DNA of 64,000 nucleotides from NCBI RefSeq assembly GCF_900112595.1, contig NZ_FOMI01000003.1, positions 186,001 to 250,000 of the forward strand, in the 5' to 3' direction. The notes below the pieces were generated by a model, which saw only the letters and a list, made by a program, of their open reading frames with translations, searched no databases and was not told the DNA's origin. Made by a program: the position numbers and the translations under genes. This DNA comes from Algibacter pectinivorans. Lineage in GTDB: Bacteria; Bacteroidota; Bacteroidia; Flavobacteriales; Flavobacteriaceae. Positions 1 to 64,000 of this stretch are shown here, one piece after another; positions within the stretch are counted from its first letter, which is position 1; each line of letters begins with the position of its first letter.

Positions 1-617
1 ATACAGATAGTAATCCAGATGGTGTTAATAGCATTCAAACCATAGGAACGCATTTAAATTATAAAAAAGGAAAATTTGGAGCTGCAGCGAATGCCTTTTT
101 GCAAATGGGAGATACAGTTGATGGTGCTTATTTATTAGGTTTAGATTTTACATATAAATCTTCAGATAAAGTAACACTTGGTGCAGGATTAGAAATTATT
201 AGCGGAAACGATACTGAAACTACCGATAGCGAAGCTTTCTTTCCTTTATACGGAACCAATCATAAATTTAACGGATTTATGGATTATTTCTATGTGGGTA
301 ACCACGCAAATAGTATTGGTTTAGTAGATGTACACGCTAGTGCTACCTTTAAACTAGGTGCAAAGTCTAGTTTAATGGTTAAGGCTTTAAATTTTAGCGG
401 CGAGCAAGAATTAGCAAGCGGAGAAAAATCTTTAGGAACAGAAATCGATATTGTGTTTAAAAAAGCATTTAATGGATACGCATTGGTAGCGGGTTATTCG
501 CAAATGTTTGCAAACGACGGTATGTACGAACTTAAAGGTGTTACTGAGGACGCTGCTGCAGATATGCAAAACTGGGCTTGGGCCATGTTAGTTATTAAGC
601 CTAAGTTTTTAAACTAA
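1..617 (+). CDS. Outer-membrane beta-barrel protein, alginate-export/porin-like (5' truncated)
   Basis: The reading frame is open from the window edge (first complete codon at 3) to the TAA at 615-617, so only the C-terminal 204 or so residues are seen. They consist of alternating polar/hydrophobic strands typical of an outer-membrane barrel, for example LLGLDFTYKSSDKVTLGAGL and YALVAGYSQMF. A stretch FFPLYGTNHKFNGFMDYFYV resembles the C-terminal part of flavobacterial alginate-export/porin proteins. The protein ends in KPKFLN, with no T9SS signal. The internal ATG at 99 is not the real start. Substrate specificity cannot be read from this fragment. A strong hairpin terminator follows. Confident about the barrel, moderate about the family. 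Confidence 0.7.
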   Translation, partial: TDSNPDGVNSIQTIGTHLNYKKGKFGAAANAFLQMGDTVDGAYLLGLDFTYKSSDKVTLGAGLEIISGNDTETTDSEAFFPLYGTNHKFNGFMDYFYVGNHANSIGLVDVHASATFKLGAKSSLMVKALNFSGEQELASGEKSLGTEIDIVFKKAFNGYALVAGYSQMFANDGMYELKGVTEDAAADMQNWAWAMLVIKPKFLN

Positions 618-698
618 ATACCGACTATCTTTTTTCATCAGTAAATTGGACGTTTTTCATTTTTTTAAATGTTATTAGTTTGATAGTTCAATTTATGT

Positions 699-728
699 GA
701 ATCCCGCTACGGCGGGATTCTTTATTTT
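699..728 (+). terminator. Rho-independent terminator
   Basis: Perfect 9-bp GC-rich stem GAATCCCGC (699-707) / GCGGGATTC (712-720) with a 4-nt loop, followed by TTTATTTT. It ends the outer-membrane barrel gene. Confidence 0.85.
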
Positions 729-973
729 GGTTGTAAATATTACTTCAATTTATAGGTTTCACTGTGTTAAAGGTTTACTTTTCTTTAAAGTGTTAGAAGA
801 CATGATACGTTTAAATAATACCCATTATTAAATCTGTAATTAAAAGAATAGATTTTTAGTAGTTTAATTTTTTATGGTGTATTTTCTTTAAAATGCACAT
901 AAATTCGATAAAGCGCGATTTTGCAGTCCTTTTTTTATATATTGTGAGCTTTTAAATTCAAACCTATAACTAA
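729..973. other. Intergenic leader upstream of the T9SS operon
   Basis: About 245 AT-rich bases precede the large gliding-type gene. I find no ORF, RNA or repeat. No exact TAnnTTTG -7 element is present; the nearest is CGATTTTG about 50 bases before the start codon, which lacks the TA. The promoter is therefore unassigned. Confidence 0.4.
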
Positions 974-3900
974 ATGAATACTTGCTTTCGCAATATATTC
1001 CGTTTCATTTTTACTAGTTTTATTGTTTTTAGTTCGTCTTATGGTATAGCACAATGTGCAGGTACTGGGTCGGAGATTACAATATGTGATAAAGAAACAG
1101 ACCCCAGCTTACAAGCTTTTAATTTATTCGATCAAATAACCGGAGAAACTCCCGGAGGAACATGGGTTGCAGATAGTAACTTTAATTCCGATGCTTTAGA
1201 TGAAACTGCAGGAATAGTAAACTTATGGGCTATTAACAGGTTTGGTGCTCATGGATTTACTTACATGAATTCCGCTTGCGACGCCAGTACAGCCACAGTA
1301 ATTATAAACTTGGGTGGTTATCCAGGAGAAAGCAATCAAAATCCAGGTACAAACAATGTTTGTCAGGTTTTAAAGGCCGATGACGATGATGCCGCAAATA
1401 TTATAGATTTATTTATTTTTATAGATACCGCTAACGCCATGATTGGTCCAGATACTGGTGGCGTTTGGACAGAAAGTCCAGGGAATATGGCAACTGGTTT
1501 ATTAATTAATGAGTTTTTTAATTTTGGCGATGTACCAATAGGTACCTATACCTTTACCTATACGGTGCCGTCTGTTAATGGTTGCCCTTCAAGTTCGGCA
1601 ATTATAGATGTAGAGGTTAGACGATCTCCAAATCCTGGTGTTGCAACGCCTTTAAATCTTTGCGAAAGCGTCGATATGTCTAGTTTAAGAGATTTAGATC
1701 TTTTTTCTAGATTAACTGGCGAAGATACTAATGGCGAATGGACAGATAGTAATGTACCAAGTACAGGCGAACTTTCCAATGGTTCAGATTCTGTAATAAA
1801 CGTTGAAAATATATATAACACCTTGGGGGTTGGAACGTATACCTTTAGCTATAAAGTTATACCAGATCACCCCATTTGCGAAGAGCAAGAAGCCGTTTTT
1901 ACAATATGTATTGAAGAGCAACTAGAATTAACGGGTACTCTAGATGTGGATTGCCAGGGTGTGGTAACTGTAAATTATGATAGTTCACTGTTGGCAAATG
2001 GTACGTATAATTTAAGTTATACGGTTACAGGAAGCAATTTAGGGACACACACCAATACACAAAATGTCGATTTTGCTAATGGTAATGCAACTTTTAACCT
2101 AGAACCAGACCTTAATTTAACATCCAGCGAGACCTTAACCATACAAATAGACAATATTACAGGGCCATCTCCTTGTGGCGGACTTCCATTATGTACTTCT
2201 ATAATAAATGTGCCACCAAAGATGTTTGATATGTTTGTTGAACCTAGTATATCCATAACATCCACAACGGGTTGCGAGCTCGACGATATTTTAATTACCT
2301 ATTTAAATACTGTCGATTCTAACTTTAATCCTATTGATGGAACACAATCTGTAACATATTCTATAAACGGTGTCGATTTTACCGATGAGGTGACTTTCTC
2401 TAACGGAAATGCCGCATCCAATGTATCTGTAGATCGTTTTATGTTAGGTAGCAATCAATTGGTGTTTTATCAATCTAATAGTTTTGTGCATTGTAAAGAT
2501 TTAAATACGGGCATTTTTCTTAATTTAATTCCTGCACCACCAAATCCTGTGTTTAGTATTGTACCAGATAATAAGTGCGATGCTTCAAGTGTTCAGTTTG
2601 GTTTTAATAGCCCTTCCGGGGAATTTATAGCGTATAACCCAGTAACTTTCGATATTTACCAACATGGTAGCGAACCAGGACAATTCCAACCGAGAGATCC
2701 TAGTGTGTCATTAACCAATAATACTCAAGGTGATGGTATCGATTTGAATATTTCTAATACTAACGATGTTAGCCAACTTCCTGATGGTGATTATGTTTTT
2801 GTTATAAGAAGTGTTCAAGATGATAATGCCGCTTGTAGAGGATTAAGTCAAACAGAAATTGATAATTATGCCGCTCAAGGTATTGCTATTGGTTTAACTA
2901 AATCTGGCAATAATCATATTTTCGATGCACGTTTAACGTTCAGAATTGGAGACCCGCCATTACCTAAATTAATTAAAAATAATTTTCAAGTATGTTTGTT
3001 AAATGGACCAGTCACTTTAGGCGATTTATCCATTTTTGCAGGAGCCGATGTTAATATTGCTTTAACCGATATAAATGATGTTGAGGTACCAGAAACTTTC
3101 GAAATAACGGAAGATGCTACTTTTAATGCCATATTTACTAGTGCCATAACAGGTTGCGATTTAGGAACCGAGCAATTTATGGTTTCGGTAGTATCCAATG
3201 CATCGTCGCCAACATTAAATACCAATGTGTTTTGTAGTTTGGTAACCAATACGGTTTCAGATTTAGATACTTCGGGACAAGATATCGTGTGGTACGATGC
3301 CGAAACCGATGGAATAGCTTACAACACATCAGACGTTATTGATACGAATAATGCGTATTGGGCAGAAATAACCATATCTGGAGGTTGTGTAAGTACCACA
3401 AGAACCCAAGCTGTAATTACTTTTGTTAATCAGGCTAATGCGCCAACACCATTAACCAATGAGTTTTGTTCTTCTGCAACGCCTACAATAAGCGATTTGC
3501 AAGTAGAAACAGATGCCGCAATTATACAATGGTTTACTTCGCAAACAGGACCAGAATACACAAGTACCGCCTTACCATTAGATGAAACGCAGGAATATTG
3601 GGTATCGCAAACAGCAATTCAAGGTTGCGAGAGCGAGCGTGTTCAAGTTACATTTACAACAACCGATGTCGCTCCAAACCCAGAACCTATTACAAACAGT
3701 TTTTGTACAGCCGATGGTACGGTATATACTTTAGAGGATTTGGCTTATAACGAATCGTCTCTATCTCGAGAAGGTGAGCTTACTTATTTTTCAGATGCAG
3801 CAGGTACAGTAGCTATTCCTTCTACAGAGTTACTAGAAAATGTTAAAAGTCCTGTTTATGTGCAACAAATTATTGCAGAGGCATGTTCTAGTGCTATTGT

Positions 3901-4990
3901 AGAAGTTAATTTTTCGTTAGTAGATAGAGCTTCAAAACCAGAATTATCACCAGTTACATTTTGCTTAGAAAATGAGCCTACTGTGCAAGAGTTAATAGAT
4001 GCTTTAGAAACGCAAACGTCAAATACCATAACTATTTACGACGATGAAACCTCTACAACAGCATTAGATGCTACTTTGGAATTATCGACGCTTACAGAGC
4101 CTATTTATGCTTCTCAAACCATTACTGTAGGGTGCGAAAGTAACGAAAGAACGGAGGTTACTTTTACTTTGGCTAATCCAACAATTTCAAGCAATGATTT
4201 TCAAGTACTGCACTGTAGTATAGACCAAGCTACGTTAAACGATGTGTATTTTGGCAACGGAACCGTGGTATGGAAGGACGAAAGCGATAATCCTTTATTA
4301 GGAACCGTTTTATTAGAAAACGGAACGTCCTATTTTGCGCAAGTAGAGGTGGAATCTTGTTTAAGTGAAGCTATAGAGATTCAAATAACTTTGGTAGATG
4401 TTCAAGATCCTTTACCAAGTGCAACAACAGCTAATTTTTGCGGAATTCAAGAAAAACAAATAGCAGATCTATTAGAAGATGAGTCTGGTAATGCACGCTT
4501 TACTATACCAGCTAGCCATACTTTAGTTTGGTACGATACTAATGATGTGTCTACACGAAACACTCTAGATAATAACACGGTACTAGATAATGTTACCTAT
4601 TACGCGGCATACGAAGTCACTTCAACAGTGTCGGGACAAACCATAACTTGCGAAAGCAATGCGGTAGGTATTACAGTCGATTTAACAGCTTGCGATCCAA
4701 AAGAATTAGTTATTCCAGATGCATTTTCCCCTAATGGCGATAGCATCAACGATACCTTCGAGTTACTAAATATAGAATTTGTGTACCCAGATTATAACAT
4801 TGAAATTTATAATAGATACGGACGTGTTGTTTTTAAAGGCGATATAGAAGTTGGTTTCTGGGATGGTAAAAGTAATCAAGGAGGATTTTCTAGTGGTGAA
4901 GTTTTACCAACAGGCGTTTACTTCTACGTAATTAATTTTAATCGATTTGATACAAAACCATATCAAGGACAAGTTTATTTAAAACGATAA
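974..4990 (+). CDS. T9SS type B sorting domain-containing cell-surface protein with tandem Ig-like repeats
   Basis: This is a secreted 1338-aa cell-surface protein. It has a signal peptide (residues 1-27, ending around YGIAQC). Many Ig/PKD-like beta modules follow. In the second half at least six units begin with an (F/H)C pair about 75-85 residues apart, near residues 752, 830, 910, 995, 1079 and 1154; a second Cys later in most units could form a disulphide. The last ~90 residues (PDAFSPNGDSINDTFE, YNRYGRVVF, GVYFYVINF) are the gliding-motility-associated C-terminal (CHU_C, type B) domain recognised by the type IX secretion system. Its stop overlaps the start of the PorP/SprF gene (TAATG). 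Type B substrates usually pair with a PorP/SprF-like partner, as here. Ligand unknown; probably an adhesin or matrix protein. Confidence 0.92.
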   Translation: MNTCFRNIFRFIFTSFIVFSSSYGIAQCAGTGSEITICDKETDPSLQAFNLFDQITGETPGGTWVADSNFNSDALDETAGIVNLWAINRFGAHGFTYMNSACDASTATVIINLGGYPGESNQNPGTNNVCQVLKADDDDAANIIDLFIFIDTANAMIGPDTGGVWTESPGNMATGLLINEFFNFGDVPIGTYTFTYTVPSVNGCPSSSAIIDVEVRRSPNPGVATPLNLCESVDMSSLRDLDLFSRLTGEDTNGEWTDSNVPSTGELSNGSDSVINVENIYNTLGVGTYTFSYKVIPDHPICEEQEAVFTICIEEQLELTGTLDVDCQGVVTVNYDSSLLANGTYNLSYTVTGSNLGTHTNTQNVDFANGNATFNLEPDLNLTSSETLTIQIDNITGPSPCGGLPLCTSIINVPPKMFDMFVEPSISITSTTGCELDDILITYLNTVDSNFNPIDGTQSVTYSINGVDFTDEVTFSNGNAASNVSVDRFMLGSNQLVFYQSNSFVHCKDLNTGIFLNLIPAPPNPVFSIVPDNKCDASSVQFGFNSPSGEFIAYNPVTFDIYQHGSEPGQFQPRDPSVSLTNNTQGDGIDLNISNTNDVSQLPDGDYVFVIRSVQDDNAACRGLSQTEIDNYAAQGIAIGLTKSGNNHIFDARLTFRIGDPPLPKLIKNNFQVCLLNGPVTLGDLSIFAGADVNIALTDINDVEVPETFEITEDATFNAIFTSAITGCDLGTEQFMVSVVSNASSPTLNTNVFCSLVTNTVSDLDTSGQDIVWYDAETDGIAYNTSDVIDTNNAYWAEITISGGCVSTTRTQAVITFVNQANAPTPLTNEFCSSATPTISDLQVETDAAIIQWFTSQTGPEYTSTALPLDETQEYWVSQTAIQGCESERVQVTFTTTDVAPNPEPITNSFCTADGTVYTLEDLAYNESSLSREGELTYFSDAAGTVAIPSTELLENVKSPVYVQQIIAEACSSAIVEVNFSLVDRASKPELSPVTFCLENEPTVQELIDALETQTSNTITIYDDETSTTALDATLELSTLTEPIYASQTITVGCESNERTEVTFTLANPTISSNDFQVLHCSIDQATLNDVYFGNGTVVWKDESDNPLLGTVLLENGTSYFAQVEVESCLSEAIEIQITLVDVQDPLPSATTANFCGIQEKQIADLLEDESGNARFTIPASHTLVWYDTNDVSTRNTLDNNTVLDNVTYYAAYEVTSTVSGQTITCESNAVGITVDLTACDPKELVIPDAFSPNGDSINDTFELLNIEFVYPDYNIEIYNRYGRVVFKGDIEVGFWDGKSNQGGFSSGEVLPTGVYFYVINFNRFDTKPYQGQVYLKR

Positions 4991-5952
4991 TGACTAGCAA
5001 TACCAATTCAAAAATGTCAAAATATATAAAATCTGTGCTGTTAGCTTTATTGTTATGCAATGTCGTAGTGGCGCAACAAGATCCGCAATTTACGCAGTAT
5101 ACTTACAATATGAGCGTTGTAAACCCTGCGTACTCCACAACCGATTTTGGTGTGGTTAATTTAGGTGCTAATTACCGTAAGCAATGGACAAACACCATTG
5201 GTAGTCCTAGAACGTTTTCATTTTTTGCACATACGCCTTTTAATGATAAAATTGAAATGGGACTAACATTTACAACCGATCAAATTGGGCAGGATGTTAT
5301 CGAAATAAACGAAAAAAATATTAACGCAGACTTTGCATACGTTTTAAATATTAATACCAACAGTAAGTTGTCTTTAGGGTTAAAAGCCGGTTTTACTTTA
5401 TATGATACTGCTTTTACTGGAACCTTAATAAACTCTAACGACCCTACATTTACTAATAATGTAAATGAGGTGTATCCAACTATTGGCGCAGGTGCTTATT
5501 ATTTTACAGACTCCTATTATTTAGGGTTATCTGCTCCTAATTTTTTACGAACAACTCAACTTGATGATGCTGTAGTAGCTACAAAACTAGGAAAAGAGGA
5601 GGTGCACTTTTATATGATTGGTGGTTATGTATATCCTGTAAACGAGAATTTAAAATTAAAACCTTCATTTATGGCTAGAGCCGTAAAAGGCGCTCCAGTT
5701 AACTTAGATGTGTCCGTAAATGCCTTAATACACGACCGTTTTGAAGCTGGTCTTTCGTATAGATTGGATGATGCTGTTAGTGGTATTGTTGGGTTTAGAG
5801 TTACTCCATCGTTTAAGGTGGCTTACTCTTATGATGCTACGGTTTCAGAGTTTTCTAATTATAACAACGGGTCGCACGAAATTGTATTATTGTTCGATGT
5901 GTCGTTATTCGGTTTAAAGGAAGGATATAAAAAATCACCAAGATTTTTCTAA
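4990..5952 (+). CDS. PorP/SprF family type IX secretion system membrane protein
   Basis: An outer-membrane beta-barrel of 320 aa. It has a signal peptide ending near VVVAQ and the family hallmark just after it, QDPQFTQYTYNMSVVNPAY, followed by repeated amphipathic strands and an aromatic C-terminus. PorP/SprF proteins assist secretion or surface attachment of type B T9SS cargo and are normally encoded directly beside their cargo, as here. The ATG overlaps the preceding stop by one base; an internal ATG at 5014 (MSKYIK) would also leave a good signal peptide. Translation is probably coupled to the upstream gene. The OmpA-family gene follows 8 bases later. Very likely assignment; its specific cargo is inferred from gene order. 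Confidence 0.93.
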   Translation: MTSNTNSKMSKYIKSVLLALLLCNVVVAQQDPQFTQYTYNMSVVNPAYSTTDFGVVNLGANYRKQWTNTIGSPRTFSFFAHTPFNDKIEMGLTFTTDQIGQDVIEINEKNINADFAYVLNINTNSKLSLGLKAGFTLYDTAFTGTLINSNDPTFTNNVNEVYPTIGAGAYYFTDSYYLGLSAPNFLRTTQLDDAVVATKLGKEEVHFYMIGGYVYPVNENLKLKPSFMARAVKGAPVNLDVSVNALIHDRFEAGLSYRLDDAVSGIVGFRVTPSFKVAYSYDATVSEFSNYNNGSHEIVLLFDVSLFGLKEGYKKSPRFF

Positions 5953-5960
5953 AAATATTA

Positions 5961-8102
5961 TTGATGAAAAAATTACTACCAATATTTGCATTCATACTTA
6001 TGTTTTCTGGGTTTGCACAGGAAAAAGAAGCTTCGGTTAAACCCATTTTTAATAATGATTTACGACGTGCTAATGCCTATTTTGAGCGTGCGGATTATGC
6101 TAAAGCTATTCCGTTCTACGAAAAAGTAAATACAAAACAGCGTATTACCCAAGTGGTTGAAAATTTAGCAACATGTTATTATAATATTGGCGATCTTAAA
6201 TCGTCTGCAAGACTTTACGGTTATTTAGTAAATAGTAAACGTGGTAATAAAACAGACCAGAATGTGTTTAAGTACATCCAAGCGCTTAAAGCTTCGGGGA
6301 ATTATAAAGATGCTAATAGTGTTAGTCGTGAATTTCTAGCAGAAAAAGGAGATGTTTCAGTGTTAAAAACTTTTGATGCTGAGGTTGTTAAGCAAGAAAA
6401 TATTATAGCTATTGGTAGTCGTTATAATCTTGAAAACTTAGCTATAAATACGGAGAATTCAGAATTTGGTATGTTGCCTTATCAAGATAATTTAGTGTAT
6501 GCAGCCTCAAAAAAAGAAGGACATAAAAAGAATATTTTTAGTAAGTATTACGGTTGGAACAATCAGCCATTTTTAGATATTTATAAGATTAATAAGGATA
6601 GTGTTTCAAAAGGAAATACGGCTTCAGCGTCTATCTCAGAGGCTATAAATACTAAACTTCACGAAGGTTCGGTTGCGTTTACGCAAGATCTTAAAACCAT
6701 TTATTTTACTAGAAACAATTATATTAAAGGTAAAGAAGTAAAAGACGATAAATCTGTTACTCATTTAAAAATATATAAAGCCCAATTAATTGATAGTGTT
6801 TGGACCAACATTGAAGCCCTTCCATTTAATGGTGATGATTTTTCGGTAGAACATCCAGCATTAAGTCCAGATGGTAAGCGTTTGTATTTTGCCTCGGATA
6901 TGCCAGGAACTTTAGGTGAATTCGATTTGTTTTATGTTGATGTAAAAGCCGATGGCACATACGGAGCTCCTGTAAATTTAGGTGCTGCCATAAATACGGA
7001 ACACCGCGAACAGTTTCCATTTATAGCAGATAATGGCGATTTATATTTCTCATCGAATGGGCAATTTGGTTTTGGTGGATTAGATGTATTTTGGGCGAAG
7101 AAATCCGGAACTAGTTTCCAAAAGCCAGATAATTTGGGCTTACCACTTAATTCTGGTTACGATGATTTTGCTTTTTATTTAGATAAATCCTTAAAATCTG
7201 GATTTGTATCATCCAATAGAATAAAAGGTAAAGGGAGCGACGATATTTATAGTTTTAAAGAGATTAAACCTTTAATTATAGAAGATTGTACACAATACAT
7301 AAATGGTATTATTACCGATAAAGATACCGAGGTATGTATTACAAATGCAAAAGTGACCCTTAGTATAATATCTATAGATCCAAGCACAGATTTAGCTACG
7401 TTTACCACTAAAGAAGATGGGGCTTTTAATACAGGTGTTGATTGTGAAATTACGGTATTGGTAAAAGCAACAGCACATGGTTATCAAGATGCGCAACGTA
7501 AAATAATAATAGGAGGAGAGCGCCGTATTACAAACGATGCATCTTTAGCACTTGTGTCTTTAGCATCTATTAAAGAGAAGGAGCAGGAAGCACAGCAAAT
7601 CGCTTTGGAGAAAGAACGACAAAAAGAGCAGGAAAAGCAAAAGAAAGAACAAGTAAAGCTTAAGCAAGATGCCGAAAATAAAAAGAAGGCATATGATAAT
7701 ATTATAGCTTCTGAGCCTAATTTAAAAACCAAAAACAATAGGCTTGTTATTGTAACGGCAGATATTAATTTTGATTATAAACTTTGGTACATTAGAAAGG
7801 ATGTTAAAAAAGTTTTACAACCTGTGGTCGATTTACTTAATAAGTATCCTAATATGCAAATTGAAATTGAATCGCATACCGATATTAGGGGAAATGAAGC
7901 TTATAACAAAGATTTGTCTCAAAAAAGAGCCACTTCAACTAAAGAATATTTAGTGTCTAAAGGCATAGAATCTTATAGGATTACTGCCATTGGTTATGGC
8001 GAGTCTAAACCGTTACAAAAATGTGTTACAGAAGATGCTTGTAGCGAAGAGGAGCATGAAATTAATAGAAGATCGGAATTTGTTATTAAGCAACTCCAAT
8101 AG
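5961..8102 (+). CDS. TPR / PD40 beta-propeller / OmpA-family protein of the T9SS operon (PorE-like)
   Basis: A 713-aa envelope protein. Domains in order: signal peptide (1-20); TPR-like helices (about 30-140; NAYFERADYAKAIPFYEK); WD40-like PD40 beta-propeller strands (about 160-440; HPALSPDGKRLYFASD and FPFIADNGDLYFSS); a carboxypeptidase-regulatory-like beta sandwich (about 450-530); a highly charged Glu/Lys/Gln linker (about 535-575); and a C-terminal OmpA domain that binds peptidoglycan (IEIESHTDIRGNEAYNKDLS, ITAIGYGESKP). This architecture is the one that accompanies PorP/SprF and links outer-membrane secretion parts to the cell wall. Third gene of the operon. Family assignment is firm; the exact partner is inferred. 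Confidence 0.92.
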   Translation: MMKKLLPIFAFILMFSGFAQEKEASVKPIFNNDLRRANAYFERADYAKAIPFYEKVNTKQRITQVVENLATCYYNIGDLKSSARLYGYLVNSKRGNKTDQNVFKYIQALKASGNYKDANSVSREFLAEKGDVSVLKTFDAEVVKQENIIAIGSRYNLENLAINTENSEFGMLPYQDNLVYAASKKEGHKKNIFSKYYGWNNQPFLDIYKINKDSVSKGNTASASISEAINTKLHEGSVAFTQDLKTIYFTRNNYIKGKEVKDDKSVTHLKIYKAQLIDSVWTNIEALPFNGDDFSVEHPALSPDGKRLYFASDMPGTLGEFDLFYVDVKADGTYGAPVNLGAAINTEHREQFPFIADNGDLYFSSNGQFGFGGLDVFWAKKSGTSFQKPDNLGLPLNSGYDDFAFYLDKSLKSGFVSSNRIKGKGSDDIYSFKEIKPLIIEDCTQYINGIITDKDTEVCITNAKVTLSIISIDPSTDLATFTTKEDGAFNTGVDCEITVLVKATAHGYQDAQRKIIIGGERRITNDASLALVSLASIKEKEQEAQQIALEKERQKEQEKQKKEQVKLKQDAENKKKAYDNIIASEPNLKTKNNRLVIVTADINFDYKLWYIRKDVKKVLQPVVDLLNKYPNMQIEIESHTDIRGNEAYNKDLSQKRATSTKEYLVSKGIESYRITAIGYGESKPLQKCVTEDACSEEEHEINRRSEFVIKQLQ

Positions 8103-8150
8103 CTTATACTTTAATTAGTTTAAACTAATAAAGCATAAGCTATTTATTTT
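8101..8150. terminator. Bidirectional terminator between convergent operons
   Basis: A nearly perfect ~20-bp inverted repeat starting AGCTTATACTTTAATTAG (8101-) and closing with its complement by about 8141 is followed by ATTTATTTT. It lies between the + operon ending at 8102 and the - operon ending at 8197. Confidence 0.75.
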
Positions 8151-8196
8151 AACTCATGTATTCTAAAAGATAAATAAGGGCTAGTAGCTAATTTTT

Positions 8197-9594
8197 CTAA
8201 CTGTTAAGTGATACATCGAAATCATTACAGTTGTCCTCAATAATAACGTCTCCTTTAACGTTATTTATTGGTAGGGAGAAAAAGAACGTACTACCTTCAC
8301 CTAATTTAGAATTTACCCAAATTTTGCCATCTAGTAGGTTTACTAACTTCTTTGCTATAGTAAGTCCTATTCCAACACCTTCATGCGTTCTGTTAAATGA
8401 TCCATTAACTTGTGTAAAGCCATTAAAAATTAAATCTTGATGATTTAGATCTATACCAATGCCTTTATCGGCCACGAAAAAGATAATATGCATAGCACCA
8501 TCTTTTTTACATATTTTAAAGCCGTATTCGATAGTACCAGTTTCAGAAAACTTAATAGCATTTTTTAATAGATTTGTTAAAATGTGTTTAATCTTAATTT
8601 CGTCAGTATAAATAATTAATTTCTTATGGTTTGTTGGAATTGATAAATTGAAGTTTAAGTGTTCCTTTCCTAAATTAATTTGATACCCTTTGATGGATTT
8701 ATGAATGTCATAGAAAAAGATATTTAAATCGACATCCTTCATAATCAATTTTTCTTTTCCAGATTCAATTTGCGACATTTTAAAGAGATCATTAATAAGT
8801 TTTAGTAAATGCTCTCCACTTTTATTAATGATTTTTACATACTCTAGAATTTCTTCCATTGATGAGTCGCCTTCTATTAAATCGGAAAGACCAATAATAG
8901 CATTTAAGGGCGTTCTAAGCTCATGCGACATGGTTGCTAAAAACTCAGATTTTACTCGGTCGCTTTCTTCAGCTTTTTCCTTGGCATCGGTAAGTTCTAA
9001 AGTGCGCTCTTTAACTAGATTTTCTAGGTTATTTCTATAAGTTTCAAGCTCTTTGTTTTGAAGCGTAATTTCGCGCTGATTTTCTAAAAGTAATTTATTG
9101 TTAGTATTTAACTCTTGGGTACGTAACTTAACTTTTTGTTCTAAGGATGTGCTTAACTCACTTAGTTCGTCGTTTTTTATTTTAAGCTGGCTGTCCTGCT
9201 GGTAACTTTTAAGGGCCTGTTTAACAGTTAAAACAAGATCGTTAGTACACCAAGGCTTAGAAATATATCTATACAGACCAGCATAGTTTATTGAATTTGC
9301 AACGCCTTCAATCGTGGCTTGCCCTGTTAAAAGTATGTTTAGGGCATGAGGCGATTTTTCGTATATTTTCATTAAAAATTCATCACCTTTCATAATAGGC
9401 ATAGCATAATCGGCTATTACCACCTGAATTTCATAATTTAACTCTAGCAAATTATCGATGGCCTCTAGCGCTTCTATTCCAGACTCTGCTGTTTCAATAA
9501 TATAGTTATTGCCAAAGGCATTTTTAAGTTCAGTTTTTAAGCTATTTAGAACGATTTTTTCATCGTCTACACAAAATATCACACCTGTTTTCAT
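8197..9594 (-). CDS. Response regulator-histidine kinase hybrid (REC-HisKA-HATPase)
   Basis: Cytoplasmic 465-aa signalling protein without membrane segments. An N-terminal receiver (1-125) has the acidic pair D10/D11, phospho-acceptor D62 in IADYAMP, LTGQA and the KPW lysine. A long coiled coil (about 130-210) follows, then HisKA with the H-box [18 protein letters not shown] and a HATPase_c domain with N box, DKGIGID (G1) and [12 protein letters not shown] (G2). It is the last gene of the minus-strand operon that starts with a YfiR-like gene, 12 bases after the REC-only gene. Its receiver resembles that protein's receiver (both carry LTGQA and KPW), suggesting duplication. It probably takes a phosphoryl group from the membrane kinase upstream or acts with it. 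Confidence 0.9.
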
Positions 9595-9606
9595 ACGTCC
9601 TAGTTT

Positions 9607-10002
9607 TTAATTAGTTGCACTTCCAGAATCTATACAAGAAAATAGTTCAGATTGAACCCAAGGTTTTTTAATGCATTTATATAAACGCGCTTCTTGTTTT
9701 GTTTTTTCTATGGATTTATAATTGGCCTGACCTGTTAGCATTATTTTTAACGAATTCGGGTATTTGTTATGCACTTTAATTAAAAACGCATCGCCTTTAA
9801 TACCTGGCATTAACCAATCGCTAATTATTATAAGTCTTACGCTTAGGTCCATCATTATTTCGTCAATTATCTCTAAAGCCTCATTTGCACTTTCTGCGGT
9901 TTCATATAAAAATGCATTTCCGTAGTTCTCTTTTAGTTGAGCTTTTATGCTGTTTAATATGACTTTTTCGTCATCGACACATAAGATTACAGTTTTCTTC
10001 AT
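9607..10002 (-). CDS. Single-domain response regulator (REC)
   Basis: 131 aa from the preferred ATG at 10002 (MKKTVILCVDDEK), which leaves 10 bases after the stop of the upstream kinase gene; an in-frame ATG at 10038 would overlap that gene by 26 bp and add 12 poorly conserved residues. The protein is a lone receiver: acidic pair in CVDDEK, phospho-acceptor Asp in IISDWLMP, LTGQA, and KKPW. There is no output domain, so it must act by protein contact or phosphotransfer. It lies between a membrane histidine kinase and a REC-kinase hybrid, consistent with a phosphorelay shuttle. Direct partners are inferred from order only. Confidence 0.88.
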   Translation of the reverse strand: MKKTVILCVDDEKVILNSIKAQLKENYGNAFLYETAESANEALEIIDEIMMDLSVRLIIISDWLMPGIKGDAFLIKVHNKYPNSLKIMLTGQANYKSIEKTKQEARLYKCIKKPWVQSELFSCIDSGSATN

Positions 10003-10012
10003 AGCACTATTC

Positions 10013-11761
10013 TTATATTTTTGTTGAGTGATTTTCACGGTTTATTATTGGTAGATAAACGTTAAAAGTGGTTTTACCTGGTTTACTTTCTACTTCAATT
10101 TTTCCGTTGTGCTTTTCTATAATTCGTTTTGAAATGTCCAATCCAATTCCTGTTCCTTCTCCCATTGGTTTGGTGCTAAAAAAGGGTTCGAATATTCGGT
10201 TTATTTCATTTTTTGGAATGCCTTTTCCGTTATCTGTAATGGAGACAACTACCCAATCTTTTTCGGTATAAACTTTTATATCTAGTTTGCCACTTAATTC
10301 CATGGCATAAATAGCATTATGAAGTATATTGGTCCATACTTGGTTTAATTCGTCGTAATAACACAAAATTTTTGGTACTACTTGATAGTCTTTAGCTACT
10401 TCAATTCCTTGTTTAATTTGGTTGCTGTATAGGGTTAGTATATTTTCAATGCCTTCGGTAATATCGGCAAGTACTTGCTCGTCATTATTATTAATTCGAG
10501 AAGAATTTTTAAGAGCAAAAACTACTTTTGATGCTTTTTCGGCAGCAAATTCTATATTTTCTGTGCTCCGTTGTAGTCCTGTTATTTTATAAGCTACCTC
10601 TAATATTTTCTCTGAGTTTTCATTTTTTAAAAGATCTAAATATGTTTCCACACCATCAACAACCATCATGTCTACAAAGGTGTCTGCAAAAGAATAGGCG
10701 TTTTTTATATTATGGTTTTCAAATATTTTTGCTATCTTTTTCTTGAAAACACGTTCTTCTTTTGAGGTTAACATGTGTCTATTTTTAAAAGAATCTTCCA
10801 TAAGTGCCAAAAATTCTAACCTTTGTTGTTCTGGAAGGTCCTTAATAAATATGGGGTATTTGTTTAGTACAAAATTTAGAGTATTTTTTATATTTCCTAT
10901 TGAAGATGTTATGGCACCAAGTGGCGTATTTATTTCATGAGCAACACCAGCAATTACCTGGCCTAAGGCTGCTAGTTTTTCGGAATTTATAAGTTTTTGT
11001 TGTGTTTGTTTTAGGTTGCCTAATGTTTCTGTTAATTCGTTGGTACGTTGTTTTAAAGACTCTTCTCGTTCGTAAATTTGCAGAAGCATTTTGTTATATT
11101 CATCCACTAATACGCCTATTTCATCATTGCCTTGTTTTTTAACGCGCATTTGATAATTTCCTTTTTCAGAAATTTCTTTAGTAGCTTTTGTTAAATGTAT
11201 TATAGGCTCTGATACTATTTTTTGTAAGCCGTATGCAAGCGTAAAATTAACAGCAAGAAGGCCAACTAGTAATAGTATCATAGTTGTTATGTAGTTTCTA
11301 ATTTTTAAGGACAAAACTTCAGTCGAAACTCTTAGGTAAATAGAACCCACCTTATTGTTTTCAATATAAATGGGTCTAAAAACGTTTAAATAATTGGTGT
11401 CGAAATTCTCCCAAGAATCAGAATTATTGGTGTTTGAAGTTACAATTTTTTCTCCGTCTGCATAAAAATCGGCAAATATTTCATTCTCGTTATTATAAAC
11501 AATGCCAACATCTACAGATGGAATGTTTTTTAGTTTTTCAAGTGTTTCCTTTGCGTTTTCTGAAACATCAAAATCCAGAGAAACAGCACAATACTCGCCA
11601 ATTAGATGAGCATTAATAATGGTATTATTTTTTAAGTCTTCTTTAAAATTTGAAATATTACTAAAGATGACATACACTAAACCTATTACAAGGGAAAATA
11701 ATGATACTAGTTGGATAACAAGTATCATTTTAAACTTTATGGATAGGTTTTTAAATAACAT
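10013..11761 (-). CDS. Membrane sensor histidine kinase with CHASE8-like periplasmic domain and HAMP
   Basis: 582 aa. TM1 (about 12-33), a ~120-residue periplasmic domain (34-156) that resembles CHASE8 (an Ala/Leu-rich helix, then VDVGIVYNNENEIFADF), TM2 (157-180), HAMP (180-232), coiled coil, H-box AGVAHEINTPLGAI with His275, and HATPase_c (DNGKGIP, then EGTGIGLDISKRIIEKHNG). The H-box and GTGIGL form belong to the kinase group often found with receiver proteins. The same sensor module occurs in YfiN/TpbB diguanylate cyclases controlled by periplasmic YfiR; a YfiR-like gene is first in this operon. That the two interact is my inference. Autophosphorylation residues are intact. Confidence 0.88.
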   Translation of the reverse strand: MLFKNLSIKFKMILVIQLVSLFSLVIGLVYVIFSNISNFKEDLKNNTIINAHLIGEYCAVSLDFDVSENAKETLEKLKNIPSVDVGIVYNNENEIFADFYADGEKIVTSNTNNSDSWENFDTNYLNVFRPIYIENNKVGSIYLRVSTEVLSLKIRNYITTMILLLVGLLAVNFTLAYGLQKIVSEPIIHLTKATKEISEKGNYQMRVKKQGNDEIGVLVDEYNKMLLQIYEREESLKQRTNELTETLGNLKQTQQKLINSEKLAALGQVIAGVAHEINTPLGAITSSIGNIKNTLNFVLNKYPIFIKDLPEQQRLEFLALMEDSFKNRHMLTSKEERVFKKKIAKIFENHNIKNAYSFADTFVDMMVVDGVETYLDLLKNENSEKILEVAYKITGLQRSTENIEFAAEKASKVVFALKNSSRINNNDEQVLADITEGIENILTLYSNQIKQGIEVAKDYQVVPKILCYYDELNQVWTNILHNAIYAMELSGKLDIKVYTEKDWVVVSITDNGKGIPKNEINRIFEPFFSTKPMGEGTGIGLDISKRIIEKHNGKIEVESKPGKTTFNVYLPIINRENHSTKI

Positions 11762-11794
11762 ATAGTATAGGCGCTAAATGAAAAATACTTTTAT

Positions 11795-12259
11795 TTAGAT
11801 GTTATGGTTATTAAATAGGTTTACTTTATCGTTGTTAGGCATTGTAACTGTACTTTTAATTTTTGATGAGGAGATAGCAGTAATATCTAAGGAGCAATAT
11901 CTAGTGTTTCCTACTTTAGGAATGGGGGTTATTAAATTTTTTGCAAAAGATCGTTTTTTTTCATTACTATTTAATGTCCATACGGTTTTTAAGACTACGT
12001 TGTTGTTAGTGTCATTTATAACTAAAACACCATCGGTGGTAAATGTAAAAGAGTAGCATTTATTTAAACTAGTTTTAAACAGGGTAAGCTCTGTAATTTC
12101 TAATCCTGCATAAATTTTACTAGAAGGTAGATTGTTACTTTTTATATGCCATGTTTTAGAGTTCAAAATGTTATATGCCGATAAAGAATCCTCTTTACTA
12201 CATGATAAACAAGCAATAATTAAACTAAATATTATTTTTAGATAGTATTTGTTTTTCAT
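11795..12259 (-). CDS. Small lipoprotein, lipocalin-like, unknown function
   Basis: 154 aa with a lipoprotein signal: hydrophobic core IIFSLIIACLSC and lipobox Cys at about residue 20, followed by SKEDS. The rest is predicted beta-rich (WHIKSNNL, CYSFTFTTDGVLVIND, VVLKTVWTLN), in the manner of flavobacterial lipocalin-like lipoproteins. It sits between the TonB-dependent receptor (30 bases upstream) and the membrane kinase (33 bases downstream), so it is probably an envelope component of the same signalling system, possibly in the place that the lipoprotein YfiB holds in YfiBNR. It lacks the OmpA domain of YfiB, so this is only positional. Function unrecognised. Confidence 0.75.
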   Translation of the reverse strand: MKNKYYLKIIFSLIIACLSCSKEDSLSAYNILNSKTWHIKSNNLPSSKIYAGLEITELTLFKTSLNKCYSFTFTTDGVLVINDTNNNVVLKTVWTLNSNEKKRSFAKNLITPIPKVGNTRYCSLDITAISSSKIKSTVTMPNNDKVNLFNNHNI

Positions 12260-12289
12260 ATTGTCTTGGTTAATTAAATATTTTTAGCC

Positions 12290-14629
12290 TTAAATTTTCC
12301 ATTGGAATCCTATTAATATTATAGACCTTATATTATCAGCAAAACCATATTCTCGATGTTGACCTAGTAGGTTTTTTGCGGTAATATTTACTAAACTATT
12401 TTTGTTTATTTGATAAGATATTTTTGCGTTCATTATAAGGTTAGTTTTAATGTACATTTGCGATTTGTCTTTTTCAAGGTTTTCTATATCGCTTATTTGG
12501 TAATAGTTATAATTAGCAAATTCGTGTTGAGAATAAATATAGCCATCTGTATTAAACCCCCATTTGTCATATGGTTTATAGTTTATAGCAAAACCACCAA
12601 AAAAGGATGGGGTTGCATCTTCGCTCCATTGCGTTGGGTTTGTAGTGTTACTTAATTTAGTTGTTAAGATATCCCCTGTAGAATTTACATCAAATTGAAT
12701 ATTGGTTAATTCTACGTCTATATTTTTTCTTCCCGAAATGTTCGTTTTTTGATAATTTCCAAAAGCTTTAGCCTTAAATTTATCATTAAGGTCATAATCA
12801 ATCGTAAACCCTAGACCATATTGGCTAGCATTTAAATTGTAATTTTCAAATTTAACTGCCCCACTAGCACTTATACTAAGTAAATCACCTACATTCCCGT
12901 TTTCATCAAGTTCTTGTTCGGTTATGTAATCGTGGTAGGCGTTTGGGTTTACAAAATTGTCTACTTTGGAATAAAACATTTCCAAATCTAAATTTAAAGT
13001 ATTTGTTATTTTAGTTCGCCATCCAATTTCACTACTCGTAATAGTAGGGTATTTAAGGTCTTTTTGTCCATTAACATGCAGAGTAACTGGTATGGTTATA
13101 GGATCTATACTGTCATCAATTACGTGGTTATAATTAGTTGTAATTATGCCATTTAAGTAGGTGTCAAAAAAGAAGGGAGATTTTGAAGCTTTGGAATGTA
13201 CAGCACGAACTAAATTACTTTTATTAATACGGTAAGTTGAAGCTATTTCATAGTTTAAAAAATAGTTTTTATTAAACCCAAATTTATCTAAACGGGCAGC
13301 GCCAATAACTCTAAGTTTTGGTATGGGCTTCCATTCTGTAAGCATAAAAGCAGAAATAGAAAAGGTTTTTCTTGCTTCGTCTTTAAATTGAAAATTTAGA
13401 TCGTTAAAACTGAATCTTTCATTGTATGTAAAAGGACTGTTATACATTAAATATTTATAGTTAATACCTGGCCTGATACTTACCGTTTTAAATTCTTTAA
13501 AATACTCTAAATTACCATCAATAGTAGTAAATTTATAAGAATTAAACTTGTAATTGTTTTCGTCTTTTCCTGTGTTAATGTTAAACTGGCCGCTTAAGTT
13601 ATTGTGCTTTATTTTGGCGTTTAAATAGTAACTTTCGGATTCTGTTTGTGATAAAGGTGTTGCTAAATTTAAAAAACCTGTTCTTTGGCTTTGAGATTTT
13701 TGGGCACCTAATGCGATATCTATATTTGAATTAACACCATAATTATGTGTAAAAAAGATATTTCCGCCTATTCTTCTTAAGCTAAGTTCTTCGTCGTAAA
13801 AAGCACCTAGTTCTTCTTGATACTCTTTATACGTCCAAGGTGCGTTAGTATCGTGGTTTTTTATGGGCTCCACAAACATGCTTAAATTATCTATATCGGT
13901 ATAATCTTTTTTTACAAAATCATAATAATTACTATCAAAACGGTAACGTTCAGAAAAGTTACTTGAAAATGTTAATTTTGTCTTATCATCCCAATTATAA
14001 CCAAGGTTTAAACTAGCGTTTTTAGCTTTATTAGTTCCTATTTGGGTGTTTACTGTTACATTTTTTCCTTTTTTATTGGCATGTGAGGTAATTATATTAA
14101 TAACACCGGTAACTGCATTAGGGCCGTATAAGGCAGATGCAGGACCTCTAACTACTTCAATTCTTTCAATATCATTTAGACCAACCGGTAGGGTTTCCCA
14201 AAAGGTTCCTCCACTAAAGTAACTATATACAATTCGATTATCTATCATAACCAAAATGGTGGTGTTGTAAGATAATGTGAGGTATACATTTTTAGTAATA
14301 TCGTCGTAGCCTCTAATATGAATGTCATAATTACCAGGTGTAATTTCTCTAACAATTAAACCTTGAGATAATCTAAGTGCTTCAGGAATAGTAGTTACAC
14401 CAGAATTATTAATTTCTTCCTTGCTAATTATAGTTGTAGATAGAGGGGTTTCAAATAAATCTTCTGGATGTTTAGAGGCTGTTATTACAACATCAATATC
14501 TAATAACTCTTCTAAAGTCATTTCATTATACACTTTGTCTTGTTGCGCAAAGATGTTAAAGCATAACATGGGGGTTATGATTAAAATGAACAAAAGTGTT
14601 TTTTCCTTAAAATTCATAACTTGTTTCAT
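12290..14629 (-). CDS. TonB-dependent receptor
   Basis: 779-aa outer-membrane receptor. Signal peptide to about residue 29 (FNIFAQ). A short segment TLEELLDIDVVITASK precedes the plug (about 45-175, with IERIEVVRGPASALYGPNAV), then a 22-stranded-type barrel to the end (GFQWKI). It lacks the CarboxypepD_reg/CNA-B domain of SusC-type receptors. The LEELL..VV.AS segment before the plug is typical of receptors encoded beside YfiR/DUF4154 proteins. Its start overlaps the stop of the YfiR-like gene by four bases, implying coupled translation. No substrate-transport genes (SusD, siderophore permease) lie nearby, so a signalling role is plausible. Ligand unknown. Confidence 0.92.
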   Translation of the reverse strand: MKQVMNFKEKTLLFILIITPMLCFNIFAQQDKVYNEMTLEELLDIDVVITASKHPEDLFETPLSTTIISKEEINNSGVTTIPEALRLSQGLIVREITPGNYDIHIRGYDDITKNVYLTLSYNTTILVMIDNRIVYSYFSGGTFWETLPVGLNDIERIEVVRGPASALYGPNAVTGVINIITSHANKKGKNVTVNTQIGTNKAKNASLNLGYNWDDKTKLTFSSNFSERYRFDSNYYDFVKKDYTDIDNLSMFVEPIKNHDTNAPWTYKEYQEELGAFYDEELSLRRIGGNIFFTHNYGVNSNIDIALGAQKSQSQRTGFLNLATPLSQTESESYYLNAKIKHNNLSGQFNINTGKDENNYKFNSYKFTTIDGNLEYFKEFKTVSIRPGINYKYLMYNSPFTYNERFSFNDLNFQFKDEARKTFSISAFMLTEWKPIPKLRVIGAARLDKFGFNKNYFLNYEIASTYRINKSNLVRAVHSKASKSPFFFDTYLNGIITTNYNHVIDDSIDPITIPVTLHVNGQKDLKYPTITSSEIGWRTKITNTLNLDLEMFYSKVDNFVNPNAYHDYITEQELDENGNVGDLLSISASGAVKFENYNLNASQYGLGFTIDYDLNDKFKAKAFGNYQKTNISGRKNIDVELTNIQFDVNSTGDILTTKLSNTTNPTQWSEDATPSFFGGFAINYKPYDKWGFNTDGYIYSQHEFANYNYYQISDIENLEKDKSQMYIKTNLIMNAKISYQINKNSLVNITAKNLLGQHREYGFADNIRSIILIGFQWKI

Positions 14630-15165
14630 TTAAAAATTTTTCCTATTCTCAATATATCCGAAGAGAATGATTGACCTTCCATTTCTAGTGATGTTAAATT
14701 CACTAATATTTTAGGTTTATTGTTTTCAATTCCAAATCCGAGGGAAATTTTGCCTTGTTCTACAAAACGTGTTGTAGCTGTAACAGATAAAACTTTTTGA
14801 GCTTTACATACGTTAGAATAGTCATGAATGCCAGCCATGAAATAAACAACATGGAAACCAAAAATGCTTTGCTCTAATTCTTTTAATGCTATGGCTTTAA
14901 CAACGATATTACTACCTAGTCCTTTAATAAATTCATCTTTAGCCAATAGAGAATTTTGGTTATAAACGACTAATATTTTAATGTTTTTATTTTGAGTTAT
15001 TTGAGGGTTGTATTTTAGTACCTTAGTAAGAAGTGCTGCCTGTATGTTTTCGGGAACAGCTATTTTTTGAGCATTAATAATGTTGCTTAAACATAAAACA
15101 ATGCAGATAAAAGCTAATTGCTTAGCTAAGCTATTAATATTTCTAGATAACTTTAAGTTAAACAT
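14626..15165 (-). CDS. YfiR-like periplasmic protein (DUF4154)
   Basis: 179 aa with a cleavable signal peptide (about 1-33, SNIINAQ). The mature part follows the YfiR/DUF4154 plan: IQAALLTKVLKYNP, a strand IKILVVYNQNS, VKAIALKELEQSIFGFHVVYFM, VLSVTATTRFVEQGKISLGF and KPKILVNLTSLEMEGQSFSSDILRI (quoted here in parts). In Pseudomonas, YfiR binds and represses the periplasmic domain of the cyclase YfiN. Here the gene heads an operon that encodes a CHASE8-like membrane kinase instead. First gene of the operon; it overlaps the receptor gene by 4 bp. Family assignment fairly sure, partner inferred. Confidence 0.85.
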   Translation of the reverse strand: MFNLKLSRNINSLAKQLAFICIVLCLSNIINAQKIAVPENIQAALLTKVLKYNPQITQNKNIKILVVYNQNSLLAKDEFIKGLGSNIVVKAIALKELEQSIFGFHVVYFMAGIHDYSNVCKAQKVLSVTATTRFVEQGKISLGFGIENNKPKILVNLTSLEMEGQSFSSDILRIGKIFK

Positions 15166-15273
15166 TTAGTAGGTTTCCGTTCTAGATCTAAAGTCAATAA
15201 TTTGGGTACAAAGAATTGAGTTTATTTTTATAGTATTTTAATTTTTATATGATTAAAAAATAGTTGCTTTAAA

Positions 15274-15307
15274 CAAAATTAAAAATAAGCCAATAAATTC
15301 GAGGCAA
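15274..15307 (-). promoter_or_regulatory. Candidate promoter for the yfiR-like operon
   Basis: On the minus strand TAATTTTG (15274-15281) matches the flavobacterial -7 element TAnnTTTG, and a TTG (15305-15307) lies 23 bp upstream. This would give a leader of about 100 nt before the YfiR-like gene. Motif match only. Confidence 0.4.
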
Positions 15308-15701
15308 TACTTGGTTTATTGTTTTAGTTAATTAATAAGGTATTTTTAGTTTTAGTTATAGATGTTTAAAAAATACTAAAAGCGTAAAATACAAACTTTA
15401 AAATAGGTTTATTTGGGTCGTTTTTTTTTTATGGAATTTTATTAATTTAAATATTAAAACGTATTAAATAGAACCTATTCTGACAAAAATAGTCATTTTA
15501 TCTAAAATATTAGCCTTACGTCGTTTTTTTTTAAACTAAATATTCGAAATTAATCTAAGAAATACAAATGTTGTAAAGTCTAATTAATTTGGCTTGTAAA
15601 TATAAATACACGCCAATACTCTCTTAATAATAGTGCTTTTTATTGACTTGGCTTTTGGGGTAAAGTATTAAAAATAAATACTTTAAATTTAGTATTTTAA
15701 A
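15308..15701. other. AT-rich divergent intergenic region
   Basis: Very AT-rich spacer between the minus-strand signalling operon and the plus-strand comM gene. It has T-runs near 15421 and 15522 and a short inverted pair AAAGTATT/AATACTTT near 15664-15684, but no ORF, RNA or longer repeat that I can support. Confidence 0.4.
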
Positions 15702-15709
15702 TAATTTTG
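15702..15709 (+). promoter_or_regulatory. Candidate -7 element for comM/yifB
   Basis: TAATTTTG matches TAnnTTTG; no clear -33 TTG lies at the usual distance. It would start a transcript near 15715. Confidence 0.35.
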
Positions 15710-15811
15710 TAGTTTAAACAAGAAAGCTTCAGTTATTTATCATGGTGCATGGAAGTCTATTGGTTTTTAATTAAAATACATTTCTTACATTTAAGGTGTA
15801 AACTAAAAAGT

Positions 15812-17347
15812 ATGCTTAAAAAAGTTTTTGCTAGTGCCGTATTTGGCGTTGAGGCTTCAACTATAACAGTTGAGGTAAATGTAGATAAAGGTGTAGGGTA
15901 TCATCTTGTAGGGTTACCCGATAACGCTATAAAAGAAAGTAATTTTAGAATAGCTGCAGCGCTTCAAAATAACGGCTATAGAATTCCAGGTAAAAAAATA
16001 ATCATTAATATGTCGCCTGCCGATTTAAGAAAGGAGGGAAGTGCATACGATTTAACTTTAGCCATTGGTATTCTTGCATCTACAGATCAAATTAAAGCTG
16101 AAGATTTAGACAAATACCTAATTATGGGCGAATTGTCGTTAGACGGAAGTTTGCAGCCCATTAAAGGTGCTTTGCCAATTGCGGTAAAGGCTAGGGAAGA
16201 AGGATTTAAAGGCTTTATCCTGCCGGCACAAAATGCCAAAGAAGCTGCTATTGTTGATAACCTTGAGGTTTATGGTGTAGAAAATATTAAGCAGGTTATT
16301 AACTTTTTTGATAAAGGTGAAGCCATAGAGCAAACTATAATTAATACTAGAGAAGAATTTGAAAAAAATCTAAATTTTCCTGAGTTTGATTTTTCCGATG
16401 TAAAAGGACAAGAAGGTATTAAGCGCTGTATGGAAATTGCAGCTGCTGGTGGCCATAACATTATTTTAATTGGTCCTCCGGGAGCAGGTAAAACCATGTT
16501 AGCAAAACGTTTACCCAGCATTTTGCCACCAATGACGTTGCATGAAGCTTTAGAAACCACAAAAATTCATTCGGTTGTAGGGCGTGTAAAAGATACAGGT
16601 TTAATGGCGCAACGCCCGTTTAGGAGTCCGCACCATACCATTAGCAACGTAGCACTTGTTGGCGGTGGTAGCTATCCGCAACCTGGAGAAATATCCTTAT
16701 CGCACAACGGCGTTTTGTTTTTAGATGAATTACCCGAATTTAAACGAGAGGTTTTAGAAGTAATGCGACAACCATTAGAAGATAGAGAGGTAACTATTTC
16801 TAGAGCAAAATTTACGGTTACCTACCCATCGTCTTTTATGTTGGTGGCTAGTATGAATCCGAGTCCGAGTGGTTTTTTTAACGATCCAGATGCACCTATA
16901 ACGTCGTCTCCAGCGGAAATGCAACGTTACATGGGGAAAATTTCTGGCCCGTTGTTAGATAGAATTGATATTCATATTGAAGTAACTCCAGTGCCGTTTG
17001 ATAAGTTGAGTGACGACAGAAAAGGAGAAACATCGGTAGATATTAGAAAACGAGTTACAAAAGCAAGAGAAGTGCAAACTAAGCGTTTTGAAGATTCTGA
17101 TAGCGTGCATTATAATGCACAAATGAATGTGAAACAAATTAGAAAACATTGTGTTTTAGATGATGCCTCGAAACAACTATTAAAAACCGCCATGGAACGC
17201 TTAAATTTATCGGCTCGGGCGTACGATAGGATTTTGAAAGTATCTAGAACTATAGCCGATTTAGAAGGTGTTAACCATATAAATGGAGCGCATATAAGTG
17301 AAGCGATTCAGTATCGTAGTTTGGATCGTGATGGTTGGTTGGGTTAA
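15812..17347 (+). CDS. comM: YifB/ComM family Mg-chelatase-like AAA+ ATPase
   Basis: 511 aa from ATG 15812 (MLKKVFASAVFGVEA), which matches the usual family start and length; an in-frame ATG at 15749 would add 21 unconserved residues. Domains: N-terminal ChlI-like fold (about 1-170; GLPDNAIKES, NMSPADLRKEG), Mg-chelatase AAA+ domain with Walker A GPPGAGKT, Walker B LFLDELPEF, PFRSPHHTIS, and a C-terminal Mg_chelatase_C domain (YDRILKVSRTIADLEG). ComM is a hexameric helicase that promotes branch migration during natural transformation; the family is also called YifB. Monocistronic, closed by a strong terminator. Function by family. Confidence 0.92.
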   Translation: MLKKVFASAVFGVEASTITVEVNVDKGVGYHLVGLPDNAIKESNFRIAAALQNNGYRIPGKKIIINMSPADLRKEGSAYDLTLAIGILASTDQIKAEDLDKYLIMGELSLDGSLQPIKGALPIAVKAREEGFKGFILPAQNAKEAAIVDNLEVYGVENIKQVINFFDKGEAIEQTIINTREEFEKNLNFPEFDFSDVKGQEGIKRCMEIAAAGGHNIILIGPPGAGKTMLAKRLPSILPPMTLHEALETTKIHSVVGRVKDTGLMAQRPFRSPHHTISNVALVGGGSYPQPGEISLSHNGVLFLDELPEFKREVLEVMRQPLEDREVTISRAKFTVTYPSSFMLVASMNPSPSGFFNDPDAPITSSPAEMQRYMGKISGPLLDRIDIHIEVTPVPFDKLSDDRKGETSVDIRKRVTKAREVQTKRFEDSDSVHYNAQMNVKQIRKHCVLDDASKQLLKTAMERLNLSARAYDRILKVSRTIADLEGVNHINGAHISEAIQYRSLDRDGWLG

Positions 17348-17349
17348 AC

Positions 17350-17377
17350 ATTCCTGCGGAGGCAGGAATCTCTTTTA
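17350..17377 (+). terminator. Rho-independent terminator after comM
   Basis: 8-bp perfect stem ATTCCTGC (17350-17357) / GCAGGAAT (17362-17369), 4-nt loop GGAG, then CTCTTTTATT. A related, degenerate palindrome occurs at 26459-26477. Confidence 0.85.
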
Positions 17378-17502
17378 TTATAACTCTAATTTACAATGTC
17401 GTTATCGCCAGCGTTTCGCTATTAGCAATTAGAATACTTAAATTAATAAGATAAATTAGATTGGGTTAATATTGGATTTTGTTAGCAGCGGGTAACTTTT
17501 TA

Positions 17503-18138
17503 TTAAGGGTTAAAAAGCTGGTTTCTAATAGCGTAGAGCACCAATCCAACTCGGTTTTTTACATTAAACTTGTTAAATAAAGTATTGCGGTAGCCATCGA
17601 TTGTTTTCGGGCTAAGAAACATTTTATCTGCAATTTCTTTATAGGTTTTATCTGTACAAGCGTAGTTTAAAAACTCCATTTCACGTTCTTTTAAAACAGT
17701 CATGGGTTTTTCTTGACCATGGAGCGCATCAACAAGAATTTTAGAGACGTGTTCGGTATGGTAATAGCCTTTATTTATGGTTTCGGTTAAGGCAATTTCT
17801 AAGGTGCTTTTTTCTATGTCTTTTAATAAATAACTTTTTGCTCCTGCTTCTAGCATTTGCAAAACATCTTTTGTTTTATTTTCTACAGAAATGGCTATTA
17901 CCTTAATGTTTGGGTATTTGTCCTTAATGTACTTGGTGGCCTGTATGCCATTTAAAATAGGCATATTTACATCCATTAATATGATATCTGGAAGTTTTAA
18001 AGAGGCGTCTAATTTTTCTATAATTTCTTTCCCGTTATTGCATGAGTAACACACCTGGAAATTTTTAAAAGAATTCACCAAAGTACTCATAGCCTGGGCT
18101 AACAGTTGGAAATCGTCTACAACAGCTACATAATGCAT
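17503..18138 (-). CDS. NarL/LuxR-family response regulator
   Basis: 211 aa. Receiver domain (1-120) with acidic pair D8/D9, phospho-acceptor D56 in LMDVNMP, conserved Ser in IAISVEN and Lys in YLLKDI. C-terminal GerE/LuxR helix-turn-helix (about 145-205; LKEREMEFLNYACTDKTYKE, MFLSPKTIDGYRNTLFNKFN). It is a DNA-binding transcription factor normally driven by a histidine kinase of the HisKA_3 type, but no kinase gene is adjacent, so it is an orphan here. It is convergent with comM and divergent from the DUF2891 gene. Targets unknown. Confidence 0.92.
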   Translation of the reverse strand: MHYVAVVDDFQLLAQAMSTLVNSFKNFQVCYSCNNGKEIIEKLDASLKLPDIILMDVNMPILNGIQATKYIKDKYPNIKVIAISVENKTKDVLQMLEAGAKSYLLKDIEKSTLEIALTETINKGYYHTEHVSKILVDALHGQEKPMTVLKEREMEFLNYACTDKTYKEIADKMFLSPKTIDGYRNTLFNKFNVKNRVGLVLYAIRNQLFNP

Positions 18139-18190
18139 AATTAATACGTTTTTATAGCTATTAAATCGTTAGGTTAAATGAGGAATAGTA

Positions 18191-18198
18191 CAAATATA
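18191..18198 (-). promoter_or_regulatory. Candidate -7 element for the NarL-type regulator
   Basis: TATATTTG on the minus strand, 53 bp before the start codon; no convincing -33 TTG at the normal spacing. Confidence 0.35.
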
Positions 18199-18303
18199 AT
18201 AATTTTTTTGAACCGTAAGGTGTTAAAAATCAATTATGTATTTAGGTTTTTATTAATTTTCCTATTCCTTTTTCATTAATAGATTTAATTATAAATTTAT
18301 AAC

Positions 18304-19413
18304 ATGAAAAATATTTTAATTTTAGTACTTACGCTTTCCGTTTTTAATTGCCAAAATAATCAAAACACAAAAACAGAAACCCCAAAACTCGAAAAAAATT
18401 CAGAACCTGTTGCATTGCTTAATATTGATCAAGCAAATGCATTAGCCAATTTACCTTTACACTGTATAAATACCGAGTATCCAAACCGCTTATCACAAAC
18501 CTTGGGTAGTCAAGCAGATTTAAAATCGCCAATGCAATTACACCCGGGGTTTTATGGATGTTTCGATTGGCACTCATCGGTTCACGGGCATTGGAGTTTA
18601 GTTAGTTTGTTAAAATCCTTTCCAGATATTAGTCAGGCTTCAACAATAAAACAGAAACTACTCAATAATATTTCAAAAGAAAATATAGCAGCCGAAGTAG
18701 TGTATTTTAAAGGCAAACACAACACATCTTTCGAGCGCACTTACGGTTGGGCTTGGTTATTAAAATTAGCCGAAGCATTACATACTTGGGACAATGAAAC
18801 GGCAAGACAACTAGAAGCAAATTTGCAACCATTAACCAATTTAATAGTACAGAAGTATATCGAATTTTTACCAAAGTTAAATTATCCACTGCGCGTCGGA
18901 ACCCATACAAATACAGCCTTTGGTTTATCGTTTGCTTACGATTATGCAGTAACTGTTAATAACGAAGCCTTAAAAAACGCTATTAAATCGCGTGCCTTAT
19001 ACTTTTTTACAGCCGATAAAAATTGCCCAATGTCTTGGGAACCTAGCGGAAGTGACTTTTTATCGCCGTGTCTAGAAGAGGCGGCTTTAATGAAGCGTCT
19101 ATTACCTGTAAACGATTTTAAATTATGGCTTAATGATTTTCTACCAGAATTAAAAAACAGAAATTATAATTTAGAAGTGGGTGTAGTGTCCGATAGAACA
19201 GATGGTCAATTGGTGCATCTAGATGGTGTTAACTTTTCGCGGGCATGGAGCTTGAACAAAATAGCAGAAGGCTTGCCAGAGTATAGGCATTTAAAAAATA
19301 TAGCAAATAAGCATATCAATTATTCGCTGCCAAGTATTTTTGGCGATAGTTACGAAGGTGGGCATTGGTTAGGAAGTTTTGCTATTTATGCCTTGAATTC
19401 TAATCAAGAATAG
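18304..19413 (+). CDS. DUF2891 family lipoprotein
   Basis: 369 aa. A lipoprotein signal (MKNILILVLTLSVFNC, Cys16) is followed by a polar linker and a helical domain. Family features visible: HPGFYGCFDWHSSVHGHWS, ERTYGWAWLLKLAEAL, RVGTHTNTAFGLSFAYDYA, DFLSPCLEEAALM and EGGHWLGSFAIYAL. The conserved His, Trp and Glu residues and the alpha/alpha-toroid look suggest a glycan- or peptide-active enzyme, but DUF2891 has no established activity that I know. It lies 13 bases before pxpA and may be the first gene of the 5-oxoprolinase operon. Family recognition good; function unknown. Confidence 0.85.
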   Translation: MKNILILVLTLSVFNCQNNQNTKTETPKLEKNSEPVALLNIDQANALANLPLHCINTEYPNRLSQTLGSQADLKSPMQLHPGFYGCFDWHSSVHGHWSLVSLLKSFPDISQASTIKQKLLNNISKENIAAEVVYFKGKHNTSFERTYGWAWLLKLAEALHTWDNETARQLEANLQPLTNLIVQKYIEFLPKLNYPLRVGTHTNTAFGLSFAYDYAVTVNNEALKNAIKSRALYFFTADKNCPMSWEPSGSDFLSPCLEEAALMKRLLPVNDFKLWLNDFLPELKNRNYNLEVGVVSDRTDGQLVHLDGVNFSRAWSLNKIAEGLPEYRHLKNIANKHINYSLPSIFGDSYEGGHWLGSFAIYALNSNQE

Positions 19414-19426
19414 CTAATTTAGTATA

Positions 19427-20167
19427 GTGGAGCAGCAAATAATAGATATTAATGTAGATACAGGCGAGGGTATGGGTAATGAATCTCTACTTATGCCTTA
19501 TATCTCGTCCTGTAATATTGCTTGCGGAGGACATGCGGGAGACCAAAACTCTATGCAAGAAGTGGTTGCGCTTGCTAAAAAACATAGTGTTAAAATAGGA
19601 GCACATCCTTCGTTTCCCGATCGAGAAAACTTTGGGCGTTCCATTGTCGATATGTCTTGTGTAGCGCTATACACGGCTGTAAAAAATCAAATAAACGATT
19701 TATTAGACATTTTAAAGCGCGCGCATGTGCCGCTTCATCATATAAAACCTCATGGTGCTTTGTATAATTTGGCAGCAGTAGATGAAAAAACCGCAACTGT
19801 TATTGTTGAAGTTGTAAAAGCACTAGCGTTACCCACCAAGTTGTACGTGCCTTATAATTCCGTAATAGCTAAAGTGGCCATTAAAAACAATGTTGAAATT
19901 ATGTATGAGGCGTTTGCCGATAGGAATTATAACGACGATTTAACATTGGTTTCTAGACAAGAAGACCATGCTTTAATTACTAATCCGGAGGCGGTGTTCG
20001 AACATGTTTATGCTATGGTTTTTCATAAAAAAGTTAAAACTATAGCTGGTAAATTGGTGGCGCTTAAAGCGGATACATTTTGTATGCATGGTGATCACCC
20101 TGATGCTGTTAAATTAGTTTCAAGTTTAGTAGATCGCTTAAAGACATTAGGCTATAAAATTAGATAA
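19427..20167 (+). CDS. pxpA: 5-oxoprolinase subunit PxpA (LamB/YcsF family)
   Basis: 246 aa, GTG start at 19427. The family signature DINVDTGEGMGNE at the N-terminus, NIACGGHAGD, GAHPSFPDRENFGR, HIKPHGALYN, EAFADRNYNDD and FCMHGDHPDAV cover the whole protein. PxpA works with PxpB and PxpC as ATP-dependent 5-oxoprolinase, opening 5-oxo-L-proline (pyroglutamate) to L-glutamate; PxpA carries the lactam-opening site. pxpB and pxpC follow directly. Length is normal. The GTG is supported because the conserved residues begin within five codons of it. Confidence 0.94.
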   Translation: MEQQIIDINVDTGEGMGNESLLMPYISSCNIACGGHAGDQNSMQEVVALAKKHSVKIGAHPSFPDRENFGRSIVDMSCVALYTAVKNQINDLLDILKRAHVPLHHIKPHGALYNLAAVDEKTATVIVEVVKALALPTKLYVPYNSVIAKVAIKNNVEIMYEAFADRNYNDDLTLVSRQEDHALITNPEAVFEHVYAMVFHKKVKTIAGKLVALKADTFCMHGDHPDAVKLVSSLVDRLKTLGYKIR

Positions 20168-20173
20168 TTAATA

Positions 20174-20905
20174 TTGAGTTATAAACTTACATATAAGCCT
20201 TATGGCGTGCATGCTGTTTTAATAGAATGGCCAAAGCAAATAGATACCGCTATTTTAGATGATTTGCTTCATTTTAAGGATTTAATATTAAAAAAAAACC
20301 GTAATACAATACTTGAGGTTAGATCTGCATATAATTCATTATTAGTTGTTTATGTATTAGAGGTTGTTGATTTTAAAACAGCATTTGTTGAATTGCAAAA
20401 TATTTACCAGTCAAACACTGATGTTTTGAAAACCGAATCTCGATTATGGAAAATCCCAGTGTGTTATGATGCTCATTTTGGTATCGATCTTGAGTATATT
20501 TCAAAAGTAAAAAACTGTTCAGAAGAAAGTATTATTACGCGACATGCTTCAGCTATTTATACGGTGTATTTTATAGGCTTTTTACCGGGTTTTTTATATT
20601 TGGGAGGATTAGATTCTGTGTTATTTACACCTAGAAAATCTACCCCACGATTAAAGATTGAAAAAGGAGCTGTGGCTATTGGAGGAAATCAAACGGGAAT
20701 CTATCCACAGGAAAGCCCGGGTGGTTGGAATGTTATTGGAAATTCTCCTATTACGTTTTTCGACGCGACCAAAGAGCAACCATGTTTTGCAAAGGCTGGC
20801 GATAAAATTCAGTTTTATAGCATTTCATTACAAGAATACAACCAAATTAAAACCTTAGTGGAAGCCAAGGTGTATCAGTTAGAAAGTGAGGTGCTATATG
20901 ATTAA
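20174..20905 (+). CDS. pxpB: 5-oxoprolinase subunit PxpB (KipI-like)
   Basis: 243 aa, apparently starting at TTG 20174, six bases after the pxpA stop. The start is supported by the family-like first strand SYKLTYKPYGVHAVLIEWP; no ATG lies nearby. Carboxyltransferase subdomain CD1 motifs are present: FIGFLPGFLYLGGLD, TPRLKIEKGAVAIGG and GIYPQESPGGWNVIGNSP. With PxpC it forms the ATP-dependent kinase part of bacterial 5-oxoprolinase; the homologue KipI inhibits a sporulation kinase in Bacillus, which is unlikely to matter here. Overlaps pxpC by 8 bp. Confidence 0.93.
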   Translation: MSYKLTYKPYGVHAVLIEWPKQIDTAILDDLLHFKDLILKKNRNTILEVRSAYNSLLVVYVLEVVDFKTAFVELQNIYQSNTDVLKTESRLWKIPVCYDAHFGIDLEYISKVKNCSEESIITRHASAIYTVYFIGFLPGFLYLGGLDSVLFTPRKSTPRLKIEKGAVAIGGNQTGIYPQESPGGWNVIGNSPITFFDATKEQPCFAKAGDKIQFYSISLQEYNQIKTLVEAKVYQLESEVLYD

Positions 20906-21752
20906 AGTACTAAAACCAGGTTTTTATAGTAGTATTCAAGATGTTGGTAGGTTTGGTTTTCAGCAGTATGGCGTACCAAGTTCTGGTGCTATGGATCAAA
21001 ACGCTGCGGCATTGGCTAATGGTTTATTAGGGAATTCTGAAAACGCCGCCGTTCTAGAAATAACTATTACAGGGCCAACATTACAATTTAATTGTGTCAC
21101 CAAAATTTGCTTATCTGGAGCCGATGTAAGTCCTAAATTAAACAATGTACCGCTAACCAATAATAAATTAATTAAAGTAAACCCTAATGATGTGTTGTCT
21201 TTTGGAGCATTACAAACAGGCGTTCGCTGTTATTTAGCTGTTTCTGGTGGTTTTCAAACAGAACGTATTATGGGTAGCAGAAGTATGTATAGAGGTGTTA
21301 CGTTTCATTATGTACTTAAAAAGCATGATGAATTAGAGTTAAATAGCGTAACAATAGAAGCAGGTGAGCAGAACTCTAGGCTTCGCATACAACAAAGCTA
21401 TTTAGAATCAGCAGTACTTCCTGCTTTTAAAGGTCCTGAATTCGATTTACTCTCGGCTGTTCAACAAAAACAATTGCTTTCAACTAGGTTTACCATTTCA
21501 AAAGATAATAATAGAATGGCGTATCAGTTAAATGAGCCCTTATCGAATACCTTAGAGGCCATAATAACCTCGGTAGTGCTTCCGGGAACGGTTCAATTAA
21601 CGCCCTCGGGAAAACTCATTATTTTAATGAGAGACTGTCAAACTACAGGTGGGTATCCTCGTGTTTTGCAATTAAAAGAAAGTGCTATAAATAGTCTAGC
21701 ACAAAAATTTACAGGACACGAGGTGAGCTTCCAATTAAATACGCAGTATTAA
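20898..21752 (+). CDS. pxpC: 5-oxoprolinase subunit PxpC (biotin-dependent carboxyltransferase-like)
   Basis: 284 aa from ATG 20898 (MIKVLKPGFYSSIQDVGR), overlapping the pxpB stop by 8 bases; a GTG 12 bases earlier is possible but adds no conserved sequence. Motifs of the CD2/KipA family: QDVGRFGFQQYGVPSSGAMD, EITITGPTL, SGADVSPKL, YLAVSGGF and QLTPSGKLIILMRDCQTTGGYPR (given in full pieces under the family). Acts with PxpB and PxpA in pyroglutamate hydrolysis. The NRAMP-type transporter gene found in many flavobacterial pxp operons is absent from this one. Firm assignment. Confidence 0.93.
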   Translation: MIKVLKPGFYSSIQDVGRFGFQQYGVPSSGAMDQNAAALANGLLGNSENAAVLEITITGPTLQFNCVTKICLSGADVSPKLNNVPLTNNKLIKVNPNDVLSFGALQTGVRCYLAVSGGFQTERIMGSRSMYRGVTFHYVLKKHDELELNSVTIEAGEQNSRLRIQQSYLESAVLPAFKGPEFDLLSAVQQKQLLSTRFTISKDNNRMAYQLNEPLSNTLEAIITSVVLPGTVQLTPSGKLIILMRDCQTTGGYPRVLQLKESAINSLAQKFTGHEVSFQLNTQY

Positions 21753-21786
21753 TTAAAGTTTAACATAGTTTAATTTAGGTGTTAGC

Positions 21787-21794
21787 TACTTTTG
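21787..21794 (+). promoter_or_regulatory. Candidate -7 element for the DUF6503-like lipoprotein gene
   Basis: TACTTTTG matches TAnnTTTG. Transcription from here would begin near 21801, downstream of the alternative TTG codon at 21792, and so supports the ATG at 21819 as start. Confidence 0.4.
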
Positions 21795-21818
21795 CTACTA
21801 AGTTTAAAATTTAGAATT

Positions 21819-22568
21819 ATGCTTAGAAACACTTTGTTACTTTTAGTTTTAATAGGTCTTAACTACAGTTGTAAAGCGCCTAATACGGACGCTGAGGTTA
21901 TTATAGATCAATCCATAGCGCTTTCTGGTGGCGAGCGTTTTAAAACGTCTACCATTGTATTCAATTTTCGAGATAAGCAGTATAGGGCAAAACACAATAA
22001 CGGTAATTATGTTTTAGAAAGATATTTTACTACCGGTCATGATTCTATTGTAGATAGGCTTACAAATGATGGTTTTGAACGTTTTATAAATAACCAACGG
22101 GTTGTTTTGCCAGATTCTATAGCTAATTTGTACAGCGCATCGGTTAACTCTGTGCATTATTTTTCGGTATTGCCTATTGGGTTAAATGCTGAAGCTGTAA
22201 ATAAACACTACGTTTCTCAAGTATCCATAAAGGGAGAGTCGTATCATAAAATTAAAGTGACTTTTAATGAAGATGGAGGCGGAGAAGACTTTGATGATGT
22301 TTTTCTGTACTGGGTGCATAGTGAAACTTATAAAGTAGATTATTTAGCGTACTCGTACCATGAGGGCAATGGTTTAGGAATGCGTTTTCGTGAAGCCTAT
22401 AACGAACGTTATGTAAATGGTATTAGGTTTGTAGATTACAATAATTATAAGCCAATTTCAATTTCTGAAGAAGCAGCCTTATTAAATTTGGACGTTTTGT
22501 TTGCTGAAGGTGAACTTAAACTGCTATCCAAAATAGAATTGGAAGATGTAAGGGTAAGCTATGAATAG
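21819..22568 (+). CDS. DUF6503-like lipoprotein
   Basis: 249 aa from ATG 21819. Lipoprotein signal MLRNTLLLLVLIGLNYSC with Cys18. The body is beta-rich with SIALSGGERFKTSTIVFNFR, YRAKHNNGNYVLERYF, GESYHKIKVTFNEDGGGEDF and FLYWVHSETYKVDYLAYSY, the pattern I associate with DUF6503 outer-membrane-type lipoproteins of Flavobacteriia, loosely similar to the LolA/LolB beta half-barrel. It may share the transcript of the pxp operon but also has its own -7 candidate. Biological role unknown. Family name moderately sure. Confidence 0.7.
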   Translation: MLRNTLLLLVLIGLNYSCKAPNTDAEVIIDQSIALSGGERFKTSTIVFNFRDKQYRAKHNNGNYVLERYFTTGHDSIVDRLTNDGFERFINNQRVVLPDSIANLYSASVNSVHYFSVLPIGLNAEAVNKHYVSQVSIKGESYHKIKVTFNEDGGGEDFDDVFLYWVHSETYKVDYLAYSYHEGNGLGMRFREAYNERYVNGIRFVDYNNYKPISISEEAALLNLDVLFAEGELKLLSKIELEDVRVSYE

Positions 22569-22571
22569 TAC

Positions 22572-22613
22572 AAAAAAACGTCTTTCAAATTAACATTTAA
22601 AAGACGTTTTTTT
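22572..22613. terminator. Bidirectional terminator
   Basis: Inverted repeat AAAAAAACGTCTTT / AAAGACGTTTTTTT with a ~14-nt loop, giving poly-T on either strand. It separates the convergent lipoprotein gene and deoC. Confidence 0.85.
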
Positions 22614-22646
22614 ATTGGCGTTTACCGTCCAAAAAAAATATAAATC

Positions 22647-23393
22647 TTAGTGTTTTGCATTACTATTTGATTGCATTGTTGGAGTAGGGTTTTTGTGCAA
22701 AACCGTTTCAATATAATCTGTGTAAATTTTTGTGTTTCTAATTTGTCGGTTGTTACTTTTACTTTTTATAGCTTTAGAAGTGCCAATTCTTTCTGCTCCG
22801 GCATCTATATATTTTAAGGCCGTTTCAAAATCATGTATACCGCCAGAAGCTTTAATTTTAGCTTTATTTCGTATTGTTTTTTTAATGATTTTTACGGCCG
22901 TTAAGGTCGCTCCACTTTTTGAAAATCCTGTAGATGTTTTAATAAAATCGGCATTGGCATCAACACATATTTCTGAAGCCTTTATAATTTCATTTTTATT
23001 TAATTCAGAAATTTCAAGGATTACTTTTAAAGGTGTTGATCCTATGGCTAATTTAACATCTATAATATCTTTTAAAACAAAAACGTGATTTCTACTTTTT
23101 AAGTAGCCTAAATTAATAACCATATCAATCTCATCTGCACCATCTTCTATGGCTTTTTGCGCTTCGAAAACTTTAGCTTCAGTAGACATGTTTCCTAATG
23201 GAAACCCAACCACAGTACATATTTTAACGTTAGAATCTTCTAGTAGTTGTTTGGCTAGAGCCACAAAGCAACTGCTAATACAAACGCTGTAATAGTTTTG
23301 TGTTTTTGCAACGTGACAAAGGTCAATAATATCACGTTCCGAGGTATGTGCTTTTAATAGTGTAAAATCAATGTAATTGGAAATGTCCATCAT
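22647..23393 (-). CDS. deoC: Deoxyribose-phosphate aldolase
   Basis: 248-aa TIM-barrel aldolase, class I. Cleaves 2-deoxy-D-ribose 5-phosphate to glyceraldehyde 3-phosphate and acetaldehyde in deoxynucleoside breakdown. Family motifs: IDFTLLKAHT, CTVVGFPLGNMSTEAKVFEA, ADEIDMVINLG (proton-relay Asp), FIKTSTGFSKSGAT with the Schiff-base Lys, and IKASGGIHDFETAL with the second Lys. The C-terminal ~35 residues are polar and unconserved. Single gene; a bidirectional terminator follows it. No other nucleoside catabolism genes lie nearby. Firm. Confidence 0.94.
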   Translation of the reverse strand: MMDISNYIDFTLLKAHTSERDIIDLCHVAKTQNYYSVCISSCFVALAKQLLEDSNVKICTVVGFPLGNMSTEAKVFEAQKAIEDGADEIDMVINLGYLKSRNHVFVLKDIIDVKLAIGSTPLKVILEISELNKNEIIKASEICVDANADFIKTSTGFSKSGATLTAVKIIKKTIRNKAKIKASGGIHDFETALKYIDAGAERIGTSKAIKSKSNNRQIRNTKIYTDYIETVLHKNPTPTMQSNSNAKH

Positions 23394-23725
23394 TGTTATA
23401 GTAGGTTTTTTGTGTTTTAATTTTTTCCGAGAGAATGAAAAAAAAATAATCGTTTCTTTAATTTAATGTGTGTTTTGGAGCAAACATTATAAGCTAATTT
23501 ATTAAATTTTGTTAACTAAAAGGTACTAAATTGTTACTTTTAGATTAACGGTATTATTTATTAAATTTTATCCAAATAATTTATAAAAAATTATGTTTTG
23601 GGTATTATTTTTTATAATGTAAATTCTTATTTGTTTTTTGTAACAGTATCAGGTAGTTATGTGAAAACTTAAAAAATAGGACTTAGTATTTAAGTGATTT
23701 CTAAAATGATTTTTATTAGTAAATA
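23394..23725. other. AT-rich spacer upstream of deoC
   Basis: About 330 bases between the start of deoC and the clpB terminator. Only homopolymeric A/T runs and no supportable ORF, RNA or repeat. Confidence 0.4.
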
Positions 23726-23770
23726 AAAAAAGCAACAATCATCTTAATATAAGATTCATGTTGCTTTTTA
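23726..23770 (-). terminator. Terminator of clpB
   Basis: Long imperfect inverted repeat, AAAAAGCAAC...TAAGATT.ATGTTGCTTTTT, with a three-base loop near 23747. On the minus strand it ends in a T-run, about 65 bases after the clpB stop. Confidence 0.75.
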
Positions 23771-23833
23771 ACTAACCAACCATTTATATAGACCCTAAAT
23801 ATTTTAAAAAGTTACATTTAAATTAAATATTTA

Positions 23834-26443
23834 TTATAAATTTTCTGGCACCAAGTGACCTTGGTTTCTAAATACAAGTTTATCATCGAAGGCATCCAGT
23901 AAAATGATGCTGTCTGTGGTTACTTTCCCAGATAAAATCTCTTTACTTAATTGATTTAACACATCTTTTTGAATAACCCGTTTTACGGGTCGTGCTCCAT
24001 ATTCTGGATTATAACCTTTATCGGCTAAGTATTTAATAGCCTCCGGCGTAGCATCAAAAGTGATGCCTTGTTTTGCAATCATTTTTGTGATGCCTTTTAA
24101 CTGTAGGCCAACAATTTGTGTAATGTTGTCTTGTGTTAACGGTGTAAACATGATAATATCGTCTATCCTGTTTAAAAACTCAGGTCTAACGGTTTGTTTT
24201 AATAACGCTAACACATCTACCTTGGCACCTTCCATGGCTGTTTCCACATTTTTAACGGCTTCAAAACGCTCTTGTATTATTTGGCTACCCATGTTGGAAG
24301 TCATGATAATAATAGTGTTTTTAAAATCTGCAATACGACCTTTATTATCTGTTAAATGGCCTTCGTCTAATACTTGTAATAAGATATTAAACGTGTCTGG
24401 ATGTGCTTTTTCAATTTCGTCTAAAAGCACTACAGAGTAAGGTTTGCGTCTAACAGCCTCTGTTAATTGTCCGCCTTCGTCATAACCAACGTATCCTGGA
24501 GGTGCACCAACCAATCTGCTAACTGCATGACGTTCTTGGTATTCACTCATATCAATTCTAGTCATCGCACCTTCATCGTCAAATAAGTACTCCGCTAAGG
24601 CTTTTGCTAGCTCCGTTTTACCTACACCTGTTGTTCCTAAAAACAGGAATGTTCCAATTGGTTTTTCTGGGTTTTGTAAACCTGCACGACTACGTCTTAC
24701 AGCATCACTTACAGCAACTATGGCTTCTTCTTGTCCAACCACACGTTTATGTAGTTCTTCTTCTAATTTTAAAAGTTTTTCGCGTTCGCCTTGTAACATT
24801 TTAGTAACCGGTATACCGGTCCACTTAGCAACAACCTCTGCAATATCTTCATAGGTTACTTCTTCTTTAATTAAAGAGCTTTCCGATTGATTAGCTACCA
24901 AATCTTTTTGCAGTTTTTCTAATGCTTCTTGAGCTTCTTTAATTTTACCATATCGCAATTCGGCTACTTTTCCGTAATCGCCATCGCGTTCTGCTTTTTC
25001 AGCTTCAAGCTTAAAGTTTTCAATATCTTGCTTTCTATTCTGGATGTTATCTACAACTTCTTTTTCGCTTATCCATTTGGCATTAATTTCGGTACGCTCT
25101 TCTTTTAAGTTTGCTAATTCCGAGCGTAATGATTTTAACTTACTCTCATCTTTTTCTCGTTTAATAGCTTCAATTTCAATCTCTAACTGCATTATTTTTC
25201 TATCTAATACATCTAGCTCTTCTGGTTTAGAGTTAATTTCCATACGCATTTTTGCGGCGGCCTCGTCCATTAAGTCGATTGCTTTATCTGGAAGAAACCT
25301 ATTGGTAATGTAACGTTGCGATAACTCTACAGCTCCAATAATAGCATCATCTTTAATACGTACTTTATGGTGCGTTTCGTATTTCTCCTTAATACCTCTA
25401 AGGATGGATACTGCACTCTCAGTATCGGGCTCGTTAACCATAACTTTTTGGAAACGACGCTCTAAAGCTTTGTCTTTTTCAAAGTATTTTTGGTACTCGT
25501 CTAAAGTTGTAGCTCCAATGGCGCGCAGTTCTCCTCTGGCTAAAGCAGGTTTTAAAATGTTTGCAGCATCCATGGCACCTTGACCACCACCAGCACCAAC
25601 TAAGGTGTGAATTTCGTCTATAAAGAGTACAATGTCACCTTCACTTTCTGTAACTTCTTTAATTACAGCTTTAAGTCTTTCTTCAAACTCACCTTTATAT
25701 TTTGCTCCGGCAATAAGCGCTCCCATATCTAAGGCAAAAATTTGCTTTTCTACCAGGTTTTCAGGCACATCGCCATCTACAATTCTGTGGGCTAAACCCT
25801 CGGCTATAGCTGTTTTACCAGTTCCGGGCTCTCCAACTAAAATGGGATTGTTTTTGGTACGACGTGATAAAATTTGAAGAATTCTTCTAATTTCTTCATC
25901 ACGACCAATTACAGGATCTAATTTTCCGTCTCTTGCTAATTGGTTTAAATTTTTAGCATATTTGTTTAGCGAGTTGTAGGTCTCTTCTTGACTTTGAGAC
26001 GTTACTCTATCGCCTTTTCGTAACTCTTCAATGGCTGCTTTTAAACCTTTTTCTGTTACGCCTTGGTCTTTTAACATTTGCGCTATTTTACTTTTCGATT
26101 TAAAAACCGCTAAAATAAAATGCTCGATAGACACGTAGTCATCATGCATTGCCTTAGCAATTATAGAAGCTTCGTTTAATGTTTTTCCTGCTTCGCGAGA
26201 CAGCATTAAATCTGCTCCAGAAACTTTCGGAAAATTTTCTAATTGTTTATCTAATGCTTGTTCTAAAACATTAATATTAACATTCAATTTTTTTAAAATG
26301 AACGGTAATACGTTTTCATCAACCTCGAAAATGGCTTTAAAAAAGTGTTCGTTTTCTATTTGTTGATGCCCATAACTTTGCGCAATCTGTTGCGCCCGTT
26401 GTATGGCTTCTTGCGATTTAATTGTATAATTATTTGGGTTCAT
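23834..26443 (-). CDS. clpB: ATP-dependent disaggregase ClpB
   Basis: 869-aa AAA+ chaperone, normal length. N-terminal repeat domain (1-145; [25 protein letters not shown]), NBD1 with Walker A GEPGTGKT (about residue 205) and Walker [16 protein letters not shown], the coiled-coil middle domain (about 400-525, rich in Glu/Lys) that marks ClpB rather than ClpA/C, then NBD2 with [25 protein letters not shown] and the C-terminal domain. It resolves protein aggregates with DnaK. There is no IGL-type ClpP-binding loop that I can see. Monocistronic and divergent from ytxJ. Heat-shock control is usual but no specific element is recognised here. Confidence 0.96.
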
Positions 26444-26458
26444 ATTGTATTTGTTTTT

Positions 26459-26477
26459 ATTCCTGCGGTAGCAGAAA
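26459..26477. repeat. Degenerate palindrome related to the comM terminator hairpin
   Basis: TTCCTGCGGTAGCAGAAA is close to TTCCTGCGGAGGCAGGAA at 17351-17368. It sits directly upstream of clpB, where a terminator is not expected, so it looks like a scattered REP-like palindrome. Only two copies are visible in this window. Confidence 0.4.
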
Positions 26478-26660
26478 CCTTATTTTTATTATTTATTTTA
26501 CAGGTATATTTCAATTACCTTACCAATGCTAATCACAAGACAAAATGACTGTTATTCCCTTATTACTAGTGACTTTTAGTCAGTTTAAGTGTGCTTGTTA
26601 ATTTATTGTAAGTTAATTAAAACCTTTCGACCAAATTTAAAATACATGCTGTAATTATGA

Positions 26661-26668
26661 TATTTTTG
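26661..26668 (+). promoter_or_regulatory. Candidate -7 element for ytxJ
   Basis: TATTTTTG matches TAnnTTTG and lies 42 bp before the ytxJ ATG. No clear -33 TTG. Confidence 0.4.
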
Positions 26669-26709
26669 TTTAAATTATGGTAGAATAAAAAGCTAAAAAT
26701 AACGGGACT

Positions 26710-27096
26710 ATGTTCGGAAAAATATTTGGGAGTTCTAAAGCTCCAAAAGAAGAAAAAGTATTGCCATGGATTGCATTAAGCGAATTAGCGCAATTAGATG
26801 CTATTAGTGAAAAATCGAAAACGAAAACACAAGTTGTTTTTAAACATTCTACACGCTGTGGTATTAGTAGGATGGTGATGAAACAGTTTGTAGATGCCTA
26901 TGGTTTAACGGAAAATGATTTAGATCTATACTATTTAGATTTGCTTAATTACCGAGAGGTTTCCAATGAGGTAGGATATAAATTTCAAGTGTTACATCAG
27001 TCGCCTCAAATTTTGATTATAAAAAACGGTGTTACGGTGGCACACGCTTCGCATAGTGCTATTAGTGATTTGGATTTGGGTACTTTTGTTTCATAA
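26710..27096 (+). CDS. ytxJ: Bacillithiol system redox-active protein YtxJ
   Basis: 128-aa thioredoxin-fold protein. Family marks: PWIALSELAQLDAISEKSK, VVFKHSTRCGISRMVM with the single redox Cys in TRCGIS (the second Cys of CxxC is Ser), YYLDLLNYREVSN, and the cis-Pro loop HQSPQILIIKNG, then HSAISDLDL. YtxJ proteins are monothiol bacilliredoxin-like proteins of organisms that make bacillithiol, which includes many Bacteroidota. Cytoplasmic. It is followed 11 bases later by a gamma-glutamylcyclotransferase-like gene. The bacillithiol biosynthesis genes are not in this window. Family firm, physiological partner unknown. Confidence 0.9.
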   Translation: MFGKIFGSSKAPKEEKVLPWIALSELAQLDAISEKSKTKTQVVFKHSTRCGISRMVMKQFVDAYGLTENDLDLYYLDLLNYREVSNEVGYKFQVLHQSPQILIIKNGVTVAHASHSAISDLDLGTFVS

Positions 27097-27107
27097 TATA
27101 AAACGTT

Positions 27108-27509
27108 TTGAATTCGGATTATTTATTTGTTTATGGTACTTTATTGAAGGACACCACCAATAATGAGATGTCCAAATTTTTAAACGCTAATGCGGCGTTT
27201 TTTGGACGTGGTTATTTTATTGGTAAATTATATAAAGTGTCTTGGTATCCTGGTGCTGTAATTAGTTATAATGAAACGGATAAGGTTTATGGTGCACTTT
27301 TTAAATTAAACAATTTTGATTCAGTTTATAAAGTTTTAGATGCTTATGAAGGTGTAGATGAAAACCAACCTGATTCTAGTTTGTTTAAAAGAGAACTTGT
27401 TACTGCATTTTTAGATGATGGAAGGACATTGAACACTTGGGTTTATCTTTATAACCAATTGCTTGACGGTATACCTTGTATTGAATCTGGGGATTTTTTG
27501 AGGTTGTAA
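27108..27509 (+). CDS. Gamma-glutamylcyclotransferase (AIG2-like) family protein
   Basis: 133 aa, TTG start at 27108 (conserved YLFVYGTLL begins at residue 5, so little could be missing). The GGCT fold is marked by the substrate-binding YGTLL loop and by LDAYEGVDENQ, where the Glu matches the catalytic acid of the family. Such enzymes cyclise or cleave gamma-glutamyl amines or peptides, often releasing 5-oxoproline, but substrate cannot be told from sequence. It is 11 bases after ytxJ and probably co-transcribed. A link to the 5-oxoprolinase genes about 6 kb away is possible but speculative. Confidence 0.85.
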   Translation: MNSDYLFVYGTLLKDTTNNEMSKFLNANAAFFGRGYFIGKLYKVSWYPGAVISYNETDKVYGALFKLNNFDSVYKVLDAYEGVDENQPDSSLFKRELVTAFLDDGRTLNTWVYLYNQLLDGIPCIESGDFLRL

Positions 27510-27556
27510 GTAATAAATTAATTATCTTTAAGTGATCCAAATGAAATGTCATCTCT

Positions 27557-28711
27557 ATGAAATTTTTTCTATTTTTTATTTCGATATATGTATTTCAATT
27601 TTCTTATTCTCAACACTATGAGTGTTTATCAATAAATGATTCTGAATTTAGCTATCAGCCATGTGATGGAATAAAATTAAAGTTAGATAAATACACAAGA
27701 GACTTTCCTATTATTTATAGCATGAAGTCCTTTAAACACTCAGATGACGCTTATAAGTTTGAAACTAAATTTTTTAACATTCATAATAATTCAGATAAAT
27801 TTACTTTAATTACTAGGGTAATTCCAAAGGAGTGTTTTACTATAAATAATTCGTTCGAGTTTAAATTGTTAGACTATAAAACTAAACTTTATAGCTCAGG
27901 TAGTTGTGAAGATATAAGGTTAGCAAATCAATATAGAGAGGCTGTATATAACAAAATATTACATAATAATCATCCTGAAGTCTCAGAATTCATTAGTCCG
28001 AGTGATGAAAATGAAATTAAACAAATTAATCAATCTAAAAGTTATTGGAGAAGGAAAAATGAAATAGAAGATAGTATCAAAAATGCAAAAATGCAGATTA
28101 AAGAAAATAAATTAGCCAAAGAAAAGAAGTATATAGAAGATTATCAAAAATCAGAATTTAGTAAAATTTCAGGAGGAGAATATTTATTTGCTATATATAA
28201 AAATGACTATAAAAAGGTCAGGGAATTAGATAAAGTTTATACAAAGCATATTACTGATGACTTGGAAAGAATGAATAAAGATGTTCGCAAAACTTTATTT
28301 TGGCACATGGAAGCAAAATATTTATCTATGTTGAATTTAGTAATATTGGAATATATGCATAATTACAAAAAAAATCCTAAGAGTTGTTTTAAGGATGGAG
28401 CTATGTCTTTTACGTATAATAAAACTACGGAAGAATTTCAATTGGTTGATGGTTATGGTTGGAGTCATGGCACTTATGGAGGAGATCTTTTAACGGGACA
28501 TTACCTTGTTAACCCAAAATTTATAGAAATATGTAAAAAGAAAGCTGGAGTTAGAAATTTAACGCAAAATTTTGCTTCAAGAAACCATCCACTAGCTAAA
28601 GGAGTAGAAAGATTAAGATTAAATTTTAAGTGTGATTCGTTAGAGATTGAACAATTTGAAAACAACCTTATTTCTGCTTATATGCGCTATTCAGAAAGTG
28701 CAAAAAAATAA
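27557..28711 (+). CDS. Secreted protein of unknown function
   Basis: 384 aa that I do not recognise. A signal peptide (1-18, FQFSYSQ) exports it. Residues about 20-125 look beta-rich with Cys pairs (YECLSI, YQPCDGIKL, PKECFTI, GSCEDIRL). A Lys/Glu/Gln-rich helical coiled-coil stretch follows (about 140-195), then a helical region (YLFAIYKNDYKKVRELDKVY) and a C-terminal part with YGWSHGTYGGDLLTGHYLVN. It follows the cyclotransferase gene by 47 bases and is closed by a strong terminator. Codon use is AT-rich like the neighbours. No function proposed. Confidence 0.75.
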   Translation: MKFFLFFISIYVFQFSYSQHYECLSINDSEFSYQPCDGIKLKLDKYTRDFPIIYSMKSFKHSDDAYKFETKFFNIHNNSDKFTLITRVIPKECFTINNSFEFKLLDYKTKLYSSGSCEDIRLANQYREAVYNKILHNNHPEVSEFISPSDENEIKQINQSKSYWRRKNEIEDSIKNAKMQIKENKLAKEKKYIEDYQKSEFSKISGGEYLFAIYKNDYKKVRELDKVYTKHITDDLERMNKDVRKTLFWHMEAKYLSMLNLVILEYMHNYKKNPKSCFKDGAMSFTYNKTTEEFQLVDGYGWSHGTYGGDLLTGHYLVNPKFIEICKKKAGVRNLTQNFASRNHPLAKGVERLRLNFKCDSLEIEQFENNLISAYMRYSESAKK

Positions 28712-28744
28712 AAGTAAAAGAAATTGGATAGTGCAATATATTTT

Positions 28745-28786
28745 AAAACCCTCCCAAAACTTAAGTTTTGGGAGGGTTTTTGTTTT
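28745..28786. terminator. Strong bidirectional terminator
   Basis: Perfect 16-bp stem AAAACCCTCCCAAAAC / GTTTTGGGAGGGTTTT with loop TTAA and T-runs on either side. It serves the convergent genes ending at 28711 (+) and 28785 (-). Confidence 0.93.
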
Positions 28787-29963
28787 ATCTAATAGTGTAG
28801 GCATTAATTATATCCTTTAGTTGTAGTTTTAAATCTTCTCCAGTATCGTAAACCATTTGTTCGTTGCTAGGGAAGGGTAGACGTCTATTGTTTAATAACT
28901 TTGTATCTTCATTATTTAATGCACGTATATCGCCTTTATATTTAGCAAAAACAAGTTCGAATACAAACCCACTATCAATGGTAAAGGTATCTACAAGTTG
29001 GTTGCTTTGGTTATTGATATATACAACTTCTGCAATAATTTGGGAAGATTTAGTTTGTATGGTTTCATATAAACGAGCGCTTACTTTTATAACTTTTTCG
29101 TGTTTAATATCGTTACCTAAGCTATCTTTTACAACATTACCTTTTCTGTCTTTTTCGTATTCCCAACCATCTGAAACCTCTTTTTCGCGTAAAAACTCAC
29201 GCTGATTAATGCGTTCTGGAGCGATTTCTATTTGTTTAAAATTAAGGTTCATAGCATAATCGTAATTAAGGTTTGGTATTTGGTTAGCGTGATATTCACT
29301 CCAAAATTTATTTAAACCGTAGGTTTCAAAATTCAATAAATCTGTTTCTAAACGTTGTGGTATAACTTGTTGAGTATCGTTATGGATAGATACTAAAATA
29401 TAGTCTTTTCCTCGTTGGTGGGCTTCGGTTATAAGTTCTCTAGTGTTCTCGTAATTAGGACTTAAACGCTCTAGATAAGATAACTCCGTATGTGCTTGTT
29501 TTATATCCTGCTTATTATCAGACTCTAAAAGATTTAAACCTTTTTCGTAAATGTAATCTGCTAGTTGTGTTTTAGAATCTATAATATTGTCACTGTAGTC
29601 ATTAAATGAAAACGGAATGTCTTTTCCGTTTACTGTTAATGGCAAAATAGGCTTTATTGCGTTTTGTCTTGCATTTAAATCTATGTATAGCTCGTAAATT
29701 TTTTTAAATGTTTCTGGATTAGCGTCTTTTTTAAGATGTTCAATAGCTTCTAAATCGCGATTTACGACTTTATTATACGCATCTTGAAGCATAATTACAT
29801 ACTCATAATTACGTTTCTTATTCTTATTTTTTCTTAGTTTTTCTAAAGCTGTATTTATAGCACCATCATAATTACCAGAATTAACTGCAATTGCAACTTG
29901 CTTTTTAGTGTTACAAGCTATGAGTAATATAAATACAATTGAAAGAAGTAGTAGTTTTTTCAT
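28785..29963 (-). CDS. TPR-like lipoprotein of unknown function
   Basis: 392 aa. Lipoprotein signal LLLLSIVFILLIAC with lipobox LIAC at residues 14-17. The N-terminal half is helical with TPR-like spacing (YDGAINTALEKLRKNKNKKR, FKKIYELYIDLNARQNAI, YIYEKGLNLLESDNKQDIKQ). The C-terminal half has mixed beta strands (KDYILVSIHNDTQQVIPQRL, SQIIAEVVYINNQSNQLVD, GFVFELVFAKYKGDIRAL). Similar lipoproteins are common in Flavobacteriia and are annotated only as hypothetical. Single gene. The C-terminus overlaps the terminator arm by two bases. Confidence 0.75.
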   Translation of the reverse strand: MKKLLLLSIVFILLIACNTKKQVAIAVNSGNYDGAINTALEKLRKNKNKKRNYEYVIMLQDAYNKVVNRDLEAIEHLKKDANPETFKKIYELYIDLNARQNAIKPILPLTVNGKDIPFSFNDYSDNIIDSKTQLADYIYEKGLNLLESDNKQDIKQAHTELSYLERLSPNYENTRELITEAHQRGKDYILVSIHNDTQQVIPQRLETDLLNFETYGLNKFWSEYHANQIPNLNYDYAMNLNFKQIEIAPERINQREFLREKEVSDGWEYEKDRKGNVVKDSLGNDIKHEKVIKVSARLYETIQTKSSQIIAEVVYINNQSNQLVDTFTIDSGFVFELVFAKYKGDIRALNNEDTKLLNNRRLPFPSNEQMVYDTGEDLKLQLKDIINAYTIR

Positions 29964-30324
29964 GGGTTAATTGTTTTGATTATTTGGTTACTGTTTCAAT
30001 AGTGGTGCCAAAATACGAACTTTATATATGAAATGTTAATTTATACGATAAAGGGTTATTAAAAATCTTGTTTTGTAAATTTAATATTACTTTTTGGTTG
30101 TAGGTAAGAGTTTTTTGAATACCCTAATTTAGTTGTAAAACTGTGTTTTAGTGTTTATTAATTTGGTTTTAAAACTATGAGTTTTTCATTTTTATTAATA
30201 TGTAAAATCAACTTTTCAAATTTATAGTTTGTAATTATAGTCGGTATAGTTTGAATTTAAACAAAAGCCTCTGCAACTAATAATGTTGTAAACCCATTAG
30301 TAACTGGTTTTGACTGGTTAACTC
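29964..30324. other. Gene-free AT-rich spacer
   Basis: About 360 bases upstream of the TPR-like lipoprotein gene. It contains a minus-strand TAAATTTG at 30217-30224, far from the gene, and no ORF or recognisable RNA. The structured element at 30325-30410 follows. Confidence 0.4.
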
Positions 30325-30410
30325 GCGTTAGGGATTGTAATGAATAGCCCACAGCCTGACGAAGGAAGTGCGAGGACTTGTAATGGAAAGCCCGACCCTT
30401 GTGGTAACGC
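30325..30410 (+). ncRNA. Structured intergenic element, copy 1
   Basis: 86-nt, relatively GC-rich island in AT-rich spacer. It starts GCGTTAGGGATTGTAA and ends TAATGGAAAGCCCGACCC...GTAACGC. The ends pair (GCGTTA/TAACGC) and a small 3' hairpin ACC-N5-GGT is possible. A second copy with compensating changes lies at 33331-33419 on the other strand. It matches a recurrent flavobacterial intergenic sequence that I have seen before; I cannot say whether it corresponds to a named Rfam family such as Flavo-1. A terminator hairpin follows. Confidence 0.6.
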
Positions 30411-30417
30411 TAAAAAA

Positions 30418-30457
30418 ATAAAACGCCCTTAAACAGTAGTCTAAGAGCGTTTTTGTA
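30418..30457. terminator. Terminator of fahA and of the structured element
   Basis: Inverted repeat AAAACGCCCTTA / TAAGAGCGTTTT with A-run on the left and T-run on the right, able to act on both strands. Confidence 0.75.
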
Positions 30458-30482
30458 TTTTAAATTTTAAGGTGCTAAACTA

Positions 30483-31766
30483 TTATTTTTTACTATAAAT
30501 AGGTAATAATTTATTAGCTACTTTACCAAAACCAATGCGTGTACCATCCTTTTCGCAGTAGCCTCGCATAATTACAGTATCGTTATCGTTTATAAATTTA
30601 CGTTCTGTACCATCTTTTAACTTAATAGGTTTTTCGCCTTTCCAGGTAAGCTCTAGCATAGAGCCATAACTATCTTCGGTAGGGCCAGAAATAGTTCCGC
30701 TTCCCATCATATCGCCAGAATTTACAGGACAACCATTAATGGTGTGGTGCGCCAACTGTTGCGACATGTTCCAGTACATATATTTAAAGTTAGATTTGCT
30801 TACTACGTTTTCTTTAGCGCCTTGTGGTTGTATGGCCACTTCTAAGTTAATATCGAAACTCTTTTTACCTTTATATTTAAGGTAGTCTAGCTGTTTTTTT
30901 AATGGTTTAGGGCTTTCTACGCGGTAAGGCTCTAAGGCATCTAAAGTTACAATCCAAGGCGATATTGACGATGCAAAGCTTTTAGCTAAAAATGGTCCTA
31001 ATGGCACATATTCCCATTTTTGAATATCTCTAGCGCTCCAATCGTTAAGCAATACTAAACCAAAAATATACTCTTCGGCTTCATTAACTGGTATAGGCTC
31101 GCCTAAATCGTTAGCATCGGTAGTAATAAAGGCCATTTCTAGCTCGAAATCTATGAGTTTACTTGGTCCAAAAACAGGCTCTGTTGCCCCGTTTGGTAGC
31201 GTTTGCCCTTGCGGACGGTGTATAGGGATGCCCGATGGAATAATAGAACTACTTCTACCATGATAACCCACCGGAATATGTAACCAGTTTGGTAAAAGCG
31301 CATTATCGGGGTCTCTAAACATGGTACCTACATTTGTAGCATGTTCTATGCTGGAGTAAAAATCGGTATAATCGCCAACTTGTACAGGCAATTGCATTTC
31401 AATTTCGTCTAAACGAAATAAAATGGTTTCCTTATGTTTTGTGTTGTTTTTTAAGGTGTCGTTTTCGGCATCAAAAATTTCTGCTATTCTATTTCTTACG
31501 GCGCGCCATGTTTTTCTACCATCGGCAATAAAATCATTTAAGGTGTCTTGTAAAAAAATATCATCGGTTAGTGGAATACCATCAAAATAACCTAATTGAT
31601 GCAGAGCCCCTAAATCTATAGCTGTATCTCCAATTCGAGTACCGATAGTAATAATATCGTCGCGCGTTAAAAATACACCAAAAGGGATGTTTTGTATAGG
31701 GAAGTCCGAGTTCTTATCAACGTGTAACCACGAAGTTCTATCTGGATTATTAGCGGATAGTGGCAT
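30483..31766 (-). CDS. fahA: Fumarylacetoacetase
   Basis: 427 aa. Hydrolyses fumarylacetoacetate to fumarate and acetoacetate, the last step of tyrosine/homogentisate breakdown. N-terminal FAA_hydrolase_N domain (about 1-115; FPIQNIPFGVF), catalytic domain with TDFYSSIEHATNVGTMFRD, PVGYHGRSSSIIPSG, KLIDFELEMAFI (metal ligands), FGLVLLNDWSARDIQKWEYV, LGPFLAKSF and VNSGDMMGSGTISGP. Length as in the eukaryotic-type enzyme. Homogentisate dioxygenase and hydroxyphenylpyruvate dioxygenase genes are not adjacent. Divergent from glyA. Firm. Confidence 0.96.
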   Translation of the reverse strand: MPLSANNPDRTSWLHVDKNSDFPIQNIPFGVFLTRDDIITIGTRIGDTAIDLGALHQLGYFDGIPLTDDIFLQDTLNDFIADGRKTWRAVRNRIAEIFDAENDTLKNNTKHKETILFRLDEIEMQLPVQVGDYTDFYSSIEHATNVGTMFRDPDNALLPNWLHIPVGYHGRSSSIIPSGIPIHRPQGQTLPNGATEPVFGPSKLIDFELEMAFITTDANDLGEPIPVNEAEEYIFGLVLLNDWSARDIQKWEYVPLGPFLAKSFASSISPWIVTLDALEPYRVESPKPLKKQLDYLKYKGKKSFDINLEVAIQPQGAKENVVSKSNFKYMYWNMSQQLAHHTINGCPVNSGDMMGSGTISGPTEDSYGSMLELTWKGEKPIKLKDGTERKFINDNDTVIMRGYCEKDGTRIGFGKVANKLLPIYSKK

Positions 31767-31800
31767 GTCTTATGTTGTTAAAGGTTTATTGTTAACTTAT

Positions 31801-31808
31801 CAAACCTA
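31801..31808 (-). promoter_or_regulatory. Candidate -7 element for fahA
   Basis: TAGGTTTG on the minus strand matches TAnnTTTG; a TTG (31833-31835) lies 24 bp further upstream, one base beyond the usual range. It gives a leader of about 30 nt. Confidence 0.45.
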
Positions 31809-31931
31809 AACATTTTTTTTATTTTAAGTTAACAAAACAGAAAAAATATATATAAAAATTAACAGTTAATAAACCGTTGAAAACTTAAAACAATTCTACT
31901 TTTTTTTAATACGTTTAACTAATCTATTTGC

Positions 31932-31939
31932 TATTTTTG
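31932..31939 (+). promoter_or_regulatory. Candidate -7 element for glyA
   Basis: TATTTTTG, 59 bp before the glyA ATG, matches TAnnTTTG. No clear -33 TTG at 17-23 bp. Confidence 0.45.
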
Positions 31940-31998
31940 CACATTATTTAAATAAAACAAGATTTCCATTAGTATGGAAATAAAAAAAATAAACACTT

Positions 31999-33270
31999 AT
32001 GCAACGCGACGAACAAATTTTTGAACTTATTCAAGCAGAAAAAGAACGCCAATTACATGGTATAGAACTTATTGCATCAGAGAATTTTGTAAGCGACCAA
32101 GTTATGGAAGCAGCAGGTTCTGTGTTAACAAACAAATATGCCGAGGGTTACCCAGGAAAACGTTACTATGGTGGTTGCGAAGTCGTGGACGAAGTAGAGC
32201 AAATTGCTATCGATAGAGCAAAAGCTTTATTTGGAGCTGCTTATGTAAATGTACAACCACACTCTGGTAGTCAGGCTAATACGGCAGTTTACCATGCTTG
32301 TTTAAATCCAGGTGATAAAATTTTAGGATTCGATTTATCTCACGGTGGTCACCTAACACATGGGTCGCCAGTAAACTTTTCGGGTAAATTATATAATCCA
32401 GTGTTTTACGGCGTAGAGCAAGAAACAGGTGTTTTAAACTACGATAAAATTCAAGAAATTGCAACAAAAGAGCAACCAAAGCTTATAATAGCAGGAGCTT
32501 CGGCATATTCTCGCGATATCGATTTTAAACGTTTTAGAATTATAGCAGATAGCGTTGGTGCCATTTTAATGGCCGATATTTCGCATCCTGCAGGTTTAAT
32601 TGCAAAAGGTATTTTAAACGATCCATTACCACACTGTCATATTGTTACAACAACAACGCACAAAACATTAAGAGGACCAAGAGGAGGTATGATCATGATG
32701 GGGCAAGATTTCGAAAATCCTTTCGGAATTAAACTTAAAAACGGAAGCCTACGTAAAATGTCGTCTTTATTAGATTCTGCAGTTTTCCCAGGAAACCAAG
32801 GTGGACCATTAGAGCATATTATTGCAGCAAAAGCAATTGCATTTGGCGAAGCTTTAACCGACGATTTTTTAACCTACCAATTACAAGTTAAAAAGAACGC
32901 CTCAACTATGGCAGATGCCTTAGTAGCAAAAGGCTATAACATTATATCTAACGGTACAGATAACCACTGTATGCTAATCGATTTACGTAACAAAAACCTA
33001 TCTGGTAAAGATGCGGAACAAGCGTTGGTAAAGGCAGATATTACAGTAAACAAAAACATGGTACCGTTCGATGATAAATCACCATTTGTAACCTCAGGAA
33101 TTCGTTTAGGCGTATCTGCAGTAACAACCCGTGGTTTAAAAGAAGACGATATGGGTGCTATTGTAGAGCTTGTAGACGAGGTTATTACAAACTTCGAAGA
33201 CGAGGCCGTACTAGAAGCCGTAAAAATAAAAGTAAATGCTATGATGAAGGATAAACCTTTATTCGTATAA
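31999..33270 (+). CDS. glyA: Serine hydroxymethyltransferase
   Basis: 423-aa PLP enzyme that interconverts serine and glycine with tetrahydrofolate and supplies one-carbon units. Seen: [87 protein letters not shown], the PLP-binding lysine in [14 protein letters not shown], and [11 protein letters not shown]. Length as usual. Monocistronic with its own terminator. Divergent from fahA. Firm. Confidence 0.97.
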
Positions 33271-33293
33271 GCAAAACCAAAAATAATTATTTA

Positions 33294-33323
33294 AAAAATC
33301 CTGCTGCAAAGCGGGATTTTTTT
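33294..33323 (+). terminator. Terminator of glyA
   Basis: Stem AAATCCTGCT / AGCGGGATTT (one G-T pair), loop GCAA, then T7. Confidence 0.85.
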
Positions 33324-33330
33324 GTTTTGG

Positions 33331-33419
33331 GCGCTACCCGAAAAGGGTCGGGCTTTACACTATATCTTTTTTTGCCATTTATGGCAGCAAAAAAAGGATG
33401 CCGCTACAATCCCTAGCGC
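33331..33419 (-). ncRNA. Structured intergenic element, copy 2
   Basis: Read on the minus strand this 89-nt element begins GCGCTAGGGATTGTAGCG and ends GTGTAAAGCCCGACCC...GGGTAGCGC. It shares both end blocks with copy 1 (30325-30410). The terminal stem is GCGCTA/TAGCGC, so the T-A pair of copy 1 is replaced by C-G, a compensating change. Inside are TGCCAT-AA-ATGGCA and, at the 3' side, ACCC/GGGT hairpins. Located between the glyA terminator and the 3' end of the alpha/beta hydrolase gene. Confidence 0.6.
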
Positions 33420-33640
33420 GGGCAAGTAAGTTGTAATGCGTGCTTAATTAGAAGTTTTATCTAGTCCTGTAGCATACAGTGCTTAATTGCTATAATAAAT
33501 AATGGCGTTTTTTGGGGTTAAGTAATTTGTTTACCATTAGTATCGCTTTTTTTTAGCAAAAACTTAGCCATAGTACTCTATGCGGCAAACACCTTAACTA
33601 AGCTGTTTTTAAGCTAGAGCTTTGTTTTGTTAGGCTATTT
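33420..33640. other. Spacer downstream of the alpha/beta hydrolase gene
   Basis: About 220 AT-rich bases with several T-runs (for example near 33547). No ORF or repeat that I can support and no clear terminator stem. Confidence 0.35.
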
Positions 33641-34513
33641 TTATGTGGTTAGTCTTTCCTTTAAAAGTTTAATATATCTATTAGTGTCTTCGAGTTCTGG
33701 GAAATGTCCACAATTTTCAAATTCGATTATTTCGCAATTAGGCAGGTGTTCTAAAATAGATTTATTATTTGTTCTTCTATGCGTAAAGTCTTTTGTACCC
33801 CATATTAAGGTAGAAGGCACTTCTAGGACTTTTAATACCGACTCGCTTTCGTTTTCTAGCCCTTGTACCAACCCAGACAAGCAAAAACAACCTCCATTAT
33901 TTAACATTTTTATTGCAGGATTAACAAAATTTAATTTATCAGTATCTTTAGGTAAAGCATATTTATACCATGTTTTTGCTAATTTTTTTTCAGAAAAAGA
34001 ATTTACTAGCTGTCCCACTATGGGGTATCTTAATACTTTTGGTATGCTTTTATGTGTCCACTTTACCATTTCGTTTATAGATGGCGTTTGCGATAAGAAT
34101 AAATGCACAATTCTATCTGGAAATAGTTCGGCCGTTTTAATGGCATAAAATCCATTTGAACAAGAAAAACAAAGTGCAGCTTTTTCAATTCTTAAAATAT
34201 CCATTAGGTTTATTACAAGAAGAGAAGCTTTATTAAAAGAATAATCATATTTAAAATTGGGATAGGAGTAACCAAGTCCAATAAATTCAAAACAAATTAC
34301 CCTAAAGTTGTGCGATAATTTCGAAATAAGGTTGTTGTGATGTTCAATTATATTCGGACCATCAGGAACCGATATTATTACCGGCTTGTTGCCCCTAGAA
34401 TCAAAAACACGAACCTTTCCAAAGTTTGTTGAAACAATAGAAAAGTTGTTAGTTAAATTGGTTTGTCTTTTTTTTAATGTACACCTAAATATATCAATAA
34501 AATCTCCTGCCAT
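33641..34513 (-). CDS. Alpha/beta hydrolase
   Basis: 290 aa. Alpha/beta-hydrolase fold of the MhpC/epoxide hydrolase group: strand GKVRVFDSRGNKPVIISVPD, FRVICFEFIGLGYSYPN, nucleophile elbow region ALCFSCSNGFYAIKTAE, acid loop STLIWGTKDFTHRRTN and catalytic His in FENCGHFPELED. The elbow reads S-C-S-N-G instead of the usual G-x-S-x-G, so the first Gly is replaced by Ser; the nucleophile Ser is kept. No signal peptide. Monocistronic. Substrate unknown. Confidence 0.82.
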   Translation of the reverse strand: MAGDFIDIFRCTLKKRQTNLTNNFSIVSTNFGKVRVFDSRGNKPVIISVPDGPNIIEHHNNLISKLSHNFRVICFEFIGLGYSYPNFKYDYSFNKASLLVINLMDILRIEKAALCFSCSNGFYAIKTAELFPDRIVHLFLSQTPSINEMVKWTHKSIPKVLRYPIVGQLVNSFSEKKLAKTWYKYALPKDTDKLNFVNPAIKMLNNGGCFCLSGLVQGLENESESVLKVLEVPSTLIWGTKDFTHRRTNNKSILEHLPNCEIIEFENCGHFPELEDTNRYIKLLKERLTT

Positions 34514-34693
34514 TTCATTATTTTTAATGTTATGTTATTTTTGCGTATCGTTTTTAACAGAAGCAAATACTGCCTTTATTATATTTATTATGTATATAAA
34601 AGACTTTTACTATTGCAAAAAGCGGATTGCCTTATGACGAAAACTTTGTTTAAAAATTAGCTTAAAGTTACTTGTTTTTTAACTCAGTTCTTT

Positions 34694-34703
34694 GTTGTGG
34701 TTA
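34694..34703 (+). repeat. Inverted repeat, left copy (orphan gene cassette)
   Basis: GTTGTGGTTA, exactly complementary to TAACCACAAC at 35398-35407. The copies bracket one small orphan gene; this copy contains the gene's stop codon. Confidence 0.55.
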
Positions 34704-35384
34704 GTTTTTTATTTCCACTTTCAAATATTTTATTTCCTTTTCGCAACTTGTTTGAAATTCAGATTCAAGTTTTAAATAGTAACTATTATTTAAAACTTTA
34801 GATTCAATCGTTCTCCAACCTTGAATTCCAATAACGTACTGTTCTTTCGTTTTTAAATCCGTTAATGCAATTTCTTCTTCTCCATAATAGTTTGAGTGAG
34901 AAATGGTTGCTTCTCCATTTGAAGTCAAAGGTTTTCCCATTGTAAAACAAGTCAGTCCGTTTTTCAAGTCAACTGATAAAAATCCCCAACCCTCAAATTC
35001 AGTAATTTCAATTAATGCGTTTCCGCAATAAGTTCCCTTAAATTCGTAATTTGAATATCCTTTTTCTTTTAATAAATATTTACACGCTTTTAATTCAGGT
35101 GTTTTTATTCCAATTCCATTATTAGCATTTGCTCGAAATGTATAGCAAGAGTCTTTAAGTTTGAAAATTTCAGGATATTTTTTGGTCAGTTCAATTTCAG
35201 ATATTGGCTTAAAATCAATAAATTTTTCTGAAATTCTAACAACTTTATCATATTCCGATTTGTCAATAAGTTCCGATTTTCCATTTAGAATATTCGACAA
35301 ATTCCGTATTACAAAATCACAATCTTGAGCCCAAGAAGTTTGGACAATGGTAAATAGAAATATTAAGATTAGTCTTATTTTCAT
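34701..35384 (-). CDS. Secreted orphan protein
   Basis: 227 aa not recognised. Signal peptide 1-19 (IFLFTIVQTSWAQ). The mature part has five Cys residues (DCDF, SCYTF, ACKYLL, YCGNALIEI, TCFTMG, and SCEKE near the end) and a helical N-terminal half (LSNILNGKSELIDKSEYDKV) followed by a beta-rich C-terminal half (ALIEITEFEGWGFLSVDLKN, EQYVIGIQGWRTIESK). The gene is isolated and lies between perfect 10-bp inverted repeats, in the way of small secreted-protein cassettes common in Bacteroidota. No function proposed. Confidence 0.7.
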   Translation of the reverse strand: MKIRLILIFLFTIVQTSWAQDCDFVIRNLSNILNGKSELIDKSEYDKVVRISEKFIDFKPISEIELTKKYPEIFKLKDSCYTFRANANNGIGIKTPELKACKYLLKEKGYSNYEFKGTYCGNALIEITEFEGWGFLSVDLKNGLTCFTMGKPLTSNGEATISHSNYYGEEEIALTDLKTKEQYVIGIQGWRTIESKVLNNSYYLKLESEFQTSCEKEIKYLKVEIKN

Positions 35385-35397
35385 TGGTATGTCAAAT

Positions 35398-35407
35398 TAA
35401 CCACAAC
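35398..35407 (+). repeat. Inverted repeat, right copy (orphan gene cassette)
   Basis: TAACCACAAC, complement of 34694-34703; followed by ACGTTATATAATAAC, itself containing a short palindrome GTTATATAATAAC. Confidence 0.55.
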
Positions 35408-35564
35408 ACGTTATATAATAACTTTCATTACTCATATCCCGCAAATAGGTCAGGATAAAATAACTTTTTAGTTATTGTTATCCCGTAAATATAATTATTT
35501 TTTATGTAAGAAAATTACAAATTGTAGAAAGCAAGAAAAGCACGCGTATAAAAAGGGTATAAAA

Positions 35565-35606
35565 AAACCAACCATAATTTAGGTGTCATTATGGTTGGTG
35601 TTTGTA
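35565..35606 (-). terminator. Terminator of the GT2 gene
   Basis: Stem AACCAACCATAAT / ATTATGGTTGG with A-run on the left (T-run on the minus strand), 26 bases after the GT2 stop codon. Confidence 0.8.
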
Positions 35607-35631
35607 AATTGTAAAAACTAAAATGACTCTT

Positions 35632-37065
35632 CTAAACCTTAGCCACTTTTTTATCTGCTAGTTCTCTTGTTAGCCACCCACTTTTGTTTGCAGTAGCAAT
35701 AGCGTAGGGTGTAATCCAGAACAAGCCAAAGGTGTATAAAATGCTGTACGAATAAGCCCAAAATGCCTCGAAAGATCTGTATCTATGTGCAAAGAACAAC
35801 ACCGGAAATGTAGCAAGTACTAAAATAGTTACTAGTGTAGAGCCTACAAATAATAACGGGTGTACAAGTACAAAGTATAACATGAAAAATAAAAACGGAA
35901 AGCTCATTAAAATTTTAGAAAACTGACTAATAAATAATAAACGTGTTCCGAATTTAGAATCGGGTCTAAAATTAGTAAACACATATTTAGCCATTTCTAA
36001 ATTTTCGCGCACATTACTGCGTCCCCATCTAATAAACATTTTATATAAACCTGTATATTCCTCTGGTACATTGGTGTAAGCAATAGCATTTTTTTGAAAC
36101 AGCACATGTTTACCTTGTTTTAATATCATGTTGGTCATGGCGCGATCTTCACCAATATCCGATGGTGTACCCATAAACGTTTGGTTAATCCATTGTGGTA
36201 AACAGTTATGCACTGCTGTACTGCGGTAAGCTGCTAAAGCACCAGGTGTACAAAGCACCGAGTTTAAATTACTTTCGGCAGATCTTACAAACTCGAAACT
36301 TAATACAAAACTAACATCTAGCATTTTAGGTAGCGTTGCCTTTTTATTGTTTAAAACACGAATGTTTCCTGCTACGGCACCACATTGCTCGTTATGTACA
36401 AACGGACTTACTAAAAGTTTAATAGTATCGGTGTTTACAATAGAGTCGCTATCTACGGTAACATAAATATCGCCTGTTCCTACATTAAAACCACGGTAAA
36501 GGGCGTGTCGTTTTCCTTGATTATGTGGTTGTTTGTATATTTCTAAACGGTCTCCTAATTTTTCTTTAGCATTTTGTATCCATGTCCAAGTATCGTCTTT
36601 ACTACCATCGTCAATGGCAATAAGTTGTAGTTTTTCTTCTGGGTAATCACTTTCAGCTAAACTCATTAAAGTATCATAAACCTGTTTACCTTCGTTATAA
36701 GCTGGTACAATAACCGTACATGTTGGCAAGTCGGTATCTGGAACAGCTTCAATAGGTTTATATTTAAAAAAGTTATAAACCATGTATAAAAATAGTAACA
36801 CTTTGTACGCCATAAAACTAAAGGCTACAACGCCAAAAGCATAACCAATTGTGGTGCTAAATTTATTGGCGTTAAACTGCTCGAAATCGTTATGAAATAC
36901 CCAGAAAAAAGAAAGCCCTAAAGCCATGAATAAAAAAGTGCTTAGGGAAACAAAGTTGTTTTGAGAATTTTCGGGAGTTAATTGATAACGAAAAAAAGTT
37001 TTAGTAGAATGGATTGATTTTTTGATAATGAAATTAATTTTACGAAGGTAAACTTGTATGTCCAT
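35632..37065 (-). CDS. Membrane glycosyltransferase family 2 (hyaluronan/poly-GlcNAc synthase-like)
   Basis: 477 aa. Two N-terminal membrane segments (about 40-60 and 72-95), a cytoplasmic GT2 catalytic domain and three or four C-terminal membrane segments (about 375-460). Catalytic motifs of processive GT2 enzymes are present: TVIVPAYNEGKQV, IAIDDGSKD, VTVDSDSIV (DxD-like), GEDRAM (general base region) and IRWGRSNVRE in place of Q(R/Q)xRW. Such enzymes polymerise and export beta-linked aminosugar or glucuronan polymers. No deacetylase or export partner genes are adjacent, so the polymer is unknown. Monocistronic. Confidence 0.88.
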   Translation of the reverse strand: MDIQVYLRKINFIIKKSIHSTKTFFRYQLTPENSQNNFVSLSTFLFMALGLSFFWVFHNDFEQFNANKFSTTIGYAFGVVAFSFMAYKVLLFLYMVYNFFKYKPIEAVPDTDLPTCTVIVPAYNEGKQVYDTLMSLAESDYPEEKLQLIAIDDGSKDDTWTWIQNAKEKLGDRLEIYKQPHNQGKRHALYRGFNVGTGDIYVTVDSDSIVNTDTIKLLVSPFVHNEQCGAVAGNIRVLNNKKATLPKMLDVSFVLSFEFVRSAESNLNSVLCTPGALAAYRSTAVHNCLPQWINQTFMGTPSDIGEDRAMTNMILKQGKHVLFQKNAIAYTNVPEEYTGLYKMFIRWGRSNVRENLEMAKYVFTNFRPDSKFGTRLLFISQFSKILMSFPFLFFMLYFVLVHPLLFVGSTLVTILVLATFPVLFFAHRYRSFEAFWAYSYSILYTFGLFWITPYAIATANKSGWLTRELADKKVAKV

Positions 37066-37261
37066 AAATCTATAAGGGTTTTTGTTTGATTTGTTTTTTT
37101 GGTTTATACTAGATTTACGTAGGAAAATTTGGTTTAGATGTCCTGTAAATGTTAATTAAAGCTTAACATTTTTATTAATAACAAGACTATAAATAGGTAA
37201 TAGGCCTATTGCCTGAGCTTTATGGAAGTAATGGGTAAGTATTAGGAATTAAATAGTTTTT

Positions 37262-37750
37262 TTATTCCTTTATAATTATACCATTTTCAAGTTCTGTTTT
37301 AGCGGGTGTTTCAAACCAAGTTTCCATAAAGTCGAAATTTTCTTGGGTTACCTCAAACTCAAAAGTGTCGCCTTTTTCAGTATTGCGTTTCATAACTCGT
37401 TTTTGGCGAATGGCTTTTGGTATATCTAAAAAGTGAAGTTTTATTTGGTAGCCATTGGCCTTTGCAAAGCGTCTAAATTTCTCTCGATGTTCAAATTTTG
37501 ATAGGCCTAAATCTAGAATGGCATCTGTTTTAGCGTCTTCCAATTGCTCTACTACATTTAAAATCATTTTTTCGGCTCTTTCAATGCGTTCTAAAAACCA
37601 TTCTAAACCATCCTCTGGCTTTTTATCTTCAAGAAATAGCGTTTTATTCCAGGCATCAATAGAAAAGACAATACCCTTTGTTTTTTCTTTTAACGCCTTA
37701 GCATAGGTTGTTTTGCCAGCGCCTGTATTTCCTACTATTAAATGTATCAT
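37262..37750 (-). CDS. P-loop ATP-binding kinase-like protein (AAA_33)
   Basis: 162 aa. Walker A GNTGAGKT at residues 7-14, then VFSIDAW, DAILDLGLSKFEHREKFRRF (Walker-B-like strand plus lid) and KLHFLDIPKAIRQKRVMKRN. This is the AAA_33/zeta-toxin-like small-molecule kinase fold. Proteins of this kind phosphorylate nucleosides, sugars or polynucleotide ends, but the substrate cannot be inferred. Monocistronic, divergent from the 37956 operon. Fold firm, function open. Confidence 0.85.
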   Translation of the reverse strand: MIHLIVGNTGAGKTTYAKALKEKTKGIVFSIDAWNKTLFLEDKKPEDGLEWFLERIERAEKMILNVVEQLEDAKTDAILDLGLSKFEHREKFRRFAKANGYQIKLHFLDIPKAIRQKRVMKRNTEKGDTFEFEVTQENFDFMETWFETPAKTELENGIIIKE

Positions 37751-37925
37751 GTAGCCTTTAATATATTATCTAAATTAATAAGTATAAAGCAATTTCAAAA
37801 TTTGAAAAAATATAAGGTATTAGTGTTACTTGTTATTCAAATACAGGAAAAACCCTTATAAAAATGAGGTGTAATCCTTGTGTGTTATCAGGCTATTTCC
37901 TCTTTTAAGCCCTTGTTTTTAAAAC

Positions 37926-37933
37926 TAAATTTG
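37926..37933 (+). promoter_or_regulatory. Candidate -7 element for the protease/ATP-grasp locus
   Basis: TAAATTTG matches TAnnTTTG and is 23 bp before the ATG of the 79-aa gene, giving a short leader. No clear -33 TTG at the normal distance. Confidence 0.45.
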
Positions 37934-37955
37934 GTTTTATCAATTAAACACACTC

Positions 37956-38195
37956 ATGAAAAATTACTTTAAAGTTAAAGAAGTTTTTAAAACTATACAA
38001 GCGCAGGTTATAGATTATCCTAACGTAACAGGTATAGAAATAGCATCTTTAAAAAAAGACGGTGTGTACACCAGCGATTTATGTATTAGGGTTTTAGTGA
38101 ATTCTGAAAACGTAACCATTAAAGATTTAAATATCCCCGAATCTATAGACGGTATAGCAATTAGCGTAACATATAAAACCATTTTCCCTCAATAA
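37956..38195 (+). CDS. Small protein, stand-alone copy of the protease N-terminal module
   Basis: 79 aa without signal peptide. It aligns over its whole length with residues 1-80 of the next gene's product: NVTGIEIA...LCIRVLV against GVTGVDVG...ITIRVHV, and NIPESIDGIAISV...IFPQ against KIPETINGIKTDV...VFPQ. Both modules end with FPQ, where the protease continues with its catalytic part. The fold looks alpha-beta-beta-alpha-beta, roughly ferredoxin-like, as in some protease propeptides. It is first in the locus, 44 bases before the protease gene. It could be an inhibitor, a carrier or a substrate. Homology is seen directly; role is inferred. Confidence 0.8.
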   Translation: MKNYFKVKEVFKTIQAQVIDYPNVTGIEIASLKKDGVYTSDLCIRVLVNSENVTIKDLNIPESIDGIAISVTYKTIFPQ

Positions 38196-38239
38196 TTAAT
38201 TAAAACTGTAAAACTATGTAGAATTAAAACCCCATTAAA

Positions 38240-39712
38240 ATGAAAGCATTAAACGACATTATTAAGGAAAAGCAATCTGCCGAAGCTGCTTTATTTAAAC
38301 TAAAAGGCGTAACAGGAGTCGATGTAGGCTATAAGTACACAGATGGTAAACGTACCGATGAAATTACCATTAGGGTACATGTAAAACAAAAAAAGAAAAC
38401 GGTTGCTTCAAAAGATAAAATTCCGGAAACAATAAACGGTATTAAAACAGATGTTATTGAAATGGAAGTTTTCCCTCAGGTGTTCTCTCAAAAACTAGAA
38501 AACATTTCATTACAAGCCGATACCACTACGTATGCCACGGTACAAGGCGGAATTAGCATCGGGCCAGAACGTACTATTTCAGGCTATGTATTTACAGGAA
38601 CTTTAGGCTGTATTGCTAAAGATAATGTTACAAACAACCCCGTACTATTAAGTAATTATCATGTTATGTGTGTGGATAATACATGGAGTGTTGGCGATTT
38701 TATGTGCCAACCAAGTCGTGTGGATACAGGTTCGCCAGGAACCGATAGAGTAGGAGCTTTAGAACGCGCTGTTTTAAGCGGACATGTAGATGGTGCTATT
38801 TCCACTTTAAGTGGCAGACCGCACGACTGTTCTATTGTAGATATAGGCGATGTAAAAGGAACGGCATCGGCTGTTTTAAATTCGGCAGTAAGAAAACGGG
38901 GTAGAACAACACTATTTACCGAAGGTTTTGTTGATGCTATAAATGCCACCGTAAATGTTAACTACGGAGACACCATTGGTGTTAAAACTTTAACCGATCA
39001 AATTGGTATAAGACCCGACGAAAATGTAAACCCAAAATTTAGTGCTAAAGGCGATTCGGGTTCTGTGGTTGTAGATGCCGATAATAAGGTAATAGGGTTG
39101 CTTTTTGCAGGTAACGATTCTGGTTACACCTATATTAATCCGATTTCGCATGTTTTAAGCGAGTTGAATATTTCTTTATGTATTAAATCTAAAAGTGTTT
39201 TAAAAGATTTTAAAGATATTAATAAAGAAGCTAAAGAAATTAAACTTGAAAAGCTCGAAAAAAGTGAAAAATTAGAAAAGCTAGAGAAAAAGGAAAACAA
39301 GGAAATTAAAAAGGAAAAGCTGGAAAAGATTGAAAAGGTAGAAAGTAAAGAGTTTAAAAAAGAAATAAAAGAAATTAAAAAAGAGTTCTATAAGGAATTG
39401 CCAGATAATAAAGGCATTATGCCAGATAAAGTAGATAAGCCTATTACAGATAAGCTAGATAAACCTTTTGATGGCGGTAATAAGCTAAGAGAGATCTCGG
39501 ATAACTATAAACCAGGTTTAGGTAACTTTAATACTGGCGGAAATACAATTGAAGATCGCTTGTCGCAAATAGAACAAAGTTTATCTGCATTAACTGCTTT
39601 TATTGGTTCAGATTTACGGCCAGATTTATCATCGGGCGCTTTAACTAATGAACAGGATATTGCAGCGATGCAAGAAAAAATGAATAAAGATATTGCTGAC
39701 AGTATGATGTAA
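38240..39712 (+). CDS. Trypsin-like serine protease with N-terminal module and Lys/Glu-repeat tail
   Basis: 490 aa, no signal peptide. Residues 1-80: module shared with the preceding gene. Residues ~95-315: trypsin-like fold with a complete triad, His141 (LLSNYHVMC), Asp184 (GHVDGAIS) and Ser273 (AKGDSGSVVVD). Residues ~326-385: a stretch made almost only of Lys, Glu, Ile and Leu (LEKLEKSEKLEKLEKKENKE), probably a charged helix. Residues ~390-410: Pro/Asp/Lys repeats (DKVDKPITDKLDKPFD). Residues ~436-490: an amphipathic tail (IEDRLSQIEQSLSALTAFIG). Located between its stand-alone module and an ATP-grasp gene pair. Predicted active and cytoplasmic unless exported without a classical signal; target unknown. 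Confidence 0.85.
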   Translation: MKALNDIIKEKQSAEAALFKLKGVTGVDVGYKYTDGKRTDEITIRVHVKQKKKTVASKDKIPETINGIKTDVIEMEVFPQVFSQKLENISLQADTTTYATVQGGISIGPERTISGYVFTGTLGCIAKDNVTNNPVLLSNYHVMCVDNTWSVGDFMCQPSRVDTGSPGTDRVGALERAVLSGHVDGAISTLSGRPHDCSIVDIGDVKGTASAVLNSAVRKRGRTTLFTEGFVDAINATVNVNYGDTIGVKTLTDQIGIRPDENVNPKFSAKGDSGSVVVDADNKVIGLLFAGNDSGYTYINPISHVLSELNISLCIKSKSVLKDFKDINKEAKEIKLEKLEKSEKLEKLEKKENKEIKKEKLEKIEKVESKEFKKEIKEIKKEFYKELPDNKGIMPDKVDKPITDKLDKPFDGGNKLREISDNYKPGLGNFNTGGNTIEDRLSQIEQSLSALTAFIGSDLRPDLSSGALTNEQDIAAMQEKMNKDIADSMM

Positions 39713-39747
39713 TACGGCAAATAATTTTTGAGTTAGTCACTTTTAAT

Positions 39748-39800
39748 AAAACCTTAGAAACAAATATTAAAAGCAAAGTAGCTATTTGTTTTTAAGGTTT
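39748..39800 (+). terminator. Hairpin between protease and ATP-grasp genes (terminator or attenuator)
   Basis: 18-bp stem with one G-T pair, AAACCTTAGAAACAAATA (39748-39765) / TATTTGTTTTTAAGGTTT (39783-39800), 17-nt loop, then TTAATTAATT. It begins 36 bases after the protease stop and ends 17 bases before the next ATG. Confidence 0.7.
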
Positions 39801-39817
39801 TTAATTAATTACCTATT

Positions 39818-40501
39818 ATGAATGTAATATTAAGTCATCCACAAGATAGCGATGCCATTTGGCTTTATTTGGAGCTTAAAAAAAGCCATGTTGATATAGA
39901 ATTGGTGAGTCCGGAAGAGTTGCTAATGGCCGAAGAATGGACACAACATATTAATAATGATGAAGACCTGTTTTATATTAAAACAAAAAAAGGGCTAGAA
40001 ATAACCAATAGCAACCTCAATTTTCTGTTTAATAGAACACAAATGGCTATAGCACCAATTTGGGATAAAGCCAAAGAGCCCGAACGCCAGTACGTACAAT
40101 CTGAAATGAATGCCTTAATGATGAGTTGGTTAGCCCAGGTTAGTAAAAAAGGACGTATTTACAACCCAGGAAAAGGTTATAGTTTAAGTGGTGTGTTTTG
40201 GTCTAAACAACAATGGGCTAATGCTGCCTTTAAAGCAGGATTTAATTCTGCATCTTCAGAGGCTACTGCACTAATAGAACCTGTACTTGTAGTTGGTACA
40301 AAGGTAATTACAAATTACCGTAATAAAACCTTGATTGAACATTGTATAAAACTCTCTATGCTCGCCCAAACACCTTTGTTAGAAATTTATATAAATAAAC
40401 AGGATGAAACCCAATTTTTAAGTGCCAATACTTATCCAGAACTTAGTAAGTATGGCGCTAAATTAATTGCTATTTTAAAACACATTATTTATGAAAACTA
40501 A
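39818..40501 (+). CDS. Degenerate ATP-grasp-like partner protein
   Basis: 227 aa. Residues 1-145 look like the N-terminal (pre-ATP-grasp) domain of RimK-type ligases: NFLFNRTQ, YVQSEMNALMMSWLAQ, IYNPGKGYSLSGVFWSKQQW and AAFKAGF. After it come only about 80 residues (LVVGTKVITN, LLEIYINKQDETQFLSANTY, PELSKYGAKLIAIL) that resemble the last strands of the ATP-grasp domain, without the metal-binding E-x-N. The protein is therefore probably inactive by itself. Its stop codon overlaps the start of a full ATP-grasp gene by 11 bp, so the two may form a heteromer. The fold assignment is by eye and moderate. Confidence 0.65.
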   Translation: MNVILSHPQDSDAIWLYLELKKSHVDIELVSPEELLMAEEWTQHINNDEDLFYIKTKKGLEITNSNLNFLFNRTQMAIAPIWDKAKEPERQYVQSEMNALMMSWLAQVSKKGRIYNPGKGYSLSGVFWSKQQWANAAFKAGFNSASSEATALIEPVLVVGTKVITNYRNKTLIEHCIKLSMLAQTPLLEIYINKQDETQFLSANTYPELSKYGAKLIAILKHIIYEN

Positions 40502-41414
40502 AATGGTATTATTATGTGGTATACCTAGTGAAAGCCCAATCTCGAAAGTTAAAGATGCTTTAATGGAAACAGATGCACAGGTTGTTGTTTTTAATCAAAG
40601 ACATTTTGAAAACACAGAAATTGATTGGAAGTTTGTTAATGGTGTGCCTAAAGGAAAATTGTATATGTCCAACTGCAGCTATGATTTATCGAGTTTTAAG
40701 AGTGTGTATTCTCGGTTTATGAGCGAAAATAACCTACCAGAAATGGAGGGCAAAGATGAAAAAACTAAGGCTAGATGTAAAATGCTACACGAATCTTTAT
40801 TTGAATGGTTGGAAGTTACAAATGCTAAGGTTGTTAATAGGCACAGCAACATGTATAGTAATAGTAGTAAACCGTACCAAGCACAAATAATTAAGCGCTA
40901 CGGATTAAAAACGCCTCCAACTTTAATTACCAATAATCCAAAAGCTGTTTTAGCTTTTAATGCAGCCCATAAATCTATAATTTATAAATCTATTAGTGGC
41001 ATACGTTCCATTGTAAAGGAGTTCGACCCTACTGATACCGAAAGGTTAAATAAAATAAAGTATTGCCCGGTTCAATTTCAAGCACGTTTATCTGGTTTCG
41101 ATGTTCGGGTTCATGTTATAGGAAAAGAGGTTATAGCCACTAAAATACTAACCACAGGTGTCGATTATCGTTATGCTAGAAAGGATGGTGGCGAAACCGA
41201 ATTGGAGCCTTTCAAAATTTCAGATGCCATAAAAAACGCATGTGTAAACGTTAGTGCTGCACTTAAATTAGATTTTAGCGGTATCGATTTAAGATTTACT
41301 GATAATGGCGATGTATATTGTTTTGAGGTAAATCCAATGCCGGGGTATTCCTATTACGAAAGCAATACAGGGCAAAAAATATCTAAAGTTTTAGCTAAAT
41401 ATTTGGTGGCGTAA
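40491..41414 (+). CDS. RimK-like ATP-grasp ligase
   Basis: 307 aa. N-terminal domain (1-120; SVYSRFMSENNLPEM, WLEVTNAKVVNRHSN), then the ATP-grasp domain: nucleotide-binding YKSISGIRSIV (165-175), PVQFQARLSGFDVRVHVIG (193-211) with Arg206, ATKILTTGVDYRYAR, and the metal-binding GIDLRFTDNGDVYCFEVNP with Asp266, Glu279 and Asn281. Such enzymes join a carboxylate to an amine, hydroxyl or thiol through an acyl phosphate; relatives include RimK, MvdC/D graspetide ligases and amidoligases. It is coupled by overlap to the degenerate partner and follows a protease with a Lys/Glu-rich tail. Substrate unknown. Confidence 0.87.
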   Translation: MKTKMVLLCGIPSESPISKVKDALMETDAQVVVFNQRHFENTEIDWKFVNGVPKGKLYMSNCSYDLSSFKSVYSRFMSENNLPEMEGKDEKTKARCKMLHESLFEWLEVTNAKVVNRHSNMYSNSSKPYQAQIIKRYGLKTPPTLITNNPKAVLAFNAAHKSIIYKSISGIRSIVKEFDPTDTERLNKIKYCPVQFQARLSGFDVRVHVIGKEVIATKILTTGVDYRYARKDGGETELEPFKISDAIKNACVNVSAALKLDFSGIDLRFTDNGDVYCFEVNPMPGYSYYESNTGQKISKVLAKYLVA

Positions 41415-41440
41415 TTAATGGTGCTTAAAGTAAATAATAG

Positions 41441-41851
41441 CTATTGGTTTGCAATTAAGTTGTCCACAATGGTTTGTATTCTACCACGTTTTATGGGTTT
41501 TATAATATAATCTGAAATCTCGCTAATCTTTTTCGCTCTTTCAAGATCGGCGTTATCTACCGAAGAAGATACCATATAAATTGTAATCTTCTTTCCTAAA
41601 TTAGGCTTAATCTTTATGTATTCTTCCATAAATTGGAAACCATCCATAATAGGCATATTAATATCTAATAAAATAATATCAGGAAGTTCATCTTCCTTAT
41701 TAAGATTTTCAATCATAAAGTTTATTGCCTCTTCACCATCAGAAAACGCGATAACGCTATTGTCAAAATCAAGAGATTGTATTGTTTTTTTGATGGTGTA
41801 TTGATAGATATCATCATCATCAACTACGCAAAAGCTTAAGTTTTTACTCAT
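41441..41851 (-). CDS. Single-domain response regulator (REC)
   Basis: 136 aa. Receiver only: acidic cluster D11-D14, phospho-acceptor D63 in LLDINMPIMDG, Ser in YMVSSSVD, Lys in YIIKPI. No output domain. Its gene lies 2 bases after the PAS histidine kinase gene, so the two form a pair of the kind in which the REC protein acts by protein contact. It belongs to the Bacteroidota group of stand-alone receivers that accompany PAS kinases with an HNLRAP H-box. Convergent with the ATP-grasp gene. Confidence 0.9.
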   Translation of the reverse strand: MSKNLSFCVVDDDDIYQYTIKKTIQSLDFDNSVIAFSDGEEAINFMIENLNKEDELPDIILLDINMPIMDGFQFMEEYIKIKPNLGKKITIYMVSSSVDNADLERAKKISEISDYIIKPIKRGRIQTIVDNLIANQ

Positions 41852-41853
41852 CT

Positions 41854-43716
41854 TTATTTATTAAAATTTATATTGAATGTAGACCCTTCATTTACTACAC
41901 TTTCAACCGATATTGTTCCTCCCATAGATTCCACTTGTACTTTGGTCATAAACAAACCTACGCCTTTAGCTTCCGGATGTCTATGGAACACTTTATTTAA
42001 CCCAAAAACTTTATGTCCATGTCTTTCTAGGTTGATGCCTAAACCATTATCTTTAAATTTGAGTTTTTCAATGCCGTCTTCAACAACAGATTGAATAAAA
42101 ATTTCTGGAGTTCTATCTTTGGATTTATACTTTATGGCATTGCTTACTAAATTAAGAAAAATACTTTCTAAATATACTTTATTATATTTAATATTTGGTT
42201 TTTCTGAAAAATCACAAACTATTTTAGTGTTGGTTTTTAAAATTTGACCAGATAAAATCTCTTTGGTTTTGTTTAAAACATCGTTAAAAGATAATAACTC
42301 CATAGGTTTAGAGCGTCCATCTTTAGTTTTTAAGGCCTCAATTAATGTGTTGAGTGTTAGTGTAAGATGATTTATTACCGTTTCGAACTTATCAAATAAG
42401 ATGGTTCTTTCTTCCTCTGATTTTGCCGCTTTGTAAAAATCCAATAAAGAATTTAGGTTACTTACCGGAGCCCGTAAATTATGTGAAGTAATGTGTGCAA
42501 AATCTGCCAATTGAATATTTTGAGAAGTAAGCTTATTTGCTAAAAGTTCTAAGTTTTCATTGGCTTGTAAAATTTTGTTTTCTGCTTTTTTCTGAAATGT
42601 AATATCTCTAATAGCAGCCGAAACAAGAAGACCTTCTTCCGTTTTTAGCGGACTTAAACTAATTTGAATAGGTATTTCTTTTCCTTTTTTATTAATACCG
42701 TAAAGCTCCTTGCCTTCACCCATTTCTCTTGTTTTGGGTGTTTCAAAAAAGGTTTTACGATGCGTTGTATGATGACTATACCTTTGTGGTATAAGTATTT
42801 CTACAGGTTGATTTATTAATTCTTCGGCGTGGTAACCAAATAATTTTTCTGCTTGCTTATTAATTAACTGAATGTTTCCAAGTTCGTTTACAATTACCAT
42901 GGCATCTGGTGCAGATTCTAGTAGTCCTTTAAACTTAATTTCTGCCATTCTTTGCTCGGTTACATCTTGGCAGGTGCCAATTATTTCAATAATATTGCCT
43001 GCTTTGTCCGTAATAAGTTCGCCAAGTAGTTGGATTGTTTTGGTTTTACCACTTGTGGTTTTAATGCGATGCAAAAGGTCGTAAAAAAACTTATCGTTTA
43101 AAGACTTTTCAACCGAATTGGTTACTAGTGCTTTATCATCAGGATGAACAAAACTAAAATACGTATCGTAAGTTAATTTTTTATTAGGGTGCACCTCAAA
43201 GATGTTATATAAGTTACTAGACCAAGTCACATCATTGGTAATAAGGTTCCACTGCCAATTTCCCATCATGGTAATTTTTTCGGCAGAATTTAAAACCTGA
43301 TTTTTTCTTAATAGTTCGGCCTCAATATGTTTTTGATTGGTTATATTTTTTATAATTCTAATAAAACCAATGTTTTTTCCACTTTCGTTTATTAAGGGTG
43401 TTAGTGTGGAAAGCGAAATAAATGTGGCGCCATCTTTTTTAACTATAGTACATTCGCGAGCATCGTAACCGTTATATTTAGCTAATAATTTATAAGGATC
43501 GAAATCTGAATCCTTGCTGTTGTATTTTAAAGCAATGTCTTTTTTAAATTTTTTAACTTCTTTATCAACCAGAAAAGAATTGACTGTTTTTAAACCAATC
43601 ATTTCTGAAGCAGAATATCCTAGTAAGATTTCGGCACCTTCATTAAACTGGTAGATTATTCCTTCATTATTGGTAGCTATAACAGCTATAATTTCAGAAT
43701 TTAAATTAGGTTTCAT
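41854..43716 (-). CDS. Multi-PAS sensor histidine kinase
   Basis: 620 aa with no membrane segment. Three PAS/PAC modules: about 5-130 (IYQFNEGAEILLGYSASEMI), 150-260 (WQWNLITNDVTWSSNLYNIF) and 265-385 (APDAMVIVNELGNIQLINKQ; LFGYHAEELI). Then a coiled linker, H-box HITSHNLRAPVSNLNSLLDF (about residue 415) and HATPase_c with KFKDNGLGIN and AKGVGLFMTKVQVESMGG. HNLRAP is the Bacteroidota variant of the H-box. Senses a cytoplasmic or redox signal through PAS domains; ligand unknown. Followed by a REC gene after two bases. Confidence 0.92.
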   Translation of the reverse strand: MKPNLNSEIIAVIATNNEGIIYQFNEGAEILLGYSASEMIGLKTVNSFLVDKEVKKFKKDIALKYNSKDSDFDPYKLLAKYNGYDARECTIVKKDGATFISLSTLTPLINESGKNIGFIRIIKNITNQKHIEAELLRKNQVLNSAEKITMMGNWQWNLITNDVTWSSNLYNIFEVHPNKKLTYDTYFSFVHPDDKALVTNSVEKSLNDKFFYDLLHRIKTTSGKTKTIQLLGELITDKAGNIIEIIGTCQDVTEQRMAEIKFKGLLESAPDAMVIVNELGNIQLINKQAEKLFGYHAEELINQPVEILIPQRYSHHTTHRKTFFETPKTREMGEGKELYGINKKGKEIPIQISLSPLKTEEGLLVSAAIRDITFQKKAENKILQANENLELLANKLTSQNIQLADFAHITSHNLRAPVSNLNSLLDFYKAAKSEEERTILFDKFETVINHLTLTLNTLIEALKTKDGRSKPMELLSFNDVLNKTKEILSGQILKTNTKIVCDFSEKPNIKYNKVYLESIFLNLVSNAIKYKSKDRTPEIFIQSVVEDGIEKLKFKDNGLGINLERHGHKVFGLNKVFHRHPEAKGVGLFMTKVQVESMGGTISVESVVNEGSTFNINFNK

Positions 43717-43850
43717 TAATATGTATTGGTTAAGTCTATTGGGTTACTAAATGCTATATGTAACCGTAAATAAGGTTGCGCTTATTAAGTTTTAGTATAG
43801 CTATTTGCTAAAGATAAATAAAATAATGTTGTAATAAAAGACAACAATGC

Positions 43851-45446
43851 TTAATCCTCTTCTGGGAAAGTAACGTGTTGGTATGCTCCTAAGTCTGGAG
43901 AACCTGTTCGGTTTGTGTTTAAAATATCTAGGGGAACTTGGGTAGAAAATGTAGCTAAACCTCGGCCATTCGCGGCAGAATCTTCTCCAATTATTAATTG
44001 GTTTGAGTCCGGATCCTTAAAGTCTGGTTGTTCATTAAAAATGTTTCCTTCGTACTTTAAAGTGTCATCAAAATTGTAATTATCGCCTGTGTAATTGTTA
44101 TTCGTATCATTAAAACGAATTAAACAATTGGTGAATTTAAAATTGAATACCACAGCATCATCTTCAATTTCATCTAAAAGAATTTCCGGATTATCATTTC
44201 CGTAGATAATACAGTTATTAAAATTAGCTTCAGTTAAATCTGCAATGGTTGCATTGTTGTCTTCATCTAAAACAAAATTGTTTAATAAAACCGCAGGGAA
44301 TTGTCTAAAACCATTGTTCCAGTAATTTACTAAAGTAGAGTGGGTGAAGTTGTATTTTCCGCCTAAAGTTCCAGCAAAAGATGATAAACCAGAATTATTT
44401 ATAACTAGGTTTTCGCCAGATATAGACGTGTTTCTTCCTAAAATTCCAAAGCTGCTAGAATTGTAAATTTGAGAGTTCGATATGCTTAGTTTATTGTTTG
44501 TTTCGTTTGGGTTACCATCAGATAGGATACCTATGGTTGAGTTTTTAATAGTAGCATAATTAATAGTATTGTTAACACTACCATCTAATAGCCAAATAGT
44601 GCCCCATTGCCCCGTTGTTTCAGAAAAATTAGGTTCTAAACGATCGCCTTCAAAAATCACTTCATTTTCCAAAAGGTCTTGATCGTTACTAAAAGCTCCA
44701 TTTACATGTATTGAGGCGCCGTTAGGTACGATAATACCCGAATTATCATGAAAGTGAACGCGTGCTCCAGCATTAATGGTTAAGGTTTCATTTGGAGGAA
44801 CCGTTGCAAAACCATAAATAACATAAGGTTTTTCGTTGGTAAATGTAAGCTCGTCGGGTAATAATTCGCGACCTTGTAAATCGGTTACCACTAATTCGCC
44901 TGCTATATTTAAAGTAAGCGTATCAATTACTTTTGTGGTGTTATCGCGGTCTGGAAAGATAAAAACAGCATCTTGAACTAAGGTTACCAATTCTACGGTT
45001 TGCTGGTTGTTGCCCGTATCAAATTCAATAGCATCGGTATATAAAAACTGATTGGCCGTAGCGGCTTGATTTTCAATATCAACCGTGGTTTCAATAAAGA
45101 TAAACAAACTGTCTTTGGCTAGAACTTCTACATTTTCAAATACTTTTCCTTCGGATCCTGGTGTTCCGTTATTTTCACCCAACATGCCGTCTATACTTAA
45201 TCGGTATAAGGAATTAAAGCCTTCCTTTAAGCTTATATTAGGAATAACAATATCGTTATCGCTCTTATTATATACTTTTAAATTGTAAGTGCTAGATCCA
45301 ATATTTGTAAAAATAGTGTCTAAGTAAACGGTGTCCTTAGAAAATTGTAAAGTTCCTGTGCTTGGAGTGAACTCAAAGTCTTTACGACAAGAGCTCCAAA
45401 GCATTAAAAAAAGTAAAGTAATGGAAAAATATAAAAAACGTGTCAT
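43851..45446 (-). CDS. Right-handed beta-helix lipoprotein
   Basis: 531 aa. Lipoprotein signal ITLLFLMLWSSC (Cys20) then RKDFEF. Residues ~30-130 form an Ig-like/ASPM-type beta module (VYLDTIFTNIGSSTYNLKVY). From about 215 on, strands typical of a parallel beta helix occur (VHFHDNSGIIVPNGASIHVN, GTIWLLDGSVNNTINYATIK, LSISNSQIYNSSSFGILG). The C-terminus has TNRTGSPDLGAYQHVTFPEE, common in pectate-lyase-like surface proteins. Such lipoproteins are frequent in Flavobacteriia; activity is unproven and could be polysaccharide binding. Single gene. Confidence 0.8.
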   Translation of the reverse strand: MTRFLYFSITLLFLMLWSSCRKDFEFTPSTGTLQFSKDTVYLDTIFTNIGSSTYNLKVYNKSDNDIVIPNISLKEGFNSLYRLSIDGMLGENNGTPGSEGKVFENVEVLAKDSLFIFIETTVDIENQAATANQFLYTDAIEFDTGNNQQTVELVTLVQDAVFIFPDRDNTTKVIDTLTLNIAGELVVTDLQGRELLPDELTFTNEKPYVIYGFATVPPNETLTINAGARVHFHDNSGIIVPNGASIHVNGAFSNDQDLLENEVIFEGDRLEPNFSETTGQWGTIWLLDGSVNNTINYATIKNSTIGILSDGNPNETNNKLSISNSQIYNSSSFGILGRNTSISGENLVINNSGLSSFAGTLGGKYNFTHSTLVNYWNNGFRQFPAVLLNNFVLDEDNNATIADLTEANFNNCIIYGNDNPEILLDEIEDDAVVFNFKFTNCLIRFNDTNNNYTGDNYNFDDTLKYEGNIFNEQPDFKDPDSNQLIIGEDSAANGRGLATFSTQVPLDILNTNRTGSPDLGAYQHVTFPEED

Positions 45447-45515
45447 TTATAAATGCTAAGATTTGAGCCTAAAAATATAACTTTTGAAATTATGATTTAG
45501 TATAATACGGCCTAA

Positions 45516-45905
45516 TTAATCAAATAATTCGGTAATTTCTTTAGGAATTCTAGAAGGGCGTTCCGTTTTAGCATTTATAAAACACCATTTGGTTTCGGAT
45601 TTGGCAAGTAATTTATTGGTGCTCGCATTATGCATTTCTACAACGCGAGTATACGTAACACCTTCGGCCTTTGCGATATATGTTTTTAAGTTTATGGTGT
45701 CATTTAAAAACGCGGCGCTCTTATATTCTATAAAATGAGATAAAAGAAACCAACTGTATTTAGTTTGCAGTTCTTCTGATGCTTTCGATTGCCAATGGGC
45801 TTTAGCAATATCTTGCACCCACTGCACATAATGCACGTTATTAACGTGGTTTAAATCGTCAATATGATCTTTTGTAACCGTTAAGCTAGTTTCGTATGTT
45901 TTCAT
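45516..45905 (-). CDS. Acyl-CoA thioesterase (4HBT/YbgC-FadM-like)
   Basis: 129-aa hot-dog-fold protein. The active-site segment DDLNHVNNVHYVQWVQDI carries the Asn-His-Val-N-N pattern of the 4-hydroxybenzoyl-CoA thioesterase family; then FLLSHFIEYKSAAFLNDTI and KSETKWCFINAKTERPSRIP. Hydrolyses acyl-CoA or acyl-ACP; chain specificity unknown. It lies 63 bases downstream of galT on the same strand but has its own -7 candidate, so it is probably not a galactose gene. Confidence 0.88.
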   Translation of the reverse strand: MKTYETSLTVTKDHIDDLNHVNNVHYVQWVQDIAKAHWQSKASEELQTKYSWFLLSHFIEYKSAAFLNDTINLKTYIAKAEGVTYTRVVEMHNASTNKLLAKSETKWCFINAKTERPSRIPKEITELFD

Positions 45906-45932
45906 TTAAAATAAACTATCAGAATAGGACAA

Positions 45933-45940
45933 CAAAAATA
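45933..45940 (-). promoter_or_regulatory. Candidate -7 element for the thioesterase gene
   Basis: TATTTTTG on the minus strand, 27 bp before the ATG, matches TAnnTTTG; no -33 TTG seen. Confidence 0.35.
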
Positions 45941-45968
45941 GAGGTTTCTATCTAGGTTATCCTATTAA

Positions 45969-46991
45969 TTATAATAGTTCTTTTAACATTTTCACAGCAG
46001 ATTCTGCTGTAATGTCTCTTTGAGGCGATCCAAACATTTCGTAACCTACCATGAATTTTTTAACCGTTGCGCTTCGTAAAAGTGGCGGATAAAAGCTCAT
46101 GTGCCAATGCCAATGACTATTTTTATTACCATCTGTTGGCGCTTGATGAATGCCTGATGAATACGGGAACGAGGTGTTAAATAATTTATCGTAAGCTTTT
46201 GTTATTACGGCAATAGCTTCGGCGTATTGTAGTGTTTCGGTATCGGTCATATCCAAGATGTTAGTCATGTGTCTTTTTGGAGCAATCATAGCTTCAAAAG
46301 GCCATACCGCCCAAAACGGAATGATAACTACAAAACCATCATTTTCAAAAATAATGCGCTCTTGGTTTTCTAATTCTTGTGTTAAATAGTCGCCCAATAA
46401 GCTACTGTTATTTTTGTTATAGTAGTTTAACTGTTGTGTGTTTTTTTTGTCAACTTCATTAGGAAGTGTGGACTGGCTCCAAATTTGACCATGCGGATGC
46501 GGATTGCTACAACCCATTACTGCACCTTTGTTTTCAAATATTTGAACGTAATTAATTTTAGGGTTTGCAGCCAATGCTTTAAACTCGTTTTGCCACGCGA
46601 AAACTACATGCTGAATCTCGTTAGCAGACATATCGGCTAAACTTTTAGAGTGGTCTGGACTAAAACAAATGACTTTACAAATACCAGTTTCGCTTTCTGC
46701 AACAAGTAAACCATCGTTTACCGAAAACGTAGGAGAATCGTTTTGTAAAGCTGCAAAATCGTTTGTAAAAACAAACACATCTTTATAATTAGGGTTTACT
46801 TCTCCGTTAATTCTTGTATTTCCGGCGCACAAGTAACATGACGCATCGTATGATGGTCGTTTTTCGTTATTAACCGCTTCATTTTGACCTTGCCATGGTC
46901 GTTTGGCTCTATGTGGAGACACTAAAACCCATTCGCCAGTTAAAATATTAAAGCGTTTATGCGAGTAATCTTGTAAATCTGTATTTTTCAT
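45969..46991 (-). CDS. galT: Galactose-1-phosphate uridylyltransferase
   Basis: 340 aa. Transfers UMP between UDP-glucose and galactose-1-phosphate (Leloir pathway). Family motifs: NILTGEWVLVSPHRAKRPWQ, CYLCAGNTR (zinc Cys pair), VFTNDFAALQND, GCSNPHPHGQIWSQ with the catalytic His of HPH, FWAVWPFEAMIAPKRH, and HQAPTDGNKNSHWHWHMSFY. Length as usual for the class. Last gene of the galactose operon, 28 bases after galK. Firm. Confidence 0.96.
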   Translation of the reverse strand: MKNTDLQDYSHKRFNILTGEWVLVSPHRAKRPWQGQNEAVNNEKRPSYDASCYLCAGNTRINGEVNPNYKDVFVFTNDFAALQNDSPTFSVNDGLLVAESETGICKVICFSPDHSKSLADMSANEIQHVVFAWQNEFKALAANPKINYVQIFENKGAVMGCSNPHPHGQIWSQSTLPNEVDKKNTQQLNYYNKNNSSLLGDYLTQELENQERIIFENDGFVVIIPFWAVWPFEAMIAPKRHMTNILDMTDTETLQYAEAIAVITKAYDKLFNTSFPYSSGIHQAPTDGNKNSHWHWHMSFYPPLLRSATVKKFMVGYEMFGSPQRDITAESAVKMLKELL

Positions 46992-47019
46992 TATTGGAAA
47001 TATAAAATCGTTGATTTTT

Positions 47020-48168
47020 TTATTTTACTAAGTGTGTGCCATCAGAAAGTGCAATAAAATACACCGAGCAATCTTTATTAAACTGTTTTTTGTATGCCTT
47101 AGAAGCTGTTTCTGCAAAGGCTTCAGCTTCACGTTTTGCAATTAAATTTATGGTGCAACCACCAAAGCCACCACCCATCATTCTGGCCCCTAAAACGTGC
47201 TTGTTCTGTTTAGCTTGTGCCACTAAAAAATCTAATTCCTCGCAGCTTACTTTGTATTGGTTTGAAAGCCCTTCATGCGATTGATAAATTAAAGCGCCTA
47301 AGGTGTCTAAATCATTATTTTCAATAGCTTTTGCAGCTTTAATAGTTCTTCTGTTTTCTTGAATAACATAAAGCGCTTTTTGATAATTTTCTGGAGTTAC
47401 CTTGTCTTTAACCGTTTCTAAATCGGCTTCGGTAGCGTCTCTTAAAGCTTTAATATTTAATAATTCGGAAATAGCCTCGCAAGCCGATCGTCGGTCGTTA
47501 TAAGCACTATCAGATAAACTATGTTTTACATTTGTGTTAATAAGCATTAATTGATGATCTTTAAAATCGATCTTATAAGGGTTCGATTTTATGGTTCTAC
47601 AATCTAAATGTAATGCATGGTCTTTTTTACCAAACATACTAGCGTATTGATCCATTATACCGCATTTAACACCTACATAATTGTGTTCTGCTTTTTGCGA
47701 AATTAAAATCATATCCTCTTTAGATAAACCTAGCTGAAACAACTCATTTAACCCAAATACAACACTGTTTTCTAGTGCTGCCGACGATGACATACCTGCG
47801 CCACCAGGAATATTTCCTTTAAACACAATATTAAAATTGCCTATGGTTTTATTTCTATTTTGTATTTCGGCTACAACACCAAAAACATAATTTTCCCAAC
47901 TGCCTTCTTTTGATGGTTTGAGTGTATCTAGGTTAAATTCGATAGTGCTATCTAAGTCCAAAGCTATAGCGGTAGATTGTCCTGTGTCGCTTTTTTCAAT
48001 TGCTGCCGCAATACCTTTGTTTACAGCTGCCGGAAAAACAAAGCCATCATTGTAATCGGTATGTTCGCCAATAATATTAATTCGTCCAGGAGAGAATATA
48101 AGTAGCGGGGTTGTTTTAAATTCCTTTAAAAATGCCGCTTCAACCTCTTTTATAAGTGTATTGGTCAT
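47020..48168 (-). CDS. galK: Galactokinase
   Basis: 382-aa GHMP kinase. Phosphorylates alpha-D-galactose at C1. Substrate signature PGRINIIGEHTDYNDGFVFP, ATP loop GNIPGGAGMSSSAALE, catalytic Asp in CGIMDQYASMFG, and the C-terminal ARMMGGGFGGCTINL. Length typical. Four bases... its start lies 3 bases after the stop of the aldose-epimerase gene, so translation is likely coupled. Operon order gntR-type regulator, epimerase, galK, galT. Firm. Confidence 0.96.
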   Translation of the reverse strand: MTNTLIKEVEAAFLKEFKTTPLLIFSPGRINIIGEHTDYNDGFVFPAAVNKGIAAAIEKSDTGQSTAIALDLDSTIEFNLDTLKPSKEGSWENYVFGVVAEIQNRNKTIGNFNIVFKGNIPGGAGMSSSAALENSVVFGLNELFQLGLSKEDMILISQKAEHNYVGVKCGIMDQYASMFGKKDHALHLDCRTIKSNPYKIDFKDHQLMLINTNVKHSLSDSAYNDRRSACEAISELLNIKALRDATEADLETVKDKVTPENYQKALYVIQENRRTIKAAKAIENNDLDTLGALIYQSHEGLSNQYKVSCEELDFLVAQAKQNKHVLGARMMGGGFGGCTINLIAKREAEAFAETASKAYKKQFNKDCSVYFIALSDGTHLVK

Positions 48169-48171
48169 AAT

Positions 48172-49062
48172 TTAGTTGTTTTCAAGATTTAAGGTCCACG
48201 TAATGGAGTAGGTGTCGTTTGGTTTTAAAATATCTAGCCCAATGTTATTATTAAAACTGTTTGAAACACCGGTTGTAGGCTCTATGGCAATAGTGTTTAA
48301 TTTTGGAGGCGTGTACGCTTGTAAAAAGTTGTTTTTTGCCGAAGAATATATAGATAACTTATACTTTGGTGTATAAAATTGGATAGTATTAGAGTCTAAA
48401 ATCCAACAATCATCTAATTTTTTGTTTTCAATTTTAAGGGATTTAAAGTGTTCTAGTTTTTCTGTTCCGGTAGTAATATTGCGGTCGCCAATGACTAATT
48501 TTTCAGAAGAATCAAATTCTAAAATACTTTCCGATAGATTATCGCTTACAAAATAAGGATGCCAACCTAAGTTAAACGGAAAAGCTTTAGAGTCTGTATT
48601 TTCCACTGAAAAATCAAGCTCTAAATTAGTTTTGGTAAACGTATAAGTTAATTGAATTTTGAAGGTATACGGAAAGCCAATAGATTCGTTTTCTTCTACA
48701 TATTCTAATTTAATACTTGCAGACTCGTTGTCTGTAAAAGTATCAACGACATTAAAAGATTTGTTGTAAACCAAACCATGTAAGGCGTTGTTTTCTTCTG
48801 TTTGGTTTATTTCAAATTGGTATAATTTGTTATTGTAAGTGTATTGTCCATCTTTTATTCTATTGGCAAAAGGAAATAGAATAGAGGAGGCGTATGTATC
48901 TTTATAAGGCAATGGCTCTAGGCTTTTAATTATGGCTTGTCCGTTTAAAGTTAGTTCCTGTAAACTGGCTCCTTCATTAAGCTTAATCTGGCCATAAACC
49001 TTATGGTTTAATGATTTAATTTCAATTGTATTTAAGGCGTCGTTTTTAGTAATTGAAAACAT
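48172..49062 (-). CDS. Aldose 1-epimerase (galactose mutarotase-like)
   Basis: 296 aa of the beta-sandwich galactose-mutarotase fold. Catalytic positions visible: first His in NALHGLVYNKSF, second His in NLGWHPYFVS, and catalytic Glu in NTIAIEPTTGVSN. Interconverts alpha and beta anomers of galactose, supplying the alpha form to GalK. No signal peptide, so cytoplasmic. It is close to the GalM-related type common in Bacteroidota; because several subfamilies exist I leave the symbol empty. Lies between the regulator gene (19 bases) and galK (3 bases). Confidence 0.9.
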   Translation of the reverse strand: MFSITKNDALNTIEIKSLNHKVYGQIKLNEGASLQELTLNGQAIIKSLEPLPYKDTYASSILFPFANRIKDGQYTYNNKLYQFEINQTEENNALHGLVYNKSFNVVDTFTDNESASIKLEYVEENESIGFPYTFKIQLTYTFTKTNLELDFSVENTDSKAFPFNLGWHPYFVSDNLSESILEFDSSEKLVIGDRNITTGTEKLEHFKSLKIENKKLDDCWILDSNTIQFYTPKYKLSIYSSAKNNFLQAYTPPKLNTIAIEPTTGVSNSFNNNIGLDILKPNDTYSITWTLNLENN

Positions 49063-49081
49063 AATTAGTTCTTATTTATAG

Positions 49082-50074
49082 TTATATCGAGCTTCTAATA
49101 ATTAGATTATTAGTGTTCTCTATTTTAGTTTGTTCTTTATTTAAAATCATTTTGGCTAGACGTTTCCCCATGTAGTTGAAATCTGTTGAAATGGTTGTTA
49201 TTCCGCCCAAGACAATTTCTTTAAGCAAGGTGTCATTATAGGATATTATGCCAATATCTTCGGCTATTAATAAACCTTCACTTTTCATTTGTTTGATTAT
49301 TTTTAGCAAGATTTTATCCTCGGGAATAATGTATAATTCGCCTTTAGTTAAAGTCCTGTTTTTTAATGTTGCAATACAATCAAAAGGCATGTTGTTGCTT
49401 GTGCAAAAATCAATAAACCCTGCTTTCATGGGTAAAGGTTGTTTATCTTCAGAAAACAATAAAATTAATTTTTTATATTTTTTTATAAGATGAATAGCTT
49501 TGGAAAGATTATTAAAAATGGTCTTTTCGAAATTTTGATAAATCGCAGGATATTCTCTTAACTCCTCTTGAGTTTGGTCTAAAATATAAACTTTGTCTTT
49601 TGGTAAATTTTGAATCGCTGATTTTGTGTTTTTTAAATTAGCAGGCATGATTACATAATAGTTATAATCACCTGTATTTTCTAATATTAGCTTATCGAAG
49701 GTGTTTTTGTTGAAGTGATGAAAAAAAATATCGACTTGAATATTATCACCTAAGTGTTCTAAAAATGAATTGTATAAATCTTCTTTAAAGGAATTTAATT
49801 CGTCGAATAATAAAAATATTTTCTGATTAACGTTGATGTTTTCACTGTTAACGTAATAGCCTTTGCCAACTATAGATTTTATGATACCTCTACTTTTTAG
49901 CTCGTTAAAGGCTGTCATTACTGTGTCTCTAGACAGGTTGTTGTCATCCTTAATTTTATTAATAGACGGTATTTGGTCTCCTTTTTTAAGAGTGCCAACA
50001 AGTATAGCATCTTCAATAGAATTGATAATTTGCTTATACTTTGGGATTCCTATTTCTTTTTTAATTTTAATCAT
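49082..50074 (-). CDS. GntR-family transcriptional regulator with LacI-like effector domain
   Basis: 330 aa from ATG 50074 (MIKIKKEIGIPKYKQIINSI). A TTG at 50086 is in frame, but it overlaps the best -7 element (50084-50091). N-terminal GntR winged helix (about 1-72; IEDAILVGTLKKGDQIPSIN, NNLSRDTVMTAFNELKSRGI), then a periplasmic-binding-protein-like sugar sensor (about 80-330; GLLIAEDIGIISYNDTLLKE, GGITTISTDFNYMGKRLAKM). It is the first gene of the galactose operon and divergent from the symporter gene, so it most likely senses galactose and controls both. That is inferred from position. Confidence 0.88.
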   Translation of the reverse strand: MIKIKKEIGIPKYKQIINSIEDAILVGTLKKGDQIPSINKIKDDNNLSRDTVMTAFNELKSRGIIKSIVGKGYYVNSENINVNQKIFLLFDELNSFKEDLYNSFLEHLGDNIQVDIFFHHFNKNTFDKLILENTGDYNYYVIMPANLKNTKSAIQNLPKDKVYILDQTQEELREYPAIYQNFEKTIFNNLSKAIHLIKKYKKLILLFSEDKQPLPMKAGFIDFCTSNNMPFDCIATLKNRTLTKGELYIIPEDKILLKIIKQMKSEGLLIAEDIGIISYNDTLLKEIVLGGITTISTDFNYMGKRLAKMILNKEQTKIENTNNLIIRSSI

Positions 50075-50083
50075 AATGTATTG

Positions 50084-50091
50084 CAAATATA
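50084..50091 (-). promoter_or_regulatory. Candidate -7 element for the regulator/galactose operon
   Basis: TATATTTG on the minus strand, only 9 bp before ATG 50074; it would give an almost leaderless transcript. No -33 TTG at normal spacing. Confidence 0.35.
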
Positions 50092-50110
50092 TATTTATTT
50101 ATACATAAAA

Positions 50111-50128
50111 CCTACTAGACCCTACTAG
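50111..50128. promoter_or_regulatory. Tandem repeat, candidate operator in the divergent galactose promoter region
   Basis: CCTACTAG occurs at 50111-50118 and again at 50121-50128, a 10-bp period (one helical turn). It lies between the two divergent promoters, upstream of both, and is a candidate site for the GntR-type regulator or an activator. Confidence 0.4.
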
Positions 50129-50154
50129 TTTGTTTTTTTATTTTTATTGAATCG

Positions 50155-50184
50155 TTGTAGTTTAAATATTAATATATATATTTG
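50155..50184 (+). promoter_or_regulatory. Promoter of the SGLT-like symporter gene
   Basis: TTG (50155-50157), 19-bp spacer, TATATTTG (50177-50184): a full flavobacterial TTG-N17-23-TAnnTTTG promoter, with a start site expected near 50190 and a leader of about 35 nt. Confidence 0.6.
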
Positions 50185-50224
50185 AAACATTGTTAAAAGA
50201 AAACTAAACTAAACCAAAAATATA

Positions 50225-51811
50225 ATGTTAGGAATACTTTCATTTGCCGGTTTCACTATTTTGGTGGCCGTTATTGCTTATTATGCCACAAAAGGTACAA
50301 ACGAAAAATCTTCAGACGGATATTTTCTAGGAGGAAGAAGTCTTACTGCAGGAGTTATTGCAGGATCTTTATTATTAACAAACTTATCTACCGAGCAAAT
50401 TGTAGGGCTTAATGGTTCTGCTTATGCCGATGGTATTTTGGTTATGGCTTGGGAAACCTTAGCAGCTATAGCTATGGTTATAACGGCTGTGTTTTTATTG
50501 CCAAAATACTTAAAAGGTGGTATTTCTACCATTCCAACGTATTTAGAACGTCGATTTGATACTACAACAAAAGCTATGACTTCTGGTTTGTTTTTGTCTG
50601 GTTATGCCATTGTATTGTTGCCAATTGTATTGTATTCTGGTTCTTTAGGAATTAGTGGTATGTTTAATCTTCCAGAATTACTTGGAATATCTGAATGGGA
50701 GTCTGTTTGGTTATGTGTTTGGAGTATAGGTCTTATAGGTTCTGTATATGCTATTTTTGGGGGGTTAAAAGCTGTAGCTGTTTCAGACTCCATTAATGCT
50801 ATTGGTTTACTTATAGGAGGTCTTTTAATTCCTGTATTTGGCTTAATGGCTATAGGAGATGAAGGTAGTATTACTAGTGGGTTAGCTAAATTAACTAGCG
50901 AATATCCAGAAAAATTAAATGCTATAGGTGGTGAAGATTCTTCTATACCTTTTGCTACTATTTTTACAGGAATGATGCTCGTGCAACTTTTTTATTGGGG
51001 TACTAATCAACAAATTATACAACGCGCTTTAGGGGCTAAAAATCTAGCCGAAGGTCAAAAAGGATTAACGTTAGCGGCATTTATTAAGATATTAGGGCCA
51101 ATTATTGTAGTTCTTCCAGGTATAATTGCTTACCATAAATGGGGGGGAGAGGTTTTGTCTAACAATGATATTGCATATCCGAGGTTAGTAGCAGAAGTGT
51201 TACCAAAACCTATGGTAGGCTTCTTTGCGGCTGTTATGTTTGGTGCTATTTTAAGTTCGTTTAACTCGGCCTTAAATAGTTGTGTTACTCTGTTTGGTAT
51301 AGATATTTACAAGCAATTTATTAACAAAACAGCGGAAGAAAGTAGAGTAGTGTCTGTGGGTAAAAAGTTTGGTATTGTACTGGCTATTTTTTCTATGTTT
51401 GTAGCTCCGTTTTTATATTATGCTTCGGATGGTTTGTTTGGTTATTTACAAACTGTAAACGGAGCATATAGTGTGCCTATTCTTACTGTTATTGTGGTTG
51501 GGTTTTTATCAAAACGTGTTCCTGCATTGGCTGCCAAAGTAGGTATTGTTTTTGCTTTTGTATTTTATGTAACATATATTATTTTAGCAAAAGGTTTTGA
51601 GATGGACTTGCCACATTTCTTGCATTTTCAGTTTATGGCTTTTGTGCTTACAATAATAATTATGTTGATTATTGGTAAATTAAAACCTAGAGAAACCGAT
51701 TATGTTCAAGAATATACCCGAGAGGTTGATGTTACACCTTGGAAATTTGTTAAACCTGTAGGTCTTGTAATTTGCATTGTGGTAATTAGTACTTACGTGA
51801 TTTTTAGCTAA
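50225..51811 (+). CDS. SGLT-like sodium:sugar symporter (SSS family)
   Basis: 528 aa with about 14 membrane segments. Features of the galactose-transporting Vibrio SGLT type: GYFLGGRSLTAGVIAGSLLL, NLSTEQIVGLNGSAYADG and MAWETLAAIA (substrate Gln and Glu), LFYWGTNQQIIQRALGAKNL (YW.TNQ motif), FGAILSSFNSALNSCVTLFG (Na+ site Ser residues). Inner membrane; couples Na+ influx to uptake of a hexose. Its position divergent from the galactose regulator and operon supports galactose as substrate. Closed by a terminator. Family firm, substrate inferred. Confidence 0.92.
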   Translation: MLGILSFAGFTILVAVIAYYATKGTNEKSSDGYFLGGRSLTAGVIAGSLLLTNLSTEQIVGLNGSAYADGILVMAWETLAAIAMVITAVFLLPKYLKGGISTIPTYLERRFDTTTKAMTSGLFLSGYAIVLLPIVLYSGSLGISGMFNLPELLGISEWESVWLCVWSIGLIGSVYAIFGGLKAVAVSDSINAIGLLIGGLLIPVFGLMAIGDEGSITSGLAKLTSEYPEKLNAIGGEDSSIPFATIFTGMMLVQLFYWGTNQQIIQRALGAKNLAEGQKGLTLAAFIKILGPIIVVLPGIIAYHKWGGEVLSNNDIAYPRLVAEVLPKPMVGFFAAVMFGAILSSFNSALNSCVTLFGIDIYKQFINKTAEESRVVSVGKKFGIVLAIFSMFVAPFLYYASDGLFGYLQTVNGAYSVPILTVIVVGFLSKRVPALAAKVGIVFAFVFYVTYIILAKGFEMDLPHFLHFQFMAFVLTIIIMLIIGKLKPRETDYVQEYTREVDVTPWKFVKPVGLVICIVVISTYVIFS

Positions 51812-51834
51812 AAAAATATAACGTTTTAATATAT

Positions 51835-51871
51835 AAATCGTCATTAATTATAATTAATGGCGATTTTTTTT
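51835..51871 (+). terminator. Terminator of the symporter gene
   Basis: Stem AAATCGTCATTAATT / AATTAATGGCGATTT (one G-T pair) followed by T-run. Confidence 0.85.
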
Positions 51872-51976
51872 GCTCATTTTTAAGTCTAACTTGATTCGTA
51901 AAATAGCTGTAATTAGGCACATAGCTTAATTTTTATTTTAAATGTTATTTTCTAGTAAAAATTATAAACATTTCTT

Positions 51977-52007
51977 TTGGTTAGATATATAGTTAATTTT
52001 ATATTTG
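51977..52007 (+). promoter_or_regulatory. Promoter of tRNA-Arg
   Basis: TTG (51977-51979), 20-bp spacer, TATATTTG (52000-52007), about 30 bp before the mature tRNA 5' end. Confidence 0.6.
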
Positions 52008-52037
52008 CACACCGGAAAACGAAAATGTTTTCTTTGA

Positions 52038-52111
52038 GGGCTCTTAGCTCAGCTGGATAGAGCACCTCCCTTCTAAGGAGGCGGTCGCAGGTTCGAATCC
52101 TGCAGGGCTCA
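52038..52111 (+). tRNA. tRNA-Arg (anticodon UCU)
   Basis: 74-nt cloverleaf. Acceptor GGGCTCT pairs with AGGGCTC (two G-T pairs), D-arm AGCTC...GAGC with loop AGCTGGATA, anticodon stem CCTCC/GGAGG with loop CTTCTAA (anticodon TCT), T-arm GCAGG/CCTGC with loop TTCGAAT, discriminator A. The 3' CCA is not encoded. A promoter precedes it and a terminator hairpin follows. Decodes AGA, a frequent Arg codon in this AT-rich genome. Confidence 0.96.
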
Positions 52112-52114
52112 CTT

Positions 52115-52146
52115 AAAGCTTCACTATATTTAGTGAGGCTTTTTTG
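52115..52146 (+). terminator. Terminator of tRNA-Arg
   Basis: 12-bp stem AAAGCTTCACTA / TAGTGAGGCTTT (one G-T pair), loop TATT, followed by T-run. Confidence 0.85.
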
Positions 52147-52186
52147 TTTTACATACTTTAGATTGCTTTTTGTAACTGTATTGGAT

Positions 52187-52645
52187 ATGAGTGATAATTT
52201 TAAAAATGAATTTTTCGGAATAGGAATTCAGAATGGGAAAACTCCCGAAAACCTAGGTGTTTTATGGCGTACAGCTCAAAACCTAGGGGCAAGTTTTATA
52301 TTTACTATTGGTAATCGCTATGCAAAACAAGCTAGTGATACGCATGATGCTGTTAAAGCAATGCCTTATTTTCATTATGATACTTTCGATGATTTTTTTA
52401 GTAATCTTCCTAAGGGTGCAAGATTGGTAGGTGTGGAGCTTACAGATTCTGCCGAGGCTCTAGAAACCTTTCATCATCCGCGCCGATGTGTGTATTTGTT
52501 AGGAGCCGAGGATCATGGTTTGTCTAAACAAGCTATCGAGAAATCTCATTTTTTAGTAAAATTTAAATCGGAATTAAGTTTAAATGTTGCTGTAGCCGGT
52601 AGTATCGTGCTTTATGATAGAGGTATAGATAAACCTCGCTCTTAG
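52187..52645 (+). CDS. TrmH-type SPOUT RNA methyltransferase
   Basis: 152 aa from ATG 52187 (MSDNFKNEFFGIGIQNGKT); a longer frame reaches back into the tRNA terminator and is rejected. SPOUT (alpha/beta-knot) motifs: NLGVLWRTAQNLGASFIF (motif 1), YLLGAEDHGLS (motif 2) and KSELSLNVAVAGSIVLYDRG (motif 3). Methylates ribose 2'-OH of tRNA or rRNA; the small size fits TrmL-like or TrmH-like enzymes, but the target nucleotide cannot be told. The gene directly after tRNA-Arg is probably coincidental. No signal or extra domain. Confidence 0.9.
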   Translation: MSDNFKNEFFGIGIQNGKTPENLGVLWRTAQNLGASFIFTIGNRYAKQASDTHDAVKAMPYFHYDTFDDFFSNLPKGARLVGVELTDSAEALETFHHPRRCVYLLGAEDHGLSKQAIEKSHFLVKFKSELSLNVAVAGSIVLYDRGIDKPRS

Positions 52646-52662
52646 TTTAACAAGCTCGCCTT

Positions 52663-53019
52663 TTAATTTATAACCTCTTTAGTGCTGTCTGCTCTAAAAC
52701 ATTGTTCTTTACCTAAGTAGTTTGGGTCGCCGTGTTTTTCGGACCAAAAGCCATCTAAAACATCCTTAGATATGCATTTATAAACGACCACACCTTTAAA
52801 AACCTTGTGGTCCATTTTGTAGTTAAAATTAATTACAAGAATGTTGTCCTTAAAAAAACCTGTTCCAAATTGTTCCTGGTCTTTGTTTATTAGCCATTTT
52901 GCTTTAATTCTACTGTTTTCATCAAGCGTTAGGCTTAGAGAGCCTTTATAGGTATTGGGTTCGTCATCTTGATTGCTACCTACTACGGTATAGTGTCCAA
53001 CTAAGTTTTTAAGCATCAT
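52663..53019 (-). CDS. Small conserved-looking protein of unknown function
   Basis: 118 aa, no signal peptide. Beta-rich with YKGSLSLTLDENSRIKAKWL, GTGFFKDNILVINFNYKM and VVVYKCISKDVLDGFWSE, in the manner of small avidin/lipocalin-like barrels. Its start overlaps the stop of the THUMP-like methyltransferase gene by 4 bp, so it is translated together with it. I do not recognise the family and assign no function. Confidence 0.7.
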   Translation of the reverse strand: MMLKNLVGHYTVVGSNQDDEPNTYKGSLSLTLDENSRIKAKWLINKDQEQFGTGFFKDNILVINFNYKMDHKVFKGVVVYKCISKDVLDGFWSEKHGDPNYLGKEQCFRADSTKEVIN

Positions 53020-54200
53020 AAGTTTGTCTTTTTAGTAATTAAAACAATTTTATTGCCGTCCATATCGGTAGTAAAAAACAAATAGTCGTTGCCGCCATCG
53101 TTAATTTTAAATTTGCTTCGTATTTGTTGCACCGTTTCCGGGAAATTTCTTGTGGTAATATTAGCCTTTTTAATGTCCAATCGCTTTATTGTTTTTTTAT
53201 TATAGGGTAAAGAGGCCTCAATAGTGAAAATACGTCCTGGAAAATCTATTAAAGCAGAACTTGTATATAAATGAGAATGCTTTTGAAGCTTGTTAATCTT
53301 CAATTGTTTTGATGTTTGATTAAAGGCACCAGATTTTAATATGGAGGTATTAGGTTCGTATAAATAGGCTAGTGGAAGGCTATATGTTGGTTCGGTTAGC
53401 TTTTCTTCATCTAAAAGAAACGAAAAGTGTTCTTGTTTATCTTTTTTAATATTTACTGTTTTGATGGTAATTTTAGAGTCATATCCGTTTTCTAGAACCC
53501 AAAGCAGTTCCTTAACTTCATTATTAACCGCAACAACATGAATGGTTTTTACGTGTTTTAATTCGCTAATTCCAACTGATATATCCAATAAAGGAGATGT
53601 TTTAATCATGATGTTATTAGAATGTTTAAACAGCATATTTAAATGTTCAGGAACATTGGGTAGGCAATCTTTTAAAAAAAAGACCTTTCCTTTGCTATCA
53701 TGACGTCGAGATGGATCGATATAAATCCAATCAAATTGCTTGTTCGAAGTTTCTAAATAGGCAATACCATCTTCGTTTATGGTTTCTATATTACTAATAT
53801 TTAATTGCTGGTAATTATGGTTAACTATATCCGATAGGCTTTCGTTAATCTCACAATGCGTAACCGATTTAAAACGCTTAGAAAAGTAAAAACAATCTAC
53901 TCCAAAACCTCCTGTTAAATCGATTACAGAGTTGCCATTTATTAATTCCGATTTGTATTTCGCTGTGGTTTCAGACGAGGTTTGCTCGATGTTTAGCTTG
54001 TTAGGGTAGTATATTTTATTAGTGGAATACCAAGTAAAAAGCTTAGATTTACACCTGTTTTTGGCTTCAATTTGTTCTACGATTTGTTTTGTGTCAACAT
54101 CCGGAAATGTGGTTCCTTTTAGTACTAAATCACCTATTGCGATATTCGCATTGTTTTTTATAAAATTTTGAATATCAGTATTTAATATATTTTTATTCAA
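53016..54200 (-). CDS. Class I SAM methyltransferase with THUMP-like C-terminal domain
   Basis: 394 aa. SAM-binding loop VIDLTGGFGVDCFYFSK (about 92-108), acidic strand end THCEIN, and the catalytic-type segment WIYIDPSRRHDSKG (D-P-S-R-R), which is the form found in RNA-cap-like/tRNA-guanine methyltransferases. The last ~70 residues (FPGRIFTIEASLPYNKKTIK, KKANITTRNFPETV) match the THUMP_like domain of Bacteroidota proteins. A role in RNA modification is likely; substrate unknown. Lies 8 bases after the AI-2E family gene and overlaps the following small gene by 4 bp. Confidence 0.87.
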   Translation of the reverse strand: MNKNILNTDIQNFIKNNANIAIGDLVLKGTTFPDVDTKQIVEQIEAKNRCKSKLFTWYSTNKIYYPNKLNIEQTSSETTAKYKSELINGNSVIDLTGGFGVDCFYFSKRFKSVTHCEINESLSDIVNHNYQQLNISNIETINEDGIAYLETSNKQFDWIYIDPSRRHDSKGKVFFLKDCLPNVPEHLNMLFKHSNNIMIKTSPLLDISVGISELKHVKTIHVVAVNNEVKELLWVLENGYDSKITIKTVNIKKDKQEHFSFLLDEEKLTEPTYSLPLAYLYEPNTSILKSGAFNQTSKQLKINKLQKHSHLYTSSALIDFPGRIFTIEASLPYNKKTIKRLDIKKANITTRNFPETVQQIRSKFKINDGGNDYLFFTTDMDGNKIVLITKKTNL

Positions 54201-54208
54201 AGTAAAGA

Positions 54209-55297
54209 TTAAAGGTTTTTAGTTAATTTTTTAACTATTTTATTATCTGATAAAAAGGCCTTTAAAATTACTTTTATGGCGGTATAAGCAGGTACTGCTA
54301 ATATTAAACCAATAACTCCAAATAAAATACCAGTAATTAAAATCACTAAAAATATTTCTAGCGGATGCGACTTCACACTTTTTGAAAATATGATAGGTTG
54401 ACTCCCAAAATTATCGACTAATTGACCAATAGCAAATACCACAAGTACCCAAAGTGTTTTAGGTAAAATAACATCGCTAAAGGATTCTCCTAAATTGCTT
54501 GTCATGGTTAAAGTGATCATTAAAAAACCACCAACTAATGGCCCAACATAAGGTATTAAATTTAAAAGCGCACATAAAAAAGCAATAACAACGGCGTTTT
54601 CAACACCAATAATTAACAGCCCAATCATGTAAATAATGAATAGAATTAGTATTTGAAAAATTAAGCCAACAAAATATCTAGATAGTAAGTCTTTTATTTT
54701 TGTGGTGGTGGTTTTCCAACGCGATTCTTTGTTTTCTGGAATAAACGTTAAAATGCCATTTTCGAATAATCTGCTGTCTTTTAAAAAGAAAAAGGAAATA
54801 AATAAAACCGAAAATAAGCCGATGCTAAAATTTCCTAATCCGCTAATTACCGAGTTTAAAAAATCGGGTAATATGGATAAATCTATTTTAGACATTAAAT
54901 TAGATTCTTTTATGGATTTTTCGACGTCAATTTGGCGAAGATCAAAATAAGATATCACTTCCTTATATAAATTCTCAATGTTAGATTGTAGCTCCTCTAT
55001 GTTTAATAGCGATAAATTATGACCCTGTTCGAGGACTAAAGGAATAAATAAGCCTACCAATCCTACAAATAGTCCAAGCAAGATGACTATGGTAATAATT
55101 ACGGCAATTATGTTTTTAAACTTCAACTTGTTTTCTAAAAATAACACAATAGGTCGGCCAATAAGCGAAATTACTGCAGATATGGCTATATAGCCTATAA
55201 CAGATTGTATCTTATACAGAAAGAACAATACTAGGGTAACACCTAATACAACGCCTATGGCTTTTAAAATACCTTTAGAAATGGTGTTTGAATTCAT
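54209..55297 (-). CDS. AI-2E family transporter / PerM permease
   Basis: 362 aa, seven or eight membrane segments (about 12-40, 58-88, 150-175, 205-235, 238-270, 275-300, 310-345). Family features: IGRPIVLFLENKLKFKN, FFFLKDSRLF, LLNLIPYVGPLVGGFLMI and SKSVKSHPLEIFLVILITG followed by LAVPAYTAIK. Members export small molecules or act as Na+/H+ antiporters; the AI-2 name is historic. Upstream gene of a minus-strand unit with the THUMP-like methyltransferase (8-base gap). Function of this member unknown. Confidence 0.9.
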   Translation of the reverse strand: MNSNTISKGILKAIGVVLGVTLVLFFLYKIQSVIGYIAISAVISLIGRPIVLFLENKLKFKNIIAVIITIVILLGLFVGLVGLFIPLVLEQGHNLSLLNIEELQSNIENLYKEVISYFDLRQIDVEKSIKESNLMSKIDLSILPDFLNSVISGLGNFSIGLFSVLFISFFFLKDSRLFENGILTFIPENKESRWKTTTTKIKDLLSRYFVGLIFQILILFIIYMIGLLIIGVENAVVIAFLCALLNLIPYVGPLVGGFLMITLTMTSNLGESFSDVILPKTLWVLVVFAIGQLVDNFGSQPIIFSKSVKSHPLEIFLVILITGILFGVIGLILAVPAYTAIKVILKAFLSDNKIVKKLTKNL

Positions 55298-55349
55298 TTA
55301 GTAAATATAATATTATTTTAAATGCAGTGTAGTGCTAATTTTAAAATCG

Positions 55350-55850
55350 CTATTGCAGTTGTTTGGTTATTTCGTAAAGCGCAATGTTGGTGGCTTGAAC
55401 CACATTCATACTACTGTTTTGCCCAAACATGTTTATGTGAACAATAGTATCGCAAAACTTAAGTATGCGGTCGGATACGCCAAAATTTTCATCGCCTATT
55501 ACCATAGCTATCGGTGCTTTGTTTGAAAATATAGTGTTGTGTATGGCTTTACTATTTTCGGTAATTTCTAAAGCTAGAATTTGGTAACCTTTCGATTTTA
55601 ATGACTCTACAGCGGTTAAAGCAGAATTGGTAATTTCATACGGCACTACTTTTTCAGTAGCTCTAGAGGTTTTTGCCATTTTGCGGCCCAACTGAATATT
55701 TTCGCCACAAAGCATTAGTTTCTCAATACCAAAAGCATCGGCAATTCTAAACAAACTACCAATATTAGGTGCATTGGTAACGTTATCGCAAATTAATGTA
55801 ATAGGGAAGGTTCTTACAGTAAAATTGGTGTTATAGTGGTTGAGTTGCAT
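55350..55850 (-). CDS. TrmH family RNA methyltransferase
   Basis: 166 aa. SPOUT knot: NVTNAPNIGSLFRIADAFG (motif 1), IAMVIGDENFGVSDRILKFC (motif 2), MNVVQATNIALYEITKQ (motif 3). Arg in the RATEKVVPYE segment fits the TrmH pattern. 2'-O-ribose methylation of tRNA or rRNA is expected. It is a second, distinct TrmH-type protein in this window, different in sequence from the one at 52187. Monocistronic on the minus strand. Confidence 0.9.
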   Translation of the reverse strand: MQLNHYNTNFTVRTFPITLICDNVTNAPNIGSLFRIADAFGIEKLMLCGENIQLGRKMAKTSRATEKVVPYEITNSALTAVESLKSKGYQILALEITENSKAIHNTIFSNKAPIAMVIGDENFGVSDRILKFCDTIVHINMFGQNSSMNVVQATNIALYEITKQLQ

Positions 55851-55869
55851 AATTAAGTTGGCGGTAAGC

Positions 55870-55893
55870 AGTATTCAATATTCAGTATTCAGT
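55870..55893. repeat. Short tandem 7-bp repeat
   Basis: AGTATTC-A-ATATTC-AGTATTC-AGT, three imperfect 7-bp units just upstream of the TrmH-type gene. Too short to suggest a function. Confidence 0.4.
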
Positions 55894-55935
55894 TTGCAAT
55901 TTTGTTTGGTCCCTTTGGGGTTTGGGTCTTGTTTT

Positions 55936-56577
55936 TTAATTTTCAAAAGCATATTTAACAATGTTGGCACCCATTTTAAGTGCTTTTTCTCTTACTTCGG
56001 CGGGGTCGTTATGCACTTCGGGGTCTTCCCAACCATCACCCAAATCACTTTCATAGGTGAATAATAATATCAAACGGTCTTCATTAAAAATACCAAAAGC
56101 TTGCGGACGTTTGCCATCGTGTTCGTGTATTTTTGGCAAGCCATTGGGGAATTTAAAAGCATAATTAAAAATAGGATGGTTATTTGGTAATTCTATCAAA
56201 TCTTTATCCGGAAATACTTTTTTAAGTTCTTTGGTTATGTATGGCTGCATGCCGTAATTATCGTCAATATGTAAAAAACCACCAGACATTAAATAATTAC
56301 GTAGGTTTTCGGCATCTGTGTCGCTAAAAAACACATTTCCGTGGCCAGTCATGTGTAATAAGGGGTACTGAAAAATATCTGTACTTCCGGTTTCAACGGT
56401 TTCGGGTTTTGGGTTTATTTTAGTTCTTAAACTGGTGTTGCAATACTTAATAAGGTTTGGTAAAGCTGTAGGGTTCCCGTACCAATCGCCACCACCTTTA
56501 TATTTTAAAATAGCTAAATCTTGGCTAAAAACGAAAAGAGAAAAAAGGCTTGAGAAAAGAGATAAATATAATTTCAT
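55936..56577 (-). CDS. DUF4159 domain-containing protein
   Basis: 213 aa with a signal peptide (1-18, LFVFSQ). Family marks: LKYKGGGDWYGNPTALPNLI, YPLLHMTGHGNVFFSDTDAE, LRNYLMSGGFLHIDDNYGMQ and LLFTYESDLGDGWEDPEVH. DUF4159 proteins have a Rossmann-like, glutamine-amidotransferase-like fold without known activity and are often beside gliding or envelope genes. Here it ends a three-gene unit (isomerase, rsmE, DUF4159) with a 6-base gap after rsmE. Confidence 0.88.
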   Translation of the reverse strand: MKLYLSLFSSLFSLFVFSQDLAILKYKGGGDWYGNPTALPNLIKYCNTSLRTKINPKPETVETGSTDIFQYPLLHMTGHGNVFFSDTDAENLRNYLMSGGFLHIDDNYGMQPYITKELKKVFPDKDLIELPNNHPIFNYAFKFPNGLPKIHEHDGKRPQAFGIFNEDRLILLFTYESDLGDGWEDPEVHNDPAEVREKALKMGANIVKYAFEN

Positions 56578-56583
56578 AGAAAA

Positions 56584-57288
56584 TTATTCGTTTGTAAACG
56601 CTACCGAATGACAGGCTACAATAGCAGCTGTTTCTGTTCGCAATCTAGTTTCACCCAAAGTTACAGGAATAAAATTGTTTTCTAGTGCTTTGGTTATTTC
56701 TTTAACAGAAAAATCACCTTCGGGTCCAATTAAAATAGTAGTGTTAGAGCCAGGTTTTAACTGTTGTTTTAATGATTTTTTATCGGTTTCCTCGCAATGT
56801 GCAATAAACCTTTCGGTTTTAAAATCTTGCTCGATAAAATCTTGAAACGAAATGGCCTTGTGTAATTTTGGCAAATAACAACTTAACGATTGTTTCATAG
56901 CTGATTGCAAAATGCGCTCAAAACGTTCTGGTTTTATTACTTTACGTTCGCTATGGTCGCAAATTATAGGGGTAATGCTGTCTATACCTATTTCGGTGGC
57001 CTTTTCTAAAAACCACTCGTAACGATCGTTCATTTTAGTTGGCGCTACAGCCAAATGCAAGCTGTAATTGCGTTTAGGTTGTAGTACCTTCGAAACAATA
57101 TTTGCTGTACATTTATTAATATTAGGCACCGAAATTTCTGCAGTAAATAGCCATCCCTTACCATTTGTTATGTATAGCGTGTCGCCCATGGTTTTACGCA
57201 ACACTTTTACAATGTGTTTGCTTTCATCTCTATTAAAAGTGAAAAGCGCGGTTTCTTCTGTTATGTCTGGGCTATAAAAAAGCTGCAT
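56584..57288 (-). CDS. rsmE: 16S rRNA (uracil(1498)-N(3))-methyltransferase RsmE
   Basis: 234 aa. N-terminal PUA-like domain (HIVKVLRKTMGDTLYITNGK) and C-terminal SPOUT knot with NDRYEWFLEKATEIGIDSIT, CDHSERK, ERFERILQSAMKQSLSCYLP, TTILIGPEGDFSVKEI and VTLGETRLRTETAAI. Methylates N3 of U1498 in 16S rRNA. The start codon shares one base with the stop of the upstream isomerase gene (TAATG). Normal length. Firm. Confidence 0.96.
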   Translation of the reverse strand: MQLFYSPDITEETALFTFNRDESKHIVKVLRKTMGDTLYITNGKGWLFTAEISVPNINKCTANIVSKVLQPKRNYSLHLAVAPTKMNDRYEWFLEKATEIGIDSITPIICDHSERKVIKPERFERILQSAMKQSLSCYLPKLHKAISFQDFIEQDFKTERFIAHCEETDKKSLKQQLKPGSNTTILIGPEGDFSVKEITKALENNFIPVTLGETRLRTETAAIVACHSVAFTNE

Positions 57289-57923
57289 TATAATTTAGAT
57301 TCAACTATTTTTAATACGTCAATTTCTAAAATTTCTTTTGGTTCGTGTGTTTTTAAAATAACATAGTACCAATGTTCCGATGGTACATCTACTGTAAAGA
57401 TTTCATTTAACTCATGAGGTTCGCTAAATACATTAGTTTCAAAAGCAGGGTGAGTTTCTTCTTTTAAAAACCATCCTAAATCGCCACCTTTTTTGGCATT
57501 AGCATCCATGGAATATTGTTTTGCTAAAAAATCGAAAGGTGCACCGTTATGGTATTTAGTTATAATTTGATCTCTAAGGGTATTAATTTCCTCTAGTTTA
57601 TATTTTGAGCCATCTAAGTAGATATAAGATAATCTCTCGTAATTTTTTTTCGTTTTATTTACGACTTTGTAATATGTTTTTTCGAACTCGCCGTCGTTAA
57701 CTTTTTTACCTCCAATCCCTAATTTAAAGAGCTCTTTAGCTAAAATTGTTTTATGCTTCTCTTCGTTAAAGGTAATTAATTTGTTTTTTTTCGATTTAGT
57801 TGTTTTTAAATACGTTTCGGCTTGTTCTGTGGTTTCTAAAATATCTAAGTCTTTTTCGATAGAAGTTTGTGCGTTTACACAAGCTGTGCTAATTAGTAAT
57901 AAAACAAGTAATTTTTGTAACAT
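57288..57923 (-). CDS. Parvulin-type peptidyl-prolyl cis-trans isomerase
   Basis: 211 aa from ATG 57923 (MLQKLLVLLLISTACVNAQ); a TTG seven codons earlier is possible but would spoil the signal peptide. Signal peptide, helical linker (residues ~20-85), then a PpiC rotamase domain (about 95-205; LRDQIITKYHNGAPFDFLAK, QYSMDANAKKGGDLGWF, VFSEPHELNEIF, HWYYVILKTHEPKE). Periplasmic folding catalyst. First gene of the unit with rsmE and the DUF4159 gene. Role of the residue-poor helical linker unknown. Confidence 0.88.
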   Translation of the reverse strand: MLQKLLVLLLISTACVNAQTSIEKDLDILETTEQAETYLKTTKSKKNKLITFNEEKHKTILAKELFKLGIGGKKVNDGEFEKTYYKVVNKTKKNYERLSYIYLDGSKYKLEEINTLRDQIITKYHNGAPFDFLAKQYSMDANAKKGGDLGWFLKEETHPAFETNVFSEPHELNEIFTVDVPSEHWYYVILKTHEPKEILEIDVLKIVESKL

Positions 57924-58087
57924 AAGAGTAGGTTTTAATTTCAATTTTCAAATTTATAAGGAAAATTGGAGCGTTTAAAAAAAAATCAATAAGTTTTCAA
58001 GAAGTTGTTGTTTATAACTTATGATGGTAGATTAATTGCTTTAAAAAATTGGATATAAAAGTAATTAGAAGTTACTATTTTGTGTGT

Positions 58088-58390
58088 TTATATTTTCTTC
58101 TTAGTCGGATCTTGTTTATTTGCAAAAAGTGAAATAATTTCAATAGAATTATTGTTTTTCCTGTAATACAAAGTATTGTGTTTATCCACTACTGCTCTTC
58201 TTATCTCTATTTTACTTAAAGCATTAGGAAAGATTTCGGGAGTTTTAGAAATTAACTCGATAGTATGATCTAGTTTGTTTGAAAAATTAACTAATTCTTT
58301 ATTAGTCCAATGAGTTTCTAAATATGTAATTGTATCCTTTAATTCGGAAATAGCATGGTCTGTCCATAAAACTTTATAGACGCTTTCCAT
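58088..58390 (-). CDS. RelE/ParE-family toxin
   Basis: 100 aa. ParE/RelE fold: YKVLWTDHAISELKDTITYL, FSNKLDHTIELISKTPEIFP and IRRAVVDKHNTLYYRKNNNS with C-terminal IEIISLFANKQDP. Members poison gyrase (ParE) or cut mRNA on ribosomes (RelE); the sequence looks more ParE-like. Overlaps its antitoxin gene by 17 bp. Activity of this copy untested. The last residues (DPTKKKI) are complete, with no sign of decay. Confidence 0.88.
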   Translation of the reverse strand: MESVYKVLWTDHAISELKDTITYLETHWTNKELVNFSNKLDHTIELISKTPEIFPNALSKIEIRRAVVDKHNTLYYRKNNNSIEIISLFANKQDPTKKKI

Positions 58391-58607
58391 AAATTTTTCT
58401 TACTTCGGAGTGGGAAGTTAGTTTTTTGTTATCGGCGTCTTCAATTCCTTTTTCAATAGATTTTTTTTCAGATTCTGATATGTCGTTCCACCAATCTGCC
58501 TGTTCAGTTTCTCGTAATTTCATTAATTTATCAATTAAAGATTGATCGTTCAAAGTCGATAACCATTGAATTAATTCGATTTTTTTATTTTGAAGACTTA
58601 AATCCAT
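58374..58607 (-). CDS. Antitoxin of the ParE/RelE-type pair
   Basis: 77 aa, acidic in its middle. N-terminal LQNKKIELIQWLSTLNDQSL forms helices and ESEKKSIEKGIEDADNKKLT with HSEVRKIYGKRL is the toxin-binding tail typical of Bacteroidota antitoxins beside RelE/ParE proteins. No clear DNA-binding motif. Located 25 bases downstream of tsaD and overlapping the toxin gene. Such antitoxins neutralise the toxin by direct binding. Confidence 0.83.
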   Translation of the reverse strand: MDLSLQNKKIELIQWLSTLNDQSLIDKLMKLRETEQADWWNDISESEKKSIEKGIEDADNKKLTSHSEVRKIYGKRL

Positions 58608-58632
58608 AATATCAAAGTTACAAATTTTATAA

Positions 58633-59655
58633 TTAAATCTTCAATCTAGCCGAGGCCACAACATTCTGCTCTGCAAAATCGCCTTCTAAAAATTTTAAAT
58701 AGCCAACAATGGCAATCATAGCAGCATTATCGGTAGTAAATTCAAACTTAGGAATGTAAGTTGTCCATCCAAATTTTTGTTCGCCATCTTTTAAAGCTTT
58801 ACGAATTCCAGAATTTGCCGAAACCCCGCCCCCAATAGCAATATTCTTAATACCTGTTTGCTTCGAGGCGAGTTTTAATTTGTCCATTAAAATACCAATA
58901 ATAGTATATTGAATAGAGGCACAAATATCATTTAAGTTTTCTTCAATAAAATTTGGGTTGGCTTTAACCTCGCGCTGTATAAAATAAAGCACAGCGGTTT
59001 TAAAGCCAGAGAAACTAAAGTTTAAACCGTCCACTTTTGGTTTCGTAAATTTAAAGGCTTTCGGGTTTCCTAAAGCGGCACGTTTATCAATTTCTGGTCC
59101 AGCAGGATAGCCCAATCCTAAAATTTTTCCGCTTTTATCAAAAGCCTCACCAACAGCATCATCAATGGTTTCGCCAATAACGGTCATATCAAAATAGTGA
59201 TCTACTTTTACTATTTGCGTATGGCCACCAGAAATCGTCATAGCTAAAAACGGAAAAGGTGGCTTATTATAACCATCTTCATCAATATAATGGGCTAAAA
59301 TATGCCCTTGCATGTGGTTTACATCAATTAGAGGGATGTTTAAACCATAAGCCAAAGATTTAGCAAACGAGGTTCCTACCAATAAACTTCCCATTAATCC
59401 TGGGCCTTTAGTAAAGGCAATAGCATGTAATTCATTTTTAGTAATACCTGCTTTTTCTAAGGCTTGGTGTACTACAGGAACTATGTTTTGTTGGTGCGCT
59501 CTAGACGCTAATTCTGGTACAACACCACCATAGGCTTCGTGTATTTTTTGGTTGGCAATAACATTACTTAAAATGCGTCCGTTATAAATTATAGAAGCCG
59601 CTGTATCATCGCAAGACGACTCAATTCCTAGAATGTAAATATTTTGTGAAGACAT
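58633..59655 (-). CDS. tsaD: tRNA N6-threonylcarbamoyladenosine transferase TsaD
   Basis: 340 aa. With TsaB/E it attaches threonylcarbamoyl to A37 of ANN-decoding tRNAs. Motifs: ILGIESSCDDTAASI, GGVVPELASRAHQQNIVPVV, VNHMQGHILAHYID (metal His residues), ISGGHTQIV, ETIDDAVGEAFDKSGKILGL and NIAIGGGVSANSGIR with the final TDNAAMIA metal Asp. Normal length. Divergent from the TamB gene, a common flavobacterial arrangement. Firm. Confidence 0.97.
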   Translation of the reverse strand: MSSQNIYILGIESSCDDTAASIIYNGRILSNVIANQKIHEAYGGVVPELASRAHQQNIVPVVHQALEKAGITKNELHAIAFTKGPGLMGSLLVGTSFAKSLAYGLNIPLIDVNHMQGHILAHYIDEDGYNKPPFPFLAMTISGGHTQIVKVDHYFDMTVIGETIDDAVGEAFDKSGKILGLGYPAGPEIDKRAALGNPKAFKFTKPKVDGLNFSFSGFKTAVLYFIQREVKANPNFIEENLNDICASIQYTIIGILMDKLKLASKQTGIKNIAIGGGVSANSGIRKALKDGEQKFGWTTYIPKFEFTTDNAAMIAIVGYLKFLEGDFAEQNVVASARLKI

Positions 59656-59731
59656 TAATAAATATTAGGCACAATAATTGTTAATTTTGAAAACGAATAA
59701 GCATCTTTGTGCATCCATACGTTCGTATATG

Positions 59732-59739
59732 CAAAAGTA
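59732..59739 (-). promoter_or_regulatory. Candidate -7 element for tsaD
   Basis: TACTTTTG on the minus strand, 76 bp before the tsaD ATG; no clear -33 TTG. Confidence 0.35.
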
Positions 59740-59772
59740 GTTTATTCTTAATAAAGTTATAACTTAAAGGAC

Positions 59773-62700
59773 ATCAAAAAATTTCTAAAAATACTTTTAA
59801 AATTAGCAGGTATTTTGCTAATGTTATTCATCATATTGGTGTTGGTGCTTTCTATTCCCTATATTCAAACAAGGTTAGGTAAGTATGCTACTAAGCGTTT
59901 AAACGACGATTTTAAAACCAATATCAATATAGATAAGGTGAGTTTGCAATTTAATGGCGATATAGAAATTAAAGATATTTACATTGAAGACTACAAAAAA
60001 GACACACTAATAAGCATTACAGAATTAAATACATCTATTTTAAGCTTCAGAAATTTATACCAAGGCAATCTAGTTTTTGGTGATATTGATATTGAAAACT
60101 TGCTCTTTAACATTAAAACCTATAAAGATGAGGAGCAAACTAACTTGGATGTTTTTGTAGATAGATTTGAAAGTGATAACCCAAGAACGGGTAAAAGCAA
60201 CTTTTTGCTATCCTCAAGCGATGTTTCCATTTACAACAGTGTTTTTATGCTGTCCGATGAAAACAAAGAAACCACCAAAGTGCTCCATTTTGAAGACTTA
60301 AATATTAACGCCACTAACTTTTTAATTAATGGAAGCGATGTGAGCGCACGTATAAATACTTTAGCTTTTAAGGATAGTAGAGGTGTAGAGGTTAAAAATA
60401 TGATGACGGATTTCGCATACACCTTAACCGATATGACCTTTGCAAACCTGCAGATAAAAACACCAAACTCGATACTAAAAGGCGATTTAAAGTTTTTGTA
60501 TGCGCGAGAGGATTTACAATATTTTGTTGATAAAGTAAAGGTTGAAGCAAGTTTTAAAGACTCTAAGGTTTTGTTGGATGAGCTTAACACGTTTTATAAC
60601 GAGTTTGGCGCCAACCAATCGGCAACATTTAGTACCGATGTTACAGGAACTTTAAACGATTTATACACCAGCAATTTAAGGTTAAATACAAACTCTAAAA
60701 CTAGAGTTTATGGCGATATTAATTTTAAAAACCTATTTAATAAAGAGGATCATAATTTTTATATGAATGGGAATTTTAGCAACCTATCATCTACATACAA
60801 AGATTTAAAAGCGCTATTACCAAATGTTTTGGGCGAAGCTATACCATCTTCTTTCGATCGTTTGGGATATTTTACGGTTAGAGGAAATTCTCAAATTACA
60901 TCATCAAAAGTATTAGCCGATATAGAAATTGATACCGAATTAGGTTTTGTAGATTCTAACCTAGAAATTACAAAAATTAACGATATTGATAATGCCGATT
61001 ACAAAGGCCAGATTATTTTCGAGCAATTCCATTTTGGAGTGTTTTTAGACGATCCAAACTTCGGGAAAGGTTCTTTGGATTTTGATGTTAACGGAAAAGG
61101 GTTTACTGCCGAAAAGGTAGATACACAAGTTAAAGGAGAGGTTTTCGAACTCCTTTATAATCAATACAATTACAACAATATTAAAGTTGCGGGAAATTTA
61201 CAGAACAAAATTTTTGATGGAAATTTAAATGTTAGCGATAAAAACTTAAAATTAAATTTTACAGGATTAGTAGATTTTTCTGAAACCGTAAAAAAATACG
61301 ATTTCGAGGCTATTGTAGATCATGCCAATTTAAACGCGCTTAACTTTGTTAAAAAAGATAGCATCTCTATTTTTAGAAGTCGTGTTAAAATGAATATGAA
61401 TAGTAGTAGTTTTGATGATGCTGTTGGTAAAATAGCCTTTACCAAAACGAGATACGAAAACGAAAACGATACCTATTTTTTCGATAAGTTTGATATTTCG
61501 TCAAGGTTTGAAGACGATACGCGATACGTAGAGTTTATCTCTCCAGATATTATTGAAGGCGAATTAAAAGGTCATTTCTTTTTAAAGGACCTAAAAAAGC
61601 TATTCGAAAATTCTATTGGTCATATTTACACCAATTACATTCCGCACGAGGTAGATACCAATCAAAGTATCGATTTTAACTTCAAAATTTACAATAAAAT
61701 TGTCGAAGTTATTTATCCGGAATTAGAGCTTGCCAAAAACACGTTTATTAGAGGGCGTGTAGAAAGCGAGGAGGAAAATTTTAAGCTCACTTTTAAATCG
61801 CCTAAAATTAAATACTTAAAAAACTTTGCTAATAATATCGAGTTGCAAGTCGATAATAGCAACCCCTTATTTAACACCTACGTAGAGATTGATAGTTTAA
61901 GTACTAATTACTACAGCATATCTAAATTTAACCTAATTAATGTAACGGTAAGCGATACGCTGTTTATGCGATCGGAGTTTTCTGGAGGAAACCGAAATAA
62001 AGATAACTTCAACTTAAGTTTTTACCATACTATAAATGAAGCTAACGAGTCGGTAATTGGTTTTAAACAGTCCGATATAACTATAAAGGATTACAAGTGG
62101 TTTATAAACGAAGATCAAGATAAATTTCATAAAATAACATTCGATAAAAAACTATCTAGGTTCGATATCGATAAGTTTAGGGTTAACCATAATAACGAGG
62201 AAATTAAGTTTTCTGGTTTTGTTCGCGATTCTACTCAAAAGGATATAAAACTAAATTTTACTAATGTAGATTTAGCTAAAATAACGCCCGATATAGATAG
62301 TTTATCCTTGGCAGGAAATGTTAATGGTAAGTTAGATATTTTACAGCAAAACGGTAGCTACCTACCAAATTCTACTATTGTAATAGACGATTTAAAGGTT
62401 AACGATTTCTTATTAGGCTCTTTTGATGCTACTATAAAAGGAAACGAGTCGCTTACCAATTATAATGTAGATGCTACTATTAAAAACGATATTACACGCT
62501 CGTTTGCAGCAAAAGGAGATATTTCGGTTTCTGGAAAACAATCGGCTATTAATGTAGTATTAGATTTTAATGCCTTTAACTTATCGCCTTTAAATCCGTT
62601 GTTAGATGGCGTATTGTCAAATATTAGGGGCGAAGCCAATGGTAGCGTAAATGTTATTGGCGATTTAAAGAAACCCGATTTTAATGGCGATTTAATAGTT

Positions 62701-64000
62701 AAAAACGGTGGTCTAGGTGTGCCTTATTTAAATGTGGATTACGATTTTAATACCAATGCTTCGGTAACGTTAAAAAATCAAAGTTTTGTGTTTAATAGAA
62801 TCATGTTAACCGATACCAAACACAAATCTAAAGGCTTTTTAGATGGTTCAATAAGTCATGCTAATTTTGGTAAATGGAATTTAGGTTTAGATATTACAAC
62901 ACCTAGATTGTTAATTTTAGATACTAAAGAAACCGAGGAGTCTTTATATTACGGTACCGGGTTTATTGGCGGTCGTGCTAGTATTTATGGTCCTACCGAG
63001 CAATTGGTAATTAGTGTAATAGGCGAAACTAAAAAAGGAACTGTATTTAAAATTCCACTGAACGATTCAGAATCATTTGGAGACAACTCATATATTCATT
63101 TTATAACAAAAGATGAAAAAGAAGCTCGTAAAATGGGAGAAGAGGTAATTTATGAAGAAATAAAAGGACTAGAGCTCGATTTCGAATTAGATGTTACCCA
63201 AGATGCCGAAGTAGAAATTATTATCGACAAAGAAACGGGGCACTCTTTAAAAGGACGTGGAGTTGGAGGTATTCTGGTAGAAATAAACACCAATGGAAAA
63301 TTTGATATGTGGGGGGATTTTGCTGTATTCGAAGGGGTTTACAATTTTGCTTACGGTGGTATAATTCAAAAGCAATTTATAGTACAACCCGGTGGTACTA
63401 TTGCCTGGAATGGCGATCCGCTTAAAAACACCACTATCGATATGTTGGCTATTTATAAAACCCAAGCAAATCCTTCGCCATTACTAGATAATCCTATTAA
63501 TAGAAGTATTCCGGTAGAGTTAAACATTGCCATTACTGGCGATATCGAGCAACCTGTACCAGAATTTAGTTTTGAGTTTCCTAATGTAACATCAACCATA
63601 AAATCTGAGCTTAATTACCGGTTAGAATCTAAAGATGAGCGCGATACACAAGCCTTATTCTTAGTGTCTACAGGCTCGTTTTCAAGCGGTTTAAACGCAT
63701 TAAATGCCTCTGGAACTATAGCCGAACGATTAAATGGTATTTTAAACAGTATCTTTTCATCGGAAGACGGTAAGGTTAACGTAGGTTTAAATTACGAAGC
63801 CGGACAAAACAGACCAGATTATCAAACCGACGATAGGTTTGGTGTTACACTACAAACCCAAATTAGCGATCGTGTGCTTATAAATGGTAAAGTGGGGGTT
63901 CCTGTTGGTGGAGCAACCAGTACTGTGGTAGCGGGCGATGTAGAAATCGATTTCCTTTTAAATGAAGAAGGTACCCTTACCGCCAATGTATTTAATAGAG
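59773..64000 (+). CDS. tamB: TamB domain translocation/assembly protein (3' end outside window)
   Basis: The frame is open from 59755 (after a TAA at 59752) to the window end with no stop: more than 1390 residues. An N-terminal membrane anchor (LKLAGILLMLFIILVLVLSI) is followed by PYIQTRLGKYATKRLN and a very long repetitive beta region (AsmA/TamB type), then the conserved DUF490 part near 63240-64000 (RGVGGILVEINTNGKFDMWG, FNFAYGGI-like, NEEGTLTANVFNR). TamB is an inner-membrane-anchored bridge for lipids or barrel proteins to the outer membrane. No ATG occurs before 59821, and that ATG would cut the anchor; see findings. I place the start provisionally at ATC 59773; TTG 59815 is an alternative. 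Confidence 0.88.
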   Translation, partial: MKKFLKILLKLAGILLMLFIILVLVLSIPYIQTRLGKYATKRLNDDFKTNINIDKVSLQFNGDIEIKDIYIEDYKKDTLISITELNTSILSFRNLYQGNLVFGDIDIENLLFNIKTYKDEEQTNLDVFVDRFESDNPRTGKSNFLLSSSDVSIYNSVFMLSDENKETTKVLHFEDLNINATNFLINGSDVSARINTLAFKDSRGVEVKNMMTDFAYTLTDMTFANLQIKTPNSILKGDLKFLYAREDLQYFVDKVKVEASFKDSKVLLDELNTFYNEFGANQSATFSTDVTGTLNDLYTSNLRLNTNSKTRVYGDINFKNLFNKEDHNFYMNGNFSNLSSTYKDLKALLPNVLGEAIPSSFDRLGYFTVRGNSQITSSKVLADIEIDTELGFVDSNLEITKINDIDNADYKGQIIFEQFHFGVFLDDPNFGKGSLDFDVNGKGFTAEKVDTQVKGEVFELLYNQYNYNNIKVAGNLQNKIFDGNLNVSDKNLKLNFTGLVDFSETVKKYDFEAIVDHANLNALNFVKKDSISIFRSRVKMNMNSSSFDDAVGKIAFTKTRYENENDTYFFDKFDISSRFEDDTRYVEFISPDIIEGELKGHFFLKDLKKLFENSIGHIYTNYIPHEVDTNQSIDFNFKIYNKIVEVIYPELELAKNTFIRGRVESEEENFKLTFKSPKIKYLKNFANNIELQVDNSNPLFNTYVEIDSLSTNYYSISKFNLINVTVSDTLFMRSEFSGGNRNKDNFNLSFYHTINEANESVIGFKQSDITIKDYKWFINEDQDKFHKITFDKKLSRFDIDKFRVNHNNEEIKFSGFVRDSTQKDIKLNFTNVDLAKITPDIDSLSLAGNVNGKLDILQQNGSYLPNSTIVIDDLKVNDFLLGSFDATIKGNESLTNYNVDATIKNDITRSFAAKGDISVSGKQSAINVVLDFNAFNLSPLNPLLDGVLSNIRGEANGSVNVIGDLKKPDFNGDLIVKNGGLGVPYLNVDYDFNTNASVTLKNQSFVFNRIMLTDTKHKSKGFLDGSISHANFGKWNLGLDITTPRLLILDTKETEESLYYGTGFIGGRASIYGPTEQLVISVIGETKKGTVFKIPLNDSESFGDNSYIHFITKDEKEARKMGEEVIYEEIKGLELDFELDVTQDAEVEIIIDKETGHSLKGRGVGGILVEINTNGKFDMWGDFAVFEGVYNFAYGGIIQKQFIVQPGGTIAWNGDPLKNTTIDMLAIYKTQANPSPLLDNPINRSIPVELNIAITGDIEQPVPEFSFEFPNVTSTIKSELNYRLESKDERDTQALFLVSTGSFSSGLNALNASGTIAERLNGILNSIFSSEDGKVNVGLNYEAGQNRPDYQTDDRFGVTLQTQISDRVLINGKVGVPVGGATSTVVAGDVEIDFLLNEEGTLTANVFNR

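Follow-up and report, generated by a model that had tools for sequence, protein, structure and literature searches.

A recurrent three-gene cassette of graspetide ancestry in which a protease-borne lysine/acidic tail is the likely ligase substrate

Introduction

A trypsin-like protease encoded beside two ATP-grasp-like proteins and a small protein raises two questions: does such a locus form a system, and on which protein would its ligase act? Such a locus lies in the 64,000-nucleotide stretch of Algibacter pectinivorans DNA analysed here (the window). A preliminary description, made from the sequence, had proposed a compact four-gene set on the plus strand, with ATP-grasp ligases pointing to graspetide-like peptide modification or protein tagging. 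All four open reading frames are real, at the coordinates then given, and are listed below with their sub-features.

37956-38195, plus strand: 79-aa stand-alone module, accessory, resembling the N-terminal domain of the 490-aa tail protein
38240-39712, plus strand: tail protein of 490 aa, proposed ligase substrate: a NAL1-like protease of the trypsin type with a Lys/Glu-repeat tail at its C-terminal end
38240-38479, plus strand: N-terminal module of the tail protein (residues 1-80), common to the 79-aa protein; weak NAL1_N match
38537-39184, plus strand: trypsin-like protease domain (about residues 100-315), with invariant His141, Asp184 and Ser273
39185-39532, plus strand: Lys/Glu/Asp-repeat tail (residues 316-431), proposed cross-linked core from its composition and spacing
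39533-39709, plus strand: conserved C-terminal segment with LTAFIGSDLRPDLSSGAL, proposed follower for recognition by the ligase and/or its partner
39818-40501, plus strand: 227-aa graspetide-ligase paralogue, catalytically dead, proposed as partner subunit (hhalign, AlphaFold2, Foldseek, active-site columns)
40491-41414, plus strand: intact graspetide-type ATP-grasp ligase, 307 aa (TIGR04187, PDB match, conserved active-site columns)

Recurrence of the cassette

The recurrent unit consists of a tail protein, a dead ligase paralogue and an intact ATP-grasp ligase, adjacent in 15 loci. Its hosts are Algibacter, Mucilaginibacter (M. dorajii among them), other Bacteroidota, a Nitrosomonas MAG, Verrucomicrobiota, Euryarchaeota and one viral-labelled contig. 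Since the same gene order is seen again in unrelated genomes, the locus is more than a chance arrangement. The idea of a system was to be abandoned if the genes were rarely neighbours elsewhere, or if the ligase were a housekeeping enzyme; neither was found, and the idea stands. Its four-gene version does not: the stand-alone 79-aa gene is present in only three of the 13 sequences searched, namely the window, Algibacter amylolyticus (L017, 94% identity) and the Nitrosomonas MAG (L018, 50%), and the conserved cassette is thus made of three genes. A further match, in L048, is the N-terminus of the protease itself. The protease does carry the same module as the 79-aa protein, as had been described (32% identity over 69 aa, E 1e-6, tblastn). 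This small protein was considered as a general peptide substrate and rejected, given its restriction to three sequences and the module that it shares with the protease; it is probably not the substrate.

A family-wide search gave matches in 15 of 397 genomes, the window scoring 693 bits and the other 14 at most 66 bits. The tail regular expression, composed after the tails had been inspected, had no match in the short loci of these 14. No match was obtained when plasmids were searched at the DNA level with the Mucilaginibacter cassette, and with the ligase as query, plasmids and phages yielded distant ligases only. Among the three plasmid neighbourhoods of such ligases that were inspected, the tail motif was seen solely in a Megaera plasmid (L046), where a 41-aa reading frame containing FISFDLRPDL lies directly upstream of a divergent ligase; it is the only short reading frame with the tail motif, and its acidic residues are just the two Asp of the motif. 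A related ligase with a partner-like reading frame occurs in G1106 (L049), with no tail-motif match. The cassette appears to be a portable, horizontally mobile protein-modification unit of graspetide ancestry, scattered over bacteria and archaea.

Outside the three core families, which were set aside together with shadow frames, the only families common to divergent loci at E 1e-5 are response regulators, seen in the window, L017 and L022, and a reading frame resembling short-chain dehydrogenases, seen in L020 and L048; both are taken as chance neighbours. A defence system was also considered and discarded: PADLOC, run on eight proteins, gave no meaningful match for the four window proteins, the side matches being a weak CARF hit of 19 bits that extends into the charged region of these proteins and a generic subtilase in L031. 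The promoter and terminator scan, which returned fewer sites than in shuffled sequences, is uninformative for this phylum.

The ligase and its inactive paralogue

The fourth protein had been described as a full RimK-like ligase overlapping its neighbour by 11 bp. The overlap (40491-40501) and the RimK-like domain match are both there, but the nearest relatives are graspetide ligases and not RimK. The best NCBIfam family is the graspetide maturase TIGR04187 (E 3.4e-33; 115 bits, far under the curated cut-off of 350), and the best PDB match of the family profile is PsnB (7drm, E 1.9e-34), as compared with 9e-11 for the best RimK chain. Its active-site columns are conserved. The graspetide-like reading of the preliminary description is supported by both comparisons.

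The degenerate ATP-grasp-like protein encoded upstream, also recognised earlier, is a dead graspetide-ligase paralogue. Profile comparison links it to the ligase family (hhalign P 89%, E 2.3e-6), and its AlphaFold2 model (pLDDT 90.6) retrieves graspetide-type ligases throughout Foldseek ranks 1-32. It retains the graspetide-ligase fold, with most of the conserved active-site columns of the ligase missing. Such a truncated, inactive ATP-grasp protein lies beside the active ligase in 15 of 15 loci and is probably its partner subunit.

The tail protein

In the window the front domain is a NAL1-kind trypsin-like protease, with Pfam matches under the curated cut-offs. His141, Asp184 and Ser273, invariant in four of four aligned rows (the window among them), are assigned here as the putative catalytic triad, in line with the triad-complete protease first reported. 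The AlphaFold2 model of the whole tail protein, built from a four-row alignment, has a pLDDT of 34, too low to be interpreted. Elsewhere the front domain is a NAL1-like trypsin, an astacin, an M6 metalloprotease, a subtilase (S8) or a non-protease Rho_N domain. In 13 of 15 cassettes the leading gene encodes a protease. L041 lacks one, with a Rho_N protein in its place, the L026 sequence is cut short ahead of the front domain, and L020, of which a fragment is left, was counted by similarity.

The constant part across cassettes is the tail, made of Lys/acidic repeats followed by a C-terminal segment of the LTxFIxxxLRPDLSxGAL type. Because the tail is constant while the protease domain is exchanged for unrelated domains, the protease does not look like an accessory to a small-peptide substrate, the role that the preliminary description had implied.

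The exchange of front domains also bears on three other readings. In the first, the peptidase would cut other cellular proteins and the ligase would modify the freed peptides. This was proposed for branches 7 and 8 of a published survey (Makarova et al. 2022, PMC8939145), and the leading position of the protease in most cassettes fits it; it is nevertheless very unlikely, since the constant element is the tail and not the protease, a Rho_N protein takes the protease place in L041, and matching peptides would have to come from four unrelated protease folds. In the second, the modified tail would be a built-in inhibitor keeping the protease inactive. A protease is indeed joined here to a graspetide-like core, and the graspetides characterised by 2022 are, in that survey's account, protease inhibitors (PMC8939145). 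That the same type of tail is found on serine and metalloproteases of four folds, and also on a non-protease, makes this reading improbable.

In the third, the protease would cut off its own modified tail to give a free lactam peptide. Graspetides are normally released peptides, and in most loci the protease is fused to the tail. Neither a conserved cleavage site nor a recurring transporter is seen in the compared cassettes, however, the proteases belong to four folds, and the L041 fusion is to Rho_N, so that self-processing looks unlikely. More generally, no transporter family recurs across the divergent cassettes (some locus flanks being short), which agrees with the earlier remark that none is visible, and the compared loci contain no recurring release or export protease or transporter besides the fused proteases. 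The transporter or peptidase for export or maturation that may mark a graspetide cluster is thus not found here; it is not part of every known one, according to a recent study (PMC13097080).

The Lys/Glu-repeat tail noted at the outset is confirmed in the window: residues 316-431 hold 33 Lys, 1 Arg, 19 Glu and 9 Asp (28 acidic residues), with 6 Ser and Thr together. Lys/Glu-rich segments can equally be plain charged linkers. For 14 of the 15 tails, Lys:Arg is 302:16, versus 194:177 in the bodies; the L031 tail departs from this depletion of Arg (11 Lys, 6 Arg). In the eight cassettes with a locus G+C above 0.5, the ratio is still 162:12 in tails versus 129:131 in bodies. Among eight aligned pairs, Lys sites of the tails are conserved as Lys in 144 cases with no Lys/Arg exchange, as compared with 88 and 15 in the bodies. 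This preference suggests that the amine itself may be needed. A graspetide core supplies acceptor Ser, Thr or Lys and donor Asp or Glu side chains, and the tails, rich in Lys and Glu/Asp and poor in Ser/Thr, correspond to it. Acidic residues are frequent at +1, +2, +4, +5 and +8 from Lys and rare at +3 and +6; this spacing is periodic, yet a single fixed K-x(n)-E spacing or unique ring pattern was not found in the tails, and ring connectivity is therefore not readable from sequence.

An amine requirement also argues against glutamylation of the RimK kind, in which free amino acids would be added to the tail or to its C-terminus and rings would not form. The RimK-like domain match of the ligase and the matches to solved RimK structures speak for it, but graspetide ligases are much nearer than RimK for both the ligase and its dead paralogue, and we consider glutamylation quite unlikely.

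The C-terminal profile gave exactly one match per record, beside the ligase, in 10 of the 11 cassette records searched, all 10 having themselves supplied rows to the profile. Among 360 genomes of the phylum, only two match, both with the cassette. In all 12 records of homologous plasmid-borne proteases, the alignment does not extend past query residue 324 (low-complexity filter on), and the four genes inspected encode 312-329 aa, terminating where the tail would start; neither ligase, partner nor C-terminal segment occurs within about 2.5 kb on either side of these four. The tail is the likely substrate because it is constant, strongly prefers Lys over Arg, has its C-terminal segment once beside the ligase, and is missing from the four homologues that lack a ligase. 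In place of a short precursor with an N-terminal leader and a C-terminal core, the candidate is thus the tail of a 490-aa enzyme.

Proposed mechanism

We infer that the intact ligase, probably with its dead paralogue as partner, would recognise the tail protein by its conserved C-terminal segment, activate Glu/Asp side chains of the upstream repeats with ATP, and join them to Lys amines of the tail. Such a reaction would probably yield a folded enzyme (in the window, the trypsin-like protease) whose tail bears a series of omega-amide (isopeptide) rings closed within the molecule, the recognition sequence being placed behind the core and not ahead of it. This reading, a cassette of graspetide ancestry in which ligase and dead partner cross-link a Lys/acidic tail through a C-terminal recognition segment, is given a probability of about 0.64. 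As to its purpose, our working guess is that cytosolic proteases would gain a stiffer tail that resists proteolysis.

Known graspetides mostly have intrachain rings, and nothing in the sequence requires oligomers, which makes links between chains, and hence covalent oligomers of the protease, an unlikely product. Each tail does offer many Lys and acidic sites, and cross-linking of protein chains after their assembly is within the reach of ThfB, a graspetide synthetase (PMC12291112). As for recognition from behind the core, a repositioned C-terminal leader works when engineered (PMC13003496). If the tail is cross-linked as proposed, graspetide chemistry acts in nature on large folded proteins, and the modified enzyme would count as a graspetide at the protein level, its recognition signal being C-terminal. 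A short C-terminal tag able to direct multiple isopeptide staples to whatever protein it is fused to would then be a useful tool.

Comparison with known systems

RimK, the S6 glutamate ligase, has the ATP-grasp fold in common with the cassette ligase and is farther from it than the graspetide ligases. The plesiocin ligase PsnB (PDB 7drm-7drp) is its nearest solved relative and also ranks first by fold for the dead paralogue. Plesiocin itself differs: it is a hairpin peptide closed by ester links, its leader is N-terminal, and no enzyme is fused to it. A graspetide synthetase needing a partner protein is known for rosaritide, whose partner MirC is a PpiC-type isomerase and not a dead ligase paralogue (PMC13097080). 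Corallotide (graspetide group 15; Carter et al. 2026, PMC13097080) is the precedent for KxxxD isopeptides made by a TIGR04187 enzyme, and shares with the cassette this type of ligase, a large repetitive substrate and Lys-acid isopeptide chemistry. In contrast, corallotide comes from a dedicated precursor peptide that has a helical domain at its N-terminus and carries KxxxD sites. Its cluster includes a 2OG oxygenase as well as a beta-lactamase-like protein, and neither a protease fusion nor a dead ligase is described in the available text. Group 32 of the same study includes diverse proteases.

The remark made at first, that no described system of this exact composition is known, holds only in part. 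Branch 8 of Makarova et al. 2022 (PMC8939145) has a similar setting: there, a graspetide-type ATP-grasp ligase is accompanied by a truncated inactive one and by peptidases from several unrelated families. The cassettes match this description, by the inactive protein adjoining the active one in all loci and by the NAL1-like, astacin, M6 and S8 families. In that survey, the peptidases are taken to act on other proteins and no precursor is predicted, whereas here the peptidase tail is the proposed precursor. We hold it somewhat more probable than its contrary that the cassette is a natural, mobile protein-stapling module, in which a C-terminal tag guides ligase and dead partner to unrelated enzymes. 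The tail would then be the missing precursor of the branch 8 ligases, a concrete and testable substrate for enzymes apparently left without one in the survey (PMC8939145).

Cassette organization and exchange of front domains

The four open reading frames listed in the preliminary description are indeed present in the window:

37956-38195, plus strand: 79-aa module
38240-39712, plus strand: 490-aa tail protein, an NAL1-like trypsin-type protease
39818-40501, plus strand: partner, 227-aa degenerate ATP-grasp protein
40491-41414, plus strand: ligase, 307-aa intact ATP-grasp protein, overlapping the partner gene by 11 bp

The last three genes form a cassette, in which the tail protein combines a variable front domain, a Lys/Glu tail and a C-terminal segment of the LTxFIxxxLRPDLSxGAL type. 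A ligase scan of genome contigs retrieved 11 loci, 10 of which have the order tail protein, partner, ligase, L027 being the exception. The window belongs to a flavobacterial genome, and the nearest locus found is that of Algibacter amylolyticus (L017; ligase 97% identical to that of the window). In eight loci, excluding L017 and a Nitrosomonas MAG (L018), blastp aligns the window protease with nothing but the tail of the protein encoded upstream, because the front domains differ while the repeat and the C-terminal segment match. The front domain is an astacin-type protease in Mucilaginibacter (HETGHTLGFPHEH) and an M6 metalloprotease in three Euryarchaeota MAGs (labelled Methanoregulaceae, Methanomicrobiales and Euryarchaeota), all ending in a Lys/Glu repeat and C-terminal segment of the same kind. 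With the loci below, the total comes to 15, window counted.

Cassette loci obtained from surveys
L040, genome G765: M6 front domain
L041, genome G664: Rho_N protein as front domain
L048, genome G1347, Verrucomicrobiota sample: NAL1-like protease, three tandem Lys/Glu blocks
L031, viral-labelled contig: subtilase front domain

Pfam matches lie above cut-off for astacin (one tested), M6 (3/3 tested), S8 and Rho_N, and under cut-off for the NAL1-like domains of the window, L018 and L048. L020 and L026 are truncated by contig ends, L026 being left without a front domain. In L048 (4213-6096), Pro-rich linkers separate the three Lys/Glu blocks, an arrangement resembling a multi-core precursor.

Several neighbouring features were also observed. 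A minus-strand AAA_33/zeta-toxin-like kinase ORF (37262-37750) lies directly upstream of the window cassette, and no recurring association of this kinase with the cassette was seen across the compared loci. A 227-aa protein with a signal-peptide-like start and no Pfam match is encoded at 34701-35384. A flavobacterial relative (L008:458-2496) has two overlapping ATP-grasp ORFs.

The tail as predicted substrate

Comparison between loci supports well the assignment of the tail as the putative ligase substrate. In 14 tails Lys:Arg is 302:16, compared with 194:177 for the bodies (L017 left out as a near-duplicate; Fisher p 7e-40), and in the eight of these loci with G+C above 0.5, for which L018 barely qualifies, it is 162:12 versus 129:131. 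The weakest Lys preference is that of L031 (11 Lys, 6 Arg). Eight pairwise alignments, some sharing members, gave 144 K=K, 0 K/R and 37 K/other sites in tails, and 88, 15 and 38 in bodies. Acidic residues stay acidic in 126/147 tail cells versus 250/339 body cells, and other residues are identical in 162/297 versus 1758/2146; since the way the sequences were aligned is biased towards K-K and E-E columns, these site counts are supporting evidence only.

Searched with a 40-aa profile built from the C-terminal segment, the proposed recognition site, 10 of 11 records showed a single place each. The profile missed the viral-labelled contig, which has a shorter segment that contributed no row. All 10 matching genomes supplied profile rows, so the informative result is that none of the 10 records has a second place. 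Among 360 genomes of the phylum, the profile matched G000 and G664 only, both carrying the cassette. A regular expression for the segment, composed after inspection of the tails, gave 16 matches in 398,753 bases from 39 loci, corresponding to the 15 cassettes and a Megaera plasmid locus.

For plasmid homologues of the NAL1-like protease, the match extends no further than query residue 324 in 12/12 records, in a search whose low-complexity masking makes the repeat itself unmatchable. The four genes inspected encode 312-329 aa and end where the match to the window protease stops; in an unmasked search, these four loci had no match to 17 ligases, 15 partners or the window C-terminal segment. One Rhizobium plasmid (L061:1-3367) carries such a tail-less protease near radical SAM and HEXXH putative peptide modification genes, possibly another RiPP setting.

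Judged from their residue spacing, the tails are ordered three-residue-type repeats. Relative to local shuffles, in 11 tails (L017, L020, L022 and L023 omitted as near-duplicates), K-to-acid pairs are enriched at +1, +2, +4, +5 and +8 (z 6.0, 5.1, 3.6, 9.6 and 7.2) and depleted at +3 and +6 (z -6.3 and -5.6), where acid-acid and Lys-Lys pairs peak. No unique ring pattern can be deduced from this spacing.

Ligase and partner

The family of the ligase allows a strong inference about the chemistry of the proposed modification. Among curated models, the ligase scores best with TIGR04187, which describes ATP-grasp ribosomal peptide maturases (E 3.4e-33), and less well with MvdD/MvdC and RimK; the 115 bits reached with TIGR04187 fall short of that model's curated threshold (350). 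A profile of 11 relatives matches best, over most of its length, the plesiocin ligase PsnB (E 1.9e-34), followed by other graspetide-type ligases, with RimK at ~1e-10. The 31 invariant columns of the 17-row alignment include K127, K166, R206, D225-Y228, D266, E279 and N281; D266, E279 and N281 are presumably metal ligands, as in the ATP-grasp family. In a midpoint-rooted ligase tree, whose inner forks are unsure owing to long branches, a clade of 17 sequences that takes in L046 and L049 is split from six outgroup ligases with support of 100/99.

The partner is a dead graspetide-ligase paralogue. Its AlphaFold2 model (15-row alignment, pLDDT 90.6) retrieves graspetide-type ligases at Foldseek ranks 1 to 32 against the PDB, including PsnB, MdnB/MdnC, AMdnB, PruB and a Chryseobacterium RiPP ligase, with LysX, synapsin and RimK coming later. 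When the 15 partner rows are aligned together with the 17 ligase rows, at an identity so low that individual columns may be misplaced, no partner keeps K166, R206, H208, the DYRY motif, D266 or E279; K127 and N281 survive in a few, and R75, N116 and P284 in most.

Location and distribution

Strongly hydrophobic N-terminal stretches are missing from all 13 tail proteins whose front domain is long enough for inspection: the highest Kyte-Doolittle mean over 12 residues is 1.21, with uncertain starts in L025, L031, L040 and L048. Nor do divergent loci share a recurring transporter family. The product probably remains inside the cell, or exits by an unusual route.

The cassette is rare. Ligase-profile matches, in partly overlapping samples with seed genomes counted in, were found in 3/395 genomes of the phylum, 3/199 of the archaeal class, 2/229 of the Nitrosomonas class (one weak and divergent), 2/240 of the Verrucomicrobiota sample and 1/151 of the Mucilaginibacter family. 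A single-protein search of two other genomes of the window's genus gave no such match. This scattered occurrence, together with the 63% identity between the window and Nitrosomonas MAG ligases, suggests spread by horizontal transfer.

Related loci and comparison with graspetide systems

The Megaera plasmid locus (L046:3702-7202) contains a 53-aa Lys/Asp-rich ORF, a 41-aa ORF with FISFDLRPDL, a divergent ligase, a partner-like-looking ORF (4860-5696) and then two 2OG-Fe(II) oxygenases; it is possibly a stand-alone-precursor relative of the cassette. In a genome of about 1.2 Mb (L049:5718-7351), a divergent ligase (137 bits) precedes a partner-like ORF, in reversed order, with no tail motif match. 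Upstream of the Rho_N tail protein, L041:4791-5486 has a weak WelO5-type 2OG oxygenase match (E 8e-4, under cut-off), for which the corallotide Lys hydroxylase is a point of comparison.

No description of a protease-fused precursor tail was found in the listed titles and abstract openings of mostly non-subscription literature, whose supplementary tables may hold one. Makarova et al. 2022 (PMC8939145) describe a truncated inactive ATP-grasp as typical of branch 8 loci, and peptidases of unrelated families in most branch 7 and 8 loci, for which no precursors were predictable. In Carter et al. 2026 (PMC13097080), group 32 has diverse proteases as neighbours, and Lys-Asp isopeptides are demonstrated in corallotide. 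A graspetide leader relocated behind the core remains functional (Johnson et al. 2026, PMC13003496), and a graspetide synthetase cyclises protein (Choi et al. 2025, PMC12291112).
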